Source: an uncultured Acetobacteraceae bacterium
GTDB lineage: Bacteria > Pseudomonadota > Alphaproteobacteria > Acetobacterales > Acetobacteraceae
Assembly (NCBI GenBank): GCA_937873095.1
Contig: CALMVI010000067.1
Location: 1-34,987 of the forward strand
Length of the DNA stretch: 34,987 nt
Direction: 5' to 3'
A model generated the notes under the pieces. That model had not been told where the DNA came from. It saw only the letters and a program-made list of their open reading frames with translations, and did no database searches. The stretch's first letter is position 1. Each line of letters begins with the position of its first letter. Below are positions 1-34,987 of the stretch, in pieces. Position numbers and translations under genes: made by a program.

Positions 1-50
1 AGGATGAACGCAAAAACAAGGCGACAAGACCGTAACAAAGGTAATGGTTG

Positions 51-761
51 CTACGAGCTCGCCGCCTGCTCCACATCCGCCCCGTGCGCCTTCGACCAGG
101 CCACCGGGTTCTCCAGAAACCGCCTTACCTCGGCCAGATGCGCCTCGGGAAAATACGGGCGGTCGCGGCAGGCTTCCAGCACGTCCCACCAGGTGCAGAG
201 GTGGTGCAGCGTGATGTCCATCTGCTTGAGCTTTTCCAGGCTGCCGGGGAACACGCCGTAGTAGAACACGACGAAGGCGTGGTTCACGATCGCGCCGGCA
301 TCCCGCAGCGCCTGGGTGAACTTGATCTTCGAGCGGCCGTCCGTGGTGAGGTCTTCGACGAGCAGGGTGCGGCGGCCGTCCGGCACGTCGCCCTCGATGA
401 GCGCGTTCTTGCCGAAACCTTTGGGCTGCTTGCGGACATAGGCCATCGGCGTCTGCAGCCGGTCGGCGATCCAGGCCGCGAAGGGAATGCCGGCCGTCTC
501 GCCGCCCGCCACCACTTCGATCTGCTCGAAGCCCACATGGCGGTTCAGCTTTTCCACGCCCAGCTCGCAGATGCGGGCGCGGGCGCGGGGGAAATAGATG
601 ATCTTGCGGCAGTCGATATAGACCGGCGACTTCCAGCCCGAGGTGAGCGTGTAGGGTTCGTCCGGCCGGAAATTGAGCGCGCCGATCTCCAGCAGGATGC
701 GTGCGGCCGTCAGCGCCGCGTCCCTGTCCCAATCCGTCGCTGCCACGCCCTGCGTCTCCAT
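51..761 (-). CDS. pyrE: Orotate phosphoribosyltransferase
   Basis: Makes orotidine 5'-monophosphate from orotate and PRPP, the fifth step of pyrimidine synthesis, in the cytosol. The 236-residue product has the family N-terminus (ILLEIGALNF, then TLTSGWKSPVYIDCRK) and the PRPP loop region LLVEDLTTDGRSK, where the acidic pair precedes a small-residue loop. Length is near the upper end for the family. The ATG at 761 has a weak upstream GGCAGG; an in-frame GTG at 746 has GGAG nine bases upstream and is a fair alternative. It is divergent from the pdeM operon, and the 116-bp gap between them carries a LexA-type box on the pdeM side. Family assignment is firm; the start is uncertain by five codons. 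Confidence 0.95.
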   Translation of the reverse strand: METQGVAATDWDRDAALTAARILLEIGALNFRPDEPYTLTSGWKSPVYIDCRKIIYFPRARARICELGVEKLNRHVGFEQIEVVAGGETAGIPFAAWIADRLQTPMAYVRKQPKGFGKNALIEGDVPDGRRTLLVEDLTTDGRSKIKFTQALRDAGAIVNHAFVVFYYGVFPGSLEKLKQMDITLHHLCTWWDVLEACRDRPYFPEAHLAEVRRFLENPVAWSKAHGADVEQAASS

Positions 762-836
762 GCCTGCCCGAACGGCGTTTCTGCATCGCGGCAGGGGCGC
801 GGTAAAGGCGCGCCCTGGTGCGGCGCCCGCCCATGC

Positions 837-851
837 GTTCTATACAGGTTC
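837..851 (+). promoter_or_regulatory. LexA-type SOS box before pdeM operon
   Basis: The sequence GTTCTATACAGGTTC is an exact GTTC-N7-GTTC direct repeat, the LexA operator form of alphaproteobacteria. It ends 26 bases before the pdeM ATG. The spacer holds TATACA (841-846), a plausible -10 hexamer, so a bound repressor would cover the promoter. No convincing -35 is visible. The genes behind it are repair genes, which makes SOS control likely, but LexA itself is not in the window. Confidence 0.7.
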
Positions 852-877
852 TCCCGACCAGGAGTTTGTCGTCCCGC

Positions 878-1645
878 ATGGCCAGCATCACCTTCCGCGG
901 CGAAACGCTTCTGCTGGACCCGGCGGGCGTGCTGGTCTGGCCGCGCCTTTCGCTGCTGGCGGTGGCCGACCTGCACCTGGAAAAGGGCAGCGCCTGCGCC
1001 GGGCGCGGCCAGCTGGTGCCGCCCTGGGACAGTTGCGGGACGCTGGCCAGGCTGGCCGAGCTCGTGCGGCGGCACGCGCCGCGCACCGTGGTCGCGGTGG
1101 GCGACAGCTTCCACGACGCCCACGCCGCAACCCGGCTGTCGGATGCCGACGCGGCCGTGCTGGCCTCCATCGGGCAGGCGGCGGCACTGGTCTGGGTCCG
1201 CGGCAACCACGACCCGCTGCCGCCGGCGGGGATCGCTGGGCATGCGTGCGAAACTTTCGCCGCCGAAGGATTGTTGTTCCGGCACCAGGCGGCAAGCCGC
1301 CGATCGCTGCCCAATGCGCCAGGCGAGGTGTCGGGCCATTTCCACCCCAAGGCGCGCGTGGCCACGCGCGTCGGAGAGATCGTTCGACCCTGTTTCATGA
1401 CCGACGCGCACCGCATCATGCTTCCCTCCTTCGGCGCCTACACGGGCGGCCTGGATGTGCGCAGCCCTGCCATCGCGCGGCACTATCCCGAGGGCGGCCG
1501 CGCCTTCCTGCTGGGCCGCGACCGGGTCTTCTGCTTCGCCATCCCCCCGGACGGCCAGGCGGCGACGCCGTGCGATGATCTCGCCCCAGTGCGCCGGAGC
1601 GGCCCGCGTGCTTCCCCCTGGGGCAGGGCGCCCAGGGTCTGGTGA
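878..1645 (+). CDS. pdeM: Ligase-associated metallophosphoesterase PdeM
   Basis: Calcineurin-like phosphoesterase of the ligase-associated DNA damage response set, whose other members are Lhr helicase, exonuclease and DNA ligase; those three are 9-15 kb downstream. Metal-binding motifs occur in order: DLH (31-33), GDSFHD (75-80), GNHD (109-112) and GHFHP (153-157). The 255-residue product is somewhat longer than usual because of a basic, low-complexity tail after about residue 230. The ATG at 878 begins the family-typical MASITFRGE; the upstream ATG at 818 would place the LexA-type box inside the gene. AGGAG lies at 860-864. Its stop overlaps the photolyase start (TGATG), so the two are probably translationally coupled. 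Confidence 0.9.
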   Translation: MASITFRGETLLLDPAGVLVWPRLSLLAVADLHLEKGSACAGRGQLVPPWDSCGTLARLAELVRRHAPRTVVAVGDSFHDAHAATRLSDADAAVLASIGQAAALVWVRGNHDPLPPAGIAGHACETFAAEGLLFRHQAASRRSLPNAPGEVSGHFHPKARVATRVGEIVRPCFMTDAHRIMLPSFGAYTGGLDVRSPAIARHYPEGGRAFLLGRDRVFCFAIPPDGQAATPCDDLAPVRRSGPRASPWGRAPRVW

Positions 1646-3081
1646 TGGCAAACGCCTCGGGAACGTCGCTGGTCTGGTTCCGCCAGGATTTGCGCCTGCA
1701 CGACCAGCCGGCGCTGCTGGCTGCCATGGCGGGCGGGGCGCGCGTGCTCGCCGTCTACGTGCTGGACGACACCATCGCCTGGCCGGCGGGCGGCGCCTCG
1801 CGCTGGTGGCTGCATAGCAGCCTGGCGTCGCTGGGCGCAGCACTGCGGCAGGCCGGCGCTGGCCTGGTGCTGCGGCGCGGCCGCTCGACGGAGATCATCC
1901 CGGCCCTGGCGCGCGAGGCGGGGGCGGGGGTGGTGCATGCCGGGATCGGGCACGAGCCCGGCTGGCGGACGGCCGACGCCGAGGTCGCGCGCCTGCTTGC
2001 CGCGGACGGCCGCGCGCTGGCGCTTCACCGCACCGCCTCGCTGATCGATTTCGATGCGGTCCGCAGCAAGACCGGCACGGTCTATGGCATGTACACTCCC
2101 TTCGCCCGCGCGGTCGAGGAGCTGGGCGAGCCGGGCCGGCCGGAACCGGCGCCCGTCGCCATCAAGCCGGCCAAGGCGGTGGCGAGCGACCGGCTGGAGG
2201 ATTGGGACCTGCTGCCGACGCATCCCGACTGGGCGGGCGGCTTTCGCGCGACCTGGACGCCGGGCGAAGCCGCGGCGGCCAGCCGGCTGGCGCAGTTCGT
2301 GGGCGGGGCGGTGGCGCGCTACGGCACCGGCCGCAACCTGCCGGGCGAGGACGGCACGTCCATGCTGTCGCCGCACCTGCATTTCGGCGAGCTGTCGCCG
2401 CGCGCCGTCTGGCACGCCAGCCGGGTGGAGGGCGAGGGCCGCGATCACCACACCTATCGCCGCGAGCTGATCTGGCGCGATTTCTCGGCCTACCTGCTGT
2501 GGCACCACCCGACGCTGCCCGAGGCGCCGCTTCGCCCGGCCTTCGCCCGGCTGGCCAGCCGGACCGACCCGGACGGGCTGCGCGCCTGGCAGCGCGGGCT
2601 GACCGGCGTGCCGATCGTGGACGCAGGCATGCGCCAGCTCTGGCAGACCGGCTGGATGCACAACAGGGTGCGGATGATCGCGGCCTCGTTCCTGGTCAAG
2701 CACCTGCTGATCGCGTGGCAGGAGGGTGCGGCGTTCTTCTGGGACACGCTGGTGGATGCCGACCTGGCCAGCAACAGCGCCAGCTGGCAATGGATCGCCG
2801 GCACCGGCATCGACAGCCAGCCCTTCTTCCGGGTGTTCAACCCGGTGACTCAGGGGGAGAAGTTCGACGCCGACGGCGGCTACGTCCGCCGTTTCGTGCC
2901 CGAGCTGGCGCGGTTGCCGGACAAATACGTGCACGCGCCCTGGACCGCGCCGGCGGCGGTCCTGGCCGAGGCTGGGGTGACGCTCGGGGGCAATTACCCG
3001 CGTCCGGTGGTGGATCTGAACGAGGGCCGGAATCGTGCGCTGGACGTGTATCGCAGGACGGTGCGGGAGGCGGCCGCGTGA
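1645..3081 (+). CDS. phr: Deoxyribodipyrimidine photolyase (cryptochrome/photolyase)
   Basis: Light-driven, FAD-dependent repair of UV pyrimidine dimers. The N-terminal antenna domain starts LVWFRQDLRLHDQPAL. The C-terminal FAD domain shows LSPHLHFGELSPR, ELIWRDF, GVPIVDAGMRQLWQTG, MHNRVRM, and the run ending in NSASWQWIAGTGID that is typical of class I enzymes. Length is 478 residues, normal for the class. The ATG at 1645 shares its A with the pdeM stop; a GTG one codon earlier is possible. It is the second gene of a three-gene operon behind a LexA-type box. A different, FeS-type photolyase is encoded at 4529-6076. Whether this enzyme repairs CPDs or acts only as a cryptochrome cannot be told from sequence; CPD repair is most likely. 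Confidence 0.93.
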   Translation: MANASGTSLVWFRQDLRLHDQPALLAAMAGGARVLAVYVLDDTIAWPAGGASRWWLHSSLASLGAALRQAGAGLVLRRGRSTEIIPALAREAGAGVVHAGIGHEPGWRTADAEVARLLAADGRALALHRTASLIDFDAVRSKTGTVYGMYTPFARAVEELGEPGRPEPAPVAIKPAKAVASDRLEDWDLLPTHPDWAGGFRATWTPGEAAAASRLAQFVGGAVARYGTGRNLPGEDGTSMLSPHLHFGELSPRAVWHASRVEGEGRDHHTYRRELIWRDFSAYLLWHHPTLPEAPLRPAFARLASRTDPDGLRAWQRGLTGVPIVDAGMRQLWQTGWMHNRVRMIAASFLVKHLLIAWQEGAAFFWDTLVDADLASNSASWQWIAGTGIDSQPFFRVFNPVTQGEKFDADGGYVRRFVPELARLPDKYVHAPWTAPAAVLAEAGVTLGGNYPRPVVDLNEGRNRALDVYRRTVREAAA

Positions 3082-3746
3082 ACATCCCGTCCGGCCGCGG
3101 CCTGCGCATCGTGGGGGACGTGCACGGCGATCTGCGCGCCTTCGCCTTCGCCGCCGACACCGACCGCTTCGTGGTGCAGCTGGGCGACCTGATCGATAGC
3201 GGGCCGGACAGCGCGGGCGCGCTGCGGCTGATGTTCCGGCTGATCGACGAGGGGCGGGGACTGTTCCTGGTGGGCAATCACGACCGCAAGCTGGGCCGTG
3301 CGCTGCGCGGCGAACGGGTGCGCGGCGGCCCGCAGCTGGACGCCACGATGGCGGCGCTGGATGCCCCGCTGCGCGCCCGCGCGCTGGCGGAGATGGAGCG
3401 CGCGCCGGCCTGGCTGGTTCAGGAGCGGCGGTTTTTCGTCCACGCCGCGTTCCACACCGGCATGCTGGCGCACGCGCCGCCAGACCCGCTCGGCCCGGTC
3501 GATCCGCTGCTGTCGCGCGCCATGTTCGGCGAGACCACCGGCCGCACCCAGGCGGACGGGTTCCCCGAACGGCTGCTGCGCTGGGTGAACCACATCCCGA
3601 GCGGCATGACGGTCTATTGCGGCCACGACCAGCGCAGCCGAGACGGCCGGCCATGGGTGACGCATGGCGATGGCGGCGGCACGGCCGTGTTCATGGACAC
3701 CGGCGCCGGCAAGGGCGGGCATCTGAGCTGGGTGGATCTGGATTGA
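3078..3746 (+). CDS. Metallophosphoesterase, PP2A-like phosphatase
   Basis: A 222-residue phosphoesterase of the PPP/ApaH type. The metal-ligand motifs are all present: GDVHGD near residue 14, GDLIDSG near 37, GNHDRK near 63, a central His in FVHAAFH, and GHD near 180. This resembles bacterial Ser/Thr phosphatases such as PrpA, or the phosphatase part of Pnkp-type end-healing enzymes. It starts with GTG inside the photolyase stop (GTGA overlap), so it is the third gene of the pdeM operon. Fusion to a LexA-type-controlled repair operon raises the possibility that it acts on DNA ends or on a signalling phosphoprotein during damage. The substrate is unknown; the fold assignment is secure. Confidence 0.85.
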   Translation: MNIPSGRGLRIVGDVHGDLRAFAFAADTDRFVVQLGDLIDSGPDSAGALRLMFRLIDEGRGLFLVGNHDRKLGRALRGERVRGGPQLDATMAALDAPLRARALAEMERAPAWLVQERRFFVHAAFHTGMLAHAPPDPLGPVDPLLSRAMFGETTGRTQADGFPERLLRWVNHIPSGMTVYCGHDQRSRDGRPWVTHGDGGGTAVFMDTGAGKGGHLSWVDLD

Positions 3747-3747
3747 A

Positions 3748-3785
3748 TGCTATAAGGTGGATAGCGGACACCGTGTCCGCTATCC
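3748..3785 (+). promoter_or_regulatory. Extended -10 promoter with 27-nt palindrome
   Basis: TG-C-TATAAG (3748-3756) is a good extended -10. Directly after it lies a perfect 13-bp inverted repeat: GGATAGCGGACAC (3759-3771), one centre base (3772), then GTGTCCGCTATCC (3773-3785). The palindrome ends one base before the GGAGG of the next gene. Its position over the expected transcript start fits an operator, and the GCGGACAC/GTGTCCGC core is of the kind bound by TetR-family repressors. As RNA it would form a strong hairpin beside the ribosome binding site. No repressor gene is nearby. Confidence 0.6.
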
Positions 3786-3795
3786 GGAGGCGCAC

Positions 3796-4077
3796 ATGGC
3801 TGACGTAAGCCTCGAATTGCTGCAGACCATGGTTCAGCGCGTGCTCGATGACCAGGACAAGCAGCGCCGCGAGCTTAACGCAATTCGTTCGGTGCTGCTC
3901 GACGTGGTCGAGCAGGGACGCCGGACCGAGCGCCGGATTACCGAGGTCAAGGACGACGTCGAGCTGATGGTGAAGTCCGAAATGATGGGCCGCCTGGGTT
4001 ATTTCGAGACCCGGATGGAGGCCCGCATAGAAGCGCTGGCGAGCAGTCTGCCCGGTCATTCAGACCCGGAGCGATGA
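3796..4077 (+). CDS. Small coiled-coil protein of unknown function
   Basis: I do not recognise a named family. The 93-residue product is highly charged and predicted helical, with repeated hydrophobic spacing (LLQTMVQRVLDDQDKQ, then IRSVLLDVVEQGRR, then EVKDDVELMVKSEM) that suggests a coiled coil. It has no signal peptide, membrane segment or cysteine. GGAGG (3786-3790) sits five bases before the ATG, a strong translation start. It has its own promoter and palindrome and is separate from the phosphatase operon upstream. Similar short helical proteins accompany many accessory modules, but nothing here identifies a partner. Confidence 0.7.
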   Translation: MADVSLELLQTMVQRVLDDQDKQRRELNAIRSVLLDVVEQGRRTERRITEVKDDVELMVKSEMMGRLGYFETRMEARIEALASSLPGHSDPER

Positions 4078-4098
4078 GAGGCCACCGGAGCATTCTAT

Positions 4099-4464
4099 AT
4101 GCACGCGATGCCATTGTATGAAGATTTGACCCCGTTCATCGGTGATCAGATCAGTCAGATCAGGCTCGATCCGTATGGCGTTCAGTTTTCCTTCGATAGC
4201 GGAAGCCACCTGTCGGTCGGACATCGCCTTGAACATTGTGAGCCGGCTGGAGACCAGTATTCTTACGGCTGCGTTGCAAGCGAAGGCGCAGCGATTTCAC
4301 TCCACTGCTTGATCCAACGACGAGTGGCGTCACTCGAGCGAGAGGAGCTTGCGTTCACTCTCTGCTTCCAAAATGGAGCATGGCTGAAGATCCATTCGAA
4401 GCTTGGTCCATACGAGTGTGGGACCATCGCCGGTGGGAAGTTTGCCGGTTATTTTGTGTTTTGA
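4099..4464 (+). CDS. Hypothetical protein, possibly DUF6188-like
   Basis: A 121-residue soluble protein. Its pattern, an early I-x-Q-I-R-L-D-P-Y-x-V-Q-F-x-F-D-S-G segment and a later GAWLKIHSKLGPYE, reminds me of the DUF6188 group of small beta-rich proteins, some of which sit in immunity-type settings. This is a weak, memory-based link. GGAG (4087-4090) lies eight bases before the ATG at 4099; a second ATG at 4108 is possible. GC content and codon use are visibly lower than in neighbouring genes (AT-rich third positions, ATA and TTG codons), which suggests acquisition by transfer. It follows the coiled-coil gene by 21 bp and could be co-transcribed with it. Confidence 0.6.
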   Translation: MHAMPLYEDLTPFIGDQISQIRLDPYGVQFSFDSGSHLSVGHRLEHCEPAGDQYSYGCVASEGAAISLHCLIQRRVASLEREELAFTLCFQNGAWLKIHSKLGPYECGTIAGGKFAGYFVF

Positions 4465-4476
4465 ACGGGCGTTTCG

Positions 4477-4496
4477 TTTGATTTGATTTGATTTGA
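4477..4496 (+). repeat. TTTGA pentanucleotide repeat, four copies
   Basis: Four perfect tandem copies of TTTGA lie in the 64-bp gap between the two convergent genes ending at 4464 and 4529. It is AT-rich against the surrounding sequence. It is outside both genes, so any length change would not alter a protein. Confidence 0.85.
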
Positions 4497-4528
4497 TGTG
4501 AACAGAGTAAACGCACGGTTGACGCTGA

Positions 4529-6076
4529 TCATGTCGGCTCCGGTTCAACACGCATCGCGTCGGACGCCAGGAACGCCGCCGCGTTTGCCCGCATCTTGGC
4601 GAGCTTGGCCGGGTCCATGCGGGACAGGGTCTTGATCGGCATCGCCAGCCTGATGTTGCCGGCCAGCGCCTTTTCGTGGCGGGCGAAGAAATCCCAGTAG
4701 AGATAGTTGAACGGGCACGCGTTGGGTCCGACCGCGTCCTTCACGTCGTAGGCGCAGCCGCGGCAGTAGTCGCTCATCCGGTTGATGTACGAGCCCGATG
4801 CCGCATACGGTTTGGAGCCCATGATGCCGCCGTCGGCGAACAGGGCCATGCCGCGCACGTTGGGCATTTCCACCCACTGATACGCGTCGGCGTACACGAT
4901 CAGGTACCACTCATCGACGTCGTCCGGGTGCAGGCCGGCGAGCAGGGCGAAATTGCCGGTGATCATCAGGCGCTGGATGTGGTGCGCGTAGGCATGCGCC
5001 AGCGTATCGGTGATCGCATGGTGCAGGCAGTTCATCCGCGTGCGGCCGGTCCAGTAGAACCACGGCATGCGCTGGGTCGCGCCCAGCGCGTTCTTGTGCG
5101 CGTAATCCGGCATGTTCATCCAGTAGATGCCGCGCACGTATTCGCGCCAGCCGACGATCTGGCGGATGAACCCTTCCACCGCGTTCAGTTTGGCGTGGCC
5201 GCGCCGGTAGGCGTCTTCGGCGGCCGCACAGATCTCGCGCGGCAACAGCAGGCCGAGATTCATCGAGGTTGAGACGAGCGCGTGGAACAGCACCGGCTCG
5301 CCCGCCTTCATCGCGTCCTGGAAGGTGCCGAAGCTCGGCAGGCGATACTCGATGAAGTCGGACAGCGCGGCGTGCGCGTCTTCCGCGGTGACGGGCAGCG
5401 CGAAATCGCCCGCGCAGCCGACATGGGCGGGAAAGTGGCGTTCGACGAGCGCGATCACGTCGCGAGTGATCGCGTCCGGCTGGAAGCGCGGCACCGGAGG
5501 GTTGGCGACGCCTCTGGGCAGGCTGGCGCGGTTCTCGCGGTCGTAGTTCCAGGCGCCGCCTTCGGGCTGGTCGCCATCCATCAGGATCGCGTGCCGGCGC
5601 CGCATGTCGCGGTAGAAGAACTCCATGCGCAGGCCGCGGCGGTCGCGCGCCCAGGCCAGGAACTCCTGGATGCGGGCGAAAAAACGCGTGTCGTCGCGTA
5701 TGTCGACCTCCAGCCCCGCCGCCTCGTGCCAGTGCCGCATGTCCTCGCTCAGGCGCCACTCGCCCGGTTCGGTCAGCACCGCGCGATCTGCCTTATGGCG
5801 TTCTATCGCGCGCAAGAACTCGCCGCGCAGCGACTGGGTGTTGTCCGGGTCGTCGAGCGTCACGTACTCCACGGTCACGCCGCGCGCGCGCAGGGCGGCC
5901 GCGAAATGGCGCATGCCCGACAGCACGAGCACGATCTTGTGGGCGTGGTGGCGGACATAGGTGCACTCGGCCTGCACCTCGGCCATCAGGACCACGTCCC
6001 GCGCCGGGTCGAGGTCGCTGAGCGCGCTCAGCGACGCGCTGAGCTGGTCGCCCAGGATCATCCGCAACACGCCCAT
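4529..6076 (-). CDS. FeS-type photolyase (FeS-BCP / PhrB-like)
   Basis: Member of the cryptochrome/photolyase-related family that carries FAD, a lumazine-type antenna and a [4Fe-4S] cluster; characterised members repair (6-4) photoproducts. The 515-residue product starts MGVLRMILGDQLSASL, the typical antenna N-terminus. Cysteines at 350 (MNCLHHA), 438 and 441 (CRGC) and 454 (NACPF) fall at the same numbers I recall for the cluster ligands of Agrobacterium PhrB. The start at 6076 is set by AGGAG about nine bases upstream; the frame stays open further but gives only low-complexity shadow sequence. It is divergent from sixA. Together with the photolyase at 1645 the strain could repair both main UV lesions. 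Confidence 0.92.
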   Translation of the reverse strand: MGVLRMILGDQLSASLSALSDLDPARDVVLMAEVQAECTYVRHHAHKIVLVLSGMRHFAAALRARGVTVEYVTLDDPDNTQSLRGEFLRAIERHKADRAVLTEPGEWRLSEDMRHWHEAAGLEVDIRDDTRFFARIQEFLAWARDRRGLRMEFFYRDMRRRHAILMDGDQPEGGAWNYDRENRASLPRGVANPPVPRFQPDAITRDVIALVERHFPAHVGCAGDFALPVTAEDAHAALSDFIEYRLPSFGTFQDAMKAGEPVLFHALVSTSMNLGLLLPREICAAAEDAYRRGHAKLNAVEGFIRQIVGWREYVRGIYWMNMPDYAHKNALGATQRMPWFYWTGRTRMNCLHHAITDTLAHAYAHHIQRLMITGNFALLAGLHPDDVDEWYLIVYADAYQWVEMPNVRGMALFADGGIMGSKPYAASGSYINRMSDYCRGCAYDVKDAVGPNACPFNYLYWDFFARHEKALAGNIRLAMPIKTLSRMDPAKLAKMRANAAAFLASDAMRVEPEPT

Positions 6077-6203
6077 CGACCGCTCTCCTGACTGAACGGA
6101 CATACATCGCCGCGCGACCTTCGCAGGTTCGCCGCGTCTCCGACTCACGTGGCCAAACCCGGGCTTTGCGCGCCCATACCGCGTGTGCGAGCCTGGGCGC
6201 GCG

Positions 6204-6728
6204 ATGCAACAGCTGCTCCTCCTGCGACACGCCAAATCGTCCTGGGACGACATCGGACAGTCGGACCACGCGCGCCCGCTGAACGCCCGCGGCCGGCATG
6301 CGGCGGCGCAGATGCGCACGGTCATCCGCGAGCTTGGGCTGGTGCCGGACGTGGTGCTGGTCTCGTCGGCGCGGCGCACCCGACAGACCCTGGACGCGCT
6401 GGCGCCCTGGGACGAGACCCCGATCATCGAGCCGATGGACGGGCTTTACCTGGCGGAGGCGGCCCGCATACGCGAGGTGGTGCGCGGCGTGTCGGCGACG
6501 GTGCGCAGCCTGATGCTGGTCGGCCACAACCCCGGGCTGCACGACTTCGCGGTCGGGCTGGCCGGGCCGAGCGACGGCAGCCAGATGTTCCAGCGCATGT
6601 CCGAGGGCTTCCCTGCCGGCGCACTGGCCGAATTCCTGGTCCCGCATGGCTGGGGCGAGCTGGGCGAAGGCGGCGGCCGACTGGTCCGCTTCGTCTGCCC
6701 GCGCGACCTGACGGAGGCGGCGGGCTGA
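6204..6728 (+). CDS. SixA-type histidine phosphatase
   Basis: Histidine (phosphoglycerate-mutase-like) phosphatase of the SixA group, 174 residues. The catalytic RHAKSS motif contains the phosphate-accepting His9, and GHNPG supplies the second His (108); SARRTRQT is the arginine-bearing segment. SixA proteins dephosphorylate phosphohistidine on signalling proteins, though many of these short homologues lack a proven substrate. The ATG at 6204 was chosen because the family begins right at MQQLLLLRHAK; the longer start at 6183 adds seven atypical residues. Its stop overlaps the proposed CTG start of the CYTH-CHAD gene, a neighbour pairing that is common in proteobacteria. Confidence 0.9.
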   Translation: MQQLLLLRHAKSSWDDIGQSDHARPLNARGRHAAAQMRTVIRELGLVPDVVLVSSARRTRQTLDALAPWDETPIIEPMDGLYLAEAARIREVVRGVSATVRSLMLVGHNPGLHDFAVGLAGPSDGSQMFQRMSEGFPAGALAEFLVPHGWGELGEGGGRLVRFVCPRDLTEAAG

Positions 6729-8242
6729 GCCGGGACGCCGCCGCCGAGCACGCGCCGCCGGCCGATCCCTGCCGCGCGACGCTGGAACTGGCGCTGCCGC
6801 CATCCGACCTGGCCCGCCTGATGCGAACGCCGTCGCTGCTCTCGCTGCGCCAGGGACGGGTGCGGACCGCCCGGGCCAGCATCGTCTGGCACGACACCCC
6901 CGACGGCGCCCTGGCCGAGGCGGGGCTGGTGCTGAGCCAGGGCGGCGGCGCGTCGCGCGGCCAGTGGCGGCTGGAGCGGCGCCAGGATGCCGGCTGGCTC
7001 CCCGGCCATGCCGCGCCGTTCCTGGCCGAAGGGCCTGCTCCTGGGGCGCTTGGCCATCGCCTGCCCGACGGGCTGGCTCCGATGGCGGCGTTCCACGGCA
7101 CGCGGCGGCTGGTGACCCTGGACGGCGGCGCTTGGCTGGCGGTGCTGGACGGAACGTTGCGCGGCGTGGTGCAGGACCGCCCGGCCTGCCGCCTCTATTT
7201 GCATGGCGAGGCGGCCGAGATGGCCGCGCTGGCGCTACGGCTGGGCGAGGCGGTGCGGCTGAGCGTGCCGCGTGCGGCGCTGGCGGCCGAGGCGGCCTGC
7301 GTTGCGACCGGCCGCGAGCCCGTCCGGCCCCGTGGCGGCGCCCCTGCCATCCCGCCCGGCTCGTCAGTCGGCGGCGCGCTCTGCCTCGCGGTCGCACAAC
7401 TGGCCGACACCATCCTGCATTGGGCAGGGCATGTGCCTGGCGCGCAGTCGCCCGAGCCGGTGCACCAGATGAGGGTAGCCATCCGCCGCCTGCGTTCGGC
7501 GCTCGGCGTGTTCAGAAGGGTGGTCCAGCCAGCATCCGGGCCCGCCTGGCTGGACGAGCTGGACGGCGCCTTGAGGTCGCTTGCGGCAGCGCTCGGCGCG
7601 GCGCGCGACTGGGACGTGTTCCTGGCCGAGACGGGCGCCGAGATCGCCGAGGCCTTTGCCGGGGACAGGCGGATCGACAGGCTGCTGGCCGAGGCGGGGC
7701 GGCGCAGGGCGGCGTCCTATGCGGCGCTTGCGGCGCATCTGCAGGACGCCGCCTGGACGAAGCTGCAGCTGACCCTGGCCCTGCTGCCCACGGCGCAGCC
7801 CTGGCTCGCCCAGGCCTCGCCCGAGCAGGCCAGCCAGCTTGCGGCGCCGGTCGAGCCGTTCGCGGCGCATGCGCTCGACCGCCGGCTGAAACAGGTGGTC
7901 GCACCCGGCAAGTCGGTGACGCATCTTTCGGCCGAAGCGCTGCACGACGTGCGCAAGCATGCCAAGCGGCTGCGCTACGCGACCGAGTTCTTCGCCCCGC
8001 TGTTCTCGGCCAAGCAGGTGCGCCGCTACCTGCCTCGGCTGGAGCGCCTGCAGGAGGTGCTGGGCGGGGTCAACGACACGGCGGTTGCCGCCGGGCTGAT
8101 GGCGCAGCTGGGCGGCGGCGCGGACCGGGCGTTCGCCAGCGGCGTCGTGCAGGGATTCGGCGCCGGTCGCAGCGCGCATGCGTCGCGCCGCGTGGAGCGT
8201 GCCTGGAGCAGGTTCCTCCGCGCCGCCCCGTTCTGGGCCTGA
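6725..8242 (+). CDS. CYTH-CHAD domain protein (CTG start proposed)
   Basis: About 505 residues: an N-terminal CYTH (triphosphate tunnel) domain to about residue 205, then a CHAD domain with the signature helices VHQMRVAIRRLRSA and LHDVRKHAKRLRYA, whose His, Arg and Lys residues bind polyphosphate. The CYTH ExExK metal motif is not kept: the first strand reads RATLELAL where EIELKLAL is usual, so triphosphatase activity is probably lost. There is no ATG, GTG or TTG near the domain start. CTG at 6725 overlaps the sixA stop (CTGA) and has GGAGG (6713-6717) seven bases upstream. The first ATG (6821) has no ribosome site and would remove the first CYTH strand. Likely role: polyphosphate binding. 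Confidence 0.85.
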   Translation: MSRDAAAEHAPPADPCRATLELALPPSDLARLMRTPSLLSLRQGRVRTARASIVWHDTPDGALAEAGLVLSQGGGASRGQWRLERRQDAGWLPGHAAPFLAEGPAPGALGHRLPDGLAPMAAFHGTRRLVTLDGGAWLAVLDGTLRGVVQDRPACRLYLHGEAAEMAALALRLGEAVRLSVPRAALAAEAACVATGREPVRPRGGAPAIPPGSSVGGALCLAVAQLADTILHWAGHVPGAQSPEPVHQMRVAIRRLRSALGVFRRVVQPASGPAWLDELDGALRSLAAALGAARDWDVFLAETGAEIAEAFAGDRRIDRLLAEAGRRRAASYAALAAHLQDAAWTKLQLTLALLPTAQPWLAQASPEQASQLAAPVEPFAAHALDRRLKQVVAPGKSVTHLSAEALHDVRKHAKRLRYATEFFAPLFSAKQVRRYLPRLERLQEVLGGVNDTAVAAGLMAQLGGGADRAFASGVVQGFGAGRSAHASRRVERAWSRFLRAAPFWA

Positions 8243-8284
8243 GTGCCGCCGTCAGTCCGAGCGGGAATGCTGCGGGTGCGAAGG

Positions 8285-8312
8285 TTGCGCTGCCGTGATC
8301 CGCGCCATTATG
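8285..8312 (+). promoter_or_regulatory. Possible gltA promoter
   Basis: TTGCGC (8285-8290) and ATTATG (8307-8312) are spaced 16 bases apart in the 135-bp gap before citrate synthase. Both match consensus only partly, and the 5' leader would be about 60 bases. It is the best candidate in the gap. Confidence 0.3.
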
Positions 8313-8377
8313 GTGCGGCGCGGCCCGGCCGCCACAGACACCGCCCGGCACGCCCGGTGCAACACAGGATCCCTCGC

Positions 8378-9682
8378 ATGAGCGGCAGCGCCCCCGGCTC
8401 CGTCACCGTCACCCTGGACGGCACCAATCACACTGCGAAGATGCCGCTGATGGCGGGCACCATCGGCCCGTCCGTGTTCGACATCCGCAAGCTGTACGCG
8501 GATCTGGGGGTGTTCACCTACGACCCGGGCTATGGCGGCACGGCGGCGTGCGACAGCAAGATCACCTACATCGACGGCGACGAAGGCGTGCTGCTGCATC
8601 GCGGCTACCCGATCGACCAGCTGGCCGAGAAGTCGACGTTCCTCGAAGTGGCGCATCTGCTGCTGAACGGCGAGCTGCCCACACGCGAGGAGATGGCGGA
8701 GTTCGAGCGCGGCGTGCTGCACCACACGATGGTGCACGAGCAGCTGCGCCAGTTCTACAACGGCTTCCGACGCGACGCGCACCCGATGGCGGTGCTGTGC
8801 GGCGTGGTGGGTGCGCTGAGCGCGTTCTACCACGACAGCCTGGACATCAATAACCCCGACCACCGCCGGATCAGCGCTTTCCGCCTGATCGCCAAGGTGC
8901 CGACCATCGCCGCCTGGGCCTACAAGTATTCCGTGGGCCAGCCGTTCATGTACCCGCGCAACGACCTCGGCTACGCGGAAAACTTCCTCTACATGATGAA
9001 CGCGGTGCCGGCCGAGCCGTACCACGTGAACCCCGTGCTGGCGCGCGCGATGGACCGCATCCTGATCCTGCACGCAGATCACGAGCAGAACGCGTCGACC
9101 AGCACCGTTCGCCTGGCGGGCTCGACCGGCGCCAACCCGTTCGCCTGCATCGCCGCCGGCATCGCCAGCCTGTGGGGCCCCGCGCATGGCGGCGCCAACG
9201 AGGCGGTGCTGAAGATGCTGGCCGAGATCGGCGACAAGAGCGCCATCCCCGACTTCATCGCGAAGGTGAAGGACAAGAACAGCCATGTCAGGCTGATGGG
9301 CTTCGGGCACCGCGTGTACAAGAACTACGACCCGCGCGCCAAGATCATGGAGCGCACCTGCCACGAGGTGCTGGACGAGCTGGGCATCAAGGACGACCCT
9401 CTGCTCGACCTCGCGCTGGAGCTCGAGCATATCGCCCTGCACGACGACTACTTCATCAGCAAGAAGCTGTATCCGAACGTCGACTTCTATTCGGGCATCA
9501 TCCTCAAGGCGATGGGCATACCCACCAGCATGTTCACCGTGCTGTTCGCGGTCGCCCGGACCGTGGGCTGGATCAGCCAGTGGAAGGAGATGATGGAGGA
9601 CCCGCTACAGCGCATCGGCCGCCCGCGACAGGTTTATACGGGACACTCGCAGCGGGATTACGTGGCGGTGGGCGCGCGGTAA
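8378..9682 (+). CDS. gltA: Citrate synthase
   Basis: Condenses acetyl-CoA and oxaloacetate to citrate, the entry step of the TCA cycle. The 434-residue length matches type II (hexameric, NADH-sensitive type) enzymes. The catalytic triad is visible: His270 in AHGGANEA, His311 in GFGHRVYK and Asp369 in YPNVDFYSG. The ATG at 8378 has AGGA about eight bases upstream and gives the usual N-terminus with VTVTLDG; the same frame is open to 8243 but upstream residues look like untranslated leader. It is a single gene followed by a palindromic intergenic element that may act as terminator. Confidence 0.97.
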
Positions 9683-9693
9683 CACCGGAAGGA

Positions 9694-9757
9694 AGGCCAG
9701 GGGCGCTGCCCCTAGACCCCGCTGGGGTTTGAAACCCCAGGCCCCCGGTTCTTGAAG
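9694..9757. repeat. GC-rich palindromic intergenic element (copy A)
   Basis: Two hairpins in tandem: GGGGC-gct-GCCCC (9700-9712) and the perfect CTGGGGTTTGAAACCCCAG (9722-9740). Related sequence recurs inverted at 22636-22672, directly at 22943-22974, and in both orientations at 30722-30850. It lies between convergent genes and could stop transcription from both sides, although there is no T-run. Confidence 0.75.
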
Positions 9758-9766
9758 GTTATCCTG

Positions 9767-9991
9767 CTAGCACTCGCAGCCTGGCGTCTCGCCGGTCGCC
9801 TGGCGGGTGATGTGGTGGTCGATCCATTCGGAGACCAGCGCGCGCGCTTCGCTCAGGCCCGCCTCGGGATGGTGGATGCGATATAATGTCGTGCAGCTCT
9901 GGAAGGCGGACATGTCGTCCGTGCCCGCCCGCCGAAGCTCGCGATAGGCGGTGACGACGGCGCGTTCGCAGCGGCGTCCGATTTCTGCCAC
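9767..9991 (-). CDS. Small conserved-looking protein, unknown function
   Basis: A 74-residue protein I cannot name. It is charged and mostly helical, with cysteines in RRCER, QSCTT and the C-terminal GCEC, a spacing unlike the known bacterioferritin-associated ferredoxin pattern. The frame allows a GTG at 10000 or at 9991; the GGAG sits eight bases before 9991 and almost touches 10000, so I chose 9991. Codon use is like that of its neighbours and supports a real gene. It follows lhr on the same strand with 69 bp between, and a Fur-box-like repeat lies directly upstream. Confidence 0.6.
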   Translation of the reverse strand: MAEIGRRCERAVVTAYRELRRAGTDDMSAFQSCTTLYRIHHPEAGLSEARALVSEWIDHHITRQATGETPGCEC

Positions 9992-10006
9992 GGTTTTCAC
10001 TCCAGA

Positions 10007-10021
10007 TGAGAATCACTCTCA
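10007..10021 (-). promoter_or_regulatory. Fur-box-like inverted repeat
   Basis: TGAGAATCACTCTCA is a 7-1-7 inverted repeat with six of seven pairs matching, close to the TGATAATNATTATCA form of Fur-type iron operators; GAGAAT/ATTCTC variants are common in proteobacteria. It sits 16 bases upstream of the start of the 74-residue gene and after the lhr stop. Iron control of that gene is a guess resting on this one site. Confidence 0.4.
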
Positions 10022-10060
10022 ATGCGGATAGGCTACCCGCATCGCAGGCGCGCCGCAACA

Positions 10061-12499
10061 TCAGCGTGGCGGGACCGGGACAGTTCGCTCCGACGTGGCC
10101 TCGGCGATCAGCGCCTCCTCCTCCTCGCGCAGGAAGGCGTCCTCGTCGGCCCTGGTGCGGACCACCTCGCGTCCGATGTCCAGCATCACCGGCACGGCAA
10201 GCGGGGAGACGCGGTCCAGCCGGCGCACGCGCACGTGGCCCTGCGCGCGGTCGAGCAGGAGCGAGATGCGGCTGAGGTCGGTCAGCCCGCTCGCCGCGTC
10301 GGCGCGGGTGGCCTTGAGCAGGATGTGGTCGGGCTGGTGCCGGCGCAGCACGTCGTAGATCAGGTCGCTGTTCACGGTGACCTGGCGCCGGTTGCGCTCG
10401 ACGCCCGGCTGGTGCCGCTCGATCAGCCCGGCGATCACGGCGACGTTGCGGAACGTGCGGCGCAGCATGCTGCTTTCCGCCATCCAGGCTTCGAGGTCGT
10501 CGCCCAGCATGTCGTGGTCGAACAAATCGTCGATGTCCCGCGGTTCGTTGCCCGACCAGACGGCGATCACGTAGTCGGTGGCGACGAAGCCGAGCGGTGC
10601 GATGCCGGCCCGCTCCATCCGCTTGGTCAGCAGCATGCCCAGCGTCTGGTGCGCGTTGCGGCCCTCGAAGGTGTAGGCGACGAGGTACCAGCGGCCCTGG
10701 CGCGGAAAGATCTCGACCAGCAGGTCGTCCGGCCCTGGCAGCTCGGAGCGGTGAAGCTGCAGGTCCAGCCATTCGCGGACCGGCTCGGGATAGGCGTGCC
10801 AGGCGGACGGGTCGTGCAGCATGGCGCGCACGCGGGCGGCAAGGTTGGTGGTCAGCGGCATCTTGGTGCCCGCATAGGCGGGGACGGCAGGAATGCCGGT
10901 GCCGCCATCGGTGCAGACGAGCGTGGTCTCGTGAATGCGTTCGAAGCGCAGCAGGCGGCCGGCGAACATGAAGGTGTTGCCAGGGCGGAGGCTGGTCGCG
11001 AACATCTCCTCGAGCTCGCCCAGGCGCAGCCCGCGCACGCCGCCGAGCCGCACCTGCAGCAGCGGCGCCTCCACGATGGTGCCGACGTTCATGCGGGCCT
11101 GGCGCGCGATGCGCGCGTTCACGACGTGCACCAGACCTTCGGAATCGCGAAACAGCTTGCGGTAGCGTTCGTAGCTGGCCAGCGCGTAGCCGCCGGTCTC
11201 GACGAACTCCAGCACGCCGTCGAACTCGCTCCTGCCCATCGCGGCGTAGGGCGCGGCACGGCGCACTTCGGCGAACATGGCGTCGGGATGGAACGGCGTG
11301 CCGCAGGCGGTCAGCAGCAGGTGCTGGGCCAGCACGTCCAGCCCGCCCGGCCGGGGCGGGTCGCCGTCCAGCTCGTGGGCCGCGACCCCGGCGATGGCCG
11401 CCTGGCACTCCAGCACCTCGAACCGGTTGGCCGGCACCAGGATCGCCTGGCTCGCCTCGTCCATGCGGTGGTTGGATCGGCCCACGCGCTGCAGCAGGCG
11501 GGACACGCCCTTGGGCGCGCCGACCTGGATCACCTGGTCCACCCCGCCCCAGTCGATGCCGAGGTCGAGCGAGGAGGTGGCAACGACGGCGCGCAGCTGT
11601 CCCTGCGCCATCGCCGCTTCCACGCGCAGCCGCTGCGCCAGGTCCAGGCTGCCGTGGTGCAGGGCGATGGGCAGGGTGTCGTCGTTGAGCTTCCACAGCT
11701 CCTGGAAGATCATCTCGCCCTGGGCGCGGGTGTTGACGAACACGATGGTCATGCCGGCCGACCGCACCCGCTCCAGGATCACGCTGGCCGAGGCGAGCCC
11801 CATGTGCCCGGCCCAGGCGAAGTTCTGCTCGGGCAGCATCATGCGCAGCGCGGGCGGCGCGCCCTGCGGCACCACGACCTGGCGGGCGGGCCCGCCGGCG
11901 CCGACATAGGCGAGCAGCGGCGCTGGATGGGCGACGGTTGCAGACAGGCCCACCCGGCGCGCCAGCGGCGCCAAAGCGGTCAGGCGCGCAAGGCCGAGTG
12001 CCAGCTGGTCGCCGCGCTTGGTGCCGGCCAGCGCGTGGATCTCGTCGATGACCACCGTGTCGAGCGTGGCGAAGAACTCGGCCGAGCGTTCCTGGCTCAG
12101 CAGCACGGCCAGGCTTTCGGGCGTGGTGAGCAGGATGTCGGGCGGCTGCTCCTGCTGCTTGCGGCGGCGTTCGGAGGACGTGTCGCCGGTGCGCGTTTCG
12201 ATCCGGATGGGCAGCGCCATGTCGGCGACCGGCACGGTGAGGTTGCGCGCGATGTCGGCCGCCAGCGCCTTGAGCGGGCTGACATAGAGCGTGTGGATGC
12301 CGTCATGCGGCCGAGGCTCGGCCAGGGCCACCAGGCTCGGCAGGAATCCGGACAGCGTCTTGCCGCCGCCGGTCGGCGCGATCAGCAGCACGCTTTCGCG
12401 CGCGCGCGCCGCGTCGAGCATGGCGAGCTGGTGAGGGCGGGGCGACCAGCCGCGGGCCGAGAACCAGGCGGAGAAGCGGTCCGGCAGCGGTCCGGGCAT
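10061..12499 (-). CDS. lhr: Ligase-associated Lhr-type DEXH helicase
   Basis: Superfamily 2 ATP-dependent 3'-5' DNA helicase of the Lhr-core type, 812 residues, the length expected for the ligase-associated subgroup. Motifs: Walker A APTGGGKT (41-48), Walker B box DEIH (152-155), LSATV (motif III), and QRVGRSNHR (motif VI), followed by the winged-helix and Lhr-specific C-terminal regions. The ATG at 12499 begins at the usual place, about 20 residues before the PHQ Q-like motif; no strong ribosome site is seen. In Pseudomonas and others this gene is co-transcribed with ligase, exonuclease and phosphoesterase. Here it is divergent from exonuclease and ligase, separated from them by a toxin-antitoxin pair. 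Confidence 0.95.
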   Translation of the reverse strand: MPGPLPDRFSAWFSARGWSPRPHQLAMLDAARARESVLLIAPTGGGKTLSGFLPSLVALAEPRPHDGIHTLYVSPLKALAADIARNLTVPVADMALPIRIETRTGDTSSERRRKQQEQPPDILLTTPESLAVLLSQERSAEFFATLDTVVIDEIHALAGTKRGDQLALGLARLTALAPLARRVGLSATVAHPAPLLAYVGAGGPARQVVVPQGAPPALRMMLPEQNFAWAGHMGLASASVILERVRSAGMTIVFVNTRAQGEMIFQELWKLNDDTLPIALHHGSLDLAQRLRVEAAMAQGQLRAVVATSSLDLGIDWGGVDQVIQVGAPKGVSRLLQRVGRSNHRMDEASQAILVPANRFEVLECQAAIAGVAAHELDGDPPRPGGLDVLAQHLLLTACGTPFHPDAMFAEVRRAAPYAAMGRSEFDGVLEFVETGGYALASYERYRKLFRDSEGLVHVVNARIARQARMNVGTIVEAPLLQVRLGGVRGLRLGELEEMFATSLRPGNTFMFAGRLLRFERIHETTLVCTDGGTGIPAVPAYAGTKMPLTTNLAARVRAMLHDPSAWHAYPEPVREWLDLQLHRSELPGPDDLLVEIFPRQGRWYLVAYTFEGRNAHQTLGMLLTKRMERAGIAPLGFVATDYVIAVWSGNEPRDIDDLFDHDMLGDDLEAWMAESSMLRRTFRNVAVIAGLIERHQPGVERNRRQVTVNSDLIYDVLRRHQPDHILLKATRADAASGLTDLSRISLLLDRAQGHVRVRRLDRVSPLAVPVMLDIGREVVRTRADEDAFLREEEEALIAEATSERTVPVPPR

Positions 12500-12813
12500 G
12501 ACGGGAGTGTTTTAGGGCACGCTGACAGCAAGGCAACCGATAAATCTTGCTATAAGCTCGGGTATGGCCGAGCCCGATGGCAATAAGCGAAGGACGAAGG
12601 CTGCTGCGTCTGGGAAAACGTGCGATTAGCTGAGTGGTCGAGTGAATTACTTAACAGTGTTGCAGTCTTGTCAGATCGCCAATCTACATGTCGTGACGTC
12701 CGATGCTGAACTTTTGTCGAGAGGGGCAGCCCAGTCCGGCTCATACTTTGCGGCCATGGCTCGTTATTTTCAGCACGCGACGTTGTCAAACCTCTTGAAC
12801 TCAGGCGACGATG
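12500..12813. other. Divergent intergenic region, no gene seen
   Basis: This stretch between lhr and the antitoxin is lower in GC than the flanks. A weak lhr promoter is possible on the minus strand: TTGCCT (complement of 12531-12536) and TAAAAC (complement of 12509-12514), 16 bases apart. Reading frames of 90 and 147 codons cross it but have no ribosome site, unusual codon use and no recognisable content. I see no LexA-type box here. It may be the remains of DNA brought in with the toxin-antitoxin pair. Confidence 0.5.
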
Positions 12814-12833
12814 TGCTATCATGCTTGATAGCA
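12795..12833 (+). promoter_or_regulatory. Toxin-antitoxin promoter and FitAB-like operator
   Basis: TTGAAC (12795-12800) and TATCAT (12817-12822) are spaced 16 bases apart and make a strong promoter. The -10 lies inside a perfect inverted repeat, TGCTATCATGCTTGATAGCA (12814-12833), with 8-bp arms and a 4-base spacer. From memory, TGCTATCA/TGATAGCA is the half-site bound by gonococcal FitAB, where the spacer is longer. Position and sequence both support repression by the antitoxin-toxin complex. Confidence 0.75.
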
Positions 12834-12848
12834 GCTTGGAAGGCCGTC

Positions 12849-13085
12849 ATGGCGCAGCTTCTTGTGAGGGACTTGGATGACATGCTTGTTCGGCTGCTGC
12901 GGCAGCGTGCGGCCGTGAACAACCGGTCGGCCGAGGCGGAGCATCGCGCCATTCTGGAACAGGCTTTGCTGATCAATGGCGAGCCGTTCTGGGACGTGGC
13001 GAAGCGGCTGCGAGACGAGACGGCCGGGCATACAGCGTCCGACAGCACGGAAATTGTGCGACACTATCGCGATACGCGTTTTTGA
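12849..13085 (+). CDS. FitA-like ribbon-helix-helix antitoxin
   Basis: A 78-residue antitoxin of the FitA/VapB type. The N-terminal MAQLLVRDLDDMLVRLLRQRA is the DNA-binding strand and first helix of a ribbon-helix-helix dimer, and NNRSAEAEHRAILEQAL is the second helix, with the AE-EHRAIL pattern typical of FitA. The C-terminal part would wrap the toxin. GGAAGG (12838-12843) lies five bases before the ATG. The upstream palindrome matches FitAB-type autoregulation. Its stop overlaps the toxin start by TTGA, the usual antitoxin-first order. Confidence 0.9.
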   Translation: MAQLLVRDLDDMLVRLLRQRAAVNNRSAEAEHRAILEQALLINGEPFWDVAKRLRDETAGHTASDSTEIVRHYRDTRF

Positions 13086-13513
13086 AAGCTGCGGTCATCG
13101 ATGCCAGCGTCGCAGTCAAGCTTGTGACGCTGGAAGATTATTCTGACCAGGCCGACCAACTGGTCAGAAGCGTGCCGGCTCTTTATGCGCCGGCGCATTT
13201 TCTGGCGGAAGCATCCAACGTTCTGTGGGCGAAAGTTGCGATCCGACGAACGCTGGCGCCAGAGTTGCTGATTGCGCGGTTGGACTTTCTGACGCAACTG
13301 GCGGTCGGAACGACGCCGCTGCCGACACTCATTGTTCAGGCGGGCTCGATCGCGATGGAGCTGAACGTCAGCGTCTATGATGCGCTGTATCTGGCTCTGG
13401 TGGAGCGTACGGACGCGCCGCTGGTGAGCGACGACCGCAGGTTGATTGCTGCCGGCAAGCGATCGGCGCGGTTCTCCCAGAAGGTCATCTGGATTGGCGA
13501 TTTCGCCGCCTGA
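13082..13513 (+). CDS. PIN-domain toxin (VapC/FitB family)
   Basis: A 143-residue PIN-domain ribonuclease. The four acidic residues expected at the metal site are present: Asp in VIDASVAVK (residue 7), Glu in AEASNVLW (about 43), Asp in VYDALYLAL (about 99) and Asp in VSDDRRL (about 117). Toxins of this family cut tRNA or rRNA. It starts with TTG overlapping the antitoxin stop. Unusually, its own stop is only one base before the exonuclease ATG, so the toxin-antitoxin pair and the repair genes downstream are probably one transcript. All catalytic residues are intact, so it should be active. Confidence 0.9.
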   Translation: MKAAVIDASVAVKLVTLEDYSDQADQLVRSVPALYAPAHFLAEASNVLWAKVAIRRTLAPELLIARLDFLTQLAVGTTPLPTLIVQAGSIAMELNVSVYDALYLALVERTDAPLVSDDRRLIAAGKRSARFSQKVIWIGDFAA

Positions 13514-13514
13514 C

Positions 13515-14543
13515 ATGCCGCACCCCGACACCTGGCTCTGCGTCCGCCCGGAAGGCCTCTACTGCTCACCAGGCAACTTCTTCATCGACCCGGTCGTGGC
13601 GGTGCCGCGCGCGGTCATCACCCACGCCCATGCCGATCACGCCCGCCCGGGACATGGTGCGGTGCTGGCGACGCGGCAGACGCTGGCCATCATGGACGTG
13701 CGCATGGGGCAGGGCCGCGCAGGCGGCACGCAGCAGGCGCTGGCGCCTGGCGAGACCCTGACCATTGGCGACGTCCGCGTCTGGATGCAGCCGGCGGGCC
13801 ACGTGCTGGGCAGCGCGCAGGTGGCGATCGAGCACCAGGGCAGCCGGGCGGTGATCAGCGGCGACTACAAGCGCGCCTCCGACCCAACCTGCGCGCCGTT
13901 CGTGCCGATCCCGTGCGACGTGTTCGTGACCGAGGCGACCTTCGGGCTGCCCATCTTCGTGCACCCGCCGGCATCCGGCGAGGTGCGCAAGCTGGTCGAC
14001 AGCGTCGCCCTGTTTCCCGAGCGCACGCACGTCGTCGGCTGCTACGCGCTGGGCAAGGCGCAACGCCTGATCGCCCTGTTGCGGGCGGAAGGGTGGGAGC
14101 GGCCGGTCTATCTGCACGGCGCGCTGATCGCGCTCTGCACCCTCTACGAACAGCTTGGCGTGGCGCTGGGCGACCTGCGGCCTGCGACCGGCGCGCACAA
14201 GGCCGACCTGGCGGGAGCGATCGTCCTGGCCCCGCCCTCGGCCATCGCCGACCGCTGGGCGCGCCGTCTGGCCGAGCCGGTGACCGTGCTGGCGTCGGGC
14301 TGGATGCGGGTGCGGCAGAGGGCGCGCGCGAAGGGGGTGGAACTGCCGCTGGTGATCTCCGACCACGCGGACTGGCCGGAGCTGCTGGCGACGCTGGACG
14401 AGGTGGGCGCGCCCGAAGTGTGGGTGACGCACGGGGCCGAGGAGGCGCTGATCCACGCTGCCCAGGCACGCGGCCTGCGCGCCCGCGCCCTTCGCCTGCT
14501 CGGCTACGGCGACGACTCAGCCGAAGAGGCGCCCCCAAATTGA
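13515..14543 (+). CDS. Ligase-associated exonuclease (beta-lactamase fold)
   Basis: Metallo-beta-lactamase/beta-CASP family nuclease of the ligase-associated DNA damage response set, 342 residues. The HAHADH motif (37-42) binds the metals; GHVLGSAQ, SGDYKR and the C-terminal SDHADW supply further ligands. Related proteins are SNM1/Pso2-like DNA exonucleases. The ATG at 13515 follows the toxin stop after one base. There is no ribosome site close enough upstream, so translation probably depends on ribosomes finishing the toxin gene. The ligase follows after 46 bases that hold a hairpin. Confidence 0.92.
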   Translation: MPHPDTWLCVRPEGLYCSPGNFFIDPVVAVPRAVITHAHADHARPGHGAVLATRQTLAIMDVRMGQGRAGGTQQALAPGETLTIGDVRVWMQPAGHVLGSAQVAIEHQGSRAVISGDYKRASDPTCAPFVPIPCDVFVTEATFGLPIFVHPPASGEVRKLVDSVALFPERTHVVGCYALGKAQRLIALLRAEGWERPVYLHGALIALCTLYEQLGVALGDLRPATGAHKADLAGAIVLAPPSAIADRWARRLAEPVTVLASGWMRVRQRARAKGVELPLVISDHADWPELLATLDEVGAPEVWVTHGAEEALIHAAQARGLRARALRLLGYGDDSAEEAPPN

Positions 14544-14590
14544 GAAAAGTCTTCTGCTTCTTTTCTTCAGAAAAGAAGGTTTTTTTGTTG
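14543..14590 (+). promoter_or_regulatory. Hairpin masking the ligase ribosome binding site
   Basis: A perfect AT-rich inverted repeat, CTTCTTTTCT (14557-14566) and AGAAAAGAAG (14569-14578), is followed by G and seven T. The ligase Shine-Dalgarno (AAGAAGG, 14573-14579) is the right arm, so the hairpin would block translation. The left arm can instead pair with AGAAAAG (14543-14549, starting at the exonuclease stop), which would free it. It could also act as an intrinsic terminator or attenuator. Function is inferred from structure only. Confidence 0.55.
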
Positions 14591-16179
14591 TGATAGCCTT
14601 CGCCGAATTGCTGGACCGCCTGACCCTGACCCCAGGCCGTCTCGCGAAAATCGCGTTACTGCGAAGGTTTTTCGAAACCGAGGCGGACCCCGACCGCGGC
14701 TGGGCGCTGGCGGCGCTGACCGGCGAATTGTCCTTCGCGACAGCGAAGGCGGGGCTGATCCGCGCTGTGGCCGAAGCGCGCGTCGATCCCGTTCTGCTCG
14801 GCTGGTCATACGATTTCGTGGGCGATTTGGCCGAGACCGTAGCGCTGATCTGGCCGGCCACGACGGAAGCGGCGCCGCCGAGCGTGACCGAGATCGTGGA
14901 AGCATTACGCACAAGGCCCAAGGGCGAACTCCCCGCTCTGTTGACAGGGTGGTTGGACACGTCCGGCCCGAACGTCCGGTATGCGGTATTGAAAATGATC
15001 ACCGGGGAGTTGCGCGTCGGCGCCTCGGCCCGTCTGACCAAGACCGCGCTGGCCGAGTTTGCCGCGGCGCATGGGCGCGTGGTGGCGCCGGACGATGTGG
15101 AGGAGGTCTGGCACAGCCTGACCCCGCCCTATCAGCCGCTATTCGACTGGCTGGAGGGACGCAGCGAGGCGCCGGACGCCGCAGGCGCGCCGGTGTTCCG
15201 CCCGCCGATGCTGGCGCATCCGTTGGAGCCGCCCGACCTGGCGGCGCTGGATGCCGCGGCCTACGCCGCGGAGTGGAAGTGGGACGGCATACGCGTGCAG
15301 CTGGTGCGTGCGCCTGGCGGGCAGCGGGTGTTTTCCCGCGGCGCCGAGGACGTGTCGGCCGCGTTCCCCGACCTCGACGGCGTGCTGGCGAGCGACGCGG
15401 TGCTGGACGGGGAGCTTCTGGTGGTGCGCGACGGCGCGGTGGCGCCGTTCGCCGACCTGCAGCAGCGGCTGAACCGCAAGACGGCGTCGGCCAAGCTGGT
15501 GCGGGACTTTCCGCTGCGGGTCAGGCTGTACGACATCCTGTTCGACGGCGCCGAGGATGTGCGCGCGCTGCCGTTTCCGCAGCGCCGCGCGCGCCTGGAA
15601 GGCTGGATGGCGCGCCACCCGTCCGACCGCCTGGACCTCTCCGAGCTGATTGCCTTCGGATCGATCGACGAGCTGGCCGCCATACGCGAGGGCACGCGCG
15701 CCGCCTCCATAGAGGGGCTGATGCTGAAGCGCCTGGACAGCCCCTACGTGCCCGGCCGCCCCAAAGGCCTGTGGTGGAAGTGGAAGCGCGACCCGCTGAC
15801 GATCGACGCGGTGGTGATGTATGCCCAGCGCGGCCACGGCAAACGCAGCAGTTTCTACAGCGACTACACGTTCGGGCTGTGGCGCGACGACGGCGAGCTG
15901 GTGCCGGTGGGAAAGGCCTATTCCGGCTTCACCGACGAGGAGCTCGTCAAGCTCGACCGCTGGATACGCAACCACACGGTCAAGGCGTACGGCCCGGTGC
16001 GGGAGGTGGAGCGCGGTCTGGTGCTGGAAATCGCCTTCGACGCCGCGCAGTTTTCCACCCGCCACAAATCGGGTGTCGCCCTGCGGTTTCCCCGCGTGGC
16101 CCGGCTGCGCTGGGACAAGCCGTTCGAAGAAGCGGACCGGCTGGAGACTCTGCTGGGGCACATCGCGCGCCAGGCCTGA
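14590..16179 (+). CDS. ATP-dependent DNA ligase (ligase-associated repair type)
   Basis: Seals DNA nicks using ATP. The 529-residue product has an N-terminal DNA-binding domain (about 1-195), the adenylation domain with active Lys230 in EWKWDGIR, motif III around LDGELLVV, motif IV SIEGLMLKR and motif V WWKWKRD, then an OB-fold domain. This layout is the LigB/LigC-like type found with Lhr, exonuclease and PdeM. It starts with GTG, whose ribosome site AAGAAGG lies inside a hairpin. The main NAD-dependent replicative ligase would be elsewhere. The gene ends before a convergent membrane-protein gene. Confidence 0.94.
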   Translation: MIAFAELLDRLTLTPGRLAKIALLRRFFETEADPDRGWALAALTGELSFATAKAGLIRAVAEARVDPVLLGWSYDFVGDLAETVALIWPATTEAAPPSVTEIVEALRTRPKGELPALLTGWLDTSGPNVRYAVLKMITGELRVGASARLTKTALAEFAAAHGRVVAPDDVEEVWHSLTPPYQPLFDWLEGRSEAPDAAGAPVFRPPMLAHPLEPPDLAALDAAAYAAEWKWDGIRVQLVRAPGGQRVFSRGAEDVSAAFPDLDGVLASDAVLDGELLVVRDGAVAPFADLQQRLNRKTASAKLVRDFPLRVRLYDILFDGAEDVRALPFPQRRARLEGWMARHPSDRLDLSELIAFGSIDELAAIREGTRAASIEGLMLKRLDSPYVPGRPKGLWWKWKRDPLTIDAVVMYAQRGHGKRSSFYSDYTFGLWRDDGELVPVGKAYSGFTDEELVKLDRWIRNHTVKAYGPVREVERGLVLEIAFDAAQFSTRHKSGVALRFPRVARLRWDKPFEEADRLETLLGHIARQA

Positions 16180-16194
16180 AGCCCCGCTCTGAAA

Positions 16195-16216
16195 GGCCAG
16201 CGGCAAGCCCCTGGCC
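16195..16216. terminator. Weak bidirectional hairpin
   Basis: GGCCAG (16195-16200) and CTGGCC (16211-16216) form a 6-bp stem with a 10-base loop between the convergent ligase and membrane-protein genes. There is no T-run on either strand. It is the only candidate terminator in the 46-bp gap. Confidence 0.3.
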
Positions 16217-16225
16217 GGCTGCGCG

Positions 16226-16729
16226 TTATCGTTGGGCGCCGAACAGCACGCGCAACAGCAGGTCGGTCACGTAGCCGAAGAAGCCGTGCGCCACCAGGCC
16301 GCGCGCGTGGTCCTGCCAGGGGTAGGCGCCGGGCGGCCCGGCGGTGCCAAGCGCGGTGTTCATCGCCTCGTCTTCCAGCAGGAACATCGTCATCCCGAAC
16401 GGCACGCCCGATCCTGCCCCGATGAATCCCACCCTGGGCCGCAGCACGGCGTAGAGCGCCCCCATGATGCCGCCCAGGCCGTAATGGATGGCTACCCCGA
16501 GCGGGTTGGGCTGCGCGGGCGAAAGGCGCAGGCCCACGGAGCTGGCCAGGCGGTTGGCCAGCACGTGCGCCGGGTCCAAGCCGCCCGGCCGGACGGCGAC
16601 CGTCTGCGCCCGCACCGCCGCGCCCTCCTTGCCCCACATGGCGTTGTCCAGCCGGTCGAGCGCGTAGATGGCGGCCGAGCCGGCGATCACGCCGCGCGCC
16701 ACGTCGCCCAGTATCGTCGATCGCGCCAT
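16226..16729 (-). CDS. Membrane protein, YagU/DUF1440-like
   Basis: A 167-residue membrane protein. Hydrophobic segments occur at about 8-28 (GVIAGSAAIYALDRLDNAMW), 80-98 (HYGLGGIMGALYAVL), 105-120 and 145-163. The glycine-rich pattern and length recall the YagU/DUF1440 family of inner-membrane proteins linked to acid tolerance in E. coli; this is a tentative match. GGAGG sits nine bases before the ATG at 16729, which settles the start. It is transcribed on its own, between the ligase and the sulfotransferase gene. Confidence 0.7.
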   Translation of the reverse strand: MARSTILGDVARGVIAGSAAIYALDRLDNAMWGKEGAAVRAQTVAVRPGGLDPAHVLANRLASSVGLRLSPAQPNPLGVAIHYGLGGIMGALYAVLRPRVGFIGAGSGVPFGMTMFLLEDEAMNTALGTAGPPGAYPWQDHARGLVAHGFFGYVTDLLLRVLFGAQR

Positions 16730-16835
16730 ACGCTCACCTCCTGCAGCCGTGTCGTGGTCTGCTCCAACGGAGCGGTGCCCGAAGCGATGCATCGGCGGCG
16801 GCAAAAATCCGCCAGCAGACGCGCGGGGCGCTTTG

Positions 16836-17750
16836 CTACCCCGGGCTCGCATCGGCCTTGCGAAGCCGCTCCACAAGCGCCTGCAGGTCGCCGATCACCC
16901 GGCGCTGTTCGATCGTGCCGGCGCGCAACGCCTCGCAGCCGACCAGCAGCGGCTGCACCTGCTCCTTCATCTCGCCGAGCAGCACGGCCAGGTGGGCAAG
17001 CTCCGGGTCGATCCGGTCTCGCGAGGAGTTGGCCAGGATGGCGCGGTGCAGGCGCCTGGCGAGGGCGGCGGCGGGCGGGATGGCGTCGTCGTGGCGCAGC
17101 TCGACATCGATGACCGCCGCCAGAGCGGGCGCTGCCGGCACGGGCAGCCCGGTATGCGCGGCCAGCCGCGCCATCGTCTCGGCCCGGCGCTCAAACCAGT
17201 GCTCGTAGGCAACGATGCAGACCGGCTCGCCGGCCACCGCGCGCACCGCCTCCACGTTGTAGCTCAGCCAGCGATACTCCGCCTGGCCACGGTCCATGCC
17301 GTCGCGCACCAGCAGCGAGCGCGCCACCTGCGCCGGATCGCGCACGCAGAACACGATGGTCGGCTGCGCGTCCACATCCTCGAACACCTGCCGCCAGAAC
17401 GGCAGCAGAAGGGTGGAGCGCGGGTCCTTGAAACCGAACGGACGGTCCCGGCCCAGCAACGGCTTCAGCCAGGACGCCGCGGTGGCGCGCAACCGCTGCA
17501 CGCGCGGGTCTTCCAGCCAGCCGCGCGGCATGTCCAGCACGTGCGCCGGCGTGGTCCAGCCGCGTTGGAACAGGGCGAAGATGGCGTCGTTGGTGTCGAC
17601 AAGCCTGGGGCGTTCCCAATGGCCGCGCGTGTTGCCCGGCGCGGCATACGCCGCCTCGGCCATGTCCGCGCCCATGGTCTGCAGGATGTTGGAGCACATG
17701 CTGGTGCCGCTGCGGTGCATGCCGATGACCACGATCAGAAGATGGCTCAA
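16836..17750 (-). CDS. Sulfotransferase family protein
   Basis: A 304-residue P-loop sulfotransferase-like enzyme. The 5'-phosphosulfate loop GMHRSGTS is near residue 11, and a second PAPS-binding region (FGFKDPRSTLLLP, then VFCVRDPAQVARSL) lies in the middle. Such enzymes move sulfate from PAPS to sugars or lipids. It starts with TTG overlapping the stop of the upstream GT61 gene, with GGAG eight bases before; the longer open frame upstream is only a shadow of that gene. As the last gene of the murJ-GT61-GT61 operon, it probably sulfates a surface glycan or glycolipid. The acceptor is unknown. Confidence 0.85.
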   Translation of the reverse strand: MSHLLIVVIGMHRSGTSMCSNILQTMGADMAEAAYAAPGNTRGHWERPRLVDTNDAIFALFQRGWTTPAHVLDMPRGWLEDPRVQRLRATAASWLKPLLGRDRPFGFKDPRSTLLLPFWRQVFEDVDAQPTIVFCVRDPAQVARSLLVRDGMDRGQAEYRWLSYNVEAVRAVAGEPVCIVAYEHWFERRAETMARLAAHTGLPVPAAPALAAVIDVELRHDDAIPPAAALARRLHRAILANSSRDRIDPELAHLAVLLGEMKEQVQPLLVGCEALRAGTIEQRRVIGDLQALVERLRKADASPG

Positions 17751-18847
17751 GGCTGCAGCTCCAACAGCGCCAGCGCGCGCTGAAAATCGGTTTCGTCGAC
17801 GGTGAACCCTGCGGCGTCCTGCGCGCCGAACACGTAGCCGACGCTCTGGCCCAAAGCGGCGCAGACCCCGCTCTGCAGCGTGCCGGGCACCCGGTGGGTG
17901 CCGCGCAGGGCGCAGAGCGTCGTGCCGGGCGCCGAGAACACGCTGAGGTGCAGTGCGGTCGAGTACGGCCCGACGATGCGCCCGGCCCCGCCGAACAGCG
18001 CCGCCCGTTCGGCAAAGCCCAGGCCATCGACGGGCGCTATGCGGTAGCCGTGCCGCTCGGCCAGATCCTCGATGCGCTCGCGGTTGCGCAGCACCGGGCC
18101 GCCCGCCGGCCCCGGCACGTAGATGGTCTCGCGGCCGGCCGGCGGGGCCAGCCCCAGCCGGCCGGTCCAGAAACGGCTCGCCGCGCCGAAATCGGGGCTG
18201 AGGCGCTCGTGGCGCCGCAGGATGGAGGGCAGCAGCAGCAGGTCGGTCCGGATCGTCTCCCGCCAGTGCGCGTAGCGGACCAGCCGGCTTTCGGGGATGC
18301 CGATCAGGTGCAGCGCTTCCTCGAGCAACGGGCCCAACGGGTCGGGCACCAGGAAATGCAGCGCTTCCACCCGGTAGCCCGCCTGCTCCAGCAGCCACAG
18401 GCGCGGCAGGTAGTCGATGAGCACGTGGCCGTCATCGTCCTCGGCCGGGCCGAACAGCGGCACCAGCGGTCCGGGCACGACGCGGCAGGGCGGGCGCACC
18501 TCGTTCAGACGTGCGACGATGGTCGTCACGTGGTCGCGCGGCTGGTTGAGCGACGCAGCCGAGAACGCGACGTCCTGGCACACGCCGATGCCGGTGGGCG
18601 CCACTGCCGCGTCGGCGATGCTGGTCACGCCGATTTCGGGCGTTTCCACCTGGCCGAAGATCTGGCGGGTCAGCTCGGCGTCCGATGGTCCGAACATGAA
18701 GGCCGGCGCGGGAGCGGGGCTGCGGCCGGCCGGCGCCACCACGCGGTAGCTGACGAGCGGCCTGTCCATCCGCGCCTGGTGGTCCGGCAGGTCGGCCACC
18801 CGCGCGATCTGGGCAAGCGTGGGGGCGAGCGCGTCGGTCTCGGTCAT
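17747..18847 (-). CDS. Glycosyltransferase family 61 protein (first copy)
   Basis: A 366-residue protein of the GT61/DUF563 type. Typical features are GHVLIDYLPRLWLLEQAGY in the middle, the ERIEDLAERHGYRI segment, and the C-terminal GPYSTALHLSVFSAPGTTLCAL that matches the usual GxxGAxLxNxxFxxPG region. Such enzymes transfer xylose, GlcNAc or similar sugars; in bacteria they sit in polysaccharide loci. It aligns with the next gene over the whole length after residue 37, so the two are duplicates. The ATG is seven bases after the neighbour's stop, with GAGG overlapping that stop. The sulfotransferase follows with a 4-base overlap. Confidence 0.85.
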   Translation of the reverse strand: MTETDALAPTLAQIARVADLPDHQARMDRPLVSYRVVAPAGRSPAPAPAFMFGPSDAELTRQIFGQVETPEIGVTSIADAAVAPTGIGVCQDVAFSAASLNQPRDHVTTIVARLNEVRPPCRVVPGPLVPLFGPAEDDDGHVLIDYLPRLWLLEQAGYRVEALHFLVPDPLGPLLEEALHLIGIPESRLVRYAHWRETIRTDLLLLPSILRRHERLSPDFGAASRFWTGRLGLAPPAGRETIYVPGPAGGPVLRNRERIEDLAERHGYRIAPVDGLGFAERAALFGGAGRIVGPYSTALHLSVFSAPGTTLCALRGTHRVPGTLQSGVCAALGQSVGYVFGAQDAAGFTVDETDFQRALALLELQP

Positions 18848-18854
18848 CGCGGCC

Positions 18855-19955
18855 TCACTTCGCCACGACGGCGGCGATGTCCAGCGCGCGCTCGAAATCC
18901 TCCGGCCGGATGGCGAACACCTGGCCGACCTCGCCCTCTGCCGCGCCGAGCGTCATCTCGCCCAGCACGTAGCCGGCATGCTGGCGCAGCGCCGCGGCGA
19001 TGCCGGACTGCACGAAGCTCGGGTGCCGGGCGGTGCCGCGCAGGCCGATGGTGAGCGTTCCGGCTGCGGCGTAGACCGATCCGTGCAGGGCCGAGCCGTA
19101 TTCGCCGACGATGACCCGGGCGCCTGCGAACAGGGCGGCCTGCCGGGTCAGCGTCATGTCCTGTGGATGCACGATGGCGTAGCCGCGGGCCAGCGCGATG
19201 GCCTCGATCTGCGCGCGGTTGTTCAGGATGCGCGCGCCCTGCACGTGGTGGCGGGACACCATCAGATGCGTGGGGTTGTCGCCCGGCTCCGGCTCTTGGA
19301 CGCCAAGCCGGCTGGTCCAGAACGCGGTCGCCTCGCCGAAATGCCCGCCCACCCGGTTCTGCGCGCGCAGGCCGGTGGGCAGCAGCAGCAGATCCGCGAC
19401 GATCACTTCCCGCCAGTAGCGGTAGGGCACCAGCTGCTGGCGGCCGATGCCCAGCCTGGAGAGCAGGCTGCGTGCGACCATGGTCAGCTCCGGCGGGACC
19501 ACGTAGCGGAGGGTTGCAAGGTCGTAGCCGCATTGCGCCAGCACCCACAGCCGAGGCAGGAAATCGACCAGCCAATGGCCGTAGGTCTCGTGCCCCGGCC
19601 CGTAGATCACGGCCAGGCTGCCACGGATTCGCCGGCGCGGCAGGCTGCTGCCTGCCAGGCGCTGCGTGACCTGGGCGAAGTGATACGGCGGGTGGATGAA
19701 GGCCGCGGAGTTGAACGCGACGCCGTCCTTGATGGCGATGCCGCTCGGCGCGACGGTCGCCTCCTCCACCACGTAGGTCCCGAGCTCCGGCACGTCGAAC
19801 TGGCCGAACAGCTCCTGGTGCACCGCGGGACCGGCGGGGCCGAGCAGGAACAGCGGCGCGGGCGGGCGGCTGCGCTGCGCCGGGGCAATCTCGTGGAACT
19901 CCAGAGCCGGGGCGGCGCCGGAAGCGTGGTGAAGCCCGATGTCGGCGAAGGTCAG
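18855..19955 (-). CDS. Glycosyltransferase family 61 protein (second copy, CTG start proposed)
   Basis: Paralogue of the adjacent GT61 protein: HEIAPAQRSRPPAPLFLLGP matches VVAPAGRSPAPAPAFMFGP, and YGHWLVDFLPRLWVLAQCGY and GEYGSALHGSVYAAAGTLTI match the conserved core. The first in-frame ATG, GTG or TTG after the murJ stop (GTG in AVHQEL) lies inside this conserved stretch, so translation must begin earlier, where no canonical start exists. CTG at 19955 overlaps the murJ stop (CTGA) and gives 366 residues, the same length as the paralogue. An ACG following AGGGAG about 40 bases upstream is a less likely choice. The function is probably sugar transfer in surface glycan synthesis. Confidence 0.85.
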   Translation of the reverse strand: MTFADIGLHHASGAAPALEFHEIAPAQRSRPPAPLFLLGPAGPAVHQELFGQFDVPELGTYVVEEATVAPSGIAIKDGVAFNSAAFIHPPYHFAQVTQRLAGSSLPRRRIRGSLAVIYGPGHETYGHWLVDFLPRLWVLAQCGYDLATLRYVVPPELTMVARSLLSRLGIGRQQLVPYRYWREVIVADLLLLPTGLRAQNRVGGHFGEATAFWTSRLGVQEPEPGDNPTHLMVSRHHVQGARILNNRAQIEAIALARGYAIVHPQDMTLTRQAALFAGARVIVGEYGSALHGSVYAAAGTLTIGLRGTARHPSFVQSGIAAALRQHAGYVLGEMTLGAAEGEVGQVFAIRPEDFERALDIAAVVAK

Positions 19956-21511
19956 CTCAGTGCTTTGGACGTCCGGTTCAGCCTGCGTCGTAACGTCTCC
20001 CTGATTGCGCCGAGATCGGCCAGGCCCAGCGCCAGCGCCGCTGCGCCGTAGACCGCAACCCCACCCGACACCATAGCGGCCAGAGCGAGGATGGAAACAT
20101 GCAGCCCCGCATGCGGCGCCAGCCAGATGCGCAGGCGCCACAGCACCGCCGCCATCGCCCCGGTTGCCGCAACCATGCGCGCCAGGTGCCGCATCATCCT
20201 GCGGTCGGGGGCGAGGTGCCCGCGCCGCAGCAGCAGCACGGCCAGCAGCGCCACGTTCACCGTCATCGCCAGCGTGGTGGCGAGCGGCGGACCCACGTGG
20301 CGCAGCGGGCGCATCAGCGCCAGGCTGAGGGCCAGGTTCAGCGCGAGGATGCCCATGCCGACCTTCACCGGGGTTGCGGTGTCGCCGCGGGCGAAGAAGC
20401 CGGGCCCCAGCACCTTGATCAGCACGAAGGCGGGAAGCCCGCCGGCATAGGCGACCAGCGACTGCGCGCTCATGGTCGCGTCGGCATGGGTGAAGGCGCC
20501 GTGCACGAACAGCACCTGCAGGATGGGGTTGGCGATGATGCACAGGGCGGCCGCCGCCGGCAGGGTGAGCAGCAGCGCGTATTCGATGCCGCGGTTGAGC
20601 GAGTCGCGGGCGGCGGCGTCCTGCCCGGCGCTGACTTGGCGCGCCATCAGCGGCAGCAGCGCGGTGCTGACCGCGATGCCCAGGACGCCGAGCGGCAGCT
20701 GGTTGATCCGGTCGGCATAGTACATGAACGATACCGATTTTTCCGGCAGGTAGGTGCCGATGACCGTGTCGACCGCCAGGCTGAGCTGGGTCACGCCGGC
20801 GCCGACCAGGCCGGGCGCCATGCGACGCAGCAGCAGCCGCATCCGCTGCGTCATGCGCGGGCGCGGCAGGTGCAGCCGCATGCCGGCCCGCCGCACGGCC
20901 CAGTACAGCAGCGCCAGCTGGGCGACGCCGCTGGCCGAGACGCCGATGGCCAGCGCGTGGCCCGCGGTCGGCACGAAGGGCACCAGCGCGTACATCGCGG
21001 CGATGGCAAACGCGTTGTAAAGCAGGGGAGCCGCCGCGGCCGCGGTGAACCGGCTCAGCGCGTTCAGCACGCCGGACAGGAGCGCGGCCAGGCAGATCAG
21101 CAGCAGGTAGGGAAAGGCGAGCCGCGCCAGCACGACCGTCAGCTCGAACTTCGACGGCTCGTCGGCAAAGCCCGCGGCGATCAGGTGCAGCAGCGGGCGC
21201 ATGAACACCTCGCCCAGCACGGTCAGGATCAGCAGCCAGAAGGCGAGCGCCGCTGCGGCCTGTTCGGTGAACTCGCGCGCGACACCCTCTCCCTCGTTGA
21301 TCAGCAGGCCGGAGAAGACGGGGACGAAGGCGCTGTTGAACGCGCCTTCGCCGAACAGCCGGCGGAACAGGTTCGGCAGGCGGTTGGCGACGAAGAACGC
21401 GTCCGAAACAGGGCCGGCGCCGAGGACCGCGGCGATCAGCAGGTCGCGCGCCAGGCCGGCGATGCGGCTGGCCATCGTCCAGGCGCCGACGGTGGCGATG
21501 CCTTTGAGCAT
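19952..21511 (-). CDS. murJ: Lipid II flippase MurJ (MviN)
   Basis: Moves the lipid-linked peptidoglycan precursor across the inner membrane. The 519-residue polytopic protein has about 14 hydrophobic segments. The N-terminus (TMASRIAGLARDLLIAAVLG) and SDAFFVANRLPNLFRRLFGEGAFNSAFVP are the MurJ signature, with the conserved arginines kept. The ATG at 21511 fits the family start. It heads a leftward operon with two GT61 proteins and a sulfotransferase, whose starts overlap or nearly touch. Upstream of it is the divergent DHH gene, with 131 bp between. Confidence 0.95.
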   Translation of the reverse strand: MLKGIATVGAWTMASRIAGLARDLLIAAVLGAGPVSDAFFVANRLPNLFRRLFGEGAFNSAFVPVFSGLLINEGEGVAREFTEQAAAALAFWLLILTVLGEVFMRPLLHLIAAGFADEPSKFELTVVLARLAFPYLLLICLAALLSGVLNALSRFTAAAAAPLLYNAFAIAAMYALVPFVPTAGHALAIGVSASGVAQLALLYWAVRRAGMRLHLPRPRMTQRMRLLLRRMAPGLVGAGVTQLSLAVDTVIGTYLPEKSVSFMYYADRINQLPLGVLGIAVSTALLPLMARQVSAGQDAAARDSLNRGIEYALLLTLPAAAALCIIANPILQVLFVHGAFTHADATMSAQSLVAYAGGLPAFVLIKVLGPGFFARGDTATPVKVGMGILALNLALSLALMRPLRHVGPPLATTLAMTVNVALLAVLLLRRGHLAPDRRMMRHLARMVAATGAMAAVLWRLRIWLAPHAGLHVSILALAAMVSGGVAVYGAAALALGLADLGAIRETLRRRLNRTSKALS

Positions 21512-21642
21512 GGGTGGGCGAGCCTAGGGTGGAGAGCGGGAGTTCGTCCGGCAGGGCTGTAGCCCATCAATCACCGGTGCCTGTCAACTCGCCGGCGGAG
21601 CCGGGCCGCATCTCGGTAAGGAAGGCTTAGCTTCCATGCGCG

Positions 21643-22626
21643 ATGATCGGCGCATCCCAGCCGATGAGCAGAGACATGCAGGCACAGAAGTTTCGTCTCG
21701 TCACCCGCAGCGATTTCGACGGACTGGTCTGCGGCATGCTGCTGCGCGAGCTCGATCTGATCGAGCGGATCGACTTCGTCCATCCCAAGGACATGCAGGA
21801 CGGCCTGGTCGCGATCGGGCCCGGCGACATCGTGACGAACCTGCCTTTCGTCGAGGGCTGTCACCTCGCTTTCGACCATCATGCCAGCGAAATGTCCCGC
21901 AAGGCGGGCCGGGTATACAGCAACCACGTCATCGACCCGTCGGCGCCGTCCGCCGCGCGGGTGGTGTACAACTACTATGGCGGGCGCGAGACATTTCCGC
22001 GGATCGCGCCCGACCTGATGGTCGCGGTGGATCGAGCGGACTCCGCACAGTTCAGCCGCGAGGAGATACTCGACCCGCAAGGCTGGGTGCTGCTGAACTT
22101 CCTGATGGATTCGCGCACCGGCCTCGGAAGGTTCAGGCAGTTCCGCATCTCGAACTACGAGCTGATGATGCAGCTGATCGAGCGCTGCCGCGACCACTCG
22201 GTCGAGGAGGTGCTGGCATTGCCTGATGTGCGCGAGCGCGTCGAGCTCTACGGCGAGCATCGGGCAGCCTTCGCCGCGCAGCTCGAGCGCTGCACCACGC
22301 TGCACGGCAAGCTGGCCGTGCTCGACTTGCGCGGCGAGGATGTGATCTACGCCGGCAACCGCTTCGCCATCTATGCAAAGTTCCCGGACGCCAACATCTC
22401 GGCGCATGTGCTCTGGGGCATGCGCAAGCAGAACACGGTGTTCGCCATCGGCAAGTCGATCCTAGACCGCAGCTCGCCCGTCGATGTGGGTTCGGTGTGC
22501 CTGCATTATGGCGGCGGCGGACACGAAGCGGCGGGCACCTGCCAGGTCGCCAACGAGCGCGCCGAGGCGGTCAAGCAGGAGCTGATCGCCACGCTATCGG
22601 GAGAGCGCCATCAAGCCGCGGCCTGA
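21643..22626 (+). CDS. DHH-family phosphoesterase
   Basis: A 327-residue protein of the DHH superfamily, which includes exopolyphosphatases, pAp phosphatase and nanoRNases. Visible motifs are RSDFDGLVCG near residue 22, LAFDHHASEM (DHH) near 87, AVDRADSAQF near 129 and the DHHA1-like YGGGGHEAAGTCQV near the C-terminus. Substrate cannot be predicted. The start is uncertain: ATG codons at 21643, 21664 and 21676 all lack a good ribosome site; 21676 (MQAQKFRLVTRSD) best fits the position of the first motif. It is monocistronic, divergent from murJ. Confidence 0.85.
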   Translation: MIGASQPMSRDMQAQKFRLVTRSDFDGLVCGMLLRELDLIERIDFVHPKDMQDGLVAIGPGDIVTNLPFVEGCHLAFDHHASEMSRKAGRVYSNHVIDPSAPSAARVVYNYYGGRETFPRIAPDLMVAVDRADSAQFSREEILDPQGWVLLNFLMDSRTGLGRFRQFRISNYELMMQLIERCRDHSVEEVLALPDVRERVELYGEHRAAFAAQLERCTTLHGKLAVLDLRGEDVIYAGNRFAIYAKFPDANISAHVLWGMRKQNTVFAIGKSILDRSSPVDVGSVCLHYGGGGHEAAGTCQVANERAEAVKQELIATLSGERHQAAA

Positions 22627-22979
22627 AAATCGAAGGTCTGGGGTTTCAACCGCAGCGGGGTTCAGGGGCAGCGTTTCGCGGCGCCGAAGGCGCGACAGGC
22701 AGGAACGGGGGGCGCTGCCCCGCACCCCGCCAAACGCGGGGCGTTTGGATCCCCAATTATTTTAGTTGTCTGCGGGTCCGGGGGCGCCCGCCCCGGCGGA
22801 GTTTGGGGCGGAGCCCCGTAGGCGCGAATCGCGTGCTTGTGTCGGCTCCTAGGCGCGTGACTTACGCTGGGGATGAAGGCATTGTGCAGGACGGCCGCTG
22901 GTCGTCGGTTGTGTCCGGGCCAGCACTCGTTGCGCAGCACGACCCGCTGGGGTTCGAAACCCCAAGACCCCCAATTACG
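22627..22979. repeat. Intergenic region built of palindromic repeats
   Basis: No gene is evident in these 353 bases. It holds an inverted copy of the element seen after gltA (22636-22672), hairpin CCAAACGC-ggg-GCGTTTGG (22730-22748) followed by AT-rich sequence, hairpin GGGGC-gga-GCCCC (22805-22817), and a direct copy with TGGGGTTCGAAACCCCA (22948-22964). It lies between convergent genes and could end transcription from both. The region looks like piled-up copies of a mobile intergenic element. Confidence 0.7.
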
Positions 22980-23663
22980 TCACTGCAGGTCCTTCAGGCT
23001 GCTGATCGTCCGTGACAGCATGCCGTATGCAATCGCCTCCTCCGCACTCATCCAGTAATTGCGGTCGGTGTCCTTTGCCACCTTGTCGTAAGGCTGCCCG
23101 GTCTCGTCGGCGATCACGCGGTTCAGGCGCTCGCGCATCTTGACGATCTCGCGGGCTTCGATGGCGATGTCGACCGCCGGGCCGCGCACGCCGCCCATCG
23201 GCTGGTGCAGCAGGAAGCGCGTCTTCGGCAGGCAGAAGCGGCGGTCCTTGTGGCCGGCCAGGAAGATCAGCGCGCCGGCGCTGGCGACCCAGCCGGTGCC
23301 GATCATGCGGATCGGGGCCTCGGCGTCGACGAAACGGATCATGTCGTGGATGGTGTCGCCGCTCTCCACGTGGCCGCCCGGGGAGTTGACATAGACGTCG
23401 ATCGGGTCGGCCGAGGCGCCGGCCAGGGCGAGCAGCCGGCCGGTCACGTCGCGCGCCACCTTGTCGTCGATCGCGCCGAAGATCAGCACCTTGCGCTGCT
23501 TGAGAAGGCGGCTTTCCAGCTCGTTGATCGGGGCGGCGAGCGTCTTGTTGTCGTCCGGCTCGCGCCGCTCGGGGCCGATCGGCTCTGGCACGTCGGGGTC
23601 TTGATCGGGATCTTCCTCATCCAGGCGTGTGCGGCTCGTCGCAAGCCAGCTCGTGTCGGTCAT
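22980..23663 (-). CDS. ClpP-like serine protease
   Basis: A 227-residue member of the ClpP family. The catalytic triad is kept: Ser129 in GWVASAGALIF, His153 in FLLHQPMGG and Asp198 in AKDTDRNYW. The oxyanion-strand motif VNSPGGHVESGDTIHDMI is also present. It differs from the housekeeping enzyme by a 45-residue acidic N-terminal extension and by Ala for the usual Met after the active serine, so it is likely a second, ClpP-like paralogue rather than the main ClpP; no clpX or tig is next to it. The ATG at 23663 has no clear ribosome site; an upstream extension to 23720 is possible. Confidence 0.88.
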   Translation of the reverse strand: MTDTSWLATSRTRLDEEDPDQDPDVPEPIGPERREPDDNKTLAAPINELESRLLKQRKVLIFGAIDDKVARDVTGRLLALAGASADPIDVYVNSPGGHVESGDTIHDMIRFVDAEAPIRMIGTGWVASAGALIFLAGHKDRRFCLPKTRFLLHQPMGGVRGPAVDIAIEAREIVKMRERLNRVIADETGQPYDKVAKDTDRNYWMSAEEAIAYGMLSRTISSLKDLQ

Positions 23664-23877
23664 CGTGGGGGAAGGCTCCAGGTCTCGTTGAGGCGGCAAC
23701 GTGGTGCCCCGCGCCCGCATTGTCCAGGCAGGCCGCCCCGCCAGGGCCTGGACGCGCCGGCACGGGGCAGATGGCGGCAGGCAGGCACATCAGAACGAAC
23801 TCCCAACGTATTATTCGTGTCATACTCGCGGGTTATGGAAATGTTAATGAGATTGCATCGCTATGAGGAATTTGCCG

Positions 23878-24375
23878 ATGAAGCCCGCCACGGTGGCTCT
23901 CAGTCTTGCCGCACTTGCCGCCACGCCTGGCCTGGCGCGTGCGTCCGTTTACGACTTCTCGCTCTCCGGGACGGGCTACTCGGCGTCGGGCATGCTGACC
24001 ACGGCCGGCGACCTGTCGCCCTCGGGCACGCTGATCACCGGCATCTCGGGCACCCAGAACGGCAGCGCCATCACCGGCCTGCGCGCCCCCGGCACCTACC
24101 CGCCCGGCTCCCAGGCGAACGACAACCTGCTGTTTTCCGGCACGCCATCGCTGGATGACCTCGGTTTCTCCTTCAAGGTCGGCATGCAGAGCTTCAACGT
24201 GTATTTCACGGGCGGTGCCGGCAGCGGCTACTACGAATTCTCGACGCCGGGCGCGACTGAGCTGGCATCGTTCGTCCTGAGCTCGCCCACAGCGGTGCCG
24301 GAGCCCGCGTCGCTGGCGCTGCTGGCTGTCGGCCTGCTCACCATGTCGGCCGCCTACGCCCGCCGCCGCGCCTAG
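23878..24375 (+). CDS. Exported PEP-CTERM-type protein
   Basis: A 165-residue secreted protein. MKPATVALSLAALAATPGLARA is a signal peptide; the C-terminus has VPEP, a hydrophobic segment (SLALLAVGLLTMSAA) and a basic end (YARRRA), the PEP-CTERM sorting signal that the exosortase system cuts. The middle is rich in Gly, Ser and Thr, beta-type, with no known catalytic motif. The ATG at 23878 has GAGGAA seven bases upstream; the ATG at 23863 has no site. No exosortase is in the window. Other members sit in extracellular polysaccharide settings, which fits the glycosyltransferase downstream. Confidence 0.8.
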   Translation: MKPATVALSLAALAATPGLARASVYDFSLSGTGYSASGMLTTAGDLSPSGTLITGISGTQNGSAITGLRAPGTYPPGSQANDNLLFSGTPSLDDLGFSFKVGMQSFNVYFTGGAGSGYYEFSTPGATELASFVLSSPTAVPEPASLALLAVGLLTMSAAYARRRA

Positions 24376-24424
24376 AGCAGATTCACGCGTTCAGGTGGAA
24401 TGACCTGAACGCGTGAATCTGCTC
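24375..24424. terminator. 22-bp perfect hairpin after the PEP-CTERM gene
   Basis: The arms 24375-24396 and 24403-24424 are perfectly complementary over 22 bp around a 6-base loop GGAATG. The core is TTCACGCGTTCAGGT. There is no T-run. The length and perfection suggest an interspersed repeat of the kind common in alphaproteobacteria that also works as a two-way terminator between these convergent genes. Confidence 0.7.
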
Positions 24425-24519
24425 GCCGCCGATGCGAATCGGTCATGGTCTAGGCGGTTTCAAGCAGGCTTTTTAGTCCGGCAAACGCATCTTGCCGGTC
24501 CGGCTGGGTGCGACCCCGA

Positions 24520-25971
24520 TCAGCGCTGGTCGGGGGCGGCCACCGGCCCTGGCAGGACGAACCGGCTTTGCGTCCCCCAGCTGCGCTGACCGGTCAGAAA
24601 GGCCAGCCAGCCAAGGGCCGCCCCCGAATGGCGGAACACCTGGAACGTGAACGGCTCGGCGATCGCCGCGAGGATGGCGTGGCTGAGCCGGGTGCTGTGC
24701 GCGTCGCCGGTCCAGCGCCGGTAGAGCACGACCGACCACAGGTGAAAGCCGAGGTCGATGCAGACCTTGCCGGCCATGATCCCCGCCGCAGGAAGCAGCA
24801 CCGCGAACTGGCCGGTCGCCAGGAACCACGCGAGCAGCGCCAGCGCCGTCAGGCCATAGACCGGCTGCAGCGTATCGGCCGCCTTGACCGGCAGCATGGC
24901 CAGCCCGAGCCAGCCGTAGCGCCGGTTGCCCACCATGTCCCGATACCAGAACTGGGTTTGCAGGAAACCGCCGAACCAGCGGCGGCGCTGGCGCAGGAAG
25001 GCGCCGGCGCTGGCGGGGGCGTCGGTCAGCGCGCGGGCGCGGCCCAGCACGGCCGTGTGCCAGCCGCGGTGGTGCTGGGCGGAAAAGCGCATCAGGCGGT
25101 GGATCAGCTCGTAATCCTCGACCAGGCAGTCGCAATCGAAGCCGCCGACTTCGAGCAGGGCCGTGCTGCGGAAACCGGCGAAGGCGCCTGAAATCAGCAG
25201 CAGGCTGTCCAGGCGGCTCCAGGCGTGGCGCGAGAGGAAGTTGCGGATGTATTCGTAGGTCTGGAACCACTGGAAGAAGCGGCCGGCGGCGCTCCGGTCG
25301 CAGAGCGGGGTCAGCACGCCGGTCGCGGCAACCAGGTCGGGGTCGGCCGCGAACGCCGCACGCATGGCGCCGATCGCATCCTCGTGCAGCAGGGTGTCGG
25401 CATCCACGGTGAGCAGGGCGTCGGTGTCGACCTGCGTCACCGCCTCGTTCAGCGCGCGCGCCTTGCCGCCATGCGGCAGGCGAAGCCAGCGGAGCGTGGG
25501 ATGGGTGGCCGATGCCGGGCCGATGGCGCCCAGAGGCGGCGGGGTCAGGCCGTAGCTGGCCAGCAAGCTGGCAGTGGTGTCGGTGGATCCGTCATCGGCG
25601 ATCACGATCTGGTCGGGTGCGTCGGTCTGCGCAAACAGGCAGTCGAGGGTTCGCGGCAGGATGCCGGCCTCGTTATGGGCGGCAACGATCACGCCGAGCG
25701 TGATCGGCGGCATGTCGGGGCGCGGCGGGGCCGCGGGGTGCCGCAGGTGCCAGGTCTGGTAGAACACGAAGGCCAGGAGCACGGTGTCGTAGCCCACATA
25801 GACGATGCCGGTCGCCCAGGCGAACACGCCGCCGCCGCCAAACGCCCGGGTCAGGAGCACGAGCCAGAGGATGACGACGAAGCCATGTATGGCGATGCTG
25901 GCAAGCGGCGTGGGCGGGGGCGCCTGGCGCGGCGAGGCGAGGCGGAACGCCTGGGCGAGTGTGGGTGACAG
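24520..25971 (-). CDS. Membrane glycosyltransferase family 2 (CTG start proposed)
   Basis: A processive-type GT2 enzyme of about 483 residues. An N-terminal membrane segment (IAIHGFVVILWLVLL) and a second one precede the GT-A domain, with VIVAAHNEA, IADDGSTD, VDADTLL (DxD) and the acceptor motif QRRRW; at least two further membrane helices lie toward the C-terminus. It resembles polysaccharide synthases. The GTG at 25860 would start inside the first helix. Upstream there is no ATG, GTG or TTG before an in-frame TAG, but CTG at 25971 has AAGGA about nine bases before it and gives the N-terminus (M)SPTLAQAFRLASPR. The product is unknown; a surface polysaccharide is likely. Confidence 0.85.
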   Translation of the reverse strand: MSPTLAQAFRLASPRQAPPPTPLASIAIHGFVVILWLVLLTRAFGGGGVFAWATGIVYVGYDTVLLAFVFYQTWHLRHPAAPPRPDMPPITLGVIVAAHNEAGILPRTLDCLFAQTDAPDQIVIADDGSTDTTASLLASYGLTPPPLGAIGPASATHPTLRWLRLPHGGKARALNEAVTQVDTDALLTVDADTLLHEDAIGAMRAAFAADPDLVAATGVLTPLCDRSAAGRFFQWFQTYEYIRNFLSRHAWSRLDSLLLISGAFAGFRSTALLEVGGFDCDCLVEDYELIHRLMRFSAQHHRGWHTAVLGRARALTDAPASAGAFLRQRRRWFGGFLQTQFWYRDMVGNRRYGWLGLAMLPVKAADTLQPVYGLTALALLAWFLATGQFAVLLPAAGIMAGKVCIDLGFHLWSVVLYRRWTGDAHSTRLSHAILAAIAEPFTFQVFRHSGAALGWLAFLTGQRSWGTQSRFVLPGPVAAPDQR

Positions 25972-26089
25972 GGCGGCGTATCCTTGGTGTGCTCGGTGCC
26001 GGATGTGGCGCTATTCCGCCGCCAGTCACCAGCCGGTAGTGTAAATAAGCGTGGCCTGCCCGCCGCGCGCACGGGGATCGACACACGTC

Positions 26090-26698
26090 ATGACCACCAA
26101 CGGCCGCTACACCCGCCTCGCCATGCTGTTCCACTGGCTCGTGGCGCTTGGGATCGTCTGCAACTTCCTGATCGTCTGGACGGTGGACAGCCTGCCCCAG
26201 GGCGCCGAGCGGCCGATGATCAACCTGCACAAGTCGATCGGGATCACGGTGCTGGGCCTCGCGATCATGCGCCTTCTCTGGCGCTTCGCGAACCCGCCGC
26301 CGGCGATGCCGCCAAGCTATCGCCCGTGGGAGCGCCGCCTGTCGCACAGCGTGCACTACGCGCTGTACGCGCTGATCTTCCTGATGCCGATCACCGGCTG
26401 GATCCATGACAGCGCCTGGAAGGGCGCGCCGCAGAACCCGCTGAACCTGTACGGGATCATCCCCTGGTTCCGGATCGGCTTCATCAAGGACCAGGACCCT
26501 GCCACCAAGGAGCACATCCACAGCGTCTTCGCGCAGGCGCACGGCCTGCTGGGATGGACGCTGCTTGCCCTGTTCGCGCTGCATGTGACCGGCGCGCTGA
26601 AGCACCAATGGCTGGACCGGCAGCCCGAGTTGCAGCGCATGCTGCCGGACGGCGTGCTGGCGGCGGAGCCGAACAGGGCCGGCCCGCTCCACACCTGA
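26090..26698 (+). CDS. Cytochrome b561
   Basis: A 202-residue di-heme b-type cytochrome of the inner membrane with four transmembrane helices. Candidate heme-ligand histidines are in MLFHWLVALG, INLHKSIG, SHSVHYALY and FALHVTGALKHQW, the expected pattern. Bacterial b561 proteins of this type include the superoxide oxidase CybB, which passes electrons from superoxide to quinone. The ATG at 26090 starts at the normal distance from the first helix. It is divergent from the GT2 gene and stands alone. Confidence 0.9.
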   Translation: MTTNGRYTRLAMLFHWLVALGIVCNFLIVWTVDSLPQGAERPMINLHKSIGITVLGLAIMRLLWRFANPPPAMPPSYRPWERRLSHSVHYALYALIFLMPITGWIHDSAWKGAPQNPLNLYGIIPWFRIGFIKDQDPATKEHIHSVFAQAHGLLGWTLLALFALHVTGALKHQWLDRQPELQRMLPDGVLAAEPNRAGPLHT

Positions 26699-26710
26699 GC
26701 GCGCCATCTG

Positions 26711-27385
26711 TCACATGCGGCGCAGGCTCCAGTACAGCGGCCGGCGTCCAGCGGCCAGCGCCTTGGCCTCGTACCGGGTGGCGGGCCATTCGGGCGGCCG
26801 CTCGGTGCGTGGCGTCCCGGGATCGAAGGCGGATTGCGCGCCGAACACCTCGCCAATCCAGGACTGGTAGGTCGGGTCGTCGGTCGCGATCCGCCACTCG
26901 GCGCCGGCTTTCATGCGGCTGGCGACCAGCTCGACGGTGTGCGGGTGCACGAAGCGGCGCTTGGCATGGCGCGCCTTGGGCCAGGGGTCCGGAAACATCA
27001 GGAACACACGGTCCAGGCTCGCTTGCGGCAACAGGCCGAGCAGGATGCGGGCGTCCTCGGGCCAGATTCGGAGGTTTTCCGGCGGTCCAGCGGTCGCTTC
27101 GCCGCCCTCGGGGATCAGGGCCGCGAGCAGGGAGCACAGGCCCTGTTCGAACACCTCGCAGGCGATCAGGCCGGCTTGCGGGTTGGCGGCGGCCTGGGCG
27201 CGGCTATGCTCGCCGCCGCCGAAGCCCACTTCCAGCCATAGCTGCTCGATGCCGGCAGAAAACCCGTGCCCCGGGTGGTAGCGCAGGCGCGGCAGGGCGA
27301 CCTTCAGCAACAGCTGCTGACGGGGACGCAGCGCATGGGTGCGAAGCCGGCCGTAAAGCCGGTCCGGCGATGGCTTTACCGGCAC
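26711..27385 (-). CDS. trmB: tRNA (guanine-N7-)-methyltransferase
   Basis: Methylates G46 of tRNA using SAM. The 224-residue product has RLYGRLRTHALRPRQQ at the N-terminus, the SAM motif LEVGFGGGEH, the substrate-site motif FPDPWPKARHAKRR and TDDPTYQSW near the end. It starts with GTG at 27385 and follows metK after 39 bp on the same strand, so it is probably co-transcribed with the enzyme that makes its SAM. The start could lie a few codons away, since no ribosome site is clear. Confidence 0.95.
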   Translation of the reverse strand: MPVKPSPDRLYGRLRTHALRPRQQLLLKVALPRLRYHPGHGFSAGIEQLWLEVGFGGGEHSRAQAAANPQAGLIACEVFEQGLCSLLAALIPEGGEATAGPPENLRIWPEDARILLGLLPQASLDRVFLMFPDPWPKARHAKRRFVHPHTVELVASRMKAGAEWRIATDDPTYQSWIGEVFGAQSAFDPGTPRTERPPEWPATRYEAKALAAGRRPLYWSLRRM

Positions 27386-27424
27386 CCTGCGGCCGCGCGC
27401 GTCCGACCCGCCCGGCGTCAGGCG

Positions 27425-28606
27425 TCAGCGCCCGAAGGCGGAGCGCAGCTCGGGCACCAGATCGGTCTGCTCCCAGGTGAAGCGGCCGGATTCGGGGGTG
27501 CGGCCGAAATGGCCGTAGGCGCTGGTGGGCACGTAGATCGGCGCGTTCAGGCGCAGGTGCTCGCGTATGCCGCGCGGCGAGAGGTCCATGATCTCGCGCA
27601 GGGTCCGCTCCAGCTTGGATTCCTCGACGTCCTGGCCGGTGCCGTGCAGCTCGACATAGACCGATAGCGGGTGGGCGACGCCGATGGCGTAGCTGATCTG
27701 TATGGTGCAGCGATCGGCCAGGCCCGCCGCAACCACGTTCTTGGCCAGATAGCGGGCGGCGTAGGCGGCGCTGCGGTCCACCTTGGTCGGGTCCTTGCCG
27801 CTGAACGCGCCGCCGCCATGGGGCGCGGCGCCGCCATAGGTGTCGACGATGATCTTGCGCCCGGTCAGGCCGCAATCGCCGTCCGGCCCGCCGATGACGA
27901 AGTTGCCGGTCGGGTTGATGTAGAGCTCGTCATCGGCGCACATCCAGCCTTGGGGGAGCGCGTCCGCGATCAGCGGGCGCAGCGCGCGCTGGATGGCGGC
28001 CTGCTCCATGCCGGCTTCGTGCTGGGTGGACAGGACCACGCTGGTGGCGGCAACCGGGCGGCCGTCGATGTAGCGCAGCGTGACCTGGCTTTTCGCATCC
28101 GGCAGCAGGCCGGCGACGCGTGCGTCCCCGGCGCGCCGCCGCTCGCTGAGCGTGCGCAGGATGAGGTGGGCGTAGTGGATGGGGGCGGGCATCAGGGTGT
28201 CGGTTTCGGTGGTGGCGTAGCCGAACATGATGCCCTGGTCGCCGGCGCCCTCGTCCTTGTTGCCGGCGCTGTCCACGCCGGCCGCGATGTCTGCGCTCTG
28301 GGCGTGCAGGTGGCATTCGACCTCGGCGTGGCGCCAGGAAAACCCCTCCTGGTCGTAGCCGATGTCACGCACCGCCTCGCGCGCCAGGTGGATCAGCTGG
28401 TCCGACGTGACCGAGGCAGGGCCGCGGGTTTCGCCGGCCAGGATGATGCGGTTGGTGGTGACCAGGGTCTCGCAGGCGACGCGGGCCTGGGGGTCGGCGG
28501 CCATGAACGCGTCGAGCACGGTGTCGCTGATGCGGTCGGCGACCTTGTCCGGATGGCCCTCGGAGACCGATTCGGACGTGAAGAGGAAATCGCCCTTGTC
28601 GCGCAT
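27425..28606 (-). CDS. metK: S-adenosylmethionine synthase
   Basis: Makes S-adenosylmethionine from methionine and ATP. The 393-residue product has [20 protein letters not shown] at the start, [12 protein letters not shown] (ATP-site hexapeptide region), and [19 protein letters not shown] (phosphate loop), all intact. Length is normal. The 5' region (28607-28838) contains GC-rich inverted repeats, for example CCGGCCCG (28654-28661) with CGGGCCGG (28676-28683), but I could not fit a known SAM-binding riboswitch to it. It leads the metK-trmB operon. Confidence 0.97.
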
Positions 28607-28838
28607 GGTGTGTGGGTATCCGTCCAGCCAGGGGTGGCACGCAGCTTGCCGCGCCGGCCCGGGGGCGCGCTGGTGCGGGCCGGTGCATGGCCGATCGGTG
28701 GCAGGGGGTCAAGTTTCGCTCCGATCCGGTGGAAGTGCCGGCCGGACTGCGTCCGCACCCCGAACGCCCGGACGAACCAGCTTTCCATCGCGGGCGCGTT
28801 TGGCATAGTGGCGCCTGTCCGACCTGGTGAGGCAGGAG

Positions 28839-30710
28839 ATGGCGGAGGGTGTGCTCGGCACATTGCTGGGCGGTGAGGAGGAAGCGCCAGAGAACGCCGC
28901 GGCCGCCGAGGCGCTGGCCGGAGCCGACGCCTACGCGGTCGCCATGGCGATCGAGCAGTCGAGGCACGATCCGAAGGTCGCCGCGGCGACGCTGGTGTTC
29001 CTTCAGCAACAGTCAGAGCTGCTGAAAGCGCAGACGGCCCAGCTGAACGCGGAACGCGCGATCCGGCTGCACCACCTGCACGACCAGTCGCGCGAGAGTA
29101 GGTTGCGCCGCAATGGCCAGCGGCTGCGGCTCGCCATGCAGGCATTCACCGCGCTGATCGCGCTGCTGTTCGGCATCGGCCTCAACCTGCTGCTGCACGA
29201 CGCGTTCACCTCCCAGGCCGTCGTCGTCGAGGCGTTTGAAACACCTGCCGCGCTGGCGCCCACGGGCGTCACCGGAAAGGTCGTGGCCGCCGGCGTGCTC
29301 GACGCGTTGCAGAAACTGGCCGACGCGACGCGGACCACGCAGAAAGCCATGCAATCGTACAGCGCCTGGTCGTCCGAAATAGAAATCGAAGTGCCGGAAA
29401 CCGGTGTTTCCGTGGGCGAAATCCACCGGTTGCTGCAGCAGCGTTTCGGGCACGACGTCCGCATCGGCGGCGACCTGGTGCAGACCCATGAGGGCGGCCT
29501 GGCGCTGACCATACGCGGCAGCGGGGTGGCGCCGAAAACCTTTTCCGGCGGCGCGGGTGATCTTGAAAAGCTGACGGTGCAGGCGGCGGAATACGTGTAC
29601 GGCCAGTCGCAGCCGCTCGCCTTTGCGGTGTATCTGACCGGGTGCGGACGCGACAGGGAAGCCTTGGCCTTCCTGCCGGGCGCCTTTTCGCGCGCCACCG
29701 CGGACACGCTGCGGTCCAACCTCGCCAATAGCTGGGGCAATGCGTTCCTGAACCTGAACGAGCAGGCGCAAGCCGCCGGCAAGTTCCGCCTGGCCATGAC
29801 GCTCGACCCGAGCAACTGGGTGCCCCGGATGAACCTGCTGGCGGCCCTGCCGATTGCGGAGGGCGAAGAATCAGCCTGGCGCGCCAGCCACGACCTGCTC
29901 GAAGCGATTTCGGCCGCCAAGGGCCACGGGCCGGACAAGCGGCTGCTGCAGAACGCCGCGGGGCTGGTGTGGGACTTGCCGCTTCTGCTCGAAGCCGACC
30001 TCGCCGATCTTGCCTACAACAAGGGAGCGGGTGCGATCACCGTGCCCGACGCCCCCTACATCGCCGACGCCTACGGCATGATGCACGATGCTGCCTCGGC
30101 GGCGCGCTACCTGGCTGCGAGCGATCCGGCCGAGCCCTACACCAAGGCGGAGGATCTGATCCTGCAGGTGTACGCGGCACTCGACCGCCACGACGCCGCC
30201 GCCGCCCTGCCGCCGATGGAGGCGTTCTGGAAAAGCTGGCAGGCCAGCGCGATGCTGAAATCGGTGGACACGGATTACGCGTGCCTGCTGGTGCTGGTTT
30301 ACGGCCTGGCGGGCCGGCCGGCGGACGCCAGATCCGTGTTCGAGCGGGCCGGCAGGTGGAACCGCTGCTATGCCTTCTACGGCTACGCCCTGGCGCAAGC
30401 CCACGATCTCGACGGCGCCAGGCGGGTCTGGGCGGACGGCCAGGGCATCGCGCCCGACCTGCCCTTCGTCTATCTCTATCGGGGCCTGACCGAAGCCGCG
30501 ACGGGTGCGCCGCGCGAGGCGGCCGATGATTTCGCCGCCGCGAACCGCTGCGCGCCGCATCTGGCCGAGCCGTTGAAGGCCTGGGGAGACCTGCTGGCCT
30601 CGGAAGGCCGTTGGGCGGACGCACGCGCCAAATACGAAGAAGGCCTGCGTTACGCGCCGAACTGGGCCGAGATGAAGCAGGCGAGGGATGCCGCCGCGCG
30701 CAAAGCGTGA
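28839..30710 (+). CDS. Membrane-anchored TPR protein
   Basis: A 623-residue protein I cannot name. In order: an acidic, Ala-rich N-terminus; a charged helical, Gln-rich segment likely to be a coiled coil (about 50-95); one transmembrane helix (about 99-119); a 130-residue periplasmic-type alpha/beta part; and TPR-like helical repeats to the end (for example EPLKAWGDLLASEGRWADARAKYEEGL). The layout is cytosolic N-terminus and outer TPR part. The ATG at 28839 has AGGAG directly against it, which is too close; the GTG at 28827 and another at 28851 are alternatives. It stands alone, divergent from metK. Role unknown; scaffolding is plausible. Confidence 0.75.
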   Translation: MAEGVLGTLLGGEEEAPENAAAAEALAGADAYAVAMAIEQSRHDPKVAAATLVFLQQQSELLKAQTAQLNAERAIRLHHLHDQSRESRLRRNGQRLRLAMQAFTALIALLFGIGLNLLLHDAFTSQAVVVEAFETPAALAPTGVTGKVVAAGVLDALQKLADATRTTQKAMQSYSAWSSEIEIEVPETGVSVGEIHRLLQQRFGHDVRIGGDLVQTHEGGLALTIRGSGVAPKTFSGGAGDLEKLTVQAAEYVYGQSQPLAFAVYLTGCGRDREALAFLPGAFSRATADTLRSNLANSWGNAFLNLNEQAQAAGKFRLAMTLDPSNWVPRMNLLAALPIAEGEESAWRASHDLLEAISAAKGHGPDKRLLQNAAGLVWDLPLLLEADLADLAYNKGAGAITVPDAPYIADAYGMMHDAASAARYLAASDPAEPYTKAEDLILQVYAALDRHDAAAALPPMEAFWKSWQASAMLKSVDTDYACLLVLVYGLAGRPADARSVFERAGRWNRCYAFYGYALAQAHDLDGARRVWADGQGIAPDLPFVYLYRGLTEAATGAPREAADDFAAANRCAPHLAEPLKAWGDLLASEGRWADARAKYEEGLRYAPNWAEMKQARDAAARKA

Positions 30711-30721
30711 CTTACTAAGCA

Positions 30722-30850
30722 AGGCCAGGGGCTTCACGCGCTAGCGTGCCTCGCACGACGCCCCTGGACCCCATCAAAGGCTAGCCTTTGAAATCCTGTT
30801 TTGGGGCTTAGGGTCTCAACCCAGCGGGGTCCAGAGGCAAAGGTTTGGCG
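30722..30850. repeat. Palindromic intergenic element (two copies, opposed)
   Basis: The copy at 30722-30795 contains CACGC-gcta-GCGTG (30735-30748) and the perfect CAAAGGCTAGCCTTTG (30775-30790); an inverted copy (GGGGCTTAGGGTCTCAACCC, then AGCGGGGTCCAG) runs from about 30804 to 30835. Both share the GCCCC-TNGACCCC and GGGG-TTT cores with the element after gltA. No gene is visible in this 174-bp gap. Confidence 0.7.
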
Positions 30851-30884
30851 TGCCCTGGATTTCGAACGATGGTAAGCACTCGGC

Positions 30885-31472
30885 ATGAACGTCGCCCTGC
30901 GCCGGCCGATGACGGTAGCCGAGTTCCTCGACTGGGAGGAGCGGCAGCCGACCAAATATGAGTTCGACGGGCTTCGACCGGTCGCCATGGTCGGGGTCAC
31001 GGTCGAGCACTCATCCGTTCAGGCAAATCTGCTGGCCGGTCTGACCAACCAGCTCCGCGGCAAACCATGCCGGGCGCACGGAAGCGACGTGAAGATCAGG
31101 GTTGCCGGCCGTATCCGCTACCCTGATGCGCTGGTCGTTTGCACACCGGTGCCGCGCGGCACGACGGTCGTCAGTGAGCCGACTGTGGTGTTCGAAATCC
31201 TCAGTCCGAGCAGCGATCATACTGACCTGGTTCTCAAGAACGAGGAGTATCGCGCGACACCCTCGATCCAGCACTACGTCGTGCTGGAGCAGACGAACGC
31301 GGGTGCATTGGTTTTCAGTCGCAAGGGCGAGGACTGGGTGTCCGAGGTGGTGAGCGGTGCCGATGCCGTTTTGCGGCTGCCGGCAATCGGCGTCGAGATG
31401 AGACTTGCGGAGGTTTATGAGGGCGTCGATTTGCCGCCAGAGCAGGATGGAGGACGCGAAGAGGCGGTATGA
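30885..31472 (+). CDS. Uma2 family endonuclease-like protein (DUF820)
   Basis: A 195-residue member of the Uma2/DUF820 family with a PD-(D/E)XK nuclease fold. The N-terminal MTVAEFLDWEERQP and YEFDGL correspond to the usual YExIDGE segment, RYPDALVVC carries the Asp of the PD motif and VVFEILSPSS the Glu. The usual Lys after the E motif is not obvious, so activity is uncertain. These proteins are abundant in cyanobacteria and some alphaproteobacteria with no settled role. The 4-base ATGA overlap with the next gene indicates a two-gene operon. Confidence 0.85.
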   Translation: MNVALRRPMTVAEFLDWEERQPTKYEFDGLRPVAMVGVTVEHSSVQANLLAGLTNQLRGKPCRAHGSDVKIRVAGRIRYPDALVVCTPVPRGTTVVSEPTVVFEILSPSSDHTDLVLKNEEYRATPSIQHYVVLEQTNAGALVFSRKGEDWVSEVVSGADAVLRLPAIGVEMRLAEVYEGVDLPPEQDGGREEAV

Positions 31473-31813
31473 CTGGCCTCAGGATACTTTCCCCAGTTTG
31501 CGTTGTTTTGTCTTCGTGGCTGCTGAGCATACCCGCCTTTGCCAACGACAAGGCCGTTGACGTCTGTGTGTACGGAAGCGGGAACATAACGTGGGACGGC
31601 ATAGTATTGACGAGCCGAGTAGCGACTGAAGCCAAGCTGTTGGCTGTCATTCAACAACGGCCGACGCCTTCGATGAATTTGTGGGTCAACTCCGATGCCG
31701 TCCAACAGCTCGTTCCGCTTGCGGCGCTGATAACTAAGTATCAGCTGCGTATTTCATACGTTCTCGCACCACCAGGTTCCGATCAATGCTTCAGCGGTGC
31801 TCAACCGCCATAG
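31469..31813 (+). CDS. Exported ExbD-like small protein
   Basis: A 114-residue protein with a signal peptide (about 1-25, ending IPAFA) and no further membrane helix. The mature part follows the beta-alpha-beta pattern of the ExbD/TolR periplasmic domain: ITWDGIVLTSR, then MNLWVNSDAVQQLVPLAALITKY, then LRISYVLAPP. It lacks the ExbD membrane anchor and its proton-carrying Asp, and no exbB is present, so it is an orphan domain. Two cysteines could form a disulfide. Base composition is lower in GC than that of neighbours. It overlaps the Uma2 gene by ATGA and, at its 3' end, the convergent flavin reductase by 13 bases. Confidence 0.7.
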   Translation: MTGLRILSPVCVVLSSWLLSIPAFANDKAVDVCVYGSGNITWDGIVLTSRVATEAKLLAVIQQRPTPSMNLWVNSDAVQQLVPLAALITKYQLRISYVLAPPGSDQCFSGAQPP

Positions 31814-32304
31814 AAAATCGTCCGCCCCATGTCGGCCAGATGCAGCATCATCTGGTCCGGCCGGTCCTGCTGCGGCAGGCGCAGATGGGTGTGGGCCACC
31901 TCGGCGATGACCGGGTGGTGGTCGCCGAACTCGATCACCGCGCGGACCCTGCACTCCAGCACGCCGACCGCGTCGTGCAGCAGCGGCAGGCCGCTGTGCC
32001 GCGACGGCGAAAAACCCCAGCCCGACAGCGTGTCGCCCTCCAGCACCGCGGGGCGTGTCTGGAAGGCGAACGCCTCGCCCGCATCCTCCTTGCCCAGCAT
32101 GTGCAGGGCGAAGCGGCTGGTCGCCCGGACCGCGTCGTAGGCCAGGCCGCCGCTGGGCAACGCCACCATGACCAGGGCGGGCTGGAACGAGGTCTGCGTC
32201 ACCCAATGCGCGGTCGCCGCGACCGGCGCGCCCGCGCCGTCCAGCGCGGTCACCACGTGCGCGCCGTACGGGATCATGCGCAGCACGAAACGCTGGTCGG
32301 GCAT
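31801..32304 (-). CDS. Flavin reductase-like FMN-binding protein
   Basis: A 167-residue protein of the flavin reductase-like split-barrel family. The N-terminal RFVLRMIPYGAHVVTA and TQTSFQPALVMVAL match the strand that binds FMN, and EAFAFQTRP, then VGVLECRVRAVIEFGDHHPVIAEV complete the barrel. Such enzymes reduce flavin for partner oxygenases. The start is unclear: ATG 32304 has GGAG touching it, GTG 32310 has none in range. It follows cysK by 20 bases and is likely co-transcribed with it. Confidence 0.8.
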   Translation of the reverse strand: MPDQRFVLRMIPYGAHVVTALDGAGAPVAATAHWVTQTSFQPALVMVALPSGGLAYDAVRATSRFALHMLGKEDAGEAFAFQTRPAVLEGDTLSGWGFSPSRHSGLPLLHDAVGVLECRVRAVIEFGDHHPVIAEVAHTHLRLPQQDRPDQMMLHLADMGRTIFYGG

Positions 32305-32324
32305 CTCCACGAAGGGGTAGGGCG

Positions 32325-33314
32325 TTACAGCCCTTCGAACAGCGCCGTCGAGATGTAGCGCTCGGCAAACGAGGGTATGATGGTGACGATGCGCTTGCCG
32401 GCCATCTCGGGGCGGGCGGCAAGCTTCAGTGTCGCGGCCAGCGCCGAGCCGGACGAGATGCCGCCCGGGATGCCCTCGGTGCGGGCCAGGCGGCGGGCGT
32501 TGGCGAAACTCTCGTCGTTGCCGACCTGGATGATCTCGTCGATCAGCCCTGTCTGCAGGACGGCCGGCACGAAGCCGGCGCCGATGCCCTGCAGCGGATG
32601 CGGGCCGGGCGCGCCGCCGGACAGGACGTGGCTGGCTTCCGGCTCGACCGCGACCATGCGGATGGCCGGGTTGCGGCCCTTGAGCACCTGGCCGATGCCG
32701 GTCAGCGTACCGCCGGTGCCGATGCCGCTGACCACCGCATCCACCTGGCCCGCCGTGTCGTGCCAGATTTCTTCGGCGGTCGTCTTGCGATGGATCTCGG
32801 GATTGGCGGTGTTGGCGAACTGGTTCGGGCTGACCGCACCGGGATGCGTCTGCATCAGCTCCTCGGCACGCGCGATCGCGCCCTTCATGCCGGCGGCGCG
32901 CGGCGTCAGCTCGACCTGGGCGCCCAGGAAGGTCAGCATCTTGCGGCGTTCGGCCGAGACGCTCTCCGGCATGGTCAGGATCAGGTGGTAGCCGCGGCTG
33001 GCGCACATGAAGGCCAGCCCGATGCCGGTGTTGCCGCTGGTCGGCTCGATGATCACGCTTTCGGGGGTCAGCTGGCCCGCCGCCTCCATGGCCAGGATCA
33101 TGTTGACGCCGATGCGGTCCTTCACGCTGCTGGTCGGGTTGAAGAACTCCAGCTTCAGGCAGATGTCGGCCTGGATGTTGTCCTGCGCGGTGATGCGCGG
33201 AATGCGCACCAGGGGGGTGTTGCCGATGGTCTCGGCGATGCTGTCGTAGATGCGGCCGCGCAGCGGCGCGTCGAAGCGCAGCGGGCGGTGGGTGTCTGGC
33301 GAATGCGTGTCCAT
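32325..33314 (-). CDS. cysK: Cysteine synthase A
   Basis: O-acetylserine sulfhydrylase: makes cysteine from O-acetylserine and sulfide with PLP. The 329-residue product has the PLP-lysine motif [11 protein letters not shown], the substrate loop [12 protein letters not shown], and the phosphate loop [10 protein letters not shown], all intact. The C-terminal FEGL is normal. The ATG at 33314 has GAGGGG seven bases upstream, which decides against the longer frame to 33410. Leftward operon with the flavin reductase. Confidence 0.96.
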
Positions 33315-33327
33315 TGTTTGGCCCCTC

Positions 33328-33350
33328 TGACAACTGACGACTGACAACTG
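33328..33350. repeat. Short direct repeat TGACAACTG
   Basis: Two copies of TGACAACTG (33328-33336 and 33342-33350), separated by ACGAC, with more CTGAC units around them, lie between cysK and aat. Similar CAACTGAC-type minisatellites are common in bacterial intergenic DNA. It has no evident role. Confidence 0.6.
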
Positions 33351-33384
33351 GTAACTGACCGATGCTTTCGCCAAACTGGCTGCC

Positions 33385-34068
33385 ATGTCCAGGCGGCACT
33401 TCGACGTCACGCCAGATCTGATGCTGCGCGCCTACCGGGCCGGCCTGTTCCCCATGGCGGAGACGCGTCGGGGGGACCGGCTGTACTGGCTCGATCCCGA
33501 GCAGAGGGGCATCCTGCCGCTGGACGGGTTCCACCTGCCGCGCCGGCTGCGGCGGACGCTGGCCAATGCCGGTTTCGAGGTGGTGTGCGACGAGGAGTTC
33601 ACCCGGGTGATCGCGCTGTGTGCGGCGCCAGGCGAGGGGCGCGAGGACACCTGGATCAACCGCGACATCGAGCGGCTGTTCACCGCCCTGCACCTGCGCG
33701 GGCACGCCCACAGCGTGGAGGTGCGGCAGGACGGCGCGCTGGTGGGCGGGCTGTACGGGGTGGTGCTGGGCGGCGTGTTCTTCGGCGAGAGCATGTTCAG
33801 CCTGGCGCGCGACGCCAGCAAGGTGGCGCTGGTGCACCTCGTGGCACGGCTGCGGCTGGGCGGGTTCACGCTGCTGGACACCCAGTTCGTCACCGCCCAC
33901 CTGGCCCAGTTCGGCGCCGTCGAGGTGCCGCGGGACGAGTACAAGCAGATGCTCGAGCGGGCTGCATCCGTGCCGGCGCGGTGGGTGGGCCAGCCGGATC
34001 CGGAGCTGCTGCGTCAGGAGATCGGGCGGCTGAGCCGGCCGAACCCTGGCGAGGCGGCCACGCCTTGA
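33385..34068 (+). CDS. aat: Leucyl/phenylalanyl-tRNA-protein transferase
   Basis: Adds Leu or Phe from tRNA to proteins with N-terminal Arg or Lys, creating an N-degron for ClpAPS. The 227-residue product has the family N-terminus ([10 protein letters not shown], then [15 protein letters not shown]), WINRDI, HSVEV, and [11 protein letters not shown], all conserved. The ATG at 33385 fits the family start. It is divergent from cysK and leads into two exported-protein genes. Confidence 0.95.
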
Positions 34069-34099
34069 CCCGCCGCCACGCGCGTCGCACCTGCCGGGC

Positions 34100-34669
34100 A
34101 TGAAACCGCTCGCCGCCATCCTGGCCTGCCTGGCCACCCCGGCCATCGCTGCTGCCCCTCTGCTGGCGCCGACGCGCGACGTGGTGGTCGACTACGCGGT
34201 CCACCCGCGCGACCACGGGGCGCTGGCGGTGCAGGTGAGCGTGCAGGCCGGCGGCCAGCACCTGCGCATCACCAGCGCCGACCTGCCGACCGCCTTCCTG
34301 GTCGACCGGCCGGCGGGCGAGGCCATCGTCCTGCTGCCGTTGCTCAAACTGTACGCGACCCTCGGCATCGGGCGTTACGACCCGCAGCAGACGGTGCTGC
34401 GAGACGCGCGGTTCGAGCGGCATGGGCGCTCGGTCGTGGCCGGCCACGCCTGCGTGGACTGGACGGCCGTGTCGGCGCGTGGCGAGGCGGCGGCCTGCAT
34501 AACCGAGGACGGCGTCATCCTGCGCGGGACGGCGTCCGACTCGCACGGCCTGCTCGGGTCCGTGCAGGCCAGCACCGTGCAGTATGGCAGGCTGCCGCAG
34601 GAGCTGTTCGTCCTGCCGGCGGATTACCGCAACGCCGGCACCCTGCCGGTCGACGGGTTCGGCAGGTGA
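34100..34669 (+). CDS. Exported protein, tandem pair member 1
   Basis: A 189-residue protein with a signal peptide (MKPLAAILACLATPAIAAA). The mature N-terminus APLLAPTRDVVVDYAV nearly repeats that of the next gene. Beta-strand-rich with two cysteines (about 117 and 133). I do not recognise a family. It follows aat by 31 bp and overlaps the next gene by GTGA, so the three are probably one operon. Confidence 0.75.
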   Translation: MKPLAAILACLATPAIAAAPLLAPTRDVVVDYAVHPRDHGALAVQVSVQAGGQHLRITSADLPTAFLVDRPAGEAIVLLPLLKLYATLGIGRYDPQQTVLRDARFERHGRSVVAGHACVDWTAVSARGEAAACITEDGVILRGTASDSHGLLGSVQASTVQYGRLPQELFVLPADYRNAGTLPVDGFGR

Positions 34670-34987
34670 GGCGGGGCGCCTGCCTGCTGCTGGCCGCGGC
34701 GATCCTGGGCCCTGTCGCCCATGCGCAGGATGCGCCGCTGCTGCAGCCGACCCGCGACGTGGACGTGACCTATCGGGTGCCGGTCCCTGGCGGGGACGCG
34801 GCCCTGCTGCAGCGCCTGCGCTGGTCGGCGTCGCGCCACCAGCAGCGGGTGGATCTGCCCACCTCGGGCAGCTGGATGGTGCTGGATTTCGTGGCGCACC
34901 GGATGGCGATGGTGCGCGACGAGACGCGCGAGGTGGTCGTTCTGCCGGCCCCGCCCTCGGCAGGGCAGGTGGGCGGGGGTGCGGGCT
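34666..34987 (+). CDS. Exported protein, tandem pair member 2 (partial)
   Basis: Begins with GTG overlapping the upstream stop and runs off the window end, so about 107 residues are seen. A signal peptide (ACLLLAAAILGPVAHAQ) is followed by APLLQPTRDVDVTYRVP, close to the mature start of the preceding protein (APLLAPTRDVVVDYAV), and later RVDLP and WMVLDF align in order with its LRIT and FLVD regions. Evidently a tandem duplicate. Function unknown. Confidence 0.75.
   Translation, partial: MRRGACLLLAAAILGPVAHAQDAPLLQPTRDVDVTYRVPVPGGDAALLQRLRWSASRHQQRVDLPTSGSWMVLDFVAHRMAMVRDETREVVVLPAPPSAGQVGGGAG

Follow-up and report, generated by a model that had tools for sequence, protein, structure and literature searches.

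The 15-base site GTTCTATACAGGTTC is a predicted LexA operator before pdeM, at the junction of an inversion that separated pdeM from the helicase gene lhr, whose start carries a LexA-type box in many relatives; we give this reading a probability of roughly three in four. The window, meaning the whole stretch of DNA that was analysed, is 34,987 nucleotides long and makes up the whole of contig C67, one of 162 in a draft assembly of 3.69 Mb. The site has GTTC at 837-840, a TATACAG spacer, and GTTC at 848-851 of the forward strand, with 26 bases between it and the pdeM ATG at 878, and the start of pyrE lies 75 bases away. A preliminary description of this DNA, made from the letters alone, had reported an exact GTTC-N7-GTTC repeat 26 bases before pdeM, and it had the sequence and the coordinates exactly right. 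The features are as follows, with G001 and G002 denoting two congener genomes.

51-761, reverse strand: pyrE, divergent neighbor, outside the inversion (NF001729, 373.5 bits)
762-877, no strand assigned: divergent intergenic region between pyrE and pdeM, the left inversion junction (gene order compared with the congener genomes)
837-851, forward strand: LexA box GTTCTATACAGGTTC, GTTC-N7-GTTC, predicted operator (exact motif and matrix ranks)
841-846, forward strand: TATACA, inside the box, proposed earlier as a -10 element (sequence only)
878-1645, forward strand: pdeM, ligase-associated metallophosphoesterase nuclease, MPE (TIGR04123, 197.1 bits, passing the curated cut-off of 150; solved relatives 6nvo and 6nvp, "Nuclease MPE")
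1645-3081, forward strand: phr, cryptochrome/photolyase family (PF00875 and PF03441, run on 1642-3081; best solved match 4u63, DNA photolyase)
3078-3746, forward strand: PP2A-like metallophosphatase (PF00149; best solved match 4j6o, metallophosphoesterase)
4529-6427, reverse strand: DPRP, a second photolyase-related gene (PF04244)
9767-9991, reverse strand: small ORF that marks the right junction (aligned with G001; visible in the G002 sequence)
10061-12499, reverse strand: lhr, ligase-associated DEXH helicase, split from pdeM by the inversion (TIGR04121, 1080 bits)
12478-12492, reverse strand: position of the relatives' LexA box in lhr, reading GACCGCTGCCGGACC (comparison with relatives)
12642-13513, forward strand: FitA-like antitoxin and PIN-domain ORFs, between lhr and the exonuclease
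13446-14543, forward strand: ligase-associated exonuclease (TIGR04122, 457 bits)
14590-16179, forward strand: ATP-dependent DNA ligase of the set (TIGR04120, 767 bits)

The three genes downstream of the site are tightly packed, the phr ATG overlapping the pdeM stop and the phosphatase overlapping phr by GTGA. They stand in the same order in both congeners, and among 80 named loci a photolyase gene is found within 600 bases downstream of pdeM in 30. The label PP2A-like is fair for the phosphatase, since it matches 4j6o and, below their cut-offs, the TIGR04075 (Pnkp), PrpE and ApaH-type models; it is possible that it is a nucleic-acid end-healing phosphatase. Shortly past the operon and convergent with it is DPRP, which adjoins the phosphatase in both congeners as well. 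At 3759-3785, in the gap that separates the phosphatase from a small ORF starting at 3797, two 13-base arms form a perfect inverted repeat around a single central base; no T run comes after it.

Counting the bare motif was rejected as evidence for an operator. The site is the sole exact GTTCN7GTTC in the window, and because 38 of 100 dinucleotide-shuffled windows hold at least one (mean 0.49 per shuffled window), its presence is weak evidence and not significant. Genome-wide there are 81 occurrences, 39 forward and 42 reverse, versus 40 for the reversed control pattern. The suggestion that the box contains the likely -10 was not confirmed, as a sigma-70 consensus scan of 700-4200 recognized no promoter.

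What the operators of this genome look like can be read from its own SOS genes. One LexA gene was found, with GTTCTAATTAAGTTC upstream (read on one strand), and recA carries GTTCACTTTTAGTTC. The same form of box stands before three more genes: one that is imuA-like (ImuA match of 40 bits, below the NCBIfam cut-off of 150), one for a radical-SAM repair protein of TIGR03916, and one for a radical-SAM protein of the PA0069 type. The preliminary description had thus assumed the right operator form. Across the family, which is probably Acetobacteraceae, exact-form boxes are found at 13 of 24 recA genes, which implies that an exact search may miss real targets; the recA of G001 has no exact box in the stretch searched. 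The simple gene caller used to name the targets of boxes missed some genes, so the named targets cover only part of the 81 boxes.

Three further places in this genome are recorded here for their own sake. The sequence GTTCATGATATGTTC at C71:18967-18981 (L032:2001-2015) ranks second of the 81 with the broader matrix described below. At C106:4016-4030 (L052:2001-2015), GTTCTGGTAATGTTC is identical to one form of the relatives' lhr box and precedes a small ORF of membrane-spanning appearance that matches no Pfam model; the ORF may belong to a phage-like region and be under SOS control. On C137 (L062:2001-2066), a PA0069-type radical-SAM gene has a pair of GTTCN7GTTC boxes upstream, oppositely oriented and with their starts 51 bases apart.

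Two matrices were used to score the site against the other boxes of the genome. Of 30 family lexA loci examined, the genome's own included and with 230 bases searched at each, 27 have an exact box and 3 do not. The lexA-trained matrix was built on 25 lexA operators from other family genomes, excluding the genome's own lexA and L205. On it GTTCTATACAGGTTC scores 24.5 bits and ranks second of the 81 exact boxes, behind the genome's own lexA (28.5) and ahead of a third box at 17.3, so that it resembles family lexA operators beyond the half-sites. The training set spans 25.7-34.6 bits, while the genome's own recA and imuA boxes score 11.6 and 11.9, and since both are under 15 bits a matrix of lexA operators is too narrow to be the sole test. 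No box in 6 simulated genomes equals the score of the site. Against an independent-base background that score has p = 3.9 × 10−9 per position, or about 9 × 10−7 for both strands of the 116-base intergenic region, values that are descriptive because the threshold is the site's own score. The broader matrix was trained on relatives' lexA, lhr and recA boxes, the lhr pattern contributing 21 boxes from 20 loci. It gives GTTCTATACAGGTTC 20.3 bits (p = 9.7 × 10−8 per position, descriptive for the same reason) and fifth place of 81, the drop being due to the last spacer base, which is G here versus T in the lhr operators and mostly T in the recA boxes. The next broader-matrix score in the window is 12.8, at 23832.

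We then ask whether relatives keep a box at pdeM, and they mostly do not. The 176 pdeM upstream regions comprise 2 congeners, 94 family genomes and 80 named loci; the named loci and the family genomes share some species, the pdeM starts in the named loci are approximate, and L267 has only 124 bases upstream of pdeM. With the lexA matrix at a threshold of 15 bits, none of the 176 passes, the best reaching 14.1. Exact boxes number 5 of 176, being 0 of 2 in the congeners, 2 of 94 in the family genomes and 3 of 80 in the named loci. Both family boxes (L178 and L248) and the named L150 lie inside the last codons of lhr, with broader-matrix scores of 17.1 for L150 and L178, which are apparently the same contig, and 18.4 for L248. 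The remaining two are possible cases of a separate LexA box at pdeM in another lineage. L151 (12.0 bits, broader matrix) has its exact box about 15 bases before a possible pdeM start, and L154, a Rhodospirillaceae MAG, has one at 219-233, about 35 bases before a possible start, whose 21.7 bits exceed the 20.3 of the window site. The comparison with relatives thus goes against a conserved site at this place, and the predicted box of the window is, as far as sampled, specific to its lineage. The sampling reaches no closer than a genome with 69% PdeM identity. Homology of the pdeM promoter with that of G002, suggested by a shared CTATAC, is not claimed, the upstream score being 27 versus a best of 30 in 300 shuffles.

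Scanning whole loci brings out a recurrent box in another place, the start of lhr, some 2.5 kb ahead of pdeM. A GAAC-N7-GAAC lies over the first lhr codons in 20 of 27 family genomes, G001 and G002 among them, mostly as GAACATTGCCGGAAC or a close variant; in a few the spacer is altered with both half-sites kept, and in 7 of 27 the box is missing. These come from 30 lhr loci, chosen from pdeM-positive genomes mostly in listing order, less L315, L319 and L322, which were dropped with the helicase start off the contig; G016 is counted as a miss though its helicase match begins at profile position 174. Among the named loci with a readable lhr start, 23 of 42 have a box no more than 75 bases before a conserved helicase motif and 19 do not, and two of the 23 (L086 and L104) differ from the common lhr box in spacer and position. 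Among the loci read, none of those with a Hyphomicrobiales or Rhizobiales label has a box at the lhr start, and neither do some Acetobacteraceae loci.

The box is translated as x-T-L-P-E, with the usual codons GGA ACA TTR CCR GAA. In the remainder of the 20 lhr genes that have the box, ACA accounts for 11 of 744 threonines, TTA and TTG together for 112 of 1992 leucines, and GGA for 49 of 1379 glycines; GAA is not rare, at 266 of 1052 glutamates. Because most of the box codons are rare in the rest of lhr, the DNA, and not the peptide alone, seems to be conserved, as would be expected of an operator that lies within a reading frame. By tblastn, the end of lhr is directly upstream of pdeM (within 400-500 bases) in 75 of 96 genomes, so the lhr box could control pdeM too, and in many relatives the genes of the pdeM operon appear to be switched from the site at the lhr start. 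A LexA-type box for the operon is thus conserved in relatives at lhr, in 20 of the 27.

The window has neither GAAC half-site at the lhr box position 12478-12492, where the codons are GGA CCG CTG CCG GAC, and the window scan finds no exact LexA box or high-scoring site at lhr, the exonuclease or the ligase. The preliminary description had proposed that the box ties the ligase-associated repair set to the SOS response. The boxes at the lhr start make such a link plausible for lhr-pdeM in relatives; it does not extend to lhr, the exonuclease and the ligase of this genome. The FitA-like and PIN-domain ORFs that precede the exonuclease are likely a toxin-antitoxin pair, and the distance between the lhr and exonuclease matches is about 1,000 bases here versus about 190 and 510 in the congeners.

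The gene order shows how pdeM and lhr came apart. In G001 it runs pyrE (−), gltA (−), CHAD (−), sixA (−), DPRP (+), phosphatase (−), phr (−), pdeM (−), lhr (−), exonuclease (+). In the window, compared with both congeners, the block of gltA, CHAD, sixA-like, DPRP, phosphatase, phr and pdeM is reversed between pyrE and lhr, which fits one simple inversion of about 9 kb. The small ORF at 9767-9991 adjoins lhr here and lies between pyrE and gltA in G001 and G002. By the inversion pdeM has lost its lhr-side promoter and now faces pyrE, and the predicted LexA box is in that junction. In G002 pdeM and lhr lie on separate contigs, and a different gene precedes pdeM; the lhr box is kept there and pdeM has no exact box, so replacement would not be automatic and the outcome differs between lineages, the genus comparison being one of three genomes. 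The 8-base palindrome GGCGCGCC occurs at both junctions, 807-814 and 10047-10054, and is perhaps breakpoint microhomology. An exact breakpoint from the similarity of the pyrE upstream region to G001 is not claimed, the score of 37 equalling the best of 200 shuffles.

We propose that LexA uses the 15-base site as an operator, which overlaps the pdeM promoter or adjoins it. Binding at 837-851 would keep the pdeM-phr-phosphatase operon repressed until RecA-stimulated cleavage of LexA, set off by DNA damage, freed it. The ancestral state would be that of most family relatives examined, with pdeM after lhr and the LexA box in the first lhr codons; in the lineage of the window, the inversion would have cut the operon, the lhr box would have gone, and the pdeM piece would have come to carry its own operator at the junction. 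LexA control of pdeM-phr-phosphatase is likely because the matrix rank is high and because lexA, recA, imuA and the radical-SAM genes share the form of the site. The earlier proposal that the photolyase and the phosphatase come under SOS control together with PdeM stands as far as the overlapping genes, the lexA/recA form and the closeness to family lexA operators go; it gets no help from conservation of the box. Since the lhr half-sites are absent and the pdeM piece has a box of its own, SOS control seems to have been kept for pdeM-phr-phosphatase and lost from lhr. Persistence of LexA control through a new operator, with lhr leaving the regulon, seems the most economical account. Whether SOS control actually followed the genes, in the sense that the inversion broke the operon, the lhr codons lost their operator, and pdeM gained a new one of lexA-like form at the junction, we consider an even bet.

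The two GTTC tetramers might instead flank an AT-rich stretch at a new promoter by chance, with no action of LexA. The abundance of the bare motif in the genome, often within genes, and in shuffled windows fits this, as does the lack of conservation at pdeM, and the lexA-trained score may partly reflect a promoter-like A/T content common to lexA operators. We nevertheless think chance improbable, given the second and fifth places among the 81, the empty simulated genomes, and a position ahead of the very genes that come after a LexA-boxed lhr in many relatives.

Much less probable still are two other readings. The site could be a real LexA operator that acts mainly on the divergent pyrE, or on pyrE and pdeM alike, and its distance of 75 bases from the pyrE start, compared with 26 from pdeM, would allow this; against it, the searched pyrE-gltA stretches of G001 and G002 hold no GTTCN7GTTC, and it is lhr-pdeM that has a LexA-type box in many relatives. 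To our knowledge, pyrE is also not a usual SOS gene. A junction created by misassembly, with the box and the operon not adjacent in the cell, deserves about as little credence. It draws on the fragmentation of the draft, a junction about 800 bases from the contig end, and the palindrome shared by the junctions at 807 and 10047, but the junction regions compared share no exact inverted match of more than 8 bases, both junctions are within one contig, and the genes on either side fit one simple inversion. We retain the predicted operator at pdeM as the preferred reading.

Known systems resemble parts of this arrangement. The main text of PMC12700426 has GTTCN7GTTC as the Caulobacter SOS-box consensus. 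The window site agrees with that alphaproteobacterial LexA/SOS box in half-sites, spacing, nearness to a start codon, and the form found at the genome's own lexA and recA; it differs in its target, pdeM-phr-phosphatase, in not being conserved there, and in being a predicted site. That main text has no mention of a helicase, photolyase or ligase, its gene list being in the supplement. The main text of PMC8301817 reports an MPE-lhr neighborhood in 276 of 319 genomes and does not use the word SOS. As in that Lhr-Core/MPE bacterial repair cluster, pdeM belongs to the MPE nuclease family and lhr, the exonuclease and the ligase are within the window, whereas here the inversion splits lhr from MPE, and the partners of MPE are a photolyase and a metallophosphatase. 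PMC11323726 describes the mycobacterial lhr-nei2 operon as damage-induced; both are Lhr helicase operons, the mycobacterial one raised by DNA damage, and the partner gene differs. In the literature searched, with most subscription papers (including Erill 2004) outside its scope, we found no description of LexA control of ligase-associated lhr or pdeM.

The Lhr-Core/MPE cluster, with which Ejaz and Shuman 2018 is reportedly associated, is widespread and has, as far as we know, no well-established physiological trigger. The presence of a LexA-type box within the coding sequence of lhr in many genera of one family would put the cluster in the SOS response and predict when it is active. With its inversion, the locus offers a natural experiment that asks which part of the cluster requires SOS control. 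If control did follow the genes, selection in this lineage would keep the damage response in charge of the MPE nuclease, the photolyase and the phosphatase, and not of the helicase.
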